Virus record (IMG/VR): IMGVR_UViG_3300048921_000341
Coordinates: 1 to 44,951 of that record
Source of the DNA: a virus
Length of the DNA: 44,951 bases
Strand: one strand, 5' to 3'
Part shown: positions 1 to 44,951 of the stretch, piece after piece
How positions within the stretch are numbered: position 1 is the first letter of the stretch
How the letters are laid out: every line of letters starts with the position of its first letter
The notes under the pieces: generated by a model
Database searches by the model: none
What the model saw: only the letters and a program-made list of their open reading frames with translations
Told to the model about the DNA's origin: nothing
Made by a program: the position numbers and the translations under genes

Positions 1-76
1 CTCTTTTTTTGTCGCCCGCGGAAAACCGCGATTCTCCCCCGGCGCTCCGCCGGCGACCCGGTAGAGATCGGCCGCG
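1..76. other. Left end and terS leader
   Basis: Non-coding stretch before terS. It begins with a run of seven T at 4-10, followed by a short hairpin at 18-31 (CGCGG, AAAA, CCGCG). A weak GAG-containing ribosome site lies about 9 nt before the terS start. If the two window ends are joined, this stretch plus 44715-44951 forms a gap of about 310 nt between the HNH endonuclease and terminase genes, the usual place for cos in HK97-like phages. That role is inferred; no cohesive end is visible. Confidence 0.4.
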
Positions 77-625
77 ATGCCCACGCGAGGCCGCAAGCCC
101 AAGCCCACCGCGTTGCACGTGCTGCAAGGCACCTTCGAGCCGAGCCGCCACGCCAAGCGCGCGAGCGAGCCAAAACCGCCGCCAGCGCGGCTTGAGAACC
201 TGATTTGCCCGGACGGCGCGTCGCCGGCGGTTCGCGCAAGGTGGGCGTGGGTGCTGCGCCATTCCGCCCCGGGTGTGCTGGCGGTTATCGACGGTGCGAC
301 CCTGTTCGCGTGGTGTGTTTGCGTGGAGCAACACGCCGCCGCCGTGCGCGCTCAAGCGAAGCTCGATGCCGAGGAAGGCGCCTTGCCGCTCGTGCGGAAG
401 GGCACAGAGGGCGGGCTCGTGCTCTCGCCGTATGTGCGGATCATCCGTGATACCGCGCTCGTCATGTCGCGGCTCGGCGCAGAGATGGGCTTCACGCCCG
501 CCTCGCGCCCGCGCCTTGTCGCCGTCGCGCCCGGCCCGGCACCGAAGCGCACCCCGAAAACCGAAGCGCCTAGCGACCCGTGGGAAGGCTTCTCGGCCCC
601 GGATTACCGCTCGCCGCCAAGCTGA
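77..625 (+). CDS. terS: Terminase small subunit, P27 family
   Basis: DNA-recognition subunit of the packaging motor: it binds the cos region and delivers the concatemer to the large subunit. The 182-residue protein opens with the family signature RGRKPKPTALHVLQG at about residues 4-18, followed by a helical oligomerisation core to about residue 140 and a Pro/Ala/Lys-rich tail. Length and the position directly before terL fit the P27-like phage terminase small subunits. The ATG at 77 places the basic signature at the N-terminus. Translation stops 12 nt before the terL GTG, so the two are probably co-translated. Confidence 0.9.
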   Translation: MPTRGRKPKPTALHVLQGTFEPSRHAKRASEPKPPPARLENLICPDGASPAVRARWAWVLRHSAPGVLAVIDGATLFAWCVCVEQHAAAVRAQAKLDAEEGALPLVRKGTEGGLVLSPYVRIIRDTALVMSRLGAEMGFTPASRPRLVAVAPGPAPKRTPKTEAPSDPWEGFSAPDYRSPPS

Positions 626-637
626 CGGCGGGCGGCG

Positions 638-2356
638 GTGCCGCGCTCCCCAACGCTCATCATCCCGCGCATGCCGGCTCTCGTGGTGGAGGGCATCGAT
701 TACGCGGAAGGCGTGAAGGCCGGCGCGATCCCGGCCGGGAAATATGTCGTGCTCGCCTGCTCTCGCTTCCTCCGCGACCTCCGCGACGCCTCGAAGCAAA
801 GCTCACGATGGGTTTTCGACGCCGAGAAGGCGCATCTGCCGATCCGCGCGGCGGAACTCATGCCGAACATCAAGGGACCCGATGCCGGCAAGCCGCTCCG
901 GTTCATGCCCTTTCAAAAATGGATCATGGCGAACATCTTCGGCTTCGTGAGCCGCGAGACGGGATGGCGGCGCTTCCGGCAAGCTTCGATTTGGGTGCCG
1001 CGCGGCAACGGCAAGACTTCGATGATGGCGCCCACCGCGATCTATCTCTCGTTCCTCGAAGGCGAGGGCGGCGCGGAGGGATACGCCGCCGCCGTCACCC
1101 GCGAGCAAGCGCGCATCCTTTGGGACACTGCGAAGGAAATGGTTCGGCGCACGCCCGCACTGCGCGCGCGCTTCGGCGTCGAGACGGCGCAGAAGACGAT
1201 TTACCAGATGCGCAGCGCCTCGAAGCTCGTGCCCGTCTCGTCGGACGCGAAGTCGCTCGACGGCCTCAATGTGCACGTCGCCGTCTGCGATGAGATCGGC
1301 AGCCATAAGACGAGCGCCGTCTATTCCGTGCTCTTGACCGCGCTCGGGAAGCGCTCGCAACCGCTGCTGATCAGCATCTCGACGGCGACGGGCAACAATG
1401 CCGGCATCGGCAAGCAAATCCACGATTACACAGTCCGGGTGCTTGAGCGCGTCGTCGAGGATGAGGCTTTCTTCGGCGTGATCTATGCGGCTGATATCGA
1501 TGATCCGATCTGGGAAGAGGCGACGTGGCGGAAGGCAAATCCCGGGTGGGGCCACACTGTTCAGCCCGAAGCCATCCGCGCCATCGCGACGCAAGCGCGC
1601 TCAAGCCCGGCGCAAGAAATCGCGTTCAAGACCCGGCATCTCAACCTTTGGGTAAGCTCCGACTCATCGCTCTTCCTCATGGACGCGTGGCATCAATGCG
1701 CGGTGCCGGGCCTCAACATCGAGGACTTCGAGGGGCGTCCTTGCTTCGTCGGGCTCGACCTCGCGAACAAGATCGATCTTGCCTCAATGGCCATCGTGTT
1801 CCCGGAAGCGAACGCCGATGGCACCACCACCTTCACCATCTTCACGCAATCATGGCTGCCGGAGGAAACCGTCGAGAAGTCGCGCAATGCTTCCTATCCC
1901 GAGTGGGCGGCCACGGGCGCCCTAACCGTCACGGAAGGCGAGGTGACGGATTATGACGCGATCGAGGAAGCCATTCGCGAAGTCTACCGCCGCTTCGATG
2001 TTCAGGGCATCGGATATGATCCTTGGGGCGCGAAGCAACTCGCCTCGCGGCTCGGGAACGAAGGGCTGCCGATGATGGAAGTTCGCATGACGATGCAGAA
2101 CATGAGCGAGCCGACGAAATCCTTCGATGCACTCATGCGCGCGCGCCGCATCCGTCACAACGGCTCGGCCGTGCTGACTTGGGCAGTGTCTTGCGTCGTC
2201 GGGCGCCTCGACGAAAAGGGCAACGTCTTTCCGAAAAAGTCTAAGAACACCGACGACAAGATTGACCCGGCGATTGCGACGATCATCGCCTTGGCGCTCG
2301 CGGAAAATCCGGAGCACGCGCGCATCGTCGTGACAGAACCGCTCGTGTTGATCTGA
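638..2356 (+). CDS. terL: Terminase large subunit (TerL)
   Basis: ATPase-nuclease motor that pumps DNA into the prohead and cuts concatemers. The 572-residue protein has a Walker A motif PRGNGKTS (Lys126), a Walker B motif VAVCDEIG (Asp218, Glu219) and a C-terminal RNase H-like nuclease starting at FVGLDLANK (Asp374), with a late acidic motif DDKIDPAIA near residue 540. This matches the Terminase_1 (HK97/P27-linked) family in length and motif order. The start is GTG at 638, with an in-frame ATG at 671 as the alternative. No defect is seen in the catalytic motifs. Confidence 0.95.
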   Translation: MPRSPTLIIPRMPALVVEGIDYAEGVKAGAIPAGKYVVLACSRFLRDLRDASKQSSRWVFDAEKAHLPIRAAELMPNIKGPDAGKPLRFMPFQKWIMANIFGFVSRETGWRRFRQASIWVPRGNGKTSMMAPTAIYLSFLEGEGGAEGYAAAVTREQARILWDTAKEMVRRTPALRARFGVETAQKTIYQMRSASKLVPVSSDAKSLDGLNVHVAVCDEIGSHKTSAVYSVLLTALGKRSQPLLISISTATGNNAGIGKQIHDYTVRVLERVVEDEAFFGVIYAADIDDPIWEEATWRKANPGWGHTVQPEAIRAIATQARSSPAQEIAFKTRHLNLWVSSDSSLFLMDAWHQCAVPGLNIEDFEGRPCFVGLDLANKIDLASMAIVFPEANADGTTTFTIFTQSWLPEETVEKSRNASYPEWAATGALTVTEGEVTDYDAIEEAIREVYRRFDVQGIGYDPWGAKQLASRLGNEGLPMMEVRMTMQNMSEPTKSFDALMRARRIRHNGSAVLTWAVSCVVGRLDEKGNVFPKKSKNTDDKIDPAIATIIALALAENPEHARIVVTEPLVLI

Positions 2357-2408
2357 GGCGCGAGGCGTCGGCATATTCGCTGCCTCCGATTCGCCCGAGG
2401 GAAGCCGA

Positions 2409-2714
2409 TTGTCGCCCGCCAAAATTCCGCCCGATCCGGAATTGCACATTGACCCGGCCGAGGTGCGCGCGATCCTCGACCGCCTGCAATGGTCTCCCCG
2501 CATCCTTGCCGACGTGCTGAACACCGATCCGCGCGCCGCGCGCCGGTGGTTCGCGGGCTCGCACTTCGTCCCGCCGCCTGTCGCCGATTGGCTTCGCGCG
2601 CTCGACCGGTTCGCGTCAGCGATGCGCCCGCGCCGGCAGCTACTGCCCGGCGATGCCGCCTTCGATGATTGGATGTCGCGGCACCCGCGCCCCTCGACCT
2701 TCTTCCGCGCCTAG
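2409..2714 (+). CDS. Small HTH-like protein
   Basis: Unrecognised 101-residue protein. The TTG at 2409 is chosen because GAGGGAA, the ribosome-site motif used repeatedly in this genome, lies 6 nt upstream. Residues about 24-62 look like a helix-turn-helix: WSPRILADVLNTDPRAARRW followed by VPPPVADWLRALDRF. A similar WLRAL-type end occurs in the 42277-42741 product. It sits between terL and a terminator, so it may be a DNA-binding accessory of packaging or a regulator. Function is inferred only from the HTH-like pattern. Confidence 0.65.
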   Translation: MSPAKIPPDPELHIDPAEVRAILDRLQWSPRILADVLNTDPRAARRWFAGSHFVPPPVADWLRALDRFASAMRPRRQLLPGDAAFDDWMSRHPRPSTFFRA

Positions 2715-2799
2715 GCGCCGCGTGCACTAGCGCACTTCCTTCGCCGGCGGCCGGCCGCTATGAGGTTCGGACTTCCGACACGTTTAGCGGTTGCACCTT

Positions 2800-2834
2800 C
2801 GGCCCGGCGGCTCGTTCGTCGGGCCGCTTCTTTT
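2800..2834 (+). terminator. Rho-independent terminator
   Basis: Perfect 7-bp stem CGGCCCG (2800-2806) and CGGGCCG (2820-2826) with a 13-nt loop, followed by CTTCTTTT. It separates the terminase block from the capsid block, so the capsid genes probably have their own promoter in 2835-3023. Confidence 0.6.
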
Positions 2835-2874
2835 CGCGCCGACTTTCCAACGTGGATCGATTTGCGCCGCGCGG

Positions 2875-2903
2875 TTGCATCTTTCGCGCGCAACGGTTTA
2901 TTG
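2875..2903 (+). promoter_or_regulatory. Possible capsid-operon promoter
   Basis: TTGCAT (2875-2880), 17-nt spacer, TTATTG (2898-2903), lying between the 2800-2834 terminator and the capsid gene. The match to sigma70 consensus is modest; the placement is the main argument. Confidence 0.3.
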
Positions 2904-2912
2904 CTCACGGCC

Positions 2913-2978
2913 ATGAGTGAAAACAGAGGCCGCCCCGGAAAGGCGGAGCGCGAGGGAAAGCCCCCGGTCAAGAAGTGA
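2913..2978 (+). CDS. Possible 21-residue basic peptide
   Basis: A short ATG frame encoding MSENRGRPGKAEREGKPPVK plus one Lys. It contains an AT-hook-like RGRPGK motif and lies just after the possible capsid promoter. No ribosome site stands out. It could be a leader peptide or chance; little else supports it. Confidence 0.2.
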   Translation: MSENRGRPGKAEREGKPPVKK

Positions 2979-3023
2979 CATCATCCGCGACGGTGGCGCG
3001 AGGCGCGTAAATCCGGCGAAGCA

Positions 3024-5126
3024 ATGGGGGCTCCCATGCTGCGCCGTGAAGCGTCGAAACCGACCATCATTCCGCCGCCCGGCGGGCTCGACGCTGACCC
3101 GTCACCTTCGGACGTTGCTCGCCGGGCCGCTTCTGCACTCGGGCGCGAGCATTGGGTTCGCGCCGTCCAATCGCCCGATGATCCGCTGCGCTTCATCGTC
3201 TCGACCGAGGATGAAGACCGCTACGGCGATATCATCGTCGCCGACGGATGGAAGCTCTCGAACTTCCGCCGCAACCCCATCGCCCTCTTCAACCATTCGT
3301 CCATGCTGCCGATCGGCACATGGGGCGCGGTGAAGATCGAGAATGGCTCGCTCGTCGCCGAGCTTGAGCTTGCGGCGCCCGGCACGTCGGCGGTGGTTGA
3401 CGACGTTCGGCGCCTGCTCGAACAGCGCATTCTGCGCGCCGCATCAGTCGGTTTCCGCCCGCTGAAGCTCGAAGCGATTGAGAACAGCAAGCGCGGCGGC
3501 CTCCGCTTCCTCGAAAGCGAGCTTCTCGAAATCAGCGTCGTGTCGGTTCCCGCGAACCCGCATGCGCTCGCCGTTGCCCGATCACTGGGCCTCTCGTCGG
3601 AAAGCCTGTCTCGCATCTTCGCCGCGCCCGGCAATGAAGAGCGGGATTTGCGTCCGGCGCCATACCGCGAGTCCGCGCCCGAAGCCCCAATCAAGGGGAA
3701 AACGACCGTGACGAAGTTTGCGGAGCGCATCAAGGCGCTCGAAACCGATCTTGTCTCGAAGCGCGATCAGCTTACCGCCGTGGTGCAGAAGGATGCACAC
3801 GACGAAGCCGACGAGCTTCTCATCGCGAGCCTGCCCGACGACATCGACAAGCTGGAGAAGTCGCTCGCGTCGTTCAAGCGCGCACAGGCTTCGCTCGGCA
3901 CCGAGAGCAAGCCCGCCGGCGAGCCCGGCGACCTGACGGGCCGCAACAAGCTGTCGCCGACTGGGCACGCCAGCATCCCGGCGACCGTGAAGCGCGGCCG
4001 GCCGGCCGATCTGTTCATTCGCTCGGCGCTGATCACGGTTCGCTCGCACGTCGAGCGCGCGTCGCCCGATGAGATCATGCGTCGCGACTACGGCGACAAT
4101 CGCGAGCTTGAGCAGGTGCTGCGCGCCGTCACGAATCCCGCGATGACCAGCGTGACCGGGTGGGCGGCGGAACTCGTCGAGACCGTCACCGGTGACTTCC
4201 TCGACCTTCTCATGCCCGAGTCCATCTGGCGGCAGATGGATATGACTCGCCTGACGTTCGACAACGGCAAGATTCGCCTGCCCGGCCGCAGCGCTCGCGG
4301 CCTCAATGGCGATTTCGTCGCCGAAGGCCGGCCGATCCCGGTCAAGCAGGGGACCCTGACCTCGATCACGCTTGAGCCCTACAAGCTCGCCGTGATTTCG
4401 GCGCTCACGCGCGAGCTTGCGAAGTACAGCAATCCCGCCGCCGAGCCGCTCATCCGTCAGATGATGGTTGACGATACCGTCGTCACGCTCGACTCCCTCT
4501 TCCTCGGGAACGGCGCGGCGGTGGCGCAGCTTCGGCCGGCCGGCTTGCAGGCTCTCGCGACGGGCGCCAACACGCGCGCTTCCTCGGGCACGTCGCTCGC
4601 GAACATCATCACCGACCTGAAGGCCGCGACGACTCAGATGGCGACTCTGTCGCTGGGCCGCCGTCCGGTTTGGATCATGAACACGGTTCGGCTCATGTCG
4701 CTTCAGCTTGCGACCAATGCCGCCGGCAACTTCATGTTCCGCGACGAACTGGCACAGGGGAAGCTGCTCGGCATCCCGTTCCTGGCGTCCGTCAACGTGC
4801 CTTCGTCCGTCGTCTTCCTCGTGGACGCGGCCGAGATGGCGACCGCTTCCGACATCAATCCCGAGATCGATATCTCGACGGAAGCGACGCTGCACATGGA
4901 GAGCGTCGCGGCGACGGACGAGCCGCCGACCACGCCGGACCCGCGCGTCATGCCGATCGTCGGCGAAGGCACCGGCGTTGCCGGCGCTCTCACGCTCGAC
5001 GACATCGCCACGCCGGTTCGCTCGCTGTTCCAGACCTACAGCCTCGCGCTGCGGCTGGTGTGGCCGATCGATTGGGCGCTTCGCCGCGCCGGCGGCGTGC
5101 AGACGATCACCGGCGTTGCTTGGTGA
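3024..5126 (+). CDS. Prohead protease-major capsid protein fusion
   Basis: One 700-residue frame contains two proteins that are usually separate. Residues 1 to about 200 are an HK97-type (U35/S78) prohead protease: YGDIIVADGW, LFNHSS (His91) and EISVVSVPAN (probable catalytic Ser171). Residues about 228-300 form a charged coiled-coil scaffold (delta domain). From about residue 320 the sequence is an HK97-fold capsid protein (VTGWAAELVETV, FVAEGRPIPVKQGTL, LTRELAKYS). No stop or frameshift separates them. An in-frame GTG at 3708 follows AAGGGG at a 10-nt distance and would give a free 472-residue capsid precursor. The protease is expected to process itself and the delta domain. Confidence 0.93.
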   Translation: MGAPMLRREASKPTIIPPPGGLDADPSPSDVARRAASALGREHWVRAVQSPDDPLRFIVSTEDEDRYGDIIVADGWKLSNFRRNPIALFNHSSMLPIGTWGAVKIENGSLVAELELAAPGTSAVVDDVRRLLEQRILRAASVGFRPLKLEAIENSKRGGLRFLESELLEISVVSVPANPHALAVARSLGLSSESLSRIFAAPGNEERDLRPAPYRESAPEAPIKGKTTVTKFAERIKALETDLVSKRDQLTAVVQKDAHDEADELLIASLPDDIDKLEKSLASFKRAQASLGTESKPAGEPGDLTGRNKLSPTGHASIPATVKRGRPADLFIRSALITVRSHVERASPDEIMRRDYGDNRELEQVLRAVTNPAMTSVTGWAAELVETVTGDFLDLLMPESIWRQMDMTRLTFDNGKIRLPGRSARGLNGDFVAEGRPIPVKQGTLTSITLEPYKLAVISALTRELAKYSNPAAEPLIRQMMVDDTVVTLDSLFLGNGAAVAQLRPAGLQALATGANTRASSGTSLANIITDLKAATTQMATLSLGRRPVWIMNTVRLMSLQLATNAAGNFMFRDELAQGKLLGIPFLASVNVPSSVVFLVDAAEMATASDINPEIDISTEATLHMESVAATDEPPTTPDPRVMPIVGEGTGVAGALTLDDIATPVRSLFQTYSLALRLVWPIDWALRRAGGVQTITGVAW

Positions 5127-5132
5127 CGGCTT

Positions 5133-5160
5133 GGGCGAGGCGGAGGCCGCCTCGCCCTTT
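5133..5160 (+). terminator. Hairpin after capsid gene (partial terminator)
   Basis: Perfect 10-bp stem GGGCGAGGCG (5133-5142) and CGCCTCGCCC (5148-5157) with a 5-nt loop, then TTT. It sits 7 nt after the capsid stop, within the structural operon. A leaky terminator or 3' stabiliser here would raise capsid mRNA over downstream genes. Confidence 0.6.
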
Positions 5161-5180
5161 CCTCGATCGGAGGCGTGACC

Positions 5181-5702
5181 ATGAGCGAAGACAACGGCAC
5201 CACCCCTGAGGCAGTTCCCGATTGGCTCCGCGATATGAGCGGCGAGGGAACCGTCCCGATCATGGAGGGCGACCGCATCCGATATGTGACGGAAGCGGAA
5301 GCCGAGGCGGCCGTTGCCGAGGGTCGCGCGACGGCGCTCGCCGGTGAAAACCTCTCGACCTTCACGCCGCCCGAAGCCGCTCCGGCTGCCGAGGCCGGCG
5401 GCGAGGAGGAGGACGAAGACGCGCCAGTTTCGATCGTCTCGATTGAGCCTGCCTCGATCCCGGCCGGCTCTTCGGCGACGCCGGTTGTCGTCACGGGCAC
5501 CGGCTTCGACGCAACCGACAAGGTCACCGCTGACGGCGCGCCCGTCACGACAACCTACGTGAGCAGCACCGAGCTTCGCGGCTCGATCACCAAGGCGATG
5601 ATGGGCTCTCCGAGGCATATCGTCCTGAGCGTGCAAAGCGCCAAAGGCGAGCCCGAGGGCTTGCTGCTCGAAATCACCGAAGCCGCGCCGGAAGGCGCCT
5701 GA
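5181..5702 (+). CDS. Ig-like (IPT/TIG) head protein, candidate decoration protein
   Basis: 173 residues. The acidic N-terminal part (residues 1-82, ending in a Glu/Asp run) is followed by one Ig-like beta domain of the IPT/TIG type, about 83-168: SIVSIEPASIPAGSSAT, VVVTGTGFDATDKV, TTYVSSTELRGSI. IPT/TIG and other Ig-like folds often decorate phage heads and tails and can bind carbohydrate. Its place right after the capsid gene suggests a head decoration role (inference). ATG at 5181 is chosen because CGGAGG (5168-5173) is 7 nt upstream; an in-frame GTG two codons earlier is less well placed. Confidence 0.75.
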   Translation: MSEDNGTTPEAVPDWLRDMSGEGTVPIMEGDRIRYVTEAEAEAAVAEGRATALAGENLSTFTPPEAAPAAEAGGEEEDEDAPVSIVSIEPASIPAGSSATPVVVTGTGFDATDKVTADGAPVTTTYVSSTELRGSITKAMMGSPRHIVLSVQSAKGEPEGLLLEITEAAPEGA

Positions 5703-5716
5703 AGGGAGAGCGAGCG

Positions 5717-5911
5717 ATGAGCGACGAGAACGAGAAGACACCGGACACCGAGACGCCGCCCGTTTCGCCGGATGCGCCGAAGCCGCCGCCGATGGAGCAG
5801 GACCCGGGTCCGGCGAAGACGCCGGAAGAGGCGCCGCCGGCGGAGGAAGAGAAGGCGATGGCGCGCGGCGGCTACGCCAATCGCGCCATGAAGTCGCTCG
5901 TCGGCGAGTAA
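5717..5911 (+). CDS. Small acidic Pro-rich protein
   Basis: 64 residues, very rich in Pro, Glu and Asp up to about residue 46, then a basic RGGYANRAMKSL end. It has a good ribosome site (GAAGGGAG). Its TAA overlaps the portal ATG (TAATG), so it is translationally coupled to the portal. Probably disordered; it might be a scaffold-like or portal-associated factor, but no family is recognised. Confidence 0.65.
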   Translation: MSDENEKTPDTETPPVSPDAPKPPPMEQDPGPAKTPEEAPPAEEEKAMARGGYANRAMKSLVGE

Positions 5912-7299
5912 TGGGCCAGCGCGCGCGGCGCCGCCGGGCACAGAGGGGCGAGCTTGTCGCGGCAGCGCGGCAGGCTCCGCCCCTCGCGCCTTCCGGCCTC
6001 CCCTTCATCCCCCCGGCTGATTGGCCCGTCTCGTGGTGGCAGCAGGGCTTCCGCGTCCCGCGCATGGAGGCTACGGCGGCGGTGGAGGCGTGCATCGCCG
6101 CGAATGCGCAGACGATCGCGCAGCTTCCCTTCAACCATTGGCGCGATCTTCCGAACGGCGGCCGGGAGCGGGTGACGACGAGCGCGGCATCACGCGTTCT
6201 GCGCCGGCCGAACGAGTGGCAATCGCGCGCCGACTTCTTCCACAACCTGCTGCGGCAGACGCTCTACACCGGCAATGGCTATGCGGTGGGCACGCGCAAT
6301 GCGCGCTTCGAAATCGATAGCCTCTACGCGATCCCATCGCGCGGCACGAAGCCCGTAATCGAAGAGCGCACCGGCGAAGTCTTCTACCAAATCCCGGATT
6401 GCGACCTCATCCCGTCGCCGCCGGAAGGCTACACGGTTTGGCCGTCGCGCGACGTGCTGCACCTCAAGCTCTACACGCCGCACCATCCGCTCATCGGCGT
6501 CACGCCCCTGACGGCGGCCGAACTCGCGAACCGCACTTCCGCGATTATCTCGCAGGGCGTGGCGGCCTTCATGGGGAACATGGCGCGGCCCGGCGGGTAT
6601 CTCGCCGTGCCCGAGAAAGTGCAGATGTCCGATCCCGTGATGGAGAACCTCCGCACGGATTTCACGAATGCCTCCACCGGTGCCGGACAGGGCCGCATCC
6701 CCGCGCTCCGCTACGGGATCAAGTTCGAACCGCTGAAGATGGATGCGTTCGATGAGGCGATCGTCTCGGCGCAAAAGCTGAACATCGCCGACATCGCGCG
6801 CGTGTTCCGCACGCCGCTGCCCGTCATCGGCGAGCTTGGCGGCGCGACCTTCACCAACACGGAATCGCTCGTGAGCCTTTGGAAGGCGACCGGTCTCGGC
6901 TTCCTGCTCGATTCGACCGAGCTTGCCCTCGACAACATCTTTGGCCTCCCGCCCGACGAATATATCGAGGCGGATATCGAGGTGCTTCTCCGTGCCGATT
7001 TCGCCTCTCGCATGGACGGCCTGACGAAGGCGGTTTCGGGCGGCATCTACGCGCCGAATGAGGCGCGCCGGAAGGAAGGGCTTCCCGATGCGAAGGCCGG
7101 CGACGAGCCGCGCCTTCAAGCGCAAGTCGTGCCGCTCTCCGCCGCCGAGCTTGCCAAGCCCGCGCCCTCCGCACCGGCCGCGCCCGTGGCGCCGGCCGAT
7201 GCTGCCGACGAGCCGCCGGCGCCGGCGCCGCCCTCGAAGCTCGCGCTTCCCGAGTTCCTCGCCGCCGTGAAGGGATATGACAGTGCCGCTCGACGGTGA
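5911..7299 (+). CDS. Portal protein, HK97 family
   Basis: Forms the dodecameric ring at the head vertex through which DNA passes. The 462 residues show the HK97-type portal pattern: [17 protein letters not shown] at about 52-68, a [14 protein letters not shown] segment, [17 protein letters not shown], and a clip/crown region with [20 protein letters not shown]. The C-terminal tail is Ala/Pro-rich and probably disordered. The gene lies after the capsid gene, whereas in HK97-type phages it normally comes before the protease. Its 3' end overlaps the collagen-like gene by 23 nt. Confidence 0.93.
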
Positions 7300-8329
7300 C
7301 GCCGACGTTATCGCGCAGGCGATCGCGCACGTGTCCGGCGAGCTTCGCCGCTCGATCGAGGATTTGCGCGCCGACCACGCCGCCGAAATCGAGGCGCTAC
7401 GCCGCTCCGGCGCTGCCGCCCTGTCCGCTGCCCTAGCCGAGCAGGAAGCCCGCCACACGGCGCAGCTTGGCGCCCTCTCGGCCGCCCTGTCGGCGATCGG
7501 CGGCCCGGCCCTGTCCGGGCTCGTCGAGGCGAGGCTCGCCGATCCGGCCCTCCGGGAGCGCTACCGGGGCGAGCAGGGCGAGCCGGGGGCGCCCGGAGAG
7601 CCCGGGGAACCGGGCAAGGATGGCGAGCCGGGCACGCCAGGGGCGCCAGGGGCACCCGGGGCGCCCGGCGCCCCTGGCGAGCCTGGGAAGCCGGGCCTGA
7701 CGGGCGAAAAAGGCGAGAAGGGCGATCCGGGGGAGCCGGGCCCGCCCGGCGAGCCCGGGGAGCCCGGCCAGCCCGGCGAGAAGGGGGAGAAGGGCGATCG
7801 GGGATGGCCGGGCGCGCTGCCGATCCTCGAAGGCTGGACGGGCAGCCGCCTCTTCGAGCCCGGCGACTGCTGCGCGCACGGCGGCGCCATCTGGCAAGCC
7901 CTTTCCACGACCGATAGCGAGCCCGGCGGCGAGAAGTGGCAGCGCGTGCTGACGGGCTTCACCTTCCGGGGCCTCTGGGATGCCGCCGCCTGCTACCTGC
8001 CGGGCGATGCCGTCGCCTTCAACGGCTGCTCGTGGTTCGCGGCCTCCGCCTGCCAGGGCCAGGAGCCCGGCGAAGGCGACGTGTGGCGCCTGGGCGCGAA
8101 GGCCGGGCGTCCTGGCAAGCCGGGCGAGCCCGGCCGGCCTGGGGTGAAGGGCGACCCGGGCGAGCGCGGCCCCGCCGGCGTCGGTATCGAAGACATCACG
8201 CAAGCCGATGGCGGCTTCATCATCCGGCTGACGGATGGCACCGAGCGCGCCGTCGCGATCCCGCCGCCCCTTTCGCCGCCGCCGCCGGTAGCGCCGCCAC
8301 GCCGCCGCCGCAGGGCGGCTTCACCATGA
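7277..8329 (+). CDS. Collagen-like protein with carbohydrate-binding-type modules
   Basis: 350 residues. Residues about 10-75 form an alpha-helical, probably coiled-coil trimeriser. Residues 98-178 are 27 uninterrupted Gly-X-Y triplets ([12 protein letters not shown] types). Residues about 186-272 hold two repeats resembling CBM5/12 carbohydrate-binding folds ([15 protein letters not shown] and [17 protein letters not shown], each with a downstream W). Residues 277-303 are nine more Gly-X-Y triplets, then a short beta region and a Pro/Arg tail. It probably forms a trimeric stalk displaying sugar-binding heads. The portal overlap and head-gene neighbourhood suggest a head fibre rather than a tail fibre (inference). 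Start: ATG inside the portal 3' end. Confidence 0.85.
7568..7810 (+). repeat. Collagen Gly-X-Y coding repeat
   Basis: 243 nt of 9-nt-like GC-rich repeats encoding 27 Gly-X-Y triplets without interruption; a second tract of nine triplets lies at 8105-8185. Such tracts are prone to length change by slippage or recombination. Confidence 0.9.
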
Positions 8330-8342
8330 CGGGGGCCGCGCA

Positions 8343-9065
8343 ATGACCTTTCCGGACAGGACGCAAGCGGACCTCGAAGCGCCGCCGCCGCCGCCACTCA
8401 TGGCGCCGGTGGATGTCGCGACGCTTCTCGGCATCCCCACGCCCCTTACGCCGCCGCTCGCCGGGCAGATGGACATGGCATGCAACGCCGTGTCCGCGAT
8501 GGTGCGCGCCTATTGCGGCCGGACCTTCACCCGGGCGAGCTACACCGAGATTTGGCACCGGCGCGATTGGCGGAACTGGTGCGATCCGTATTGGACCGCG
8601 AGCCTCCCGGTGTGGCGCTACGCGAAGCAACGCGTCATCGAAACGCCGATCATCGAAATCACCGCGCTTCTCGTCGGCGAGACCACGCTCGACGCTGCGG
8701 CAGTGCACATGCATCGCGTGCTCGGCGATGTCTATCTCGGCGAAGTGCTGCGCGCGTGGCCGGCCGGCGATATCTCGATCACCTATGAGGGCGGCTATGA
8801 TCCGCTGCCGCCGGAACTCGCGCTCGTCTTCGTCGATTTGGTGCGCCGCCAACTGCTCGCGTGGGGCGCCTCGATCGGCGGCACCGGCCCGGTAGCGCGA
8901 TCGGTTGCCGTGGGCGCGCTGCGCGTTGACCTCGCGGTGGTTTCCGCGCCCGGCGATTTCCAGCGCTCGACGCAAGGCGCCCTCTCCGCGACCTCCCTCG
9001 CCGAATATGCGGCGACGCTCGATCGGTATGCGACCGTGCGCCACTTCATCTCGACGGGGGCCTAG
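8343..9065 (+). CDS. Head-tail connector (gp6-like adaptor)
   Basis: 240-residue protein placed after the portal-proximal genes. The helical N-terminal half (DVATLLGIPTPLTPPLAGQM, SAMVRAYCGRTFTRA) and the later SITYEGGYDPLPPELALVF and LVRRQLLAWG segments match the pattern of HK97 gp6-like head-tail connectors, which form a ring below the portal. Proline-rich first 20 residues are unusual. ATG at 8343 follows the collagen-like gene by 13 nt. The next gene starts on the base after its stop codon. Assignment is by pattern and position. Confidence 0.75.
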   Translation: MTFPDRTQADLEAPPPPPLMAPVDVATLLGIPTPLTPPLAGQMDMACNAVSAMVRAYCGRTFTRASYTEIWHRRDWRNWCDPYWTASLPVWRYAKQRVIETPIIEITALLVGETTLDAAAVHMHRVLGDVYLGEVLRAWPAGDISITYEGGYDPLPPELALVFVDLVRRQLLAWGASIGGTGPVARSVAVGALRVDLAVVSAPGDFQRSTQGALSATSLAEYAATLDRYATVRHFISTGA

Positions 9066-9386
9066 ATGCTCTTCGGGATCGATGTCCTCTCCCTCTGGCG
9101 CTTCGCGATCGTCAACGGCGGCGAGGACGTGGCCTTTCAGCCGATCGAGACGGGCGTTCCCGGCGCGCCCTTCCGCGCATCCGTGCAATCGCCGGGCGAG
9201 GCCGGGCTCGTCGGCACCTTCGATCAAGAGACGTTCGTCGTCTTCATCGTGCCGGACATGCTGCCGCGCGTGCCGAAGCAATTCGACCGGCTGGTCATTC
9301 GAGGGAAGGCGCGCGCCGTTCAGGAAGTGCACCGCGAAGGCGCGGCACCGCCCGACTTCCTGTTCAAACTCGTGTGCTGGGGGTGA
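9066..9386 (+). CDS. Head closure / head-tail joining protein
   Basis: 106 residues, predicted mainly beta (FRASVQSPGEAGLVGTF, ETFVVFIVPDMLPRVPKQ, DRLVIRGKARAVQEV). This is the size and the DRLVIRGK-type pattern of small phage head-tail joining or stopper proteins of the lambda FII/SPP1 gp16 class. The ATG follows the connector TAG directly with no gap, implying coupled translation. Assignment rests on size, fold pattern and order: connector, stopper, tail terminator, tail tube. Confidence 0.65.
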   Translation: MLFGIDVLSLWRFAIVNGGEDVAFQPIETGVPGAPFRASVQSPGEAGLVGTFDQETFVVFIVPDMLPRVPKQFDRLVIRGKARAVQEVHREGAAPPDFLFKLVCWG

Positions 9387-9390
9387 CGCC

Positions 9391-9810
9391 GTGAGCAGCG
9401 CGACAGTCCGGGCATGCTTCCGCGCCGCTTGGCCATCGATCACGCCGGCGCTCCCGTATGTCGATACCATCAGCAAGGCAGAGGACTCGCTCCCCGATCC
9501 GCTTCCGGATGTCTGGGGGACGCTCGCCTTCGCGACGGAAAGCCGGGGGCCGATGGAAGTCTGCGCGCGCCCCACGCAACTTGAGATCGGCGTTGCCCGC
9601 GTCTTCGTCATGGCGAAATCGGGATTGGGTGACGCCGCCGCCGTCGCAGCCGCGACGAGTGCCATGCACGCCTGGGAACAGTTTTTCGACCTAGCGGCAA
9701 ACGTCGAGGTGGCGCGGGCCTCCGCACCTATCCCGATCGACGATGAGGCTAACGGCGAGTGGTTCATTCTCGCTGTTGATCTTCGCTACCGCGCAACCGA
9801 GCGGCCCTAG
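9391..9810 (+). CDS. Tail terminator-like protein
   Basis: 139 residues from GTG at 9391, 4 nt after the previous stop codon. The sequence starts VRACFRAAWPSITPALPYVDT and ends WFILAVDLRYR, with a PTQLEIGVARVFVMAKSG segment between. This resembles short phage tail terminator/completion proteins (DUF4128-like) that cap the tail tube and join it to the head. A longer upstream extension of the frame is rejected because it runs antiphase through two real genes. Confidence 0.65.
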   Translation: MSSATVRACFRAAWPSITPALPYVDTISKAEDSLPDPLPDVWGTLAFATESRGPMEVCARPTQLEIGVARVFVMAKSGLGDAAAVAAATSAMHAWEQFFDLAANVEVARASAPIPIDDEANGEWFILAVDLRYRATERP

Positions 9811-9835
9811 GCGGCCAGAAAGGAGACACGCAATT

Positions 9836-10540
9836 ATGGCGCGCGAAACTACCATCGGCATGTGCCTCAACATCGAGGTGAAGCCGGAGCCGGCAGACAA
9901 CGCGATCACCTTCGACACGCCCGCCGTGATCAAGAGCGTGGCCGCCGGCGCCGTCACGACGCTGAAGCCCGATCCCGACAATGATCCCGATTGGCCGACG
10001 AAGTATGTCGTCGGCGAACTCGTCTTCCTCGACGGCACCGGGTGGAAGTCGCTGGACGGGAAGCTGCATCGCATTGTCGCTGTCGTGACGACGGCGGCGA
10101 GCGAGGCGGTGACGATCAGCACGGATACCTTTGCGGAAACGGCGCCGCTCGAAGCCGGGACCGTGGGCAACGTGCTGGGCTGGTCCGAATGCGTGTGCTT
10201 CGCCGACTGGAATCAGGACGCGGCGACGCCGGGCGAGGTGGACGTGACGACGGTTTGCGACACCATCCGCGTGAACCTTCCCGGCCTGCCGAACCTCGGG
10301 ACGATCGCATTCTCGGGCCCGGCTGACCTCGACGACGACGGGCAGGTTGCCTTGCAGGCGGCGGAGGCTGACGCGCTCCCGCGCTTCGTCATGTGGCGCA
10401 CGCGGCGCGGCATGATCGGCGTCATGCACGGCACGATTTCGAGCTTCAACATCGTGCCCGGCGGCGTCGAGGCGGCCATGACTTACAATGCCTCGCTGAC
10501 GCTCGATCAGAAGCCCTACTACTTCAAGGCGACTTCGTGA
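9836..10540 (+). CDS. Major tail tube protein
   Basis: 234 residues from ATG 9836, chosen for the AGGAGAC ribosome site at 9821-9827. The protein is beta-rich with a C-terminal half typical of tail tube subunits: CDTIRVNLPGLPNLGTIAF, LPRFVMWRTRRGMIGVMHG, and SSFNIVPGGVEAAMTYNASL near the end, as in the lambda V/TP901 tail tube class. It lies directly before the chaperone pair, as expected. The stop overlaps the next ATG (TGATG). Confidence 0.85.
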   Translation: MARETTIGMCLNIEVKPEPADNAITFDTPAVIKSVAAGAVTTLKPDPDNDPDWPTKYVVGELVFLDGTGWKSLDGKLHRIVAVVTTAASEAVTISTDTFAETAPLEAGTVGNVLGWSECVCFADWNQDAATPGEVDVTTVCDTIRVNLPGLPNLGTIAFSGPADLDDDGQVALQAAEADALPRFVMWRTRRGMIGVMHGTISSFNIVPGGVEAAMTYNASLTLDQKPYYFKATS

Positions 10541-10887
10541 TGCCGAGCCCCGATGGCCTGATCATCGAAGACGTGCCGGTTGAGAACTGGCGCGTGAAGA
10601 AAATCCGCATGCGGGAAATCAGCATGGCGGATTACCTCGCGGTGGAGGACTCGCCTAGCGAGATGCGTCGGCAGGTAGCGCTGCTCGGCCGAACCGTGCT
10701 CGACGAGAAGGGGGACGGCGTTGGCGATGAGGCGATCTTGAGCATGCCGCCGCGCGTGTTCCGCGTGCTCGTCGAGGTGATGAACAAGTTCGTCAGGGCG
10801 GCCTTGCGGGATTCGGAGGATGAGGGGAAGCCGCTTGCCCCTTTGGCCCCGGTGAACGGTTCCGGCATCGCCTCGCCCTCGCATTAG
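10540..10887 (+). CDS. Tail assembly chaperone (G-like)
   Basis: 115 residues; start ATG overlaps the tail tube stop. Helical and acidic, with ENWRVKKIRMREISMADYL near the start, as in many phage tail assembly chaperones. In lambda-like phages the upstream chaperone is also made as a longer fusion by -1 frameshifting. Here a canonical slippery heptamer CCCTTTG lies at 10839-10845 in the correct phase, and the -1 frame is open from 10824 to the next gene. A frameshift would give 102 residues from this frame plus 117 from the next, about 219 in total. Confidence 0.8.
   Translation: MPSPDGLIIEDVPVENWRVKKIRMREISMADYLAVEDSPSEMRRQVALLGRTVLDEKGDGVGDEAILSMPPRVFRVLVEVMNKFVRAALRDSEDEGKPLAPLAPVNGSGIASPSH
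10839..10845 (+). promoter_or_regulatory. Canonical -1 frameshift heptamer CCCTTTG
   Basis: C CCT TTG in the reading phase of the 10540 gene fits the X XXY YYZ rule exactly. After slipping by one base, the ribosome reads through the shorter frame's stop (10885-10887) and continues in the 10890-11198 frame. The position, near the end of the upstream chaperone gene and 15 nt inside the frame overlap, is the same as in lambda G-T. Confidence 0.75.
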
Positions 10888-10889
10888 GG

Positions 10890-11198
10890 ATGACTGTCGG
10901 CGAGATGCTTCACCGCGTCTCGCCGGCCGAGTATCGGAACTGGCAGCGGTTCAGCCTCTTTGAGCCCTTCCCGGCCGAACGTGTTGACCTCGCCGGCGCG
11001 CTGATCGCGACCATTCTCGCGAACAAGGATCGGAGGCGCGGCACGCCGGCGGTGCCGATCGATGATTTCCTGATCATCCGGCAGGGCTTGGAAGAGGCAG
11101 AGACAAGGGCGCTCATGGCGAGCGCGACGAACGACGATGAGCGCGAAGACCTCGCGCTACAGATGATCATGGCGAAATATGGAGGGCGCCCGAGGTGA
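10890..11198 (+). CDS. Tail assembly chaperone extension (T-like)
   Basis: Frame encoding MTVGEMLHRVSPAEYRNWQR, then FSLFEPFPAERVDLAGALIA, the pattern of the T part of lambda GT and of DUF4035-type proteins, which bind the tape measure during tail assembly. It lacks a convincing separate ribosome site (AGGG directly abuts the ATG), so the main product is probably the frameshifted fusion with the preceding gene. Free translation from 10890 (102 residues) cannot be excluded. The stop overlaps the next GTG. Confidence 0.75.
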   Translation: MTVGEMLHRVSPAEYRNWQRFSLFEPFPAERVDLAGALIATILANKDRRRGTPAVPIDDFLIIRQGLEEAETRALMASATNDDEREDLALQMIMAKYGGRPR

Positions 11199-11749
11199 CG
11201 GCGCAAGGCGACAACCTCTTCCGGCTTGAAGTGAGCGGGGCAGCGCAAGTTGCCTCGCTCTTCCTGTCTCTGCCCGCCGCGATCCAACGCCGTGTGCTCA
11301 CGGGCTTCATCCGCGACTCATCGAAAGACATCCTCAACGCGATCGTCCCGAAGGCGCCCAACAAGACGGGCAAGCTTCGGAAGGCGCTGAAGTCGCGCGC
11401 GCAAAGCGCCCGCACCCGCAAGCGCTTCCGCGTGGATATTGGCTACTCCGTTCGGAGAGTGGGCACCGGCGGGCGCGCCCTTCACCTCATCGAGCTTGGC
11501 ACCAAAGACCGATACACGAAGGGCGCGTCGCGCAAGACCGGGCCGAAGCTGCCGCATGCGCTGCGGCTCGGCGCCGGCAAGCGCGGCTATCGGGGCAAGA
11601 TGCCGGCAAAGCCCTTCATGCGGGCCGCCGCCGCGCCGGCAATGGCGCGCGTAAAGAGCGAGATTCAAACGCGCCTCACAGCGCAGCTTCAGCGCCTCTT
11701 GGATCAGGCATCGAAGCGCAACGCATGGCGGAGTTTCTGGGCACCATGA
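11195..11749 (+). CDS. HK97 gp10-like tail completion protein
   Basis: 184 residues. The arrangement is typical of HK97 gp10-like proteins: a helical start with AIQRRVLTGFIRDSSKDI, the motif IVPKAPNKTGKLRKALK, then a beta segment (VDIGYSVRRVGTGGRALHL, IELGT) and a conserved AKPFMRAA near the C-terminus. Members act at the head-tail interface. Here the gene lies after the tail chaperones, not before the tail tube as is usual. Start is GTG 11195, which overlaps the previous TGA (GTGA). Confidence 0.8.
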   Translation: MTAQGDNLFRLEVSGAAQVASLFLSLPAAIQRRVLTGFIRDSSKDILNAIVPKAPNKTGKLRKALKSRAQSARTRKRFRVDIGYSVRRVGTGGRALHLIELGTKDRYTKGASRKTGPKLPHALRLGAGKRGYRGKMPAKPFMRAAAAPAMARVKSEIQTRLTAQLQRLLDQASKRNAWRSFWAP

Positions 11750-14331
11750 GCGACACAGCCGCCCTCTCGATTGTCCTCGACGCCACGATGACGAAATTCG
11801 AGGCGGACATGAAGCGCGCCGCTTCTGTCGTCACGAAATCGCTTTCCGATATCGGCGGCGTTGGCGTGAGGCCCCTTGAGCAGACATCGAAGGCGCTCAA
11901 CGATGTTCAGAAGGGCATGGAGGACACCGCGAAGAGCGCTGGCACCCTCCGCAATGCCATCAAGCTCATCTCCGAGGGCGGCTCGCTCAAGGATGTCTTC
12001 GAGCTTCCCGGGCTCGCCCGCGTGGGTGCAATCGCGACGGCCGGCATGGTCGCCTTTCGCGGCCTTCGTGACTCGCTGACGGCCATCGTCGAGGCGGGCG
12101 ACCAAGCATCGGCGGCGCTCTCGCGCCTCAACATCGCGACGGGCGGCCCCATCACCGCCGCCGATACCTTTCAGCGCCTAAGTGAAATCAGTCGCAGCAC
12201 GGGCACGAGCGTTGACGAACTCGCGGGCGCCTTCACGCGCTTCGCCATCGCGGCGCGTGCGGTCGGCGCGACGAACTCCGACATCCTCAAGCTCACGGAA
12301 CTTATGGCGAAGCTCGGCACCATCTCGGGAGCCGGGCCGCAGGAGGCAGCAGCAGCCATTCAGCAGCTTGGCCAAGCGCTGGCTTCCGGGCGGCTACAGG
12401 GCGACGAGCTTCGCTCGATCATGGAGAACATGCCGCTTCTCGCCGAAGGCTTGGCGCGGCAGCTAAACGTGAGTGTGGGGCGTCTCCGCGAGATGGGGAC
12501 GGAGGGTAAGCTGACGGCCGATGTCGTGCTGCCGGCCATCCTCCGCCTCTCGGGCGACATCAACGCGCAGTTCAACTCGATGCCCCTCACGTTCTCCCGG
12601 GCAATGTCGCAGCTTTCTTCCGCCTGGACGGGGCTACTCGCGCAGATTGATCGGGCGATTCAGCTTTCCCGAACGCTCGCCGCGATCGTCGCGGCCGTGG
12701 GCTCCGGCGTCGAGGGCGTGCGCCGGGCGCTCGGCGGCGAAGTGTCGCAGCAGCAGCAGACGCAAGAGGCGGCGGCGCGCGTGGCGAGCGCGGCCCGGGA
12801 CCTCAACCAAGCGACGGCGGAGCTTCGCCGCGCGCAAGCCGCCGATGCGGGCCGCGATCCTCGCGAGCTTGCCGTCGAGGAACAGCTTCGCCGGACGAAC
12901 AATCTCGGCGGCGCGCCGCTGCAAGGCGACACCACGGCGCTTCAGCGACAGGTGGCGGAGCGGCAGCGCATCTTTGACGAAGCCGTCGCGGCCGAAGAGA
13001 ACATCAGGCGACAGGCAGGCATCCGCGCCGCCGTCGAGGCAGACGACGCTGCCCGCCGCCGCGAAGAGGCTGCCCGCGCGCAAGGTCAGACCGACATTGC
13101 CGCCCTCGAAGACCGGCTCAACACACAGCGCGCGCTTTACCGGAAATTCGAGGAAGACCTCGCGCGGCTCCGCGCGGCGACGGCTTCCGGCGCTATCACC
13201 CCGGCCGGCGCGGCGAGCCTTGAGCGGGACTTGCGCACGCGGCTTCAGCGCGAACTCGAAGAGGCCCGGAAGCATGACGCCGGCCCGGCGCCGCAGCAGA
13301 CGGCAGAGCAGCGCGAGGCCGCGCGCGAGGCGCAGCGGCAGGCGGATGACTTGCAGCGGCGGTTGAACGCCGTTCGGGCGGACACGCAAACCCCGATCGA
13401 AAAATTCGAGTCGCAGCTTCGCGACCTCGCGCGGCTGTCCCAAGCGACTATGGGCTTCCAGGGATGGGGCGGCCTTGAGACGAACCGCCGCGCGATCCTC
13501 GACTATGCGGAGGATGCGGCGAAGGCGCTCCGGCAGCTTGGCAGCGAAGGCACGGCGGGCCTGCGGCAATTGCAGGATCAGCTTACGGCCATGGGCCCGA
13601 CACTGCTCGCGAACGGCTCCATCCAGTCCCTTGAGCAGTGGGCGCAGCAGGTGCAGGCGACGCTTCGGCGAGCGCAAGGCGCGGCGGGCAACAACCCAAC
13701 GGATTTCTGGTCCTCCCTTCAGCACACACTCGGCGGCCGGAACGCGAACCTCCCCGAAGGCGTGCTCACGGGGCAGCTTGTCGGGCAGGGCATCCAATCG
13801 ACGGTGAAGGATTTGGGCTCGGCCCTTACCGACATCGCGGACGGCTCGAAGACGGCCGGCGAGGCGTTCAAGAATTTCGGCGTCAGCGTGCTCAAGACGC
13901 TTGCCCAGATTGCCGCGCAGATTGCCGCCATGCAGCTTATCAAAGGCATCCTTGGCGCCTTCGGACTGAGCACCGGCGGCGCCACCGGCAGCATTCCAGG
14001 GCGCGCCTCTGGCGGCCCCGTGAGCGCGGGGCGGATGTATCTGGTGGGCGAGCGCGGGCCCGAACTCTTCTCGCCTTCCGTCGCTGGCCGGATCATCCCT
14101 GACGCGATGGGCGGCGGTGGTGGGGGCGGCGGCGACCTTCACGTCACGGTGCAGAACAACGCGCCCGGCGTCGTTGTCACGCCGCAGCGCGTGGATGAGC
14201 GAACTGTCGCGATCGCGGTGGACATGGCGCGCCACCAAGTGGCGCAGGACTACGCGGAGAGCATGCGCACCGGCTACGGCTCCTATTCCGAGCCCGCGCA
14301 ACGCAACCTCGCCGTGCGGAGGCGCATCTAA
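11746..14331 (+). CDS. Tape measure protein
   Basis: 861 residues from ATG 11746 (ATGA overlap with the previous stop; an ATG at 11725 is the alternative). Residues about 110-270 match the tape-measure N-terminal domain (TAADTFQRLSEISRSTGTS, LQGDELRSIMENMPLLAEGL, RLREMGTEGKLTADVV). The centre is a long Ala/Arg/Gln-rich helical region. The C-terminal part has the glycine-rich YLVGERGPELFSPS motif followed by a HVTVQNN beta segment. With the general rule of about 0.15 nm per residue, a tail of roughly 130 nm is expected (inference). Confidence 0.93.
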   Translation: MSDTAALSIVLDATMTKFEADMKRAASVVTKSLSDIGGVGVRPLEQTSKALNDVQKGMEDTAKSAGTLRNAIKLISEGGSLKDVFELPGLARVGAIATAGMVAFRGLRDSLTAIVEAGDQASAALSRLNIATGGPITAADTFQRLSEISRSTGTSVDELAGAFTRFAIAARAVGATNSDILKLTELMAKLGTISGAGPQEAAAAIQQLGQALASGRLQGDELRSIMENMPLLAEGLARQLNVSVGRLREMGTEGKLTADVVLPAILRLSGDINAQFNSMPLTFSRAMSQLSSAWTGLLAQIDRAIQLSRTLAAIVAAVGSGVEGVRRALGGEVSQQQQTQEAAARVASAARDLNQATAELRRAQAADAGRDPRELAVEEQLRRTNNLGGAPLQGDTTALQRQVAERQRIFDEAVAAEENIRRQAGIRAAVEADDAARRREEAARAQGQTDIAALEDRLNTQRALYRKFEEDLARLRAATASGAITPAGAASLERDLRTRLQRELEEARKHDAGPAPQQTAEQREAAREAQRQADDLQRRLNAVRADTQTPIEKFESQLRDLARLSQATMGFQGWGGLETNRRAILDYAEDAAKALRQLGSEGTAGLRQLQDQLTAMGPTLLANGSIQSLEQWAQQVQATLRRAQGAAGNNPTDFWSSLQHTLGGRNANLPEGVLTGQLVGQGIQSTVKDLGSALTDIADGSKTAGEAFKNFGVSVLKTLAQIAAQIAAMQLIKGILGAFGLSTGGATGSIPGRASGGPVSAGRMYLVGERGPELFSPSVAGRIIPDAMGGGGGGGGDLHVTVQNNAPGVVVTPQRVDERTVAIAVDMARHQVAQDYAESMRTGYGSYSEPAQRNLAVRRRI

Positions 14332-14870
14332 TGGCTTTCGTCACCAACACCCTCTGGCCCGAGGATGAACTCGGGTGCCCGCTGCGCGTCGATTACAACA
14401 TCGCGCCCGACGAGCAATTCGCGCGCACCGAAGTCGCGGACGGGCCGCCGCGCTATCGCCGCATGAAGTTGAACGAGCGGCGCCTCATCCGGATGTCGTT
14501 CGCATGGACCGTGGATCAACTCGACCTCTTCGAGCGCTTCGTTGACAGCACGCTTGAGGCCGGGATGCGGTGGTTCATGATGGACCAGATGACGGGGCGT
14601 GGCATGCAACCGATGTATTGCCATCTCATGCCCGACCCCTGGGAAATCACGCCGAACCGCGATCGGCTCGACCGGTGGCAAGTCGCGATCACGGTTGAGG
14701 CGTTCCACTCGCCGCAATCCCTGCCGCCGCCGGGGATCACCGGCGTTCCCTATGACGGCGGCGCGATGCCGTCGCCGGCCGATCCTGCGAACACGCTCGA
14801 CGCCGGCGCCGTCTCCGGGCCGCGCCCGACCGACATCAACGACTCGCTCACGCCGGGGCTCGTCTACTAA
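14331..14870 (+). CDS. Distal tail / minor tail protein
   Basis: 179 residues; the ATG overlaps the tape measure TAA. The pattern TVDQLDLFERFVDSTLEAGM, then RWFMMDQMTGRGMQPMYCHL and DRWQVAITVEAF, is common among small minor tail proteins encoded just after the tape measure in siphoviruses. These contribute to the baseplate-like tip. The last 50 residues are Pro/Gly/Ala-rich and probably flexible. The assignment is by position and general pattern. Confidence 0.7.
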   Translation: MAFVTNTLWPEDELGCPLRVDYNIAPDEQFARTEVADGPPRYRRMKLNERRLIRMSFAWTVDQLDLFERFVDSTLEAGMRWFMMDQMTGRGMQPMYCHLMPDPWEITPNRDRLDRWQVAITVEAFHSPQSLPPPGITGVPYDGGAMPSPADPANTLDAGAVSGPRPTDINDSLTPGLVY

Positions 14871-15385
14871 TGCCGAACATGAACATTCGGGCGGATTACG
14901 CGACATGGCTCGCGACGCCTTCCACAACCGGCGTGCTCGTCGAGACGCTCCAATTCTATGGGCCCGCCTTCCAGGGCCTATGGCTCGCGAACCGTACCGA
15001 CGACATCTTCGTTGCCAACGATGAGCTTGGCATCGCGCGCACCTATCAGCCGATTGCCTTCACGCTCTCTCGGCCCGCGATCCGGAACTCGACCGAGCTT
15101 TCGATGACGGCGCGCATAGACGGTATCGACGGGGCGCTCTTCCGCGCGCTCTCGCTGCTCACGAATGACCAACTGAACTATCCCGTCTATTGCAATCTGC
15201 GCGCCTATGTCTGGCCGAACATGCTTGACCGCAGCGTCTTCGGATATCCGCTCACGCTGCGCGTCGAGAGCGCGAAGGTGGCAATCCCGATCGTCGAGCT
15301 AACGCTCGTCGGCGGCCGGCTGACGAACAAGAGCGCGGGCCGCTTCTACACGCTACAGCGCTTCGTCGGGTTGAGGCCCTTCTGA
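14870..15385 (+). CDS. Minor tail protein (DUF1833-like)
   Basis: 171 residues, ATG overlapping the previous TAA. It shows LVETLQFYGPAFQG, YQPIAFTLSRPAIRNSTELS and a later beta stretch (YPLTLRVESAKVAIPIVELT) ending in YTLQRFVGLRPF. This resembles the DUF1833-type tail-tip proteins that precede NlpC/P60 peptidase genes in many proteobacterial siphoviruses, which is the order here. Probably part of the tail tip hub. Confidence 0.7.
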   Translation: MPNMNIRADYATWLATPSTTGVLVETLQFYGPAFQGLWLANRTDDIFVANDELGIARTYQPIAFTLSRPAIRNSTELSMTARIDGIDGALFRALSLLTNDQLNYPVYCNLRAYVWPNMLDRSVFGYPLTLRVESAKVAIPIVELTLVGGRLTNKSAGRFYTLQRFVGLRPF

Positions 15386-15386
15386 C

Positions 15387-15758
15387 ATGGTCTGGTGGCA
15401 ACCTCTCATCGGCCGGCCCTACGCCTTTCCGAGCAACCCGCCGGAGAGTTTCGATTGCTGGACTCTCGTGCGCCACGTGCGGCAGATGCACGGCCTTCCG
15501 TGCCCGCTGCCCTTCGATGATGGCGAAGATTGGTGCCAGCCCCACGCGCTGCCGCTCGCGCTCGACAGGGCCCGGCCGGGCTGGCGCGTTGAGCCCGAGC
15601 CTTCGCGCCTCGCGATGGCGATCCTCCCGCCCGACCATGTCGGCGTCTTCGTGGATGGCGGCGTGCTGCATGCGCTCGCGCGCGGCGCAACCGTCGTCTT
15701 CACCTCCATGCAGATTGTCCGGCGGCGCTGGCCCGCCGTGGAATGGTGGCAAGCATGA
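15387..15758 (+). CDS. NlpC/P60-type tail peptidase
   Basis: 123 residues. SFDCWTLVRHV contains the catalytic Cys24 of NlpC/P60 cysteine peptidases; His84 (DHVGVFV) and His95 (VLHAL) complete the triad pattern. In lambda K-like proteins this domain sits in the tail tip and trims peptidoglycan during DNA entry or helps tail assembly. It is short but has all three residues. The stop overlaps the next gene (ATGA). Confidence 0.85.
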   Translation: MVWWQPLIGRPYAFPSNPPESFDCWTLVRHVRQMHGLPCPLPFDDGEDWCQPHALPLALDRARPGWRVEPEPSRLAMAILPPDHVGVFVDGGVLHALARGATVVFTSMQIVRRRWPAVEWWQA

Positions 15759-18220
15759 GCGCTACCCTCATCGTCTCTTGGCCCTTCCATGGGGACCGCA
15801 AGCCCGAGCGGCACGATGTAGTCGCCGGATCATGCCTCGCCGAAGTGCTGATGGAGCTTTCGCCCGACCGGTGGGGCGGCGCGCACTTCGAGCTTTACCA
15901 TGGCGCCATCACCGAGGCGGGACGTGTGCCGAACGGCGCGGCGGTGGATGTCATCATCACCGATGATGAGATTTGGCATGTCGTCATCACGCCGGCGGAG
16001 TTCATCTCGGCCGGCATCATCGCCGCGCTCTCGGCGACCATCGGCGTGACTGCCGCGACGATCGTCGCCTATGTCGTCATGACCGCGATATCTCTCGCGA
16101 TCAGCTTCGCCGCCTCGATGCTTCTCTCGCCGGCCCGGCAGCAGGACAAGGCGACCTCGCCGAGCGATTCACCCTCCGCCGTCAACTCCCTCTCGCCGCC
16201 AAAGAACACCCTTCGCGCCGGCGCGCGCATCCCCGAGATTTACGGGCGCATGCGCATCTGGCCCGACCTTCTCTTTCCGGCGTGGGCGACGTGGAACGCG
16301 ATCAACAATTTCACCATGGATGACTTCGCCGGCATCCCGCCGCCGCTGAATACGAACAACAACCTCTCCGGCAACTTCATCGCCACCATCGGCGGTGCTG
16401 CTGCCCCTGACGGCTACGTCGGCGCTGGCATGAACAACGACCGCGCGACGGCGCAGCAGGAAGTGACGGCGGTGTATTGCCTTGGGCGCGGCGTCCTGCT
16501 GCCCGACAGCTATCTCTTCGGCGATACCGACGTGTCCGTCTTCAGTGGCCAAGTGAGCTTCTATCCGCCCGGCGTCACGCTGCCCGATTGGGTGCGGCTG
16601 CCGCGTCCGATCGCGAACTTTTCGCGCCTCGAATTTCCCGGCGGCCTCGTCGATAACCCTTGGCTGCCGGTGATGGACATCCCCGGCGCCGGCGTGTCGG
16701 AAATTCAGGTGACGGTTAGCCTGCCGGGCGGCCTGTTCCTGACGATCTTCGGCGCGCGGGTGGACGCGAACGCCTCGACGCAACGCAATCAAATCCTTCT
16801 CCGGACGCTCATGTGGCGCACGGATGACGCCGGCAACGTGCTGGAGTTCCGCGACGAGACGCGCGAGTTCAAGGCGCAGACGAAGAATGAGCTTCGGCAG
16901 ACGTTCAGCATCGCCTGCAACCCGGGGCGCTGGCGCATCCAAGTGGCCGAGGTTTCGACACTCGCGAACGGCTTGCAGGGCTACCAATCCACCCGCAAGT
17001 GCTTCCTCGAAGGCATCGTGGGCTTCGAGCGCATCACGCCCGACCTCCGCACCTTCGTCGATGAGTCGATTCTTGTCGTGAAGGCGTATTCGCAGGGCGG
17101 CCCGGCGCTTCAGAACCTCGAAAACTTCAACTGCATGGTAAGCCGCTCGCTTCCCGTGCTGGCCGATGTCAACGGCAACCTTCGGGACGCCGGCGTGGGC
17201 ACGTGGTGGGAAGCCGCCGCGATCAACACCCTTGTTGATCCGCTCACGTGCAACTATCGGCCGGAGCAAATCGATTGGGTCTCTTTCGTGACTGTCAACC
17301 AAGCGCTCTACGCGGCGGGCGAATGGCAGTTCAACGGCATCTTCGATAGGGCGATGTCAGCCGACGAGCAGCTTCTCGCCATCTGCCGCAAGGCGCGCTG
17401 CTATGTGTTCGTCTCGAATGGGAAAGTCACCTTCGCCCGCGACGAGCGGAAAGTCGGCGTAAGCGCGCTGTTCAATCGACGCAACCGCATGCTCGACAAG
17501 GACGGCGCCGGGCTCGGCCTCCGCTTCCCGGGGCCCGACGACAACGACGGCGTCGAGATATCATGGCTCGACGGCGCGAATGGCTACGCGCAGCGCACCT
17601 ATACCTATCCCGAAGGCGTCACGCTGCTGAACCCGTTGAAGGTGGACCTTGTGGGCGCCACGACGTGGCCGGAAATCTATCGGCGCGCCCGGTACGAGTA
17701 TGCCGTGCAGCGCTACCGGCGCCGCACGCAACCGCTTCGCGTCACGGATGAGGGGCAGCTTCTCATGCCCTTTGATCGCGTCTCGATCGTCGCGCCTTGG
17801 GACGAGGGCATCATCGCCGGCGAGATCATCGAATTCGTGGGCAACGTGAATTGGTTCCGCGTTGACGCGAAGCTTCCCGTCATCCCGGTGACGCTCATCC
17901 GCCTTCGCGCGCCGGATGGGCGCAGCACATGGCAAGGCTACTGCCAGCGCCTCCCGACGATGCCGGATGATGTCGTCTCAATCGACTTCACCGGCATCCC
18001 GTTCCCGATCGTCTACTCCGGCGGAGGATCGCAGCTTGGGACGCTCTTCAACATCTCGCTGAACGACGCTTACGAGAAGGCGACTCAATGGCTCGTCGCC
18101 GGCGTCGAGATTGACGACAGCGCCGTCACGCTCTCGCTCATGGAGGATGACGATCGCGTCTATCAGGAGTGCGATGACTCTCCGATCCCGCCCAATCCAC
18201 CCTTGCTAACAACCTACTGA
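15755..18220 (+). CDS. Central tail tip protein (J-like)
   Basis: 821 residues from ATG 15755 (ATGA overlap). Residues 1 to about 75 resemble the lambda I/MoaD-like tail assembly domain; about 80-130 is a hydrophobic Ala/Ile-rich segment (FISAGIIAALSATIGVTAAT). The motif NTLRAGARIPEIYGRMRIWP is typical of host-specificity (TipJ) proteins. The rest is beta-rich and contains the hub and host-binding regions. The I-like and J-like parts appear fused. It probably forms the central spike that contacts the receptor. Confidence 0.88.
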   Translation: MSATLIVSWPFHGDRKPERHDVVAGSCLAEVLMELSPDRWGGAHFELYHGAITEAGRVPNGAAVDVIITDDEIWHVVITPAEFISAGIIAALSATIGVTAATIVAYVVMTAISLAISFAASMLLSPARQQDKATSPSDSPSAVNSLSPPKNTLRAGARIPEIYGRMRIWPDLLFPAWATWNAINNFTMDDFAGIPPPLNTNNNLSGNFIATIGGAAAPDGYVGAGMNNDRATAQQEVTAVYCLGRGVLLPDSYLFGDTDVSVFSGQVSFYPPGVTLPDWVRLPRPIANFSRLEFPGGLVDNPWLPVMDIPGAGVSEIQVTVSLPGGLFLTIFGARVDANASTQRNQILLRTLMWRTDDAGNVLEFRDETREFKAQTKNELRQTFSIACNPGRWRIQVAEVSTLANGLQGYQSTRKCFLEGIVGFERITPDLRTFVDESILVVKAYSQGGPALQNLENFNCMVSRSLPVLADVNGNLRDAGVGTWWEAAAINTLVDPLTCNYRPEQIDWVSFVTVNQALYAAGEWQFNGIFDRAMSADEQLLAICRKARCYVFVSNGKVTFARDERKVGVSALFNRRNRMLDKDGAGLGLRFPGPDDNDGVEISWLDGANGYAQRTYTYPEGVTLLNPLKVDLVGATTWPEIYRRARYEYAVQRYRRRTQPLRVTDEGQLLMPFDRVSIVAPWDEGIIAGEIIEFVGNVNWFRVDAKLPVIPVTLIRLRAPDGRSTWQGYCQRLPTMPDDVVSIDFTGIPFPIVYSGGGSQLGTLFNISLNDAYEKATQWLVAGVEIDDSAVTLSLMEDDDRVYQECDDSPIPPNPPLLTTY

Positions 18221-18233
18221 GGGAACCGCAGCA

Positions 18234-19085
18234 ATGGCCTCTGAATTCCGCCGGATGATGATGCTTCGCGGTAGCCCGACCGATTGGGCCGCGAACAACA
18301 TTGTCCCTCTCGCTGGCGAGGTGTGCGTCGAGTTCAATCCCGGCCGCATCCGCATGAAGGTGGGCGACGGCGCCAATGTCTATTCCGCGCTGCCCTACAC
18401 GGGCGAGCAGGATGACATTGCGCGCGCCGCGAACTCCGTGAACTCCGGAGCCATCACGTCGCTGACCTCGCGCATGGTGACGGCCGAGACGGCGACCGCG
18501 CTCATCCCCGGCATCCAGGGCGACATTTCGAGCATCCAGACTGGGCTCGCCGGAAAGCAACAGGCTTTCCCGATCGGCGGCTCGCCGGGCGACCTCATCC
18601 AATGGAACGGCTCGGCGTGGGTGCCGATCACTGTCGGCGCGATCGGCGGATCGGTCGCGCAGTTCGATCAGATTACCGGGCGGTGGCAGGCGGTGCCGAA
18701 GGGTGCGCCCGGCTACGTGCTCACGACTTCGCCCTCTGGCGTGCCCTCATGGCTTCCAAACAGCGCCGTGACGGTGCGCACCATCACGCTCGCGGGCAGC
18801 GGCGGCGATGTGTGGACCGCCTTCAATGGCGCGACGCCGACGGTGCAGGCGGGCGAGCTTGTCATCGTCACCTATGACAACACCGCTTACGTCTACACGG
18901 GGCCGCCGGGCGCCAATATCAACAACTCCAATTCGTCGCAGTTCACACAGCTAGGCAGCGCGACCGCCTTCGCGACGCTCGGCGATTTCACGACGCCGCC
19001 GGGCGGTGCGACCGATCGCGCCGTCAGCCCGAACGTGCTCAACATTTGGGTGCCGACTCTCGTCTTCGACTGCGGCACGTATTGA
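18234..19085 (+). CDS. Tail fibre protein
   Basis: 283 residues, preceded by TGAGGGAACC. Residues 1-60 match the common phage fibre N-terminus: MLRGSPTDWAANNIVPLAGE followed by IRMKVGDGANVYSALPYTG, which links fibres to the tail tip. The remainder has beta-rich short repeats (GDLIQWNGSAWVPI, WTAFNGATPTVQAGELVIVTY) typical of fibre shafts. Probably a side or tip fibre for host recognition. Confidence 0.8.
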   Translation: MASEFRRMMMLRGSPTDWAANNIVPLAGEVCVEFNPGRIRMKVGDGANVYSALPYTGEQDDIARAANSVNSGAITSLTSRMVTAETATALIPGIQGDISSIQTGLAGKQQAFPIGGSPGDLIQWNGSAWVPITVGAIGGSVAQFDQITGRWQAVPKGAPGYVLTTSPSGVPSWLPNSAVTVRTITLAGSGGDVWTAFNGATPTVQAGELVIVTYDNTAYVYTGPPGANINNSNSSQFTQLGSATAFATLGDFTTPPGGATDRAVSPNVLNIWVPTLVFDCGTY

Positions 19086-19094
19086 GGAACGGCC

Positions 19095-20327
19095 ATGGCA
19101 AACGTCATCCAAAACCTTCGCTCGACTGTCGCCGCATCTCGCCCCGTGACGGGCACGCGTGCGCCCGGCGAGATTTTCCTGAACTTCGCCGATCAGATGA
19201 TCGGCTATATCGACGGGAACCAGATTGCGGTTGACCTTCTCGCGATCCGCAAATTCTCGTCCGACGTGACCTACGCCGCCGGCGACATCGTCACGCAAGG
19301 CCGCGCCCTTTGGCGCGCACGTGCGACCGTCATCTCGGGCTCCGCGTTCAACGCCGCGAACTGGTGGGCGATGTCCGCGCCGGAGAACCTTGTGCTCGAC
19401 CCCGTCGTCGCCGCAAGCGAGCCGTCGATTTCGGGGCGGCCGTATCCCGGGACCGTGACGGCAGCCAACGACAGCTTCGGCATTTATGCGCGACAGAGTG
19501 CGACGGGCGATTATGCCGTGATCGCGCTGCGGGGCCCGACGTTCCCGGGGTCGCCGAACTCCGTCATCATCAGGACCGGCACGCCGGGCACTTACACCAC
19601 CTTCACCTTCAACAGCGGCAACTTCAGCGCGCCAAATGCGGTGGTGGCGCCGCAGTTCTCTTCGCCGGCCGGCGGCAACATCTTCTCATCGCTCGGTCTC
19701 GGCCTGCTCATCAACCCGACGAATTTTTTCACGGCGCCGGGGCCCATCTATGGCCAGACGGTGGCCCTGGTGAACCCGAACTATGGCGATTGTACGATTC
19801 AATTCGTGCACTACCCCGCGCAGTTCGTCGCGATGCGCTGCGCGATCGGCAACCCGCCCGTGATGTATTACGATCTTCGAAGCGATGGGATCATCCTGCG
19901 CAGCAGCGACGGCGCGCAAGCCGCGTGGAACATCCCCTCCGATGAGCGGATCAAAGAGAACATCGCGCCGTCGCGCATCGATGCAATCGACATCATGGAG
20001 CGCTTCCCCGTCGATTGCTTCTATCTCCGGGAGGATGCTGCTTACGCCTCCGCGCCGCGCGACATGAACGGCGCGCGCGTGCGCCCGACGCTCGAAGAGC
20101 GCTTTGTCGAGGCGGGCTTTGTCGCGCAGCGTGTCGGCGTGGTGATACCGAAGATGGAAACCATCTCGGGCGGCACGTCGCCCGACCCTGCATTTCCGGA
20201 TGGGCTTCATGGCGTCAACCGCCTGGAAATCATCCCCTATCTCGCCCTCGCGCTTAAGCAGACAATTGCCCGGCTGAAGGCCGCAGAGGCGAAGCTCGCA
20301 ACCTTGGAAGGGAACGCTCCCGCATGA
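19095..20327 (+). CDS. Tail fibre/spike with S74 intramolecular chaperone
   Basis: 410 residues. Residues about 55-97 form a CBM-like module (VTYAAGDIVTQGRALWRARA, ending AANWW). The centre is beta-rich. The last 120 residues are a peptidase S74 auto-cleaving chaperone: PSDERIKENIAPSRIDAIDI, then FVAQRVGVVIPKM and a C-terminal helix (LALALKQTIARLKAAEAKL). S74 domains assist trimer folding and then cut themselves off at the Ser of the SDERIKENI motif. Probably the receptor-binding fibre. Confidence 0.87.
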   Translation: MANVIQNLRSTVAASRPVTGTRAPGEIFLNFADQMIGYIDGNQIAVDLLAIRKFSSDVTYAAGDIVTQGRALWRARATVISGSAFNAANWWAMSAPENLVLDPVVAASEPSISGRPYPGTVTAANDSFGIYARQSATGDYAVIALRGPTFPGSPNSVIIRTGTPGTYTTFTFNSGNFSAPNAVVAPQFSSPAGGNIFSSLGLGLLINPTNFFTAPGPIYGQTVALVNPNYGDCTIQFVHYPAQFVAMRCAIGNPPVMYYDLRSDGIILRSSDGAQAAWNIPSDERIKENIAPSRIDAIDIMERFPVDCFYLREDAAYASAPRDMNGARVRPTLEERFVEAGFVAQRVGVVIPKMETISGGTSPDPAFPDGLHGVNRLEIIPYLALALKQTIARLKAAEAKLATLEGNAPA

Positions 20328-20518
20328 ACGACGAAACCTCCTCCCCCATGCTCACGCTCTCGCTGCCCGTCGAGGCAGTGCGGGTGCTCGTGCAGCTTGT
20401 GGCGAAAACGCCCATGCCCCTGGAAATGTCGCTGCCGATCTATCAGGGGCTTTCCATCGCCCTGGCGGAGGCCGGGGCCGAGCCGGCGCCGGCGCTGCGC
20501 CCGCTCGCGGCGGAGTAA
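20324..20518 (+). CDS. Small hypothetical protein after fibre gene
   Basis: 64 residues, starting within the fibre stop (ATGA). LTLSLPVEAVRVLVQLVAKT and SLPIYQGLSIALAEAG suggest a small two-helix protein. As the last gene of the late operon, just before the terminators, it could be a fibre assembly helper. No family is recognised. Confidence 0.6.
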   Translation: MNDETSSPMLTLSLPVEAVRVLVQLVAKTPMPLEMSLPIYQGLSIALAEAGAEPAPALRPLAAE

Positions 20519-20529
20519 TCCGCCCGCCA

Positions 20530-20552
20530 GGGGTGACAAAATCTGTCACCCC
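20530..20552 (+). terminator. Hairpin at end of late operon
   Basis: Perfect 9-bp inverted repeat GGGGTGACA (20530-20538) and TGTCACCCC (20544-20552) with a 5-nt loop. No T-tract follows, so it may act as an mRNA 3' stabiliser or a protein site together with the terminator just downstream. Confidence 0.45.
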
Positions 20553-20561
20553 CTCTGAGAG

Positions 20562-20597
20562 CCCGCCGGAAGCCCGTAGAGGCCGCCGGCGGGTTTT
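20562..20597 (+). terminator. Rho-independent terminator of late operon
   Basis: 8-bp stem CCCGCCGG (20562-20569) and CCGGCGGG (20586-20593) followed by TTTT. It ends the plus-strand structural operon where it meets the convergent minus-strand block. Nothing else is seen in 20598-20682. Confidence 0.7.
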
Positions 20598-20682
20598 CCG
20601 CTCCTACCCCTTGGCGATGCCCTGGCGGCGCCGCAGGGCGCCAGATTTGGCGGGTGGGCGATGCCGTTCCGCCGAAGGGGCC

Positions 20683-20901
20683 CTAGGCGGCGATGGCCGA
20701 AAGCAGGAGAGCCCCAAGCAAGCCCAGATGGCGGAGCATTGACGCCAGAGCGAGAAGCCCCATCCACAAGGGGGCGGCGATGGCGAGCGCGGCGAGGATG
20801 GGGCGCCAGCGGATGCGCGGCTTGTCCTGGCGGGTCTCATGCATCGGGGGCTCCATGACGGCAGCAGCGCCGACGAAGCCCCCGTGACGCGCTGCGGTCA
20901 A
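20683..20901 (-). CDS. Small membrane protein
   Basis: Last gene of the minus-strand block. About 72 residues if started at TTG 20901 (TTGA overlap with the previous stop); ATG at 20856 or at 20844 (with GGAG ahead) are alternatives. The C-terminal half has two hydrophobic stretches: PILAALAIAAPLWMGLLALA and HLGLLGALLLSAIAA. Small membrane proteins of prophages can act in exclusion or lysis control, but there is no specific evidence here. Confidence 0.5.
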   Translation of the reverse strand: MTAARHGGFVGAAAVMEPPMHETRQDKPRIRWRPILAALAIAAPLWMGLLALASMLRHLGLLGALLLSAIAA

Positions 20902-21125
20902 TGCCGGCTCGCGCTCTCGTGCCCGCCATCCTGATCAATGGCGATCACCATCACTCGCCCGCGCGGCCCGACGAGCGCTTGCTCGACACGGAACATGCGC
21001 GCGTCACGCCGGCAGGCTTCCGTCCAATCCGGATCGATGCCGCCGAAATTCAGATGCCGCGCGCGCCGGCCGCATCCGAGGCAAACCCATACCCGGCCTC
21101 CCGGCGCCTCGCGCTCCGCCGTCAT
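20898..21125 (-). CDS. Small protein with CxxC motif
   Basis: 75 residues, starting ATG 21125 with ATGA overlap. It has VWVCLGCGRRARHLNFGG with a CxxC pair and a later Cys (TEACRRDARMF), suggesting a metal site, and a short beta C-terminal half. Function unknown. Confidence 0.6.
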   Translation of the reverse strand: MTAEREAPGGRVWVCLGCGRRARHLNFGGIDPDWTEACRRDARMFRVEQALVGPRGRVMVIAIDQDGGHESASRH

Positions 21126-21442
21126 GAGCCGCCTTCCTTCTTCTCCGGCGGCGGCGCGAATGCCTCCGTTTGGAATTTGGCCAAGCGATCCACGAGCGCC
21201 TTTGTGCCGGGTCCATCGTGCACGCCGAGGATTTCGAGGATTTTCCCGGCGCTTTCTCCGAGCAACATCTTCCGCATGTTGCGGCTTCGATCGCACTCCG
21301 CCGAAACCCATAGCTGCAACGCGCCGATGATCGTCGCAGCGTCCCGCGCGCTCATCGGGCACAGTTGCGGCGGCCGTTGCTTGTCCATCTCCGTCGCGAG
21401 ATCAACGAAGGGCTCGCGCTTGCTCTTCTCGCTCATGGTCAT
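21122..21442 (-). CDS. Hypothetical helical protein
   Basis: 106 residues from ATG 21442; GAGG lies 4 nt upstream, and a second ATG at 21436 is possible. The sequence is helical and charged (MSARDAATIIGALQLWVSAE, MRKMLLGESAGKILEILGV). No family recognised. It overlaps the next gene by 4 nt. Confidence 0.65.
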   Translation of the reverse strand: MTMSEKSKREPFVDLATEMDKQRPPQLCPMSARDAATIIGALQLWVSAECDRSRNMRKMLLGESAGKILEILGVHDGPGTKALVDRLAKFQTEAFAPPPEKKEGGS

Positions 21443-21467
21443 GCTTCCTCTCGCGGTGCGGGTGCGT

Positions 21468-21821
21468 TCATGGCTCGACAAATTCGAGCAGAGGATCACC
21501 ACCAGGGCGGCGGCGGCCGGTTGCCGGCTGGCGATGCCATCCCAGAGGTTCGCCCGCGAAGCCGGCGGCATGCCACGCGTCGAGCGCCGCCAGGGCCACG
21601 GCGCGGCCGTGGTAGCACCACCGATCCTCGAAGGTGTGCACGTCGCCCTGGCGCCCCACGAGAATTGCCGTGGTGAATGCGTAGGGCGCGAGGCACGCAT
21701 ATCGCCCGTTCGGCATCTCCCTAATCTCGGAATAGCCGCACCACTCCGGATAATCCTGCCACCGGAGCGTTTTGGTTTCCCCGACGATGCCGCCTCCCGG
21801 CTTGCTCGCGTCGTCAGTCAT
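21468..21821 (-). CDS. Hypothetical phage protein
   Basis: 117 residues from ATG 21821, with AGAGAGG ahead. The compact middle part (YPEWCGYSEIREMPNGRYA, GRQGDVHTFEDRWCYHGRAV) looks like a small alpha/beta domain with several aromatic residues and two Cys; the ends are low complexity. Function unknown. Confidence 0.6.
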   Translation of the reverse strand: MTDDASKPGGGIVGETKTLRWQDYPEWCGYSEIREMPNGRYACLAPYAFTTAILVGRQGDVHTFEDRWCYHGRAVALAALDAWHAAGFAGEPLGWHRQPATGRRRPGGDPLLEFVEP

Positions 21822-22107
21822 GGCGCTTGCCTCTCTCGTGCTCGGGTGCAGGCTCGGGCTCGCGCCAGTGAAGTTCACCGCCCGCCTTTTCGCGAAGGAT
21901 TTCCGCCACGCCGGCGCGCACGCAATCGATGAAAAGCTCTTTCACCTTCGGCATCTTCACGAAGGTCATAGGAATGCAGCCGAGGAAAATCGCTCCGTCC
22001 ATCGTCTCATTCAGCGCGTAATAGGCGTTCCAGTGGCCATCTTCCGCGCGGAACGCGATGCGGCCGACCTTGGTAAACCCGGGCGGCGGCCCGTCACCTT
22101 CACTCAT
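21814..22107 (-). CDS. Hypothetical phage protein
   Basis: 97 residues, overlapping its neighbours by 8 nt on each side. GRIAFRAEDGHWNAYYALNE begins a likely beta sheet, then FLGCIPMTFVKMPKVKELFI and a short helix. The FRAEDGHWNAYYAL-type pattern recurs in small accessory phage proteins of alphaproteobacteria. Function unknown. Confidence 0.65.
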   Translation of the reverse strand: MSEGDGPPPGFTKVGRIAFRAEDGHWNAYYALNETMDGAIFLGCIPMTFVKMPKVKELFIDCVRAGVAEILREKAGGELHWREPEPAPEHERGKRHD

Positions 22108-22447
22108 CGTCTTGCCCTTTCGGCTTGGGGTGAAATTGCGTCATGCCGAGCCATTCGACGCGCGTCGCAATCGAGCGCCGATCCTTCTCGGGCCGGCTGT
22201 CCAATTGCTGGTGAAGCGCCGCGACGGCAGCGCGGATGAGCGGCCTATTGGCCATGATCGAAGCGCGCTCATCGCGGTTGAGCGACACGGGAGCGAATGC
22301 CGCATCGATCATCTGCATGTCCGCGCAGTTGATGCACAGAAGGATGTCTCCCGGCATCGGCGGCCCGTTCCCGGTGATGTTCGAAGAGCGCTCCACCGCG
22401 CTTCCGCACGCGGGGCAGTGCTCGCGCGGCGATGCCCACGTGATCAC
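22100..22447 (-). CDS. Zinc-ribbon-type small protein
   Basis: 115 residues from GTG 22447 (GTGA overlap). N-terminal CPACGS and, 24 residues on, CINCAD form a two-pair Cys4 zinc ribbon at residues about 11-39. The rest is helical (DERASIMANRPLIRAAVAAL). Function unknown; a nucleic acid or protein adaptor is possible. Confidence 0.65.
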   Translation of the reverse strand: MITWASPREHCPACGSAVERSSNITGNGPPMPGDILLCINCADMQMIDAAFAPVSLNRDERASIMANRPLIRAAVAALHQQLDSRPEKDRRSIATRVEWLGMTQFHPKPKGQDDE

Positions 22448-22809
22448 TGGCCGCCTCCCGGGCGGGAGCCGCGCAGTGCGTCGAGCGCTTGGCGGCGTAT
22501 CTCGTGGAAGCGCTCGACGGCGGCGCCAAGCGCGGCAGCCTTCGCGGTAATGCGATGGCCGCCGCTCAACCGAAGCGGATCGGGCCGGTAGTACAAGCCA
22601 TCGATCGCGACGAGCCATCCGTCGAGGTTCCGCCGCTGCAATGCCTCGACGAGCCGCCCAGCATCGGCGCCTAGCCGTTCGATCAGCGCCTCGGGCGTGT
22701 CGCCCGGCTGCACCCGCCCAAGCCATTGATGCCTGCCGTCGCTCGTGAGCAGGGCCCATCGCCCGGTAGCGGGCAGGGCGCGCCGCTGCTGCCGCTCGTA
22801 TCCGCTCAT
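22444..22809 (-). CDS. Hypothetical protein
   Basis: 121 residues from ATG 22809 (ATGA overlap). The centre has a beta hairpin-like region (GRWALLTSDGRHQWLGRVQP, LDGWLVAIDGLYYRPDPLR) and the C-terminal 30 residues are helical. No family is recognised. Confidence 0.6.
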   Translation of the reverse strand: MSGYERQQRRALPATGRWALLTSDGRHQWLGRVQPGDTPEALIERLGADAGRLVEALQRRNLDGWLVAIDGLYYRPDPLRLSGGHRITAKAAALGAAVERFHEIRRQALDALRGSRPGGGQ

Positions 22810-23024
22810 GTGCGGTCTCTCGACAAAAGCAGCATCAGGACCTCGCTCGTGTTGAAGTAGCGGCCGGTTTCGATCACGAGCCGCGCAGCGTGATCGCGGA
22901 AGGCGGCGGCGGCCTCTTCCGTGATCGAGAGCGTCGTTCGGATCGGCTTCGCGTCGCGCTGCTCTGGCGTGAGTGGCGGCCTGCCGATGCGCTTCGCGCC
23001 TGCCGCGTTCTGGTGTTGTGACAT
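22806..23024 (-). CDS. Ribbon-helix-helix-like small protein
   Basis: 72 residues. KRIGRPPLTPEQRDAKPIRT holds an AT-hook-like GRPP, followed by TTLSITEEAAAAFRDHAARL and a C-terminal helix (FNTSEVLMLLLS). The short beta strand followed by two helices fits a ribbon-helix-helix DNA-binding fold. First gene after an internal terminator, with AGAGGGAATGTCCG before its ATG, so it may have its own transcript and regulate this block (inference). Confidence 0.6.
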   Translation of the reverse strand: MSQHQNAAGAKRIGRPPLTPEQRDAKPIRTTLSITEEAAAAFRDHAARLVIETGRYFNTSEVLMLLLSRDRT

Positions 23025-23050
23025 CGGACATTCCCTCTGGCGGAAACAGA

Positions 23051-23084
23051 AAGCCCCCGCGCGGCACCGGGCCGGCGGGGGCTT
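23051..23084 (-). terminator. Terminator within minus-strand block
   Basis: 10-bp perfect stem AAGCCCCCGC (23051-23060) and GCGGGGGCTT (23075-23084), 14-nt loop. On the minus strand it is followed by TCTGTTTCC. It follows the 23103-23546 gene and would separate it from the downstream genes. Confidence 0.65.
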
Positions 23085-23102
23085 CAGGGGAGCGGGCGAG
23101 CG

Positions 23103-23546
23103 TTAGACGAGCGCGTTCCGGAGGAATTGGATGGGGTCCGAATTGCGCGGGAACTGGTGATTGCCGAACGGCACATGCACCGCGAAAACCTCTCCCTCGA
23201 TTTCGACAAGCTGCCCATGCTCGACAGTGATCGCGCGCTCGAAGTTCGCAAGCTCGCGGGCTTCCTGAGCGATGCGGGCCGCCTTGTCGCCGAGGATGGC
23301 GCCGCCCGTGTATGTCGCCCATGCGGTTTGGTGCCCGCGCGCCTTGGCCTGCTCGTGGGCGGTCTCGGCGTTCTCTCCGTATTTCGCGGCATCGGCGCGG
23401 GCTGTCTGAACGATCGCGGTGCAGCGGTCATAGGGGAAGAGACGCCACGTCGCGAGGCGCACGGCATCGCCGGCGGCGAGCTTGATCGGCTGGCCGGCGA
23501 CGGCAGCGGCAGGACGGGGGGCGGGGGTGGAGGCGGTGGAGGACAT
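23103..23546 (-). CDS. Hypothetical protein, separate unit
   Basis: 147 residues. Ala/Pro-rich start, a central helix (AAKYGENAETAHEQAKARGH) and a C-terminal part with AITVEHGQLVEIEGEVFAVH and NSDPIQFLRNAL. The ATG follows GAGGGAACATCCC. It has a promoter-like site upstream (23595-23622) and a terminator downstream, so it may be transcribed as a single-gene unit, which would suit a gene expressed in the lysogen. Function unknown. Confidence 0.65.
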   Translation of the reverse strand: MSSTASTPAPRPAAAVAGQPIKLAAGDAVRLATWRLFPYDRCTAIVQTARADAAKYGENAETAHEQAKARGHQTAWATYTGGAILGDKAARIAQEARELANFERAITVEHGQLVEIEGEVFAVHVPFGNHQFPRNSDPIQFLRNALV

Positions 23547-23594
23547 GGGATGTTCCCTCTATCCAAGGCGGCTTGGGCGGGATCGCCCGGCCCC

Positions 23595-23622
23595 AATGTA
23601 GCGGGAAATCCGCCACACGCAA
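23595..23622 (-). promoter_or_regulatory. Possible promoter for 23103-23546
   Basis: On the minus strand: TTGCGT (23622-23617), 16-nt spacer, TACATT (23600-23595), ahead of a 49-nt leader. The -10 is part of a CCGCTACA-like block also seen at 28173 and 42228. Confidence 0.4.
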
Positions 23623-23688
23623 TGGGCGAGTTTCGCCGCCTTGGTTTAGGCCGGAAGCCTGGGGTGGTTGCGGTTAGGGGCTCGTTAA

Positions 23689-24105
23689 TCACTGTGTTTC
23701 TCGCATGTAGCGCATGGCTTTCCGGAAGCTTTCCTTCGGGCCGATGGGCTTCGCGGCGAGGCAGCCGTGCTCGCATGCAAGATTGGCTACATCCCGGACG
23801 GCGCCGAACAGGCGGCACACGAGCGGGCGCTTGTCATAGATGGTGCAAGCCCGATTCCCGTCTCGCGACAGAAAGCCGCACATGCCGGAGGCCGCATCGA
23901 GGACCACGAAAGCGCCGGCCGGGACATATGGACCGTCGCTCTCAAGGGTCCGGTGCACGATGGCGCCCGGCGGCACCAAGTCTTTGACGCGCTCCCATTC
24001 CATGCGCTGCATCGGCGCGGGGCCGCAGCAATCGCCGCAGCGCGGCCGGCACGGCACCGGCGGAATGTTGGCATAGGCGCGCCGGAGTTCGCGGGGCGTG
24101 TTCAT
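23689..24105 (-). CDS. YkgJ-type cysteine cluster protein
   Basis: 138 residues from ATG 24105 (ATGA overlap). CRPRCGDCCGP (Cys19, Cys23, Cys26, Cys27), FVVLDAASGMCGFLS, CTIYDKRPLVCRLFG and a later ACEHGC form the Cys-rich pattern of the YkgJ/Fe-S or zinc cluster family. Bacterial members are metal-binding proteins of poorly known role; phage copies are less common. The cluster appears complete. Confidence 0.8.
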   Translation of the reverse strand: MNTPRELRRAYANIPPVPCRPRCGDCCGPAPMQRMEWERVKDLVPPGAIVHRTLESDGPYVPAGAFVVLDAASGMCGFLSRDGNRACTIYDKRPLVCRLFGAVRDVANLACEHGCLAAKPIGPKESFRKAMRYMRETQ

Positions 24106-24362
24106 TGCAGCGTCTCTCCGCCGGGAATGAAGGTGCAATCGCCGCTTTCCAGACCCGCGAGACACTGGCGAAGGATGTCGATTATCGCCGCTCGATCGCG
24201 GAGCGTGGAGGCGAACTGCACATTGACGATACCCTCGCTGTTATCCGGGAGGTGCGGGAAGCAAAGCATCGTCACGTGATGCTCCGGCACCCTCTTCGAT
24301 ACGGCGCCTATCAGCGCGTCGAGGAACTGAGGATCGATCAGGGACGCGCGCGGATCATTCAT
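24102..24362 (-). CDS. Hypothetical protein
   Basis: 86 residues from ATG 24362, chosen because GGAAGGA lies 7 nt upstream and the start overlaps the preceding stop by 8 nt. The sequence is alpha/beta-like: PQFLDALIGAVSKRVPEHHV, TMLCFPHLPDNSEGIVNVQF, then a helix. No family recognised. Confidence 0.6.
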   Translation of the reverse strand: MNDPRASLIDPQFLDALIGAVSKRVPEHHVTMLCFPHLPDNSEGIVNVQFASTLRDRAAIIDILRQCLAGLESGDCTFIPGGETLQ

Positions 24363-24654
24363 CGTCTTTTCCTTCCGTCTCTGTTGCGGCGGAGCGTCCA
24401 TGCAAGCCGCCGCGCTTCATCCATCCGATGACGTTCGCCTCTGAGCCCCAACATCCCGCCGGCGCATGGGTCCAAAACCAAGCAACGATGTTGAAGATCA
24501 GATGCCGGTTCATGTCGTCGGCGCGGCGGCACGTCTCGCGGAGATCGTTCATCGTGAGCGCGAGCAGGAAGTCGCCGAGCGGTGCGCCGCGCTCGATGAA
24601 GTCGCGCACCTCTTCCGTCTGAAATCCATTCGGATATTGGTCATATCGAATCAT
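24355..24654 (-). CDS. Hypothetical protein
   Basis: 99 residues, with GGAGGG near the start ATG. It contains GFQTEEVRDFIERGAPLGDF, RRADDMNRHLIFNIVAWFWT and a WGSEANVIGWMKRGG segment, mostly helical with many aromatics. Function unknown. Confidence 0.62.
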   Translation of the reverse strand: MIRYDQYPNGFQTEEVRDFIERGAPLGDFLLALTMNDLRETCRRADDMNRHLIFNIVAWFWTHAPAGCWGSEANVIGWMKRGGLHGRSAATETEGKDDE

Positions 24655-25012
24655 CTGAACCCTCCCGGGGTGTTGGCACTGACGGCGGCTGCTCGCCGAT
24701 CACCCGCAGCAGGCGGAGGACATCATCATGTCCGGCGCGCGCGGCGGCGGCGGTTTCCCAGTGCCACGACATCCTGTCGTGAGTGCCGCCGAAAACCATC
24801 GTCTCGAAGAAGCGCGACCTACCGTCGCCGCCGACCATCCGAATGCCGAGGAAGACGGTTGAGACCTCGATCACTTCGGCCCCCGGCGTATGCACCTCGC
24901 TCCGCCGGAGTGACGCCGTAGGTCCGTCATGCTCTTTCGCCCAAGCGCTCCATTCCGCCACGCTCTCGGCCTTCCGCACCTCTTCGCCATCGAAGGTAAA
25001 AAGCTCGATCAT
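24641..25012 (-). CDS. Conserved phage protein (EVSTVFLG type)
   Basis: 123 residues from ATG 25012, with GAGGGCGG ahead. The stretch IEVSTVFLGIRMVGGDGRS, FFETMVFGGTHDRMSWHWET and AAAARAGHDDVLRLL matches a small protein widespread in tailed phages (EVSTVFLG and FETMVFGG motifs), whose role is not established. The family is recognised from memory only by these motifs. Confidence 0.7.
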   Translation of the reverse strand: MIELFTFDGEEVRKAESVAEWSAWAKEHDGPTASLRRSEVHTPGAEVIEVSTVFLGIRMVGGDGRSRFFETMVFGGTHDRMSWHWETAAAARAGHDDVLRLLRVIGEQPPSVPTPREGSDDSI

Positions 25013-25022
25013 CGGGCCGCCC

Positions 25023-26039
25023 TCATGTCTGCACGCGGTAGGAGCGGCGCGGCGCGGTGCCCCGCCCGGCATCGCCGCGCATATGGGGCGACCACCAATA
25101 GAGGCCGCTAGCGCGCGCCTTGAAGTGCCCTCGCACGGCATGGAGCGCGGGGGAGTCGCGCGTGTCGCCCGAGCCGGCGCGCGCATAGAGGGCGCGGCTT
25201 AGCCTGATCCTGACCTCCGTGTGATCGAGCAGCGGCGATTTGCCTTCGCGGGCACGCTTGCGCGCCACCTTCTCCGGCATCGTGTAGGGGGACAGGGCGA
25301 CGAGATTGCGCGAGTTCATGACCATGACGACGCTGCGAAGGATGTCGCATTCCCCCGTCAGGTCGCGGCCCGCCTCGCGAAGCATCTTGCGCGCGAAGGC
25401 GGGGTCGCGCGCATCCATGGCGTGGAGCGTGTTCAACCAGTAGGGCGAGACGACGAAGCCGACACGCGCGTTATCTTCGAGCAACGCCTCGGGGGAGGAT
25501 TTCAGGATGGCGGCGCGCCGCGCGTCTTGCGTCTCGTGCTCGTGCGCGATCTGGCGAATTTGCTCAAGGCGTTCGGCGGGCGGGAGTTCCAAGGTCTCGT
25601 TCGGCGGAGGCTCCCAATCGACCCGCCAATCGAATGTCACCCTGACCGGGCATGGCGTGACGCCGCCATCTTCCCGCTCGTGCTGCCAGACATAATCCGC
25701 CATGCCGCGCTGCATGCTCTCGTCCGTCGTGACAAGCACGCCGATGCGTCGAGGTGTTGGCGCGTGCAGTTCGCGGTTCATCGATTGGTTGCGCCGCCCG
25801 GCGAGCGCGCTGCCCGACCATTCGAACCACGAAAGCTCGAATGGAAAGCGAGCGAGCGCGAGGGCGCGAAGCCGGCTGTCGGCCGGCGTGTCCCGTGCGG
25901 TAAGCGCGGTGTTCATGACGCCGTCTTCGAGCACGAAGCGCGAGGCATGCCGCACCGCCGCCGCCAAGCCGTCGTGATCAACGCCGAGGGCGCGGGCTAA
26001 CTCGCCCGCCCCTTCCGCGCAAATCTGGTCGGCGAGCAT
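25023..26039 (-). CDS. Hypothetical protein, 338 residues
   Basis: The largest gene of this block, with GAGGGCGCG before the ATG. Helical N-terminal third, a central region (GVLVTTDESMQRGMADYVWQ, LEQIRQIAHEHETQDARRAA) and a C-terminal tail ending HAVRGHFKARASGLYWWSPH then MRGDAGRG. That VRGHFK-to-HMRG ending is typical of phage and prophage proteins of alphaproteobacteria with no assigned role, often encoded near replication/accessory genes. Function unknown. Confidence 0.65.
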   Translation of the reverse strand: MLADQICAEGAGELARALGVDHDGLAAAVRHASRFVLEDGVMNTALTARDTPADSRLRALALARFPFELSWFEWSGSALAGRRNQSMNRELHAPTPRRIGVLVTTDESMQRGMADYVWQHEREDGGVTPCPVRVTFDWRVDWEPPPNETLELPPAERLEQIRQIAHEHETQDARRAAILKSSPEALLEDNARVGFVVSPYWLNTLHAMDARDPAFARKMLREAGRDLTGECDILRSVVMVMNSRNLVALSPYTMPEKVARKRAREGKSPLLDHTEVRIRLSRALYARAGSGDTRDSPALHAVRGHFKARASGLYWWSPHMRGDAGRGTAPRRSYRVQT

Positions 26040-26046
26040 CGCGCCC

Positions 26047-26445
26047 TCACGCGTGCTGGCGATGCTGACGCCGCCACGCTTCGAGACGCGTCTCCGGGCT
26101 TACCGGGACCGCCTTGGCGGCGTGCCTGTCGCGCACCATCGATTGTGCCTCTGCCACGCCGCGCAGCGGGGGCGGCGCCTTGCGGAGGCAGACGCGATAC
26201 CAAGCGTCGCGCATCGCCGCGCTCTCCGTGCGGAAGGGGCCGCCCTCCGACATCACGCCGGCAATCATGCCGTACCAGTAGAAGCCGGTGAACGTCGGCG
26301 GCTCGCCGTCTCCGCGATTCGCGTTCCATAGCGAGACGGTCTCGCGGTTCGCGTAATCGATGGTGACGCGTGATGCCTGCAAATCGTCGAGCAGTTCCTT
26401 GGAAAACCACATGCCATTGATCCTTGCAAAACGGTTGATCTTCAT
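26047..26445 (-). CDS. Hypothetical protein
   Basis: 132 residues. MKINRFARINGMWFSKELLD, VTIDYANRETVSLWNANRG and FTGFYWYGMIAGVMSEGG suggest a small alpha/beta domain; the basic end (RLEAWRRQHRQH) is probably flexible. The start is preceded by GAGGGAATGCCCCG, one of the repeated ribosome-site motifs, where a 3-codon ATG-CCC-CGA-TGA frame overlaps the main start. Function unknown. Confidence 0.63.
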   Translation of the reverse strand: MKINRFARINGMWFSKELLDDLQASRVTIDYANRETVSLWNANRGDGEPPTFTGFYWYGMIAGVMSEGGPFRTESAAMRDAWYRVCLRKAPPPLRGVAEAQSMVRDRHAAKAVPVSPETRLEAWRRQHRQHA

Positions 26446-26462
26446 CGGGGCATTCCCTCGAT

Positions 26463-26726
26463 TTAGGGGTCGCGCTTTCCCGTCACGCCGCCGGGCGGCG
26501 TGAGCGTTTCGAGCACGACCATTTGGGTGAACTCCACGAGCCGCACGCGGAAGCCGGCGTTGTGCGCCAAGTCTTCAGCCTCGGGCCTAAAGCTTTCGAT
26601 GCGGGCTTTGTCGGCGCCCACGAGCGGGAGCGCGACACCGGAGCCCATCACGGCCGGCACGCCGTCTTGACCTTCGGCGTCCGTAGCAATCCACGCATAG
26701 AGTCGCTCGATCTTCTCGGCGCTCAT
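26463..26726 (-). CDS. Hypothetical protein
   Basis: 87 residues from ATG 26726 (ATGA overlap, GGAGGAGGGG ahead). MSAEKIERLYAWIATDAEGQ then AVMGSGVALPLVGADKARIE and FRVRLVEFTQMVVLETL. This AWIATDxxGxEGVxA pattern is frequent in short accessory phage proteins. Function unknown. Confidence 0.63.
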   Translation of the reverse strand: MSAEKIERLYAWIATDAEGQDGVPAVMGSGVALPLVGADKARIESFRPEAEDLAHNAGFRVRLVEFTQMVVLETLTPPGGVTGKRDP

Positions 26727-27058
26727 CCCCTCCTCCATAGGCGCCGCCACCATGGCCCGCGCGGTTCGAAATACTTGCCTTGGCTGCCGCAGAGCAGCGC
26801 GGCAACGCGGCGATGGCGCGCCGCGAGATCGGGCGCCGCGCGCTGATCCATGAGCGCGATATCGGCTTCGCTCGGATCGTCGCGGAACATCGTGCAGAAG
26901 GGCCGCCGGGCGAGCCTGTCGCCCGTCGCGGCGCGGAGCCATGTCACCGCCGCCGGATGCCCGCACTCCATGAACTCGCGCGTGAATGAGATGCGGTCAA
27001 CGAAGCTCCACCGGCGATGGCGGCAGAGACGGCATGGTTGCGGCGCTGGCGCGAGCAT
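26723..27058 (-). CDS. Small Cys-containing protein
   Basis: 111 residues. CRLCRHRRW and FMECGHPAAVTW could form a metal site (C-x2-C, then C-x-H), and a third Cys (PFCTMFRDDP) follows. The DDPSEADIALMDQRA region is helical; the C-terminus is Trp/Arg-rich. The ribosome site is weak. Function unknown. Confidence 0.6.
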   Translation of the reverse strand: MLAPAPQPCRLCRHRRWSFVDRISFTREFMECGHPAAVTWLRAATGDRLARRPFCTMFRDDPSEADIALMDQRAAPDLAARHRRVAALLCGSQGKYFEPRGPWWRRLWRRG

Positions 27059-27061
27059 CGA

Positions 27062-27631
27062 TCAGGGCTTGAAGGTGGTTCGGAGGCTGAATTTACGCTC
27101 GGCGACGAAGAGAATGTCGCGGGCGATTGCCCTCTTCGATGCGTCCGGGCGAGACGGCAATAGGATGCGGACAAAATCGCCGCCTATCCTGTCATCGTTT
27201 AGTGAGACGGGCTCTTCCCGGAAGAAGGCGAAGCCATCCTGATAGCGAGAGAAGGCGCGATTCAGGGCGACGTGCCCTAGCGTGTCATCAGCTTTGCGAT
27301 AGGAGCCGAAGACGAAGAGAGCCTCTGTCCGATCAGGAGATTCGCTCGGCGGCACGCGTAAAGCTTCGTCTTTCGTGCTCGCGGATGTCGTCCAAACTTC
27401 AGACATCACCGCGAACCAATCCGCATCCTTGGCAACACCGAGCGCCTTCGCGACGCCTAGCGAGATGCTTCGATCCCTCTCGCTATTCCACCCCGACTCG
27501 AACGTATCGACGGTTTTGCCGGCGCAGAAAGCGAAGGTGGGTGGCACCGATCGTTGCCCCTCAATCGTCGCGCTTCCCTGCCTCATCATTTCCTTCATGT
27601 GCGCGCGAAGAGGCTCTTCGAAATCAGGCAT
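27062..27631 (-). CDS. Hypothetical protein
   Basis: About 189 residues from ATG 27631, chosen for GGAG 9 nt upstream; in-frame ATGs at 27637 and 27646 are alternatives. The sequence is alpha/beta: KTVDTFESGWNSERDRSISL, DADWFAVMSEVWTTS, EALFVFGSYRKADDTLGHVA, NRIGG-like DDRIGGDFVRILL. It resembles short phage proteins that carry a conserved YxxDGxxxF segment (YQDGFAFFREEP) but no function is known. Confidence 0.63.
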   Translation of the reverse strand: MPDFEEPLRAHMKEMMRQGSATIEGQRSVPPTFAFCAGKTVDTFESGWNSERDRSISLGVAKALGVAKDADWFAVMSEVWTTSASTKDEALRVPPSESPDRTEALFVFGSYRKADDTLGHVALNRAFSRYQDGFAFFREEPVSLNDDRIGGDFVRILLPSRPDASKRAIARDILFVAERKFSLRTTFKP

Positions 27632-28073
27632 GGCCATCGGCTCCATTGTCGGCGGAAAGCTGTTTCGTCTCGGCGGGATGCTTCATCGCCATATGTCGAG
27701 CGAGCCCGGCGAAGCGGCGGTTGCAGTGCGGGCAGACGCCGGCGTGAACGCGCTTCGCCGCCTGCTTAGCTTTCGCTTTCGTGGCGGCGTGGCGCTTCTC
27801 TTCGTCTTCGGCCCGCGCCCAAGCTTCATCAGCTTCTACGCGCGCCAGCCTCGCCCGCTGCTGCTCGGCCTTCAATTCGTCATCGCGCTGCGCGAGGCTT
27901 TGCTTGAGGCGCGAAAGTTCGGCCTGCATTTTCGCGCGCTCGGCCCTGAAAGCCATTGGATGGCCGTTCGGGCAATAGAAATAGGTGCCATCGTGCCGGC
28001 GCTCTGCGAGCCAATCCTTGGGCACGGCGAAGGCGATGCCGCACTTAACGCATGTCAGTTCGTCACTGGACAT
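27624..28073 (-). CDS. Zinc-finger coiled-coil protein
   Basis: 149 residues from ATG 28073. N-terminal CVKCG (Cys8, Cys11) with a later YCPNGH makes one metal site; residues about 40-105 are a strongly charged coiled coil (AELSRLKQSLAQRDDELKAE); residues 114-132 are a C2H2-like finger CPHCNRRFAGLARHMAMKH. First gene of the minus-strand block, just after a 17-bp palindrome, so it may be an autoregulator or the block's DNA-binding protein (inference). The upstream frame extension is rejected as non-coding. Confidence 0.7.
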   Translation of the reverse strand: MSSDELTCVKCGIAFAVPKDWLAERRHDGTYFYCPNGHPMAFRAERAKMQAELSRLKQSLAQRDDELKAEQQRARLARVEADEAWARAEDEEKRHAATKAKAKQAAKRVHAGVCPHCNRRFAGLARHMAMKHPAETKQLSADNGADGHA

Positions 28074-28090
28074 CCATGGAGCTTCCCGAG

Positions 28091-28107
28091 CGCGGTTCCG
28101 AACCGCG
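28091..28107. promoter_or_regulatory. 17-bp perfect palindrome, candidate operator
   Basis: CGCGGTTC-C-GAACCGCG, perfect over two 8-bp arms, 17 nt before the start of the minus-strand block's first gene and downstream of the candidate -10 at 28173. Spacing fits an operator or a 5' mRNA hairpin. Confidence 0.5.
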
Positions 28108-28172
28108 TTGCTTTCTACTCGTCTAGCGGTTGCAGATGATAGACGCGCCACCTTCCACCTTGGCAACCCCTC

Positions 28173-28178
28173 ATTGTA
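28173..28178 (-). promoter_or_regulatory. Possible -10 of minus-strand block promoter
   Basis: TACAAT on the minus strand within CCGCTACAATG, about 100 nt before the 28073 start. No good -35 is seen 16-18 nt upstream, so it would need to be an extended or activated promoter. The rest of 28108-28331 shows no gene. Confidence 0.35.
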
Positions 28179-28331
28179 GCGGATAGCCTGCTTGCGCCCG
28201 GGTTTTTCGGCATGGCGCGGCGGCCAGAGTGCCAAGTCGTGGAGCTTCGGGAAGCGGGCGGCGGCGTGTTGTCGCGCGCCGCCGCCTGCGGCCGAGCCCG
28301 GCGCGGTTTAATTTCAGGGGAGCGAGGCGAG

Positions 28332-28604
28332 ATGAGCGGCGGCAGGTTCAGCGTCGAGTGGCACAAGCGGGAAGGCTCGGCGCAGCAGCCGCCCAATCCA
28401 GCATTCCCCAAGGGGATGTTCGTCGATGGCGCGGCCGAGGGCGTGCCGGCGTGCATCGTTGACCTCCCCTATCCGGCGCCCGGCCTCGGGCTCCACGTCG
28501 CCCGGTGCCTCATCTGCGGCTACACGGCAGCCATCACGGCGGCGGGCCGGCCGGATGATCCCGTGCGCGCCCGGCTCCCCTGCAAGTCGCTGCTGCGGGC
28601 CTAG
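28332..28604 (+). CDS. Hypothetical protein with CxxC
   Basis: 90 residues from ATG 28332 with GAGGCGAG ahead. FSVEWHKREGSAQQPPNPAF, then IVDLPYPAPGLGLHVARCLI with a CLICGY motif. The first 60 residues look like a small beta domain. The pattern VDLPYPAPxLGxHxxxCxxCG is common to small proteins of alphaproteobacterial phages, of unknown role. Confidence 0.65.
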   Translation: MSGGRFSVEWHKREGSAQQPPNPAFPKGMFVDGAAEGVPACIVDLPYPAPGLGLHVARCLICGYTAAITAAGRPDDPVRARLPCKSLLRA

Positions 28605-28608
28605 CGCC

Positions 28609-28842
28609 GTGCTGGCGATCATCTGGCGGTGCGGCTACGCCATCTGCGGCCACGAGTTCCGCGCCCAGCCCATGACGGCGGCGGAGCACAAGCTCACGCC
28701 CTGGCGGTGGTGCCCGAACTGCCGGGCGGCGAGCGAGGCGGTGGGCGTCGAGAGTTTCGAGCTTCGGATGCGGCGGCGCGGCGGCGAGCCGGTGGGGGCG
28801 CGCCCCTGGCCCGGCCAGGACGGGGGCCTTCCCTCATCCTGA
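28609..28842 (+). CDS. Small zinc-ribbon protein
   Basis: 77 residues from GTG 28609, 4 nt after the previous stop. CGYAICGHEF (two Cys) and WCPNCRA (CxxC) about 25 residues later look like a zinc ribbon; the Arg/Gly-rich tail may be flexible. Function unknown. Confidence 0.55.
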   Translation: MLAIIWRCGYAICGHEFRAQPMTAAEHKLTPWRWCPNCRAASEAVGVESFELRMRRRGGEPVGARPWPGQDGGLPSS

Positions 28843-29032
28843 CCGGGGCTCTTCGCAACGGGGGAACTCTAGCCCCTCCGAGGGGCCTCGGGTACAGGAT
28901 ACGGCACCCGGACGGGTACGGAACCGGAGGCGTCTCGGAAAAAGTGGGGCAAATCAGGTGGTTATCGATCCTGTCCGGTATATGCTCTAGATACCCGACA
29001 GCCTTACTCACTCACGCACGACGATATACGGA

Positions 29033-29051
29033 TATGCCCACTTATGCCCAC
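29033..29051 (+). repeat. Tandem 9-bp repeat, 10-bp period
   Basis: TATGCCCAC at 29033-29041 and again at 29043-29051, one helical turn apart, so that two protein subunits would bind the same DNA face. Probably an arm-type or excisionase/regulator site upstream of int. Confidence 0.5.
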
Positions 29052-29056
29052 GGAAT

Positions 29057-29070
29057 CACGGTTATTTACG
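29057..29070 (+). promoter_or_regulatory. Operator candidate, copy 1 (CACGGTTATTTACG)
   Basis: This 14-mer is repeated exactly, in inverted orientation, at 36470-36483 upstream of the minus-strand early genes. A related copy CGGCCATTTACG is at 29103-29114, 1 nt before the int -35. Confidence 0.6.
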
Positions 29071-29102
29071 CACTGAGGTGCGACAGGGCGCACGGGGAAA
29101 TA

Positions 29103-29114
29103 CGGCCATTTACG
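29103..29114 (+). promoter_or_regulatory. Operator candidate, copy 2 (CGGCCATTTACG)
   Basis: Second ATTTACG site, ending one base before TTGACA (29116), so a protein bound here would contact or block RNA polymerase at the int promoter. Confidence 0.55.
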
Positions 29115-29115
29115 A

Positions 29116-29144
29116 TTGACATGCCCCCTTTTTGGGTACGATAA
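29116..29144 (+). promoter_or_regulatory. Integrase promoter
   Basis: Perfect -35 TTGACA (29116-29121), 17-nt spacer, CGATAA (29139-29144) or the overlapping TACGAT. The spacer and -10 are embedded in an 8-bp inverted repeat GCCCCCTT/AAGGGGGC (29123-29130, 29143-29150), itself a potential operator. The int ATG follows 46 nt after the -10. Confidence 0.6.
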
Positions 29145-29189
29145 GGGGGCCGGCCAAATCCGCCGTATTTCCAGATAGAGGACAAGGGA

Positions 29190-30584
29190 ATGCCCCTCTC
29201 CGCCCGCACCATCGCCGCCAAGCGCGCCGATGCCATCCGCTCCAAGACCATCCGCTACGGCCAGTGTGGCCACGGCCTCCGGCTGGCCTGCCGCCCCTCG
29301 GGCTCCATGACGTGGCAGTGGCGCTTCACCAATCTGCGCGGCAATGACGATACCCTCACCATCGGCGACTATGACGCGCAGACGATGGACGAAGCGGAGG
29401 CGACCCGGATCATGCGCCTTGCCGCCGCCCAGCTTGCCGGCACGCCGGCCCGCTGCCCCAAGGAATGGCTGGCCGAGCAGCGCGCGCCCAAGGCCGCCAA
29501 GCCGAGCTTCGGCGCCATCGCCAAGCGGTGGTACGAGATGCGCTCGCCGACGTGGCGCCCGACCTATTGCGCCGCCGTCGAGCGCATCCTCTCTCACCCC
29601 TCGCTGAAGGCGCCGCTCTTCCAGGGCCGCGCGCTCAACGACACGCCGATTGACGAAGTCATCGCGGCGCAAGTCATCGCCGTGTGCCGCGACATCGCCG
29701 CACCGAGCGCCGCGACCAAAGCCCTGGCCGTCTCGGCGGCGCTGAAGGAAAGCCGGCTGCTCGGCTCGATCAGCGGCGCGCACCGGACCATGATCCGTAT
29801 CGAAGAGATCATGTATTTCGCCGGCGGCGACGCGGAGTTCCCCCTCGATAGCGGCAAGGTCGTGGTGCGGAAGCAAGTCGTCTCGCACCTCCCGCCGATC
29901 CCGACGAACGAAGGTCGCAACGCCATCACGACCCTGGACGAAGCGCGCGAGATGGTTCGCGCCGTCGAGGCGGAGGGTAATTCGGCGGTGCAGCGCTTGG
30001 CGTGGCGCTTCCTGACGCTCACGGCGACGCGGCCGAACGAATGCATCGGCGCGCGCTTCGACGAAATCCACATGGAGCACGTCGAGGAAGCGCACCGGCC
30101 GGACGGCAGCGTCGAAAAGGTTGTCGTGCCCGCGTGGATCATCCCGCCGGAGCGGATGAAGATGAACAAGCGCCACGTCGTGCCGCTCGCGCCCGCCGCG
30201 ATTGACGTGATCCGCGAATGCCGCGCGCTCACGCGGAGCGACTTCCTCTTCCCGAGCCCGCGCAAGTGGAACGCGCCAATGTCGGTTGATGGCGCCTTCA
30301 CCGCCATGCGCCGCGATGCCGGCTACCAGGGCGAGCAGGACGCGCACGGCATGCGCTCCACCTTCTCAACCATCATGGGGCGGCGGCACGGCGCGGACGG
30401 TGACATCGTTGATGCCATGCTCGCGCACGCCAAGCACACGATCGAAGCGCGGTATAACCGGGCCGAGGAATTGCTCGCGCGGAAGGCGGTTGCGGAGGAT
30501 TGGGCGGCGCTGATCCTCGAAGGGGCGCCCACGGCGGCGCAGCTTGTCGAGGATCGCGCGGAGGGCGGCCAGGAAGCCGCCTAG
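29190..30584 (+). CDS. int: Tyrosine recombinase (integrase)
   Basis: Site-specific recombinase for phage integration and excision. The 464-residue protein has an N-terminal DUF4102-like arm-binding region, a central SAM-like core-binding region (FGAIAKRWYEMRSPTWRPTY) and a C-terminal catalytic domain with all key residues: Arg281 (TATRPNE), Lys324/327 (MKMNKRH), His386 and Arg389 (HGMRST), His413 (LAHAKHT) and the nucleophile Tyr422 (EARYNR). This is the P4/DLP12-like integrase type, full length. The start ATG lies within AAGGGAATGCCCC. A strong regulated promoter lies upstream and a terminator downstream. Confidence 0.95.
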   Translation: MPLSARTIAAKRADAIRSKTIRYGQCGHGLRLACRPSGSMTWQWRFTNLRGNDDTLTIGDYDAQTMDEAEATRIMRLAAAQLAGTPARCPKEWLAEQRAPKAAKPSFGAIAKRWYEMRSPTWRPTYCAAVERILSHPSLKAPLFQGRALNDTPIDEVIAAQVIAVCRDIAAPSAATKALAVSAALKESRLLGSISGAHRTMIRIEEIMYFAGGDAEFPLDSGKVVVRKQVVSHLPPIPTNEGRNAITTLDEAREMVRAVEAEGNSAVQRLAWRFLTLTATRPNECIGARFDEIHMEHVEEAHRPDGSVEKVVVPAWIIPPERMKMNKRHVVPLAPAAIDVIRECRALTRSDFLFPSPRKWNAPMSVDGAFTAMRRDAGYQGEQDAHGMRSTFSTIMGRRHGADGDIVDAMLAHAKHTIEARYNRAEELLARKAVAEDWAALILEGAPTAAQLVEDRAEGGQEAA

Positions 30585-30602
30585 GCGCCTCGCCGGGTCC
30601 GG

Positions 30603-30815
30603 CTAGGGAAGCGTACCAAGCCGCCGGGGCGCCCGCCCTGGCGGCTTTGCTTTGGGCGCTCCGCCGGCATTTTGCCCGGCGGCCCGAAGCTCAAGCGTGA
30701 TCCTGTCCGGCACGTTCTGGCAGGGGCAGTAGTCGTCAACCCCTCTGCACGAGCAGCGCCGCCCCTGGGCGCGCTGCTCGGCGTCCGTCAAGCCGAGGTG
30801 GTGGTTCCCCTTCAC
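30603..30815 (-). CDS. Cys-rich small protein
   Basis: 70 residues from GTG 30815, GTGA overlap with the preceding gene. The block RRCSCRGVDDYCPCQNVPDR has two C-x-C pairs and is the kind of small metal-binding motif (CxCxGxDDYCPCQNxPDR) seen repeatedly in alphaproteobacterial phages near HTH genes. The C-terminal part is Pro/Ala-rich, and its coding end runs through the int terminator hairpin. Function unknown. Confidence 0.65.
   Translation of the reverse strand: MKGNHHLGLTDAEQRAQGRRCSCRGVDDYCPCQNVPDRITLELRAAGQNAGGAPKAKPPGRAPRRLGTLP
30618..30653 (+). terminator. Terminator after integrase
   Basis: 8-bp stem AAGCCGCC (30618-30625) and GGCGGCTT (30640-30647), then TGCTTT. It separates int from the convergent minus-strand block and overlaps the end of the 30603-30815 gene. 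Confidence 0.6.
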
Positions 30816-31123
30816 TTCCGCCGCCGAGGGCGCCCGCGCGTCTCTGGCGCGCCGCCTGCGGCTTCCCAATCGCGGAGCGCCTTCTCGCGCCACTTCTTCC
30901 CGAAGATGTTCACCGGCGCCGGGAAGCGTCCCGCGCGGTAGTCGTCGCTGATCCGACGTTGCGTGACGCCGTAGCGGGCGGCGACTTCGGCGAGCGTCAG
31001 CAGCTTGTCGCCCTCCAGAATTTCGCCGTCGCCTTCCGGCATCGCTTCCTCCACGACCTCGCGCGCCTGCTCGCGGAGCACGGCGCGACGCTCGATCTTC
31101 GAGACCTTCTCCGATGTCATCAT
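30812..31123 (-). CDS. AlpA/excisionase-like HTH protein
   Basis: 103 residues from ATG 31123 (ATGA overlap, GGAAGGG ahead). A winged-helix of the MerR/AlpA type: LLTLAEVAARYGVTQRRISD then DYRAGRFPAPVNIFGKKWRE and ALRDWEAA. Excisionases and prophage regulators of this class bind attP or promoters. Charged N-terminal helix and basic tail (GRPRRRK). Location next to int suggests a recombination directionality factor or regulator of int (inference). Confidence 0.75.
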   Translation of the reverse strand: MMTSEKVSKIERRAVLREQAREVVEEAMPEGDGEILEGDKLLTLAEVAARYGVTQRRISDDYRAGRFPAPVNIFGKKWREKALRDWEAAGGAPETRGRPRRRK

Positions 31124-31350
31124 CGTGTGCCTTTCCCTTCCGTTGAGGCGGGCCCGGCGGCCTGTTGCTTCGCCCATTGCCGTACCGCCGAGAGGCGCCA
31201 CAACGGGCGCCCGCTATCGACAATGGAGGGGCGCGGAAAGCGCCCGGTTGCGCGCGCCCTGTCGAGGGCGCGCGTGTTGATGCGGAACGCGGCGCAGAGA
31301 TCGCGCTTGTCGAGAAAGCGATCAACTTCGCCGTAGCGGAGGACGCTCAT
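31120..31350 (-). CDS. Second AlpA/excisionase-like HTH protein
   Basis: 76 residues; stop of the preceding gene and this ATG overlap (TGATG). FLDKRDLCAAFRINTRALDR then ARATGRFPRPSIVDSGRPLW and RLSAVRQWAKQQ have the same winged-HTH plan as its downstream neighbour, so the genome carries two tandem, diverged copies. Either may be Xis; the other may be a repressor-type regulator. Confidence 0.7.
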   Translation of the reverse strand: MSVLRYGEVDRFLDKRDLCAAFRINTRALDRARATGRFPRPSIVDSGRPLWRLSAVRQWAKQQAAGPASTEGKGTR

Positions 31351-31718
31351 CACATGCGCCCCTGAGCGATCAGTCTGCACATATTCTCGAACTCTTCCGT
31401 TATGTGCGTGAGAAGCTGCTCGTCGCCCGGCGTCATGTCGTCGTCGCCCTCTTCAAGCTGCATCATGGTGATATCGAAGAATGCCGATGCGCCCGCATAG
31501 AAGGCACGGCGCGCGGCGGCGTAGACGGCGACTTCCCATGGCAGCGCGAGTCCGGCGGCGTAGAGCGCCCAAGCGTCGCGGATCGGCCCCGCGATCAGCG
31601 CGCCCTCATCGTCGAGCGCTCGAAGGATAATGTCCGCCCGCTCCCGCACTTTCTCCCGCTTCTCCGGAGGCATACGCGCGAGGAACACGTCGAGCGTTCG
31701 GCGGCTGCCCGTGCTCAT
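31350..31718 (-). CDS. Hypothetical helical protein
   Basis: 122 residues from ATG 31718 (ATGA overlap). RTLDVFLARMPPEKREKVRE, RAFYAGASAFFDITMMQLEE and DDMTPGDEQLLTHITEEFEN are all helical; the YAGAxAxFD segment and the acidic TPGDE segment recur in small alphaproteobacterial phage proteins. Function unknown. Confidence 0.65.
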   Translation of the reverse strand: MSTGSRRTLDVFLARMPPEKREKVRERADIILRALDDEGALIAGPIRDAWALYAAGLALPWEVAVYAAARRAFYAGASAFFDITMMQLEEGDDDMTPGDEQLLTHITEEFENMCRLIAQGRM

Positions 31719-31933
31719 GTTGGCGGCGTCTCCGCCGGCGCTTCGCCGTTCTGCATCGCGGCGAGCAAGGGGCCGGGCGGCGACGGCGGAGGCGGCGCCT
31801 CGGGCCGGAGGCCGGCCTGAACGCGCGCGCACAGAAAGCCCAAGATGCGGTTTTGCGCGTTCTCATCGAAGGCGCGGAGCGTGTCCATCATGCGACGCAT
31901 AACGGCGAGTTCGGGATCGGCGGCGCGCTTCAT
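31715..31933 (-). CDS. Hypothetical protein
   Basis: 72 residues from ATG 31933 (ATGA overlap). Helical N-terminal half (ELAVMRRMMDTLRAFDENAQ, NRILGFLCARVQAGL), then a Pro-rich tail. No family recognised. Confidence 0.55.
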   Translation of the reverse strand: MKRAADPELAVMRRMMDTLRAFDENAQNRILGFLCARVQAGLRPEAPPPPSPPGPLLAAMQNGEAPAETPPT

Positions 31934-32415
31934 TCGCTTTGCTCCTGCGGCGGGTGTGGAAGGTTGCCCATCAATGACCCGTAGGTTTGATGAACCGTCG
32001 TTTGGGGCGGTTCGCCCGGCTTTGTTGTCGTGACCTGAACTGCGGGGACGTTTGCGTGGCGGCGAGCCCATGCTTGCACCTCCTGGCGTGTCATGAATTG
32101 AACGGAGCGGCGAAGCTCTTCGAGGCTGAAACTGGGATCGGCGTAGCCGACGAGCGCGCCGCGCACGTCGAGGCGTTCCGCGCCGACGACGACGCCGTTG
32201 CCCGCGATCGGTTGCGGCTGCCCTTCGATCGCGAAGAAGCCCTGTTGCAACTTGAAGATGCCTTCGTCGTCGCAATAGCAGGCTTCGCGCGTCGGCCAGT
32301 TCCGAACCGTGTCGAGGTAGCCGCCGACGTGCCGGCGAAGCGTGTCGCTGTCGCCGCTCCACTCGCTCTCGCGTATCTCCCTCCGCTCGGCATCGATGAG
32401 ATAGATTTTGGCCAT
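31930..32415 (-). CDS. Hypothetical protein (weakly DUF3846-like)
   Basis: 161 residues with AGAAAGGAAG before the ATG. A central stretch with LQQGFFAIEGQPQPIAGNG then VVVGAERLDVRGAL recalls the PIAGNxVVVG pattern of DUF3846 proteins, which often occur with antirestriction genes. The resemblance is partial. The C-terminal 40 residues are flexible-looking. Confidence 0.6.
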   Translation of the reverse strand: MAKIYLIDAERREIRESEWSGDSDTLRRHVGGYLDTVRNWPTREACYCDDEGIFKLQQGFFAIEGQPQPIAGNGVVVGAERLDVRGALVGYADPSFSLEELRRSVQFMTRQEVQAWARRHANVPAVQVTTTKPGEPPQTTVHQTYGSLMGNLPHPPQEQSE

Positions 32416-32448
32416 GGGCTTCCTTTCTCGTTTGGCGGTTGATGGGTG

Positions 32449-32628
32449 CTAGTCGCGAGCGAGAGCGCGACGCTCTAGCGTCTCGACGACATCCGCGAGC
32501 GCTTCGAGGCTTTCCGCCAGCAGCCGCAGTTCGCGGCGTGTCGGACCATGAGGTGAATCGGAGAGGCGGAACGCCAGCGCGACAAGCTCGCGCGTCTTGT
32601 CGGCGATCGGCAGTGGTCTCGCGTTCAT
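32449..32628 (-). CDS. Short helical protein
   Basis: 59 residues from ATG 32628 (ATGA overlap). KTRELVALAFRLSDSPHGPT and LRLLAESLEALADVVETLER suggest a two-helix bundle. Function unknown. Confidence 0.55.
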   Translation of the reverse strand: MNARPLPIADKTRELVALAFRLSDSPHGPTRRELRLLAESLEALADVVETLERRALARD

Positions 32629-32876
32629 AGCGGGCAACTCGGCAGCGGCATCACGTAGGAGCCTTGGCCACCACATGCCTCACACCGGCGATAGACGCTC
32701 TTGTCATCTGCGCGCACGGCACCGGTGCCGCTGCACGGCACGCATAGGGCGCGACGGAACGGAAGCTCTGCCTGCCGCGACGCGAGCAGCAGCGCGGCGG
32801 CGCGCCGCTCCATGGCGATTTCCCGCATGCGCTCATGGATGGCCGAGAAATCGTAAACGGCTGGCGTCGTCTTCAT
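32625..32876 (-). CDS. DnaJ-type zinc-motif small protein
   Basis: 83 residues from ATG 32876. A helix (DFSAIHERMREIAMERRAAA) is followed by CVPCSGTGAV and CEACGGQGSY: two CxxCxGxG repeats of the DnaJ zinc-centre type, one zinc site in all. Stand-alone domains of this kind in phages have no known role; binding to host chaperone or nucleic acid partners is possible. Confidence 0.65.
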   Translation of the reverse strand: MKTTPAVYDFSAIHERMREIAMERRAAALLLASRQAELPFRRALCVPCSGTGAVRADDKSVYRRCEACGGQGSYVMPLPSCPL

Positions 32877-33082
32877 GGCTCGCCCCTCTCGATGAGTTCG
32901 GCCAAGCATGCGCGCATGAAATCGGAGAGCGCGAGGCAGCGGCGATGCGCCGGCGGGAAGTTGCTCGACGCTTCGGGGAACAAGCCGACGATGGCGTAAT
33001 CGTCGCGCAAGCGGGTGGCCAGGGCGCGGAGATCAGCCCGCGTCACCCGGGCCTCGCGCGCGAGGATGACGACATCACGCAT
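32873..33082 (-). CDS. Hypothetical protein
   Basis: 69 residues from ATG 33082, overlapping the preceding stop by 8 nt. RDVVILAREARVTRADLRAL then LRDDYAIVGLFPEASSNFPP. Small alpha/beta protein of unknown function. Confidence 0.55.
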   Translation of the reverse strand: MRDVVILAREARVTRADLRALATRLRDDYAIVGLFPEASSNFPPAHRRCLALSDFMRACLAELIERGEP

Positions 33083-33296
33083 CAATCCACCCCTTGCTGC
33101 GCGCATAGTGGGTGATGGCGGAGATGACGCCGGCGGCGCGGCGCCCGAAATCCTCGGGGTCCCTCGGATCATACTGGGCTCCCGCCTGGAAAGCCCATTG
33201 CCCGGCGTCTATGCGGGCGCGCGCCATCGGGATGCCATCGTCAGAAACCGCCGGCCAAAGCGTGATAGTGAAGGGAGGAACCGGGCGCTCGATCAT
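33075..33296 (-). CDS. Hypothetical protein
   Basis: 73 residues from ATG 33296 (ATGA overlap). FTITLWPAVSDDGIPMARAR then AGQWAFQAGAQYDPRDPEDF. Beta N-terminal half and a C-terminal helix (GVISAITHYARSKGW). No family recognised. Confidence 0.55.
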   Translation of the reverse strand: MIERPVPPFTITLWPAVSDDGIPMARARIDAGQWAFQAGAQYDPRDPEDFGRRAAGVISAITHYARSKGWIDA

Positions 33297-33508
33297 GCCT
33301 CCACCTCCGCCGCAGCGCCGGCTTCCGCGTCTTCGAGTTCGGGCGGCGGCGCATCCGGCCTGCATGCCTCCGCTTCGATGAACGACACGGCGGAGGATGC
33401 GAGCGCTAGCGCTTGCGCGTAGTCGCCGCGAAGGAAGGCCGCAACCTGCAAGTGGTGATTCTGCATCAGCGTGGCGAGCACGCGCCACCCGGGCCGCTTC
33501 GTCGTCAT
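33293..33508 (-). CDS. Hypothetical protein
   Basis: 71 residues (ATGA overlap with the ATPase gene). MQNHHLQVAAFLRGDYAQAL then ALASSAVSFIEAEA, likely a helical hairpin, with an acidic Ala/Glu tail. Translationally coupled to the upstream RecA-like ATPase gene, so possibly an accessory of recombination. Confidence 0.55.
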   Translation of the reverse strand: MTTKRPGWRVLATLMQNHHLQVAAFLRGDYAQALALASSAVSFIEAEACRPDAPPPELEDAEAGAAAEVEA

Positions 33509-34623
33509 GCTGCGCTCTCGCTCTTCGCTTGAGGTTCAGTCCGGCGCCAAGACTCCTTTGACGCGGCGTTGATGTCGTCGAAAAGGTCGCGCCGCTTTGC
33601 GCGGAACCACTCCATTTGCTTCCGCGTGATGTCCGCATCGACGATGGCGAGATGCTCGGCCCGCGTGGTGGTGGCGTTGAAGCGCCCGATGAGAACCGTG
33701 GCGAGATCGCGCGCCTTCTGTGCATTGGCCTCTGCCTTCGCGCGGGCCTCGACCTCTTCCGGCGTGGGCTCGCGCTCTTCCTTCGGAGGCGGCTCTCGCC
33801 GCTCTTCCCTCGCTGGCGGCTCATCTCGCCGCTCGTCGCGCGGCGGTGGCCGGCGCTGATCGCGCTTCGTCTCGGCCGGCTTCTTCTGCGGCTGCTTGAC
33901 GATTTCGCCGGATGCCCACCGCTTCAGAATCGCCCCCGTCTCTTCCGTGATGAGCGCGCCGTCCGGGAAGACGCCGAGCAGCACGTCGGGGATTTTGTTC
34001 GGGAGAGAGAGCGCCACCGCGCCCGGCGTCTCGGGGTTCATCGTCAGCAGCACCGAAGCGTCATAGGTCAGCCGCTTCTCGCATACCGGCGTCCAGCCCT
34101 TGTGCACCACCATCGTGCGCCCCGGCTTTTGCGGGTTCGGCACCATGGCAATCTTGTCCTCCGCCCGAAGGCAGAGAATGACGGTAAGGGGCGACTGCCG
34201 AACCTCGCGGATGAAGCGCTTATGCTCCGCCTTCGGCATCTTCCACTTCGCCGCGTTTTCGCCGTCGCCCGCCATGTCGAGCATGCCGCCCTCGCCCTCC
34301 CATTCATCGCTGAAGCTATCGATAAGCAGCACGGCGGCACCCGCTTCCTGCGCCTGCTGCAAGGCGCCGATGAACCGAGCCGGTGGAAAGGGAGGGTCCA
34401 TCGGCGCGTGCATGAAGGGCGTGTCGAATGCCTCGACGTGGAAGAGCGCCCGCCGGTTCTCCGTGTCGGCGACGAAGACCTTGGCCATGTCGCCGGCGAT
34501 GCCGAGCGCCACCCGCAACGCGCTGCGCGTCTTGCCCGTGCCGCTCGCGCCGGCGAAGACCAGCAGCAGCGGCACGCCGGCGCGAACCGCAGGCTTGAAG
34601 ACGAGAGGCGGGAGGCTGGTCAT
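33505..34623 (-). CDS. RecA-like ATPase (AAA_24 / Sak4 type)
   Basis: 372 residues. Walker A GASGTGKT (residues 25-32), Walker B AVLLIDSF (Asp102), and sensor-like LTVILCLRAEDK support a RecA-fold core of about 230 residues, as in phage AAA_24 and Sak4 single-strand annealing proteins. The rest is a long charged linker (about 245-305, Lys/Arg/Glu/Pro-rich) and a C-terminal helical bundle. It shares an operon with a PD-(D/E)XK nuclease, as expected of a phage recombination pair. A substrate-specific function is not proven. Confidence 0.8.
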   Translation of the reverse strand: MTSLPPLVFKPAVRAGVPLLLVFAGASGTGKTRSALRVALGIAGDMAKVFVADTENRRALFHVEAFDTPFMHAPMDPPFPPARFIGALQQAQEAGAAVLLIDSFSDEWEGEGGMLDMAGDGENAAKWKMPKAEHKRFIREVRQSPLTVILCLRAEDKIAMVPNPQKPGRTMVVHKGWTPVCEKRLTYDASVLLTMNPETPGAVALSLPNKIPDVLLGVFPDGALITEETGAILKRWASGEIVKQPQKKPAETKRDQRRPPPRDERRDEPPAREERREPPPKEEREPTPEEVEARAKAEANAQKARDLATVLIGRFNATTTRAEHLAIVDADITRKQMEWFRAKRRDLFDDINAASKESWRRTEPQAKSESAA

Positions 34624-34793
34624 GGGAAAGCCGCCTCGATCATCAGGCGAAGCACCGCGTAGACGCTGATCAGCAGCACGGAGAAGCCGATCGCGGCTTG
34701 CATCCAGCGGAGCCGGCGGAGCGGCCGGCGCGGGCGCGGCTGCAACCGCAACTGCGCCTCGCGGATGATATCGGCTAGGTCGCGCCCGCTCAT
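34620..34793 (-). CDS. Small single-span membrane protein
   Basis: 57 residues from ATG 34793 (ATGA overlap). Basic N-terminal half (LRLQPRPRRPLRRLRW) then one hydrophobic helix (AAIGFSVLLISVYAVLRLMI). The positive-inside rule predicts the N-terminus in the cytoplasm. Function unknown. Confidence 0.55.
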   Translation of the reverse strand: MSGRDLADIIREAQLRLQPRPRRPLRRLRWMQAAIGFSVLLISVYAVLRLMIEAAFP

Positions 34794-35023
34794 GACGTCG
34801 GATGCTCCGCCGCCCGCTTCAGCGCGCCCAGCGCGCCCCGGCCGATCGGCGTAAGGCAAACCCGCGCCGCAAGCGGGTCGCGTCCGACCGGCGCGGGCAG
34901 CACTTGCGCGAGGCCCAGCCCGACGAGCACGTCGAGCGCGGAGCCATGGCATTCACCAAGCGCGCTCGTCTCTTCGGCGGCGAGCCAATGCAGCATGAAG
35001 CGGACCTCTTGGGCGTTCGTCAT
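34790..35023 (-). CDS. Hypothetical protein, winged-helix-like
   Basis: 77 residues (ATGA overlap). EVRFMLHWLAAEETSALGEC, then SALDVLVGLGLAQVLPAPVG and ARVCLTPIGRGALGALKRAA: helix-helix-strand with a LTPxGRxAL end typical of small winged-helix proteins. DNA binding is possible but not shown. Confidence 0.55.
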   Translation of the reverse strand: MTNAQEVRFMLHWLAAEETSALGECHGSALDVLVGLGLAQVLPAPVGRDPLAARVCLTPIGRGALGALKRAAEHPTS

Positions 35024-35277
35024 GAGGGAGTCTTCCCTTCGGTTTGGGGTGGTTCACGCAAGAGCTTGATGGCCTCGCCGGCGTGGACGATGAGCGTATG
35101 CGCGACATCGATGCGGCCATTCGAGCGCACGTCGCATGCGCGCAAGCCCATGCCCTCGACGACGCCGGGCTTCGCGAGCAGAAGCACGATGAGAACGTCC
35201 GGTGCTGCCTTGTCGAGCGCTTCGAGGGCATCGTCGATTGCGCGCTCTTCTTCCGGCGTGAAGTCGGGCGATATCAT
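35020..35277 (-). CDS. Hypothetical protein
   Basis: 85 residues (ATGA overlap with the nuclease gene). EERAIDDALEALDKAAPDVL, IVLLLAKPGVVEGMGLRACD, DVAHTLIVHAGEAIKLLREP. A small alpha/beta protein; coupling to the nuclease suggests a role in the recombination module. Confidence 0.57.
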   Translation of the reverse strand: MISPDFTPEEERAIDDALEALDKAAPDVLIVLLLAKPGVVEGMGLRACDVRSNGRIDVAHTLIVHAGEAIKLLREPPQTEGKTPS

Positions 35278-36206
35278 GCGCTCAAGCTCCGTGACTTCAG
35301 CACGGCCGCGACTAGCTCGCGCCGCTTCGCGGTGATGGTGGCGCGGTCGCCGCCCGTCGCGCTCGTGAGGTGTTCCCAGCGCGAGCGGATGCGATAGGGC
35401 GGCTCGACGAACTCGACCACGTCGTCATATCCGGGCCACGTTGATTGCTCCATGCACGCGCCCCAAACGTCCATGGCATAGCGCGTGCGCGCGGTGCCGA
35501 TTTCCTCTGACTCCGGCGTCATGCCGAACGTCTTCACGGCATAGGGCGGCGTGTTCTCCACGACGACGAAAGCCATGCCGCGCAAGGGCACCTCGCCACG
35601 GATCGCGCCCACGCCGCGATTGTAGAAATTGGATTGGATGTCGCAGCACGCCGACCACGCGGCGCGGCTCCATGTGTCGAGGTTCGCGCCAACGCTTGTG
35701 GATTTGAGATCGAGCAGGGAGAGGGCGGCGTCGTTCGGGAGCCAATCCACACAGCAGCGACACCAAACGTCACCCTCTTGCCAAACGACCGTGCGTTCCG
35801 GCTCCCCATCCGTGAAGGCGCCTGTCGCGTCGCGGTAGCGCGTGAAGCTGCGGAGCATGCCTTGCAGCCTGTCCGCATCCTTGCCGAGCAGCGGCACCTT
35901 CCCGGCCGCGCGCGCGGCCTCTCGCGCGGCCTTCGCGGCACCCGACTTGAAGTCGTCGAACTCCAGCACCGCGACCCGATTTTCGCCGCGCAGCGCGGCG
36001 GCGTGGAAGGCGGTTCCGAGATCGGCATTCGTGCTGCTGGCGCTCGGCGCGTCGCCGCCGAGCCTGGGATGCGCGACATAGGCATGCGCCGGCGACTTCT
36101 CGCAGATGATGCCGGCGATCGTGCGCGTGAGGCTCGGAACGGCGCAGGGATCGGCGTGATATTGCGCCTCACTGAGCGCGTAGATTCCGGGTTCCGTGAT
36201 CATCAT
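35274..36206 (-). CDS. PD-(D/E)XK exonuclease-like protein
   Basis: 310 residues from ATG 36206 (MM start; next ATG 36203). TEPGIYALSEAQYHADP at the start and LGTAFHAA are typical of the RecE/exonuclease VIII-like DUF3799 group. The catalytic pattern is Asp154 (CVDWLP) and Asp166-Leu-Lys168 (LDLKST), with QSNFYN ahead of the last third. It would resect DNA ends for the RecA-like ATPase/annealing protein in the same operon. First gene of the minus-strand early operon. Confidence 0.85.
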   Translation of the reverse strand: MMITEPGIYALSEAQYHADPCAVPSLTRTIAGIICEKSPAHAYVAHPRLGGDAPSASSTNADLGTAFHAAALRGENRVAVLEFDDFKSGAAKAAREAARAAGKVPLLGKDADRLQGMLRSFTRYRDATGAFTDGEPERTVVWQEGDVWCRCCVDWLPNDAALSLLDLKSTSVGANLDTWSRAAWSACCDIQSNFYNRGVGAIRGEVPLRGMAFVVVENTPPYAVKTFGMTPESEEIGTARTRYAMDVWGACMEQSTWPGYDDVVEFVEPPYRIRSRWEHLTSATGGDRATITAKRRELVAAVLKSRSLSA

Positions 36207-36565
36207 TTGGTATACGACTCCCCTCGCCGATGAGAACGAAACAGGGGGGAATCGGGGCCGCAGCCTTACGTTCCCGCCTGCAATGCGCCGGCTCGCTTGC
36301 CAAGGTGGAAACCGCGAAAGCCTTGCGTCGAGAGGGAATTTTCTGGACTGTGTTAACGCGATATCCGCTTCAAGGCGTAAGCCATTGCGGAACACGCGTT
36401 TTGCATGCCGATCACAAGAATGAGAGAGCGTAAAAGAGCGTCGGGTCAAAGCCAGTATCCGTAAATGCTCGTAAATAACCGTGTGGTGCGTCCAACTATC
36501 CGGCGCGGCCGGAGCGTTGCGCCACCTTGTAACGGGCGGGGACCAGGCTCTAGGTTGACCTCGCC
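36207..36565. promoter_or_regulatory. Divergent early regulatory region
   Basis: 359 nt without a gene, between the minus-strand recombination operon and the plus-strand Cro-like gene. On the minus strand, TTGACC (36449-36444) lies 10 nt downstream of two ATTTACG sites; no good -10 is seen at 16-18 nt, so the promoter may need activation. No convincing promoter for the plus-strand gene was found, although TTGACC occurs 12 nt before its ATG. A long AT-richer stretch lies around 36340-36480. Confidence 0.5.
36460..36483 (-). promoter_or_regulatory. Operator candidates, copies 3 and 4
   Basis: On the minus strand CACGGTTATTTACG (36483-36470) is identical to the site at 29057-29070, and a second ATTTACG (36466-36460) follows. 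Both are in the same orientation relative to a downstream TTGACC as the int sites are to TTGACA. This suggests one regulator for int and the early operon. Confidence 0.6.
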
Positions 36566-37066
36566 ATGTCATCCCTTCGCATCAACCACGCCCGACTTGT
36601 GCAGCGCATCGGCTCGTCGAGGCTCGCCTATGCCTTCGGCAAGTCGGAAGCGGCCATCGCCCATTGGAAGGTTCGCGGCATCCCGCCGTACCTTTGGGAG
36701 CACGTATGTGCGGTTGCGAACTCGCGCGGAATAGCCGTGACGGTTGCCGATCTGAGCGCCACTTCGCCCTTTGCTTACAACGCGCCCGCCGTTGACGAGG
36801 TGGTCGCGCGGGCTACGGCGTTCCAAGATCGGCCGGCCCCGATGCGCGCCCGGTTGCCCGAAGACGACGGCACGGCACAACCCGCAACGTGCGAAGGGAG
36901 CCCCATCGAATGGCCCGCAAAAATTCAGCAGCCGAGCCAGCATCGGACGCCGGAGCCGGCAACGGCAGCGCCGCCAACGGCAGCGGGCGCGGGAAGCGAG
37001 TCAAGGCGGAGCCGGGCCGGGGCGACAATTCAGCCGGCGACCTCGAAAGGTACGTTGAGCGCCTAG
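36566..37066 (+). CDS. Cro-like HTH regulator
   Basis: 166 residues. Residues about 8-52 match a Cro/YdaS-type HTH: LVQRIGSSRLAYAFGKSEAA, then IAHWKVRGIPPYLWEHVCAV. It sits at the divergent early promoter, where Cro-type repressors act, and is the only visible candidate to bind the ATTTACG sites. The last 50 residues are Pro/Ala/Ser-rich and overlap the next gene in another frame by 157 nt. Confidence 0.75.
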   Translation: MSSLRINHARLVQRIGSSRLAYAFGKSEAAIAHWKVRGIPPYLWEHVCAVANSRGIAVTVADLSATSPFAYNAPAVDEVVARATAFQDRPAPMRARLPEDDGTAQPATCEGSPIEWPAKIQQPSQHRTPEPATAAPPTAAGAGSESRRSRAGATIQPATSKGTLSA

Positions 37067-37335
37067 TCACCATCAAAGAGCGGATGGAGAGCGAGCGCGA
37101 GGCGTTCAACGCCGTGCTCGTCGAGGCGCAAGAGCGCGGCATGCACAAAGGCGCATTGCGCGCCATCGTGAAGCGCCGGCTTGAGAGCGACGAAGAGAAG
37201 GCCGCACGGATCGAGCTTGAGCAGAGCATGGACGATTACCTCGCCCGCCTCGGGATGCTCGCCGATACGCCGCTCGGGCGCGCGGCGGCCGAGCGCGACA
37301 TGGGTGATGCCCGCCTCGACGCGCCGCCGCTCTGA
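36910..37335 (+). CDS. GapR-like DNA-binding protein (DUF2312-like)
   Basis: 141 residues from ATG 36910, with GGGAG about 9 nt upstream. A disordered Gly/Ser/Ala N-terminal 45 residues precede a GapR-like helical domain: LERYVERLVTIKERMESERE, AFNAVLVEAQERGMHKGALR, AIVKRRLESDEEKAARIELE, MDDYLARLGML. GapR is an alphaproteobacterial nucleoid protein that tracks overtwisted DNA in front of replication. A phage copy next to replication genes may aid phage replication or mimic the host protein (inference). Confidence 0.75.
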   Translation: MARKNSAAEPASDAGAGNGSAANGSGRGKRVKAEPGRGDNSAGDLERYVERLVTIKERMESEREAFNAVLVEAQERGMHKGALRAIVKRRLESDEEKAARIELEQSMDDYLARLGMLADTPLGRAAAERDMGDARLDAPPL

Positions 37336-37344
37336 GCCTCAATC

Positions 37345-37818
37345 GTGTATCCGGGGCGCACTGCCGCGCGCGGGTTCCGCCTCACGGCGCCGCGCGTCGC
37401 GGAAGACGATTTTCATATCGAGGTGGCGAAGGTGCTCGGCCTCTTCGTCATGCCGCCGGCCGAGTGGACATGCTTCCCGGCCGGAAACGTCGAGCTTCCC
37501 GCGCACGCTGCGGCGAAGCTCTCGCGCATGGGCTTGCAGCGCGGATGGCCCGACTTCCTGCTCTCGCATAACGGGCTCTTCGGCCTCGAACTGAAGGCGG
37601 ATGGCGGCGGCCTGTCGCGAACGAAGGTGGTGCGGACCAAGCGCGGCACCCTCAAGCGGATCACCGGCCAGACGGAAATGTTCCAGCGCCTCCGCGCGAG
37701 TGGCGCTTGCGTCGCCGTGGCGCGCGACATGGATTCGGTGCTGCTGCAACTCAACGTCTGGGCGATCCCGCTCCGCAGCGGATGGCGCTCGGCCCTGACG
37801 TGCGAGGTGCAACCGTGA
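37345..37818 (+). CDS. VRR-NUC domain nuclease
   Basis: 157 residues from GTG 37345. The VRR-NUC signature is clear: RGWPDFLL (Asp70) and LFGLELKADGGGLS (Glu82, Lys84), with an upstream conserved Glu/His (DFHIEVAKVL). This domain is a PD-(D/E)XK fold found in phages and in FAN1-type nucleases, cutting branched or modified DNA, often encoded near phage replication genes. All three catalytic residues are present. The stop overlaps the next GTG. Confidence 0.87.
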   Translation: MYPGRTAARGFRLTAPRVAEDDFHIEVAKVLGLFVMPPAEWTCFPAGNVELPAHAAAKLSRMGLQRGWPDFLLSHNGLFGLELKADGGGLSRTKVVRTKRGTLKRITGQTEMFQRLRASGACVAVARDMDSVLLQLNVWAIPLRSGWRSALTCEVQP

Positions 37819-38666
37819 GCACGCATGACGCATGGCTGAAGTTCTACGTCGGGGATTATCTCGCTGACACGGGACACCTAACGACCGTTGAGCACGGAGC
37901 CTATGTGCTGCTGCTCTTCCACTCGTGGCGCACCGGCCCGTTGCCCGAGGATGCGCACAGGCTCGCCGCCATCGCACGCCTCCCGCGCGAGGCATGGCAG
38001 GAGGTATCTCCGACCATCCTTGCCTTCTTCACCCGCACCCCGAAGGGCTTGATTCAGAAGCGCTTAGAGGCAGTTCGTTCCGTCGAGGGACGCAAGATCG
38101 AGCAGCGCCGCGAGGCAGGGCGTGCCTCCGCAGCGCAGCGGAGCGCCAACGGGAAGGGCAACGGCGTGTCCAACGAAAATCCAACGACCGTTGAACGACC
38201 GTCCGAACGAAACGAGCAATCCCGTACCAGAGAGTCAGAGTCAGAGTCAGATAGAGAGAATCCACATGGGGCTACGCCCCCTGTGGATACGCGCGGACGC
38301 GCGACAGAGACACGAGCGGCGGCCCGAGCCCGGGGATGTCGATTGCCCGAGGAATGGGACCCGGGCGACAAGGGGCGCGCCTTCGCCCGCGAGAAGGGGC
38401 TCGATCCCGGCGCCACGCTCCAGATGTTCCGCGACTACTGGCGCGCCTCCGCCGCCCCCACGGCGCGGAAGATGGATTGGGACGCTGCATGGCGGGTGTG
38501 GTGCGGCAAGGCGCAGGGCTTCCCTGACGGCCGAGCGGCACCGCGCAGCACGCGCCGGCCGAGCGGCGCCTATGAGCTTTTCCGCGAAGAGGCGGGCGAC
38601 CTTCCCGCCGAAGAGACCGACGAGCTTTTCCCGATCGAAGAGGGGGCGCGAAATGGCCGGCACTGA
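37815..38666 (+). CDS. DUF1376 replication protein
   Basis: 283 residues from GTG 37815 (GTGA overlap). N-terminal DUF1376: DAWLKFYVGDYLADTGHLTT, VEHGAYVLLLFHSWRTGPLP, typical of phage replication initiators. Residues about 110-175 are a low-complexity linker (Ser/Glu/Asn/Arg) whose DNA carries the candidate origin (38172-38290). The C-terminal 100 residues resemble a primosomal domain (CRLPEEWDPGDKGRAFAREK, FRDYWRASAAPTARKMDWDA, WRVWCGKA). The arrangement recalls lambda O, in which ori lies inside the initiator gene. Confidence 0.85.
   Translation: MSTHDAWLKFYVGDYLADTGHLTTVEHGAYVLLLFHSWRTGPLPEDAHRLAAIARLPREAWQEVSPTILAFFTRTPKGLIQKRLEAVRSVEGRKIEQRREAGRASAAQRSANGKGNGVSNENPTTVERPSERNEQSRTRESESESDRENPHGATPPVDTRGRATETRAAARARGCRLPEEWDPGDKGRAFAREKGLDPGATLQMFRDYWRASAAPTARKMDWDAAWRVWCGKAQGFPDGRAAPRSTRRPSGAYELFREEAGDLPAEETDELFPIEEGARNGRH
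38172..38290. other. Candidate replication origin inside DUF1376 gene
   Basis: Contains AACGA at 38172, 38183, 38194, 38206 and 38211, with near-helical 11-12 bp spacing; the 12-mer AACGACCGTTGA at 38183-38194, also present at 37880-37891 in the same gene; tandem AGTCAG repeats at 38233-38250; and two DnaA-box-like sequences in inverted orientation, GAATCCACA (38258-38266) and TGTGGATAC (38282-38290), which also form a 7+5-bp hairpin. The region encodes a non-conserved-looking linker, so it can hold DNA signals. Function as an origin is inferred. Confidence 0.6.
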
Positions 38667-39456
38667 CTCGCGGATCGTCCGGCAATGGCTCAAGTCGCTC
38701 GGCGTCCTGACGGCGGGCAACATGGATGCGAACGAGCTTCGCACCCGCATCGAGACCATGGGCTCGCTGCTCGCCCGTGAGTATCCGGCCTGGGCCTTCA
38801 CGACGAGCAGCCTTGCGCATGTCGGCAGGGCGTGCCGCTTCTTCCCGACCTACGGCGAGGCATGCGACGCGCTCACGGCGTGGTGCAAGGAACACCGGCC
38901 GGCGAATGTCCGGCTGCTGACGAACGAGCAGCCGGAGAAGCCGGCCGAGGTGCGCGAAGCCGAAGAGATCGCGGCCGATCGCAAATGGTGGCTCGACCGC
39001 ATCGCGAGGCTTCGCGACATCCCGAACCTCACGGCGAGGTGGCGCGAGGCGTTCGGGATGAACGAAGTCCTCTCGCGCCCCGATGCCTATCCCCGCGAAT
39101 GGGCCATCGGCCCGCTCGCCGACATCATGGCCGAGTGCGAGTTCGCGGGGTGCGATCAGGACGTTTCACGCGTCTACCTGCCGATGATCATGCGGCCCCG
39201 CCGAGAGGTGGCGGAGGCGCGTCGCGGCCCCCGCACCGGCCGGCCGGTCCCGCTCTCCGGCGCCGCCCTCTACGCCTCGCGGAAAGCGATCGGCATGCCG
39301 GCCGAACTCGTCGAGGCCGCGCGGCCGAAGACCGACCGGGACGCGGAGGACATCCCGCCGGCCGATGACGACGACGACGCCCCGCCGACGGTCTCGCGCG
39401 AGGCGGAGGGGTATCGGGATTTCGTGGACAACCTGCCGAGCCGGCGGAGCGCGTGA
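38653..39456 (+). CDS. Hypothetical replication-region protein
   Basis: 267 residues from ATG 38653, with GAGGGGG ahead, overlapping the DUF1376 gene by 14 nt. Features: RIVRQWLKSLGVLTAGNMDA, TSSLAHVGRACRFFPTYGEA, KWWLDRIARLRDIPNLTARW; helical throughout, with an acidic Asp-rich C-terminal stretch. The position after DUF1376 is where helicase loaders or replication accessory proteins often lie, but no Walker motif is present, so it is not a DnaC-type ATPase. Function unknown. Confidence 0.7.
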   Translation: MAGTDSRIVRQWLKSLGVLTAGNMDANELRTRIETMGSLLAREYPAWAFTTSSLAHVGRACRFFPTYGEACDALTAWCKEHRPANVRLLTNEQPEKPAEVREAEEIAADRKWWLDRIARLRDIPNLTARWREAFGMNEVLSRPDAYPREWAIGPLADIMAECEFAGCDQDVSRVYLPMIMRPRREVAEARRGPRTGRPVPLSGAALYASRKAIGMPAELVEAARPKTDRDAEDIPPADDDDDAPPTVSREAEGYRDFVDNLPSRRSA

Positions 39457-39725
39457 TGACGCCGGAAGAGCGCGCCAGCATCGGGCATTCCATCGCGACC
39501 CAATGCGCAAGCATGCTGGTCAAGCGGTCGCTCGATGTCGGCCTCGACTGGCGCGATATCTCGATCGAGTGCGAGACCGTGCTCGCCATCGTGACGGCGA
39601 CAATGGCGCATCTCGCGCGGGCGACCGCCCCGGAGCGCTTCGCGCAAGAGTTCGTCGAGGTGCTGACGGCGCGGGCTCATCTGCGCGTGCAAGCGCTGCT
39701 GCGCGGCGTCGAGTTTGAGGGGTAG
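39456..39725 (+). CDS. Hypothetical protein
   Basis: 89 residues from ATG 39456, TGATG overlap with the previous stop (GTG 39453 is an alternative). Helical: IGHSIATQCASMLVKRSLDV, ETVLAIVTATMAHLARATAP, FVEVLTARAHLRVQALL. No family recognised; co-translated with the replication-region gene. Confidence 0.57.
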   Translation: MTPEERASIGHSIATQCASMLVKRSLDVGLDWRDISIECETVLAIVTATMAHLARATAPERFAQEFVEVLTARAHLRVQALLRGVEFEG

Positions 39726-39729
39726 TTTG

Positions 39730-40020
39730 ATGAAGGCGCGCGACTTCTTCACCCGGCCTGCCTCTGGCGCTCCACTCGCGCCGCGCCCGATGTCGGTTCC
39801 CGATCCATCGCAGAGGCGCTTCCCGCTCCGCCAGGAACGGGCGCCGGCGATCGGGCAGCCGATGCCCGTCCGACCTCCGCAGCCGCCTTACGAGACGCCG
39901 GAGAAGCGCGAGGCCGCCCTCCGCGCTTGGCTCGCGACGAACAGCTTTCCGCCTCCGGCCGGCCTGCTCAACGCGATCTTCGCCGCTGCGGAGTGGCGCA
40001 CGCATCGGCGGCGCGGGTGA
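39730..40020 (+). CDS. Hypothetical protein
   Basis: 96 residues from ATG 39730, with GAGGGG upstream. Mostly Pro/Arg-rich N-terminal 60 residues (MKARDFFTRPASGAPLAPRP) and a short C-terminal helix (REAALRAWLATNSFPPPAGL, NAIFAAAEWRTHRR). No family recognised. Last gene before the lysis leader. Confidence 0.5.
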   Translation: MKARDFFTRPASGAPLAPRPMSVPDPSQRRFPLRQERAPAIGQPMPVRPPQPPYETPEKREAALRAWLATNSFPPPAGLLNAIFAAAEWRTHRRRG

Positions 40021-40074
40021 TGCCGGCCAGCCGAACCTATGCGCGGGCGTCATCGTGGAATGATCGCGAACCCG

Positions 40075-40085
40075 TGAATTATTCA
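40075..40085. promoter_or_regulatory. 11-bp palindrome in lysis leader
   Basis: TGAATTATTCA, a perfect AT-rich palindrome in GC-rich DNA, 8 nt before the nested RNA hairpin. It includes a TATTCA that could act as a -10. A protein-binding site or promoter element is possible. Confidence 0.35.
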
Positions 40086-40092
40086 TGTGCTG

Positions 40093-40167
40093 GACACGTT
40101 CGGCGAGTAGGTTCCCGCCGCCGCGCCGAAGAGCGCGCAACCCGTCATGGGAACCGCAAAACGTGTC
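40093..40167 (+). ncRNA. Nested three-tier RNA hairpin upstream of lysis genes
   Basis: Inverted repeats nest symmetrically: GACACGTT/AACGTGTC (40093-40100, 40160-40167), GGTTCCC/GGGAACC (40110-40116, 40149-40155), and CGCGC/GCGCG (40122-40126, 40133-40137) around a 6-nt loop. Together they make 20 perfect pairs. It lies 82 nt before the endolysin ATG, in a non-coding leader. It could be a regulatory RNA, an antiterminator or a small RNA; class unknown. Confidence 0.5.
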
Positions 40168-40249
40168 AGCCATCTCCGCGTGCGCGCCATCGGCGCGCGC
40201 TTTCGCCTTCCCGCTGTTTTCGTACCTCTCGAACCGGAAGGAACGCCGC

Positions 40250-40999
40250 ATGACTCGCCGCATCAGCGACGCCGGCTTCGCGAAGCTCCAGCAATGGGAA
40301 GGCTTCGTGCCCTACGCCTATGACGACGCGGACGGCTCGTATCCGCGCAAGCGCCTGACCTCGCGGGCCGGCGTCAAGGGCACCATCACCATTGGCTACG
40401 GCCACACGCGCACGGCCGCCCAGTTCATCGGCCGAGAGATCACCGAGGCGGAAGGCGCCGAGCTTCTCCGGAGCGACCTCGCGCCCGTCGAGGCCGCGAT
40501 CGAGAAGGCGATCACGGTGCCGCTGAACGATCGGCAGCACGCGGTGCTCTGCTCGTTCGCGTTCAACCTCGGGGCATCGCTCGATCCTGGCGCGCCGCTC
40601 GCCAACATCGCCGAGACGCTGAACACCGGCGACTATGGCGGCGCGCTCGCGCGGATGGGCCTCTACAACAAGACCCGCGTCAACGGGCGGCTCGTGCTGT
40701 CGAATGGGCTCGTCAACCGGCGCTCGCTCGAAGCCGGATACTGGGCGGCAGGCGAGAGCACGGTTGCGGCGACGCCGCCGGCGACGAAGCCCGAGGAAAG
40801 CGCCGCCGCGAAGCACGGCCCCGGTCTCGGCATCGGGGCGCTTGGAGGTGGTGCTCTCGCATCCGCTGCCGAGAAGCTTGGCGACGCGGACTGGAAGGTT
40901 GTCGCGGTGCTCGCCGTCGCCGCGCTCATCGCTGGCGCGGTGTGGTTCTTTTACCTCCGCTCGCCCATGCGGACACAGGTCGCGGAACGGCCCGAATGA
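40250..40999 (+). CDS. GH24 lysozyme-type endolysin with C-terminal membrane helix
   Basis: 249 residues from ATG 40250, with GGAAGGAAC ahead. The phage lysozyme (GH24) core has Glu17 (QQWEGF), Asp26 and TIGYGHT (Thr47), followed by the VPLNDRQHAVLCSFAFNLGA segment typical of the family. Compared with the usual D-x5-T spacing there are about 15 extra residues (SYPRKRLTSRAGVKG) between Asp and Thr. The C-terminus has a Pro/Ala linker and a hydrophobic helix (WKVVAVLAVAALIAGAVWFF), an inner-membrane anchor. It cleaves peptidoglycan at lysis. No separate holin gene is obvious; the helix may relate to release. Confidence 0.9.
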   Translation: MTRRISDAGFAKLQQWEGFVPYAYDDADGSYPRKRLTSRAGVKGTITIGYGHTRTAAQFIGREITEAEGAELLRSDLAPVEAAIEKAITVPLNDRQHAVLCSFAFNLGASLDPGAPLANIAETLNTGDYGGALARMGLYNKTRVNGRLVLSNGLVNRRSLEAGYWAAGESTVAATPPATKPEESAAAKHGPGLGIGALGGGALASAAEKLGDADWKVVAVLAVAALIAGAVWFFYLRSPMRTQVAERPE

Positions 41000-41241
41000 T
41001 CGAGGCAATCACCTCCCTGGCCAGCGGTGCTTGGCCATGGATCGTCAGCATCGGCGGCGCCCTCTTGGGCGTCGTCTGGGCTTATCGGAAGGGCGCGAGG
41101 GACACGACGAATGCACGCGATGCGGCCGATCTTCGTCGGGATGTTGAGAACCGCGACACGCGCGCGGCTGTTGACCGCGATATTGCTCGCGACCCCGATC
41201 CTGCTGCCGGGTTGCAGCGCGGCAAGTGGTTCCGCGACTAG
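40996..41241 (+). CDS. Rz: Rz-like inner-membrane spanin
   Basis: 81 residues from ATG 40996 (ATGA overlap with the endolysin stop). An N-terminal transmembrane helix (AWPWIVSIGGALLGVVWAY) followed by a charged, helical periplasmic part (ARDTTNARDAADLRRDVENR) fits the i-spanin plan. Rz1 begins inside this gene in another frame, which is the hallmark of Rz/Rz1 pairs. Together they fuse the inner and outer membranes in the last step of lysis. Confidence 0.75.
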   Translation: MIEAITSLASGAWPWIVSIGGALLGVVWAYRKGARDTTNARDAADLRRDVENRDTRAAVDRDIARDPDPAAGLQRGKWFRD

Positions 41242-41356
41242 CGTTTGCGGCCCCTGGCGTCCGATCCTAGTCTCGCGCCAGGACGTGCTGACGCGGGGCA
41301 CCGCTGCGGACATCCTGGCGCACAATGAGACCGGGCGCCGCCTCTGCGCATGGTGA
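41141..41356 (+). CDS. Rz1: Rz1-like outer-membrane spanin lipoprotein
   Basis: 71 residues from ATG 41141. It starts MLRTATRARLLTAILLATPI and has a lipobox LLPGC (Cys about residue 24), then CGPWRPILVSRQDVLTRGTA and ILAHNETGRRLCAW, a pattern typical of o-spanins of alphaproteobacterial phages. It overlaps the Rz frame by 101 nt and extends beyond it. Outer-membrane lipoprotein partner of Rz. Confidence 0.8.
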   Translation: MLRTATRARLLTAILLATPILLPGCSAASGSATSVCGPWRPILVSRQDVLTRGTAADILAHNETGRRLCAW

Positions 41357-41422
41357 CGTGAGGGAACCCCATCATCTCGCTGAAGCGCGCGGCGTGATGG
41401 GATGAGACGAAAGGATGAGGGA

Positions 41423-41617
41423 ATGCCCCTGAACTTCGAAGTTCCTATTGACGCGCAGATTGCCGCCGTCGAGCGAGAGATCGAGATGCGGCAGAAGGTC
41501 TATCCGACACTCGTCGAGGCGCATCGCATGTCGCAGTCCCGCGCCGATGCCGAAATCGAGCAGATGCGCGCCGTCCTGCTGACTTTGCGGCGCGTGGAAC
41601 GCGGGATTTCATCCTGA
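41423..41617 (+). CDS. Small coiled-coil protein
   Basis: 64 residues from ATG 41423, the ATG lying inside GAGGGAATGCCCC (in-frame alternative at 41402). QIAAVEREIEMRQKVYPTLV and ADAEIEQMRAVLLTLRRVER form a helical hairpin. A 7-bp hairpin CCCATCA/TGATGGG (41368-41374, 41395-41401) lies in the leader. Function unknown. Confidence 0.6.
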   Translation: MPLNFEVPIDAQIAAVEREIEMRQKVYPTLVEAHRMSQSRADAEIEQMRAVLLTLRRVERGISS

Positions 41618-41847
41618 TGTGCTCGCAAGTCGCCCTCGGGCTCTTCGGGCTCGCGATCGGGGCTGTCGTCACCGCCTTCATCCTGTTCCTCCGCGAGGTG
41701 GTACGCGGCATCAACCTTGATCGTGTGCACCGCCGCCTTGACACTTTCCGGGCGCGCCAGGATTTGCGCGCCTTCGGGCGGAGCCGGCAGCGTGTGGAGG
41801 GTGATTCTCGTGGTGCGGATCGAGCCGATTCATCGCGCCCCGATTAG
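41617..41847 (+). CDS. Small membrane protein
   Basis: 76 residues, ATG overlapping the previous TGA. One transmembrane helix (VALGLFGLAIGAVVTAFILF), then a basic, helical cytoplasmic part (GINLDRVHRRLDTFRARQDL). As a single-span protein next to the spanins it could be a holin or pinholin-like factor; there is no other support. Confidence 0.55.
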   Translation: MCSQVALGLFGLAIGAVVTAFILFLREVVRGINLDRVHRRLDTFRARQDLRAFGRSRQRVEGDSRGADRADSSRPD

Positions 41848-41989
41848 CGCGGCGCGTCTCGACGAACTGCGCGCCTATCTCCGCAGCGGCAAGCCCGCGA
41901 TCTATGTGGTTGACCGCGAAAGCCTGCTCGCGCTCGTCGCCGAAATCGATCGGCTCAACGCGCTTCTCGACAAGGCAAAATCGACATGA
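41810..41989 (+). CDS. Small hypothetical protein
   Basis: 59 residues from GTG 41810, chosen because GGAGG (41796-41800) is 9 nt upstream; it overlaps the previous gene in another frame. RIEPIHRAPISAARLDELRA then YVVDRESLLALVAEIDRLNA. Function unknown; the next gene overlaps its stop (ATGA). Confidence 0.5.
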   Translation: MVRIEPIHRAPISAARLDELRAYLRSGKPAIYVVDRESLLALVAEIDRLNALLDKAKST

Positions 41990-42207
41990 CGTTTCCGCCT
42001 GACCGCATCGGCGACAAGGGCCAGCGCTTCGAGGTGCGGGCCGAAGAGGAAGGGCGCGAGTTCGTCGTCGGATGGTCCGATAGCTATGCCGGCGCCATGC
42101 GGATGGTGGACGCTTGGCTGCTGCGCGGCCCGCGCGTCCAAGCCTGGATTGTGGACCGGAAAGCGCCGAAATCCGCCGAAAACCGAGGCCCCGCCGATCC
42201 TCTTTGA
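41986..42207 (+). CDS. Small hypothetical protein
   Basis: 73 residues (ATGA overlap). GDKGQRFEVRAEEEGREFVV then GWSDSYAGAMRMVDAWLLRG and VQAWIVDRKAP: beta-beta-alpha-beta, possibly a small ferredoxin-like or single-domain fold. This DKGQRFEV-type protein occurs widely in alphaproteobacterial phages with unknown function. Confidence 0.6.
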   Translation: MTFPPDRIGDKGQRFEVRAEEEGREFVVGWSDSYAGAMRMVDAWLLRGPRVQAWIVDRKAPKSAENRGPADPL

Positions 42208-42233
42208 CCGGATGGCGTGAAATCCGCTACACA
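42204..42233 (+). promoter_or_regulatory. Promoter for 42277 operon
   Basis: TTGACC (42204-42209), 18-nt spacer, TACACA (42228-42233), within CCGCTACA. It reads toward the 42277 gene, whose ATG follows 43 nt later. Independent expression, for instance in the lysogen, would fit. Confidence 0.5.
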
Positions 42234-42276
42234 GGCCGCCCCCGGCCAATCCCGGCCGGCTTGAGGGAACATCCCC

Positions 42277-42741
42277 ATGACAGGCTCGCTAACCGCCCCT
42301 GCGGTCCCGCCCGACGACGATTCCGCGCCCTCGCGCATCCTCGGGCCCAGCCCCGATCACATGCTCGCCGAACTCAACGCGATCGAGCTTGCGCTCGGCT
42401 CGAAGAAGGTTTTCGCCAAGCGCGGCGGCGGATGGATCACTGAGGCGTGCCTGGACGGAGGCGAGCCCGTCTCGCACCGGTCAACGGCGCTGCCCGACCT
42501 GATTGCGAAGCGCCGCGCCGCGCTCGACGCGGAATGCGATCGGCCGATGTCGCCGGAGGAATTTCGGGAGGCGCTCATCATCGTCAATCTCTCGCGGCCT
42601 CGCCTCGCCTTCCTGACCGACTACAGCGAAGGCGCGGCGCGCGGATGGGATTCGGGCCGCTCCGCCGTCCCGCCACGGGTTGCGACATGGCTCCGCGCTC
42701 TCGTGGCGCACTGGCGCGCCAATCCGCCGCCGCCGCGCTGA
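42277..42741 (+). CDS. Hypothetical protein with HTH-like end
   Basis: 154 residues. The ATG follows GAGGGAACATCCCC. Residues about 28-90 form an alpha/beta part (LAELNAIELALGSKKVFAKR), and the C-terminal 35 residues (GAARGWDSGRSAVPPRVATW, then LRALVAHW) resemble the HTH end of the 2409-2714 protein. It has its own promoter-like site. Possibly a DNA-binding protein; unproven. Confidence 0.6.
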   Translation: MTGSLTAPAVPPDDDSAPSRILGPSPDHMLAELNAIELALGSKKVFAKRGGGWITEACLDGGEPVSHRSTALPDLIAKRRAALDAECDRPMSPEEFREALIIVNLSRPRLAFLTDYSEGAARGWDSGRSAVPPRVATWLRALVAHWRANPPPPR

Positions 42742-42779
42742 AACCGCCTCCGCAACCCCAAGAGAGGGAAACCACCCCT

Positions 42780-43127
42780 ATGCGCCTTCCCATTCGCCTT
42801 GCCGCCCTGGCGGCTCTCATCGCCACCACTGCATGCACCTCGATCGAGACGCATCGCCTCGCTTGCGCTCGCGAGCTTCCGGCGACGCGGACGATCTTCA
42901 ATTCGCCCTACGGCGACAATCCGGCCGCCGCCGGGCGCCCGCTCTTCGAGGTGGTGCCGGCCGATGCGCCGGCGCCCGAGGCGATCGAGCGGTGCGCCCA
43001 AGAGCGCTACGCCGAAGGCCGCGATGCCTTCGCCGCCGGGCTCGTGATGGGTGCGACCATGCCGGACTTCTCGCCGTCGCCTTACCGGCAAGTCTCGATC
43101 GATCGCGCGCTTTCGAGGCTCCGTTGA
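42780..43127 (+). CDS. Small lipoprotein
   Basis: 115 residues from ATG 42780, with AGAGAGGGAA upstream. MRLPIRLAALAALIATTACT is a lipoprotein signal peptide with a lipobox-like ATTAC-C (Cys19). The mature part (FNSPYGDNPAAAGRPLFEVV) is soluble. Envelope lipoproteins from prophages can cause superinfection exclusion; here that is only a possibility. Confidence 0.65.
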   Translation: MRLPIRLAALAALIATTACTSIETHRLACARELPATRTIFNSPYGDNPAAAGRPLFEVVPADAPAPEAIERCAQERYAEGRDAFAAGLVMGATMPDFSPSPYRQVSIDRALSRLR

Positions 43128-43753
43128 TGCGGCCCTATGGCGAGTGGCGTTCCGTCGAGGTGCCGAAGCTCATGCGCACCTTGCCGAAGGATCATCGCGG
43201 CTACCCGATCCCGTTCATCGTGCTGCGCGACAAGGCGAAGCAACCGCACTTCCCGATCAACGACGTTGCCCGCGTCGTGGAGTGCGGCCGTAAGCGCCTT
43301 TGCGGGATTTGCGGGAAGCGCCTCAATCCGAAGGCGCTTTCGTTCGTCATCGGCGGCCCTGCATCGGCGCTGCATGAGCGTGGCGCCTATCTCGACCCGC
43401 CGATGCATGAAGAGTGCGCCCGCTACGCGATCCGGGTTTGCCCCTATCTCGGCGCGCCGGTCTATGGCCGCATGATCGAAGACCGGAAGCTTGCTGATGC
43501 GCAGCGGCCGGCCGGCGTCGTCATCGGCATCGCCTCCGAAGTGATCGAGGATCGGCCGGCGATGTTCGGGCTCGTCGGTTCTCCATCATGGGAGGTTGTG
43601 AGCGCGGCTCCCGGGCATTGCGTGTTCAGGCTTCCCGGCCCGGCCGCCGTGCTCGAATGGTGGCATGCCGGCGAGCGCGTGCAGGACGAGCGCGACATCG
43701 AAGAGGCGATCGCGGTTTCAATGCAGCGTGCGGAGGCGAAGGCGCATGGCTGA
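43127..43753 (+). CDS. Hypothetical protein with zinc motif
   Basis: 208 residues from ATG 43127 (TGATG overlap). GRKRLCGICGKRLNPKALSF (CxxC) and PPMHEECARYAIRVCPYLG (H-x2-C and CP) make a treble-clef-like metal site. Beta-rich second half (PGHCVFRLPGPAAVLEWWHA). The CGICG, MHxxCARYA and CPYL motifs occur in a phage/actinobacterial protein group of unknown function. Confidence 0.68.
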   Translation: MRPYGEWRSVEVPKLMRTLPKDHRGYPIPFIVLRDKAKQPHFPINDVARVVECGRKRLCGICGKRLNPKALSFVIGGPASALHERGAYLDPPMHEECARYAIRVCPYLGAPVYGRMIEDRKLADAQRPAGVVIGIASEVIEDRPAMFGLVGSPSWEVVSAAPGHCVFRLPGPAAVLEWWHAGERVQDERDIEEAIAVSMQRAEAKAHG

Positions 43754-44225
43754 CAAGTTCCCCGACTGGACGCCGTTTGAGCGCTCCACGCCCGGCCCGC
43801 TCAAGCCGGGCGAGATTGAACGGCTTGCGGCGGCGACCGGCACCTCGCTCGACGTGGCGCGGCGTGTGGCGGAGGAATGCCGGCGCGACGAGTATTTCGT
43901 GAACTCCCGCTATCAAGTCGCGATCCGGCGCACCGAGCAGGAAGACGGGCCAATGCTCGTGCATCTGTCCATCCGGCGGCTCGATCGGAAGCCGGTCGGG
44001 CGTGAGAGGTTCCGGGATTTCCAGCGCATCAAGACGGAACTCGTCGGGCCAGACTGCGAAGGCGTCGAGCTTTATCCGGCCGAAAGCCGGCTCGTCGATA
44101 TGGCGAACCAATACCATCTGTGGTGCGTCGCCGATCCCGCATTCCGGTTTCCGTTCGGGTTCGGCAGCCGGATGCTACTCGGGCCGATCGAGGGCGCCTC
44201 TGCGGTGCAGGCTCCCTTCACCTAG
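43746..44225 (+). CDS. Conserved phage protein (FRDFQRIK / YHLW type)
   Basis: 159 residues from ATG 43746, 8-nt overlap. The second half, FRDFQRIKTELVGPDCEGVE, LYPAESRLVDMANQYHLWCV and FRFPFGFGS, matches a protein family frequent in tailed phages of proteobacteria and actinobacteria (DUF7694-like, from memory). The first half is helical with IERLAAATGTSLDVARRVAE. Role unknown. Confidence 0.72.
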   Translation: MADKFPDWTPFERSTPGPLKPGEIERLAAATGTSLDVARRVAEECRRDEYFVNSRYQVAIRRTEQEDGPMLVHLSIRRLDRKPVGRERFRDFQRIKTELVGPDCEGVELYPAESRLVDMANQYHLWCVADPAFRFPFGFGSRMLLGPIEGASAVQAPFT

Positions 44226-44249
44226 TCACTCTCCGCACAGCACGACGAC

Positions 44250-44279
44250 GAAAGGGCCGGGCAATTGCTCGGCCCTTTC
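44250..44279 (+). terminator. Rho-independent terminator
   Basis: 10-bp stem GAAAGGGCCG (44250-44259) and CGGCCCTTTC (44270-44279). The loop itself contains the palindrome GCAATTGC. It closes the 42277-44225 operon. The rest of 44226-44354 holds no gene. Confidence 0.7.
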
Positions 44280-44354
44280 TGCATGCAGGGTGCAACGTGT
44301 TGATGATGCAGCTATATCCGGAGGATGTCGCACCAAGCGCAGAGGGATAGCCCC

Positions 44355-44714
44355 ATGCGGAACCGCAAGGCCCCGCTCTTTCGGCCAGCATTCGCACCGA
44401 CGCCAGAGCAGCAGGAGGAACAGCGGCGAGCGCGGGATCGGCAGCGCCCCACCTCCACTGCACGCGGCTATGACGCCGACTGGCGAGCGCTGCGCGCCGA
44501 CGTGTTGGAGGCGGAGCCGTGGTGCAGGCGATGCCGTGGTCTCGGCGTCATGACCAGGGCGACCGACGTTGACCACGTCCAGCCGGTGGCAGCACGGCCA
44601 GACCTTCGGCTCGTGCGTTCGAACCTCATGCCCCTTTGCCACCCGCACCATTCCGAGCGGACTGCCCGCTTCGATGGCGGTTTCGGCAACGCCAGGAAGG
44701 CGAAGCCCGAATGA
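44355..44714 (+). CDS. HNH endonuclease
   Basis: 119 residues from ATG 44355, with GAGGGA 8 nt ahead. WCRRCRGLG (zinc CxxC), TDVDHVQPVA (D-H), SNLMPLCHPHHSE (N and H-H) make a complete HNH/betabeta-alpha-metal nuclease. HNH genes next to terminase genes act with the terminase in cos cleavage in HK97-like phages. If the ends join, this gene is directly upstream of terS, exactly that arrangement. Confidence 0.9.
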   Translation: MRNRKAPLFRPAFAPTPEQQEEQRRARDRQRPTSTARGYDADWRALRADVLEAEPWCRRCRGLGVMTRATDVDHVQPVAARPDLRLVRSNLMPLCHPHHSERTARFDGGFGNARKAKPE

Positions 44715-44951
44715 CCCCCGCCAGCCCCGCCAGGAAGGCCGCCAGAGGCGCCGCCCTCCACGCCGCACCCTACCGCCGGCCATGCCCCGGCACGCCGCCC
44801 CTGCCTTCCCTGGCCGGGCCTTGGTGGCATCCTGGCCCGATCCGCGAGCCATGCGCCGCGCGGCGCGGAAATCGGCCGATCGGGGGCCAGCCCCGTCGAA
44901 ATTGCATGGCCGGGGGGGCACCCCAGCGCCCCACGCATGAGAGCGCCAAAC
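44715..44951. other. Right end, candidate cos region
   Basis: 237 nt after the HNH gene. An ATG (44711) overlapping its stop opens a frame that runs to the window end, but its Arg/Pro/Gly-rich product looks non-coding. The stretch is dense in G and C runs with small hairpins (e.g. CGGGG/CCCCG near 44880). Joined to positions 1-76 it forms the HNH-terS gap where cos is expected. Confidence 0.4.

Follow-up and report, generated by a model that had tools for sequence, protein, structure and literature searches.

We propose that the repeats in the middle of a DUF1376 gene form the replication origin of the phage that carries it, placed, as in lambda O, within the gene of its own initiator and here in the part that encodes a disordered linker. 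We consider this reading highly likely, and the large DUF1376 family as a whole very probably initiates phage replication from within the genes that encode it. An earlier note on the same DNA had suggested an intragenic origin of the iteron type; comparison with many diverged relatives supports it strongly, through a common layout and a collapse of synonymous diversity over the repeats. DUF1376 is listed as a domain of unknown function, though hundreds of phages and prophages carry it. The comparison points to a likely function for it, that of an origin-binding initiator, places the candidate origin to within about 150 bp, and suggests a rule for locating phage origins from sequence.

The window, the whole sequence analyzed, comes from IMG/VR; this virus record is 44,951 bp long and has a GC content of about 66%. 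The features discussed below are listed in Table 1.

Table 1. Coordinates of the proposed origin and of the genes and domains around it (positions in the window)
Feature	Position	Strand	Basis
DUF1376 gene, putative replication initiator carrying the candidate origin	37815..38666	+	GTG start, 283 aa; PF07120, PHROG
DUF1376 domain, putative iteron-binding domain	37833..38072	+	PF07120 match
Iteron cluster, (C)AACG half-sites	38147..38215	+	Spacing, density, family-wide 11-bp repetition 5' of the array
Tandem hexamer array AGAGTC x3.5, putative DNA-unwinding/helicase-entry element	38231..38253	+	TRF, lag-6 test
Stem-loop, loop TAC, outer stem with the DnaA-box-like 9-mers	38260..38288	+	Folding, 12/13 bp
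C-terminal helical domain, putative helicase/loader-contacting part	38310..38513	+	Common to Acetobacter phage phiAX1 and actinobacteriophage initiators
Following gene, 267 aa, possible helicase-loader partner	38653..39456	+	N-terminal ~70 aa common to genes 3' of other DUF1376 genes

The gene and its repeats

The product of the DUF1376 gene matches PF07120 in a Pfam scan (62 bits) and the PHROG annotation "primosomal protein" (5e-37), and a PHROG match to "replication initiation protein" spans its C-terminal half. AlphaFold2 predicts a confident N-terminal domain, a disordered stretch at about residues 118-175 and a helical C-terminal domain, and the repeats fall in the part of the gene that encodes this disordered linker. 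The model of the DUF1376 domain (pLDDT 92.8) is compact and helical, and a long helix follows its beta hairpin. Fold searches gave no significant solved-structure match for the full-length protein or its domain; many of the domain's matches near the top are winged-helix proteins (MarR, RuvB, CggR), all weak and none below E 0.001, and a winged-helix fold is suggestive but not significant.

Half-sites of the form (C)AACG occur at 38147, 38159, 38171, 38182, 38194, 38206 and 38211. They are mostly 11-12 bp apart, about one helical turn, and thus lie on one face of the DNA; an inverted CGTTG at 38189 creates CAACG-AC-CGTTG within the cluster. The five AACGA copies reported earlier were all recovered (38172, 38183, 38194, 38206 and 38211, at spacings of 11, 11, 12 and 5), but 38172, although it does carry AACGA, is not the start of the series, since CAACG is found upstream at 38147 and 38159. 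Seven AACG within 120 nt make this the densest plus-strand cluster in 45 kb (the minus-strand maximum is 3), against a mean of 2.0 under synonymous resampling from the rest of the gene (p=0.001); permuting synonymous codons inside the segment gives p=0.03 for this count and p=0.0005 for the lag-11 run.

The tandem hexamers, previously described as three AGTCAG units, were found by TRF as 3.5 perfect units of AGAGTC at 38231-38251 that continue into AGATA, and the lag-6 run exceeds both synonymous permutation (p=0.006) and codon resampling from the rest of the gene (p=0.016). They lie in an AT-rich tract adjoining the iterons: GC is 48% at 38217-38264, compared with about 66% overall, and the 51% at 38165-38264 is below 99.7% of the record's 100-mers. 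The hairpin that had been noticed here also holds, as ATCCACATGGGGC-TAC-GCCCCCTGTGGAT with 12 of 13 pairs; the DNA folding energy of the 51-nt stretch is -14.3 kcal/mol, with z=-4.7 relative to dinucleotide shuffles and z -2.4 relative to synonymous resampling.

One proposed component did not survive. The earlier note had counted a 12-mer repeated at 37880 as part of the origin and had placed all repeats in the linker, which is true of the iterons, the array and the hairpin but not of this copy, which sits inside the DUF1376 domain and is not kept in relatives. As a distal iteron it was rejected: only 5 of 31 class members have AACG or CGTT there, and 4 matches within two mismatches were found where 2.8 are expected. 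The window holds 791 different 12-mers that are present at least twice, and the 37880 copy is, on the sequence comparison, a codon coincidence in the conserved motif LTTxEHGAY. The suggested check by cumulative GC skew was uninformative on origin position; the skew of the record is weak and has no turning point at the repeats.

By analogy with lambda and iteron plasmids, we propose an order of binding, melting and helicase loading. The N-terminal DUF1376 domain would bind the AACG half-sites and wrap them; the AT-rich tandem hexamers beside them would melt as an unwinding element; and the C-terminal domain, probably together with the product of the next gene, would bring in the host DnaB helicase. 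The stem-loop adjoining the array might, more speculatively, help to hold the open complex or serve priming.

The same repeats might instead be an operator through which the DUF1376 protein regulates transcription of its own gene, with the true origin elsewhere. Helically phased half-sites and palindromes are typical of operators as well, but a site about 330 nt inside the gene, with an AT-rich tandem array and a stem-loop, suits an origin better, the proteins are classed by PHROG as replication proteins, and the rest of the 45-kb window showed no repeat cluster of this kind. We give an operator only a small chance.

Layout and selection across the family

The origin reading gains most from relatives. 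Viral contigs and phage records yielded 338 DUF1376 genes, which form 158 clusters at 85% domain identity, 155 of them usable. Close kin of the window were not found among these contigs and records, so the family, rather than immediate relatives, served for the test of synonymous conservation. The linkers of hundreds of distantly related phages are alike in layout and not in sequence: phased iterons, then a tandem array (usually of hexamers), often followed by a stem-loop. The iterons are of the CAACG type, the GCAAATGC type and others, and the array hexamers are almost arbitrary (TCACCT, ACACCC, ACAGAT, CAACCA, CCAGAA, CCTAAC and more). Under synonymous permutation within the linker of the 155 clusters, the mean best run is 7.4 against 4.6 at lag 11 (p about 1e-23) and 12.1 against 6.9 at lag 6 (p about 6e-26), while lags 5, 7, 8, 9, 10 and 13 stay near the null. 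The 11-bp signal peaks in the 60 nt immediately 5' of the array and, because 11 is not a multiple of 3, cannot be produced by protein repeats.

These repeats are conserved as DNA beyond the protein they encode. The two largest clusters (n=64 and n=35) are independent and have iterons of different types. Their synonymous codon diversity, 0.48 and 0.50 along the domain, drops to 0.07-0.2 across the iterons and to 0.00-0.11 across the array and then rises again, with values of 0.44 and 0.54 at the C-terminus. Conservation at synonymous sites had been put forward as a check on the origin, and the fall from about 0.5 to 0.0-0.2 coincides exactly with iterons plus array and shows selection on the DNA itself. 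Within the family, the repeats accompany the protein rather than being lost where it is kept.

The arrays are also distinct in composition. They are 15 points lower in GC and poor in G (9% on the coding strand against about 28-30%), and 77 of 106 have almost no G or almost no C, compared with 3% of random stretches from the same loci; the array of the window, unlike most, holds both. Since the array scoring was set after examples had been viewed, the family statistics are exploratory, whereas the test of synonymous diversity is independent of that scoring.

A second alternative holds that the repeats are by-products of a low-complexity disordered linker, arising through dipeptide repeats and replication slippage, with no function as DNA. 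The arrays do encode dipeptide repeats (SE in the window; SP, TD, QP and PE elsewhere), the linker is predicted to be disordered, copy number varies between near relatives, and recent slippage would also reduce synonymous diversity inside the arrays. However, slippage could homogenize an array but not the iterons that precede it, and the iterons outside the array are equally conserved at synonymous sites; nor can the lag-11 repetition stem from the protein frame. Codon choice points the same way, with Ser codons ending in A in 133 of 155 cases within arrays and Thr codons in 95 of 115, against 273 of 1081 and 322 of 1499 outside, as do the 7- or 8-bp periods of some arrays in related initiators. 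Synonymous conservation largely refutes the slippage reading, which we regard as very improbable.

Stem-loops following the array are common, and free in sequence. Perfect stems of at least 7 bp occur within 90 nt 3' of the array in 31% of cases, compared with 1% and 0% in control stretches, and 45 different 5' arms were counted among 48 stems of at least 6 bp. The perfect-stem test does not single out the hairpin of the window, the mean folding energy after the array across the family (z -0.55) is the same as in other linker stretches, and an Rfam search gave only a chance-level snoRNA match. In seven loci (L009, L011, L014, L018, L021, L024 and L028), the structure consists of an outer stem that varies in sequence, a TC / TC internal loop and an inner xCTNCGx hairpin.

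The outer stem of the window's hairpin is essentially made of the two 9-mers that had been described as DnaA-box-like. One of them, TGTGGATAC at ~38281, is indeed a single mismatch from the box; the other is, by eye, two mismatches away. That host DnaA starts the origin through these inverted 9-mers has scant probability: TGTGGATAC is among only three sites in 45 kb within one mismatch of a DnaA box, and perfect boxes lie 3' of the array in a few relatives (L056, L075, L080), but boxes with at most one mismatch are not enriched in the linkers of 154 relatives (0.39 per kb against 0.43 per kb elsewhere), and the 9-mers are no more than the arms of a hairpin that is free to vary in sequence among relatives.

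On the domain tree, 17 changes of iteron type are counted, compared with 33.6 after shuffling, a difference explicable by common descent alone; among the DUF1376 residues listed, none significantly sets iteron type. Some array units are identical to telomere repeats (CCCTAA) or near the ciliate type (CCAAAA), in L018, L259, L261 and L264 and in L295 and L300, presumably through convergence on G-poor low-complexity hexamers. Finally, short DUF1376 genes of about 160 aa (L010:2986-3468, L099) keep iteron-like repeats but have no C-terminal domain.

Known origins, related initiators and neighboring genes

The lambda O gene carries iterons followed by an AT-rich tract in mid-gene, as in Stx-phage origins (PMC7466680, PMC5043065). 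In lambda O the N-terminal part, ahead of the origin, binds DNA and the C-terminal part, after it, binds partner proteins, as is proposed for the DUF1376 genes; however, lambda has four 18-bp iterons at lags of 20 and 23 and no tandem hexamers, whereas the DUF1376 phages have half-sites at 11-12 bp. Membership of the DUF1376 protein in the O family was rejected, as its Pfam scan gives only PF07120; a scan with lambda O returned near-identical copies only.

Iteron plasmids provide a second comparison. In RK2 oriV and F oriS, phased iterons stand beside AT-rich tandem repeats (13-mers in RK2, 8-mers in F), and a winged-helix initiator binds one strand of the tandem-repeat element (PMC4081077). 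The DUF1376 phages share the helically phased iterons adjoining an AT-rich tandem-repeat element, but their putative origin lies inside the initiator coding sequence, and their arrays are mostly built of 6-bp units that vary freely from phage to phage and mostly contain little G on the coding strand.

An active origin, oriJ, is known in the E. coli Rac prophage (PMC3945230). The ydaU gene of Rac is a DUF1376 gene whose linker carries AAAGAT-ACAGAT-AAAGAT hexamers followed by a C-run/G-run inverted repeat. It differs from the window in iteron type, and the N-terminal domains are about 40% identical. The likeness to oriJ is one of region, ydaU-ydaV; the portions of the literature available to us give no sequence-level position for oriJ in ydaU. 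Likewise, the openly accessible PubMed Central literature on DUF1376, ydaU and oriJ, in the portions available, contains no account of an origin in these genes. For Pseudomonas phage MD8, repeats within the O-like gp56 have been interpreted as an origin of the lambda kind (PMC8508860); the DUF1376 phage matches do not include MD8, and the available portion of that account includes no family-wide test, array or stem-loop.

The C-terminal domain extends beyond DUF1376, being common to mycobacteriophage and Gordonia phage initiators, and the N-terminal half is different in the mycobacteriophage initiator genes examined. Many among 33 distinct non-DUF1376 genes with this C-terminal domain have iterons and an array in the corresponding linker. 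In actinobacteriophages the array is often built of 8-bp units (GGGGAACA), a period that shifts the reading frame from one copy to the next and therefore rules out a repeat at the protein level; 7-bp periods also occur among related initiators. In L429-L441 (e.g., L436 and L438), which lack DUF1376, (GGGGAACA)n arrays follow TCGCGA-type iterons and lie 5' of the C-terminal domain.

It is evenly balanced, in our judgment, whether these cases represent a widespread architecture of tailed phages, in which phased iterons, a short array constrained in period and free in sequence, and often a stem-loop occupy the disordered linkers of initiators that otherwise have at most the C-terminal domain in common. 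On that view, the array would serve to unwind the DNA or admit the helicase, independently of its sequence and asymmetrically between the strands, a kind of element not described for lambda. An array that is periodic yet freely varying raises the question of how phage origins melt and load the helicase.

The gene that follows the DUF1376 gene falls in no Pfam or PHROG family, and tblastn gave no phage match for it. Its N-terminal ~70 aa (38653-38880) are 30-44% identical to those of genes downstream of other DUF1376 genes, an unnamed partner family. In several relatives, the genes in this position are annotated as DnaC, replication protein P or helicase loader, or DnaB; the next ORF has a Walker A motif in only 20 of 129 clusters.

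Upstream, the gene at 37345-37818 overlaps the start of the DUF1376 gene and has a GWPDF...ELK...Q pattern like that of VRR-NUC / Holliday-junction-resolvase nucleases, with weak family matches only. It is preceded at 36889-37335 by a GapR-like (DUF2312) protein under the Pfam cut-off; in L009, L010, L014 and L018, too, the DUF1376 gene has a DUF2312 or UPF0335 gene nearby. Far from this region, positions 7635-7817 contain GGCGAGCCC-type tandem repeats of 9/27/72 bp that resemble a collagen-like Gly-X-Y stretch.
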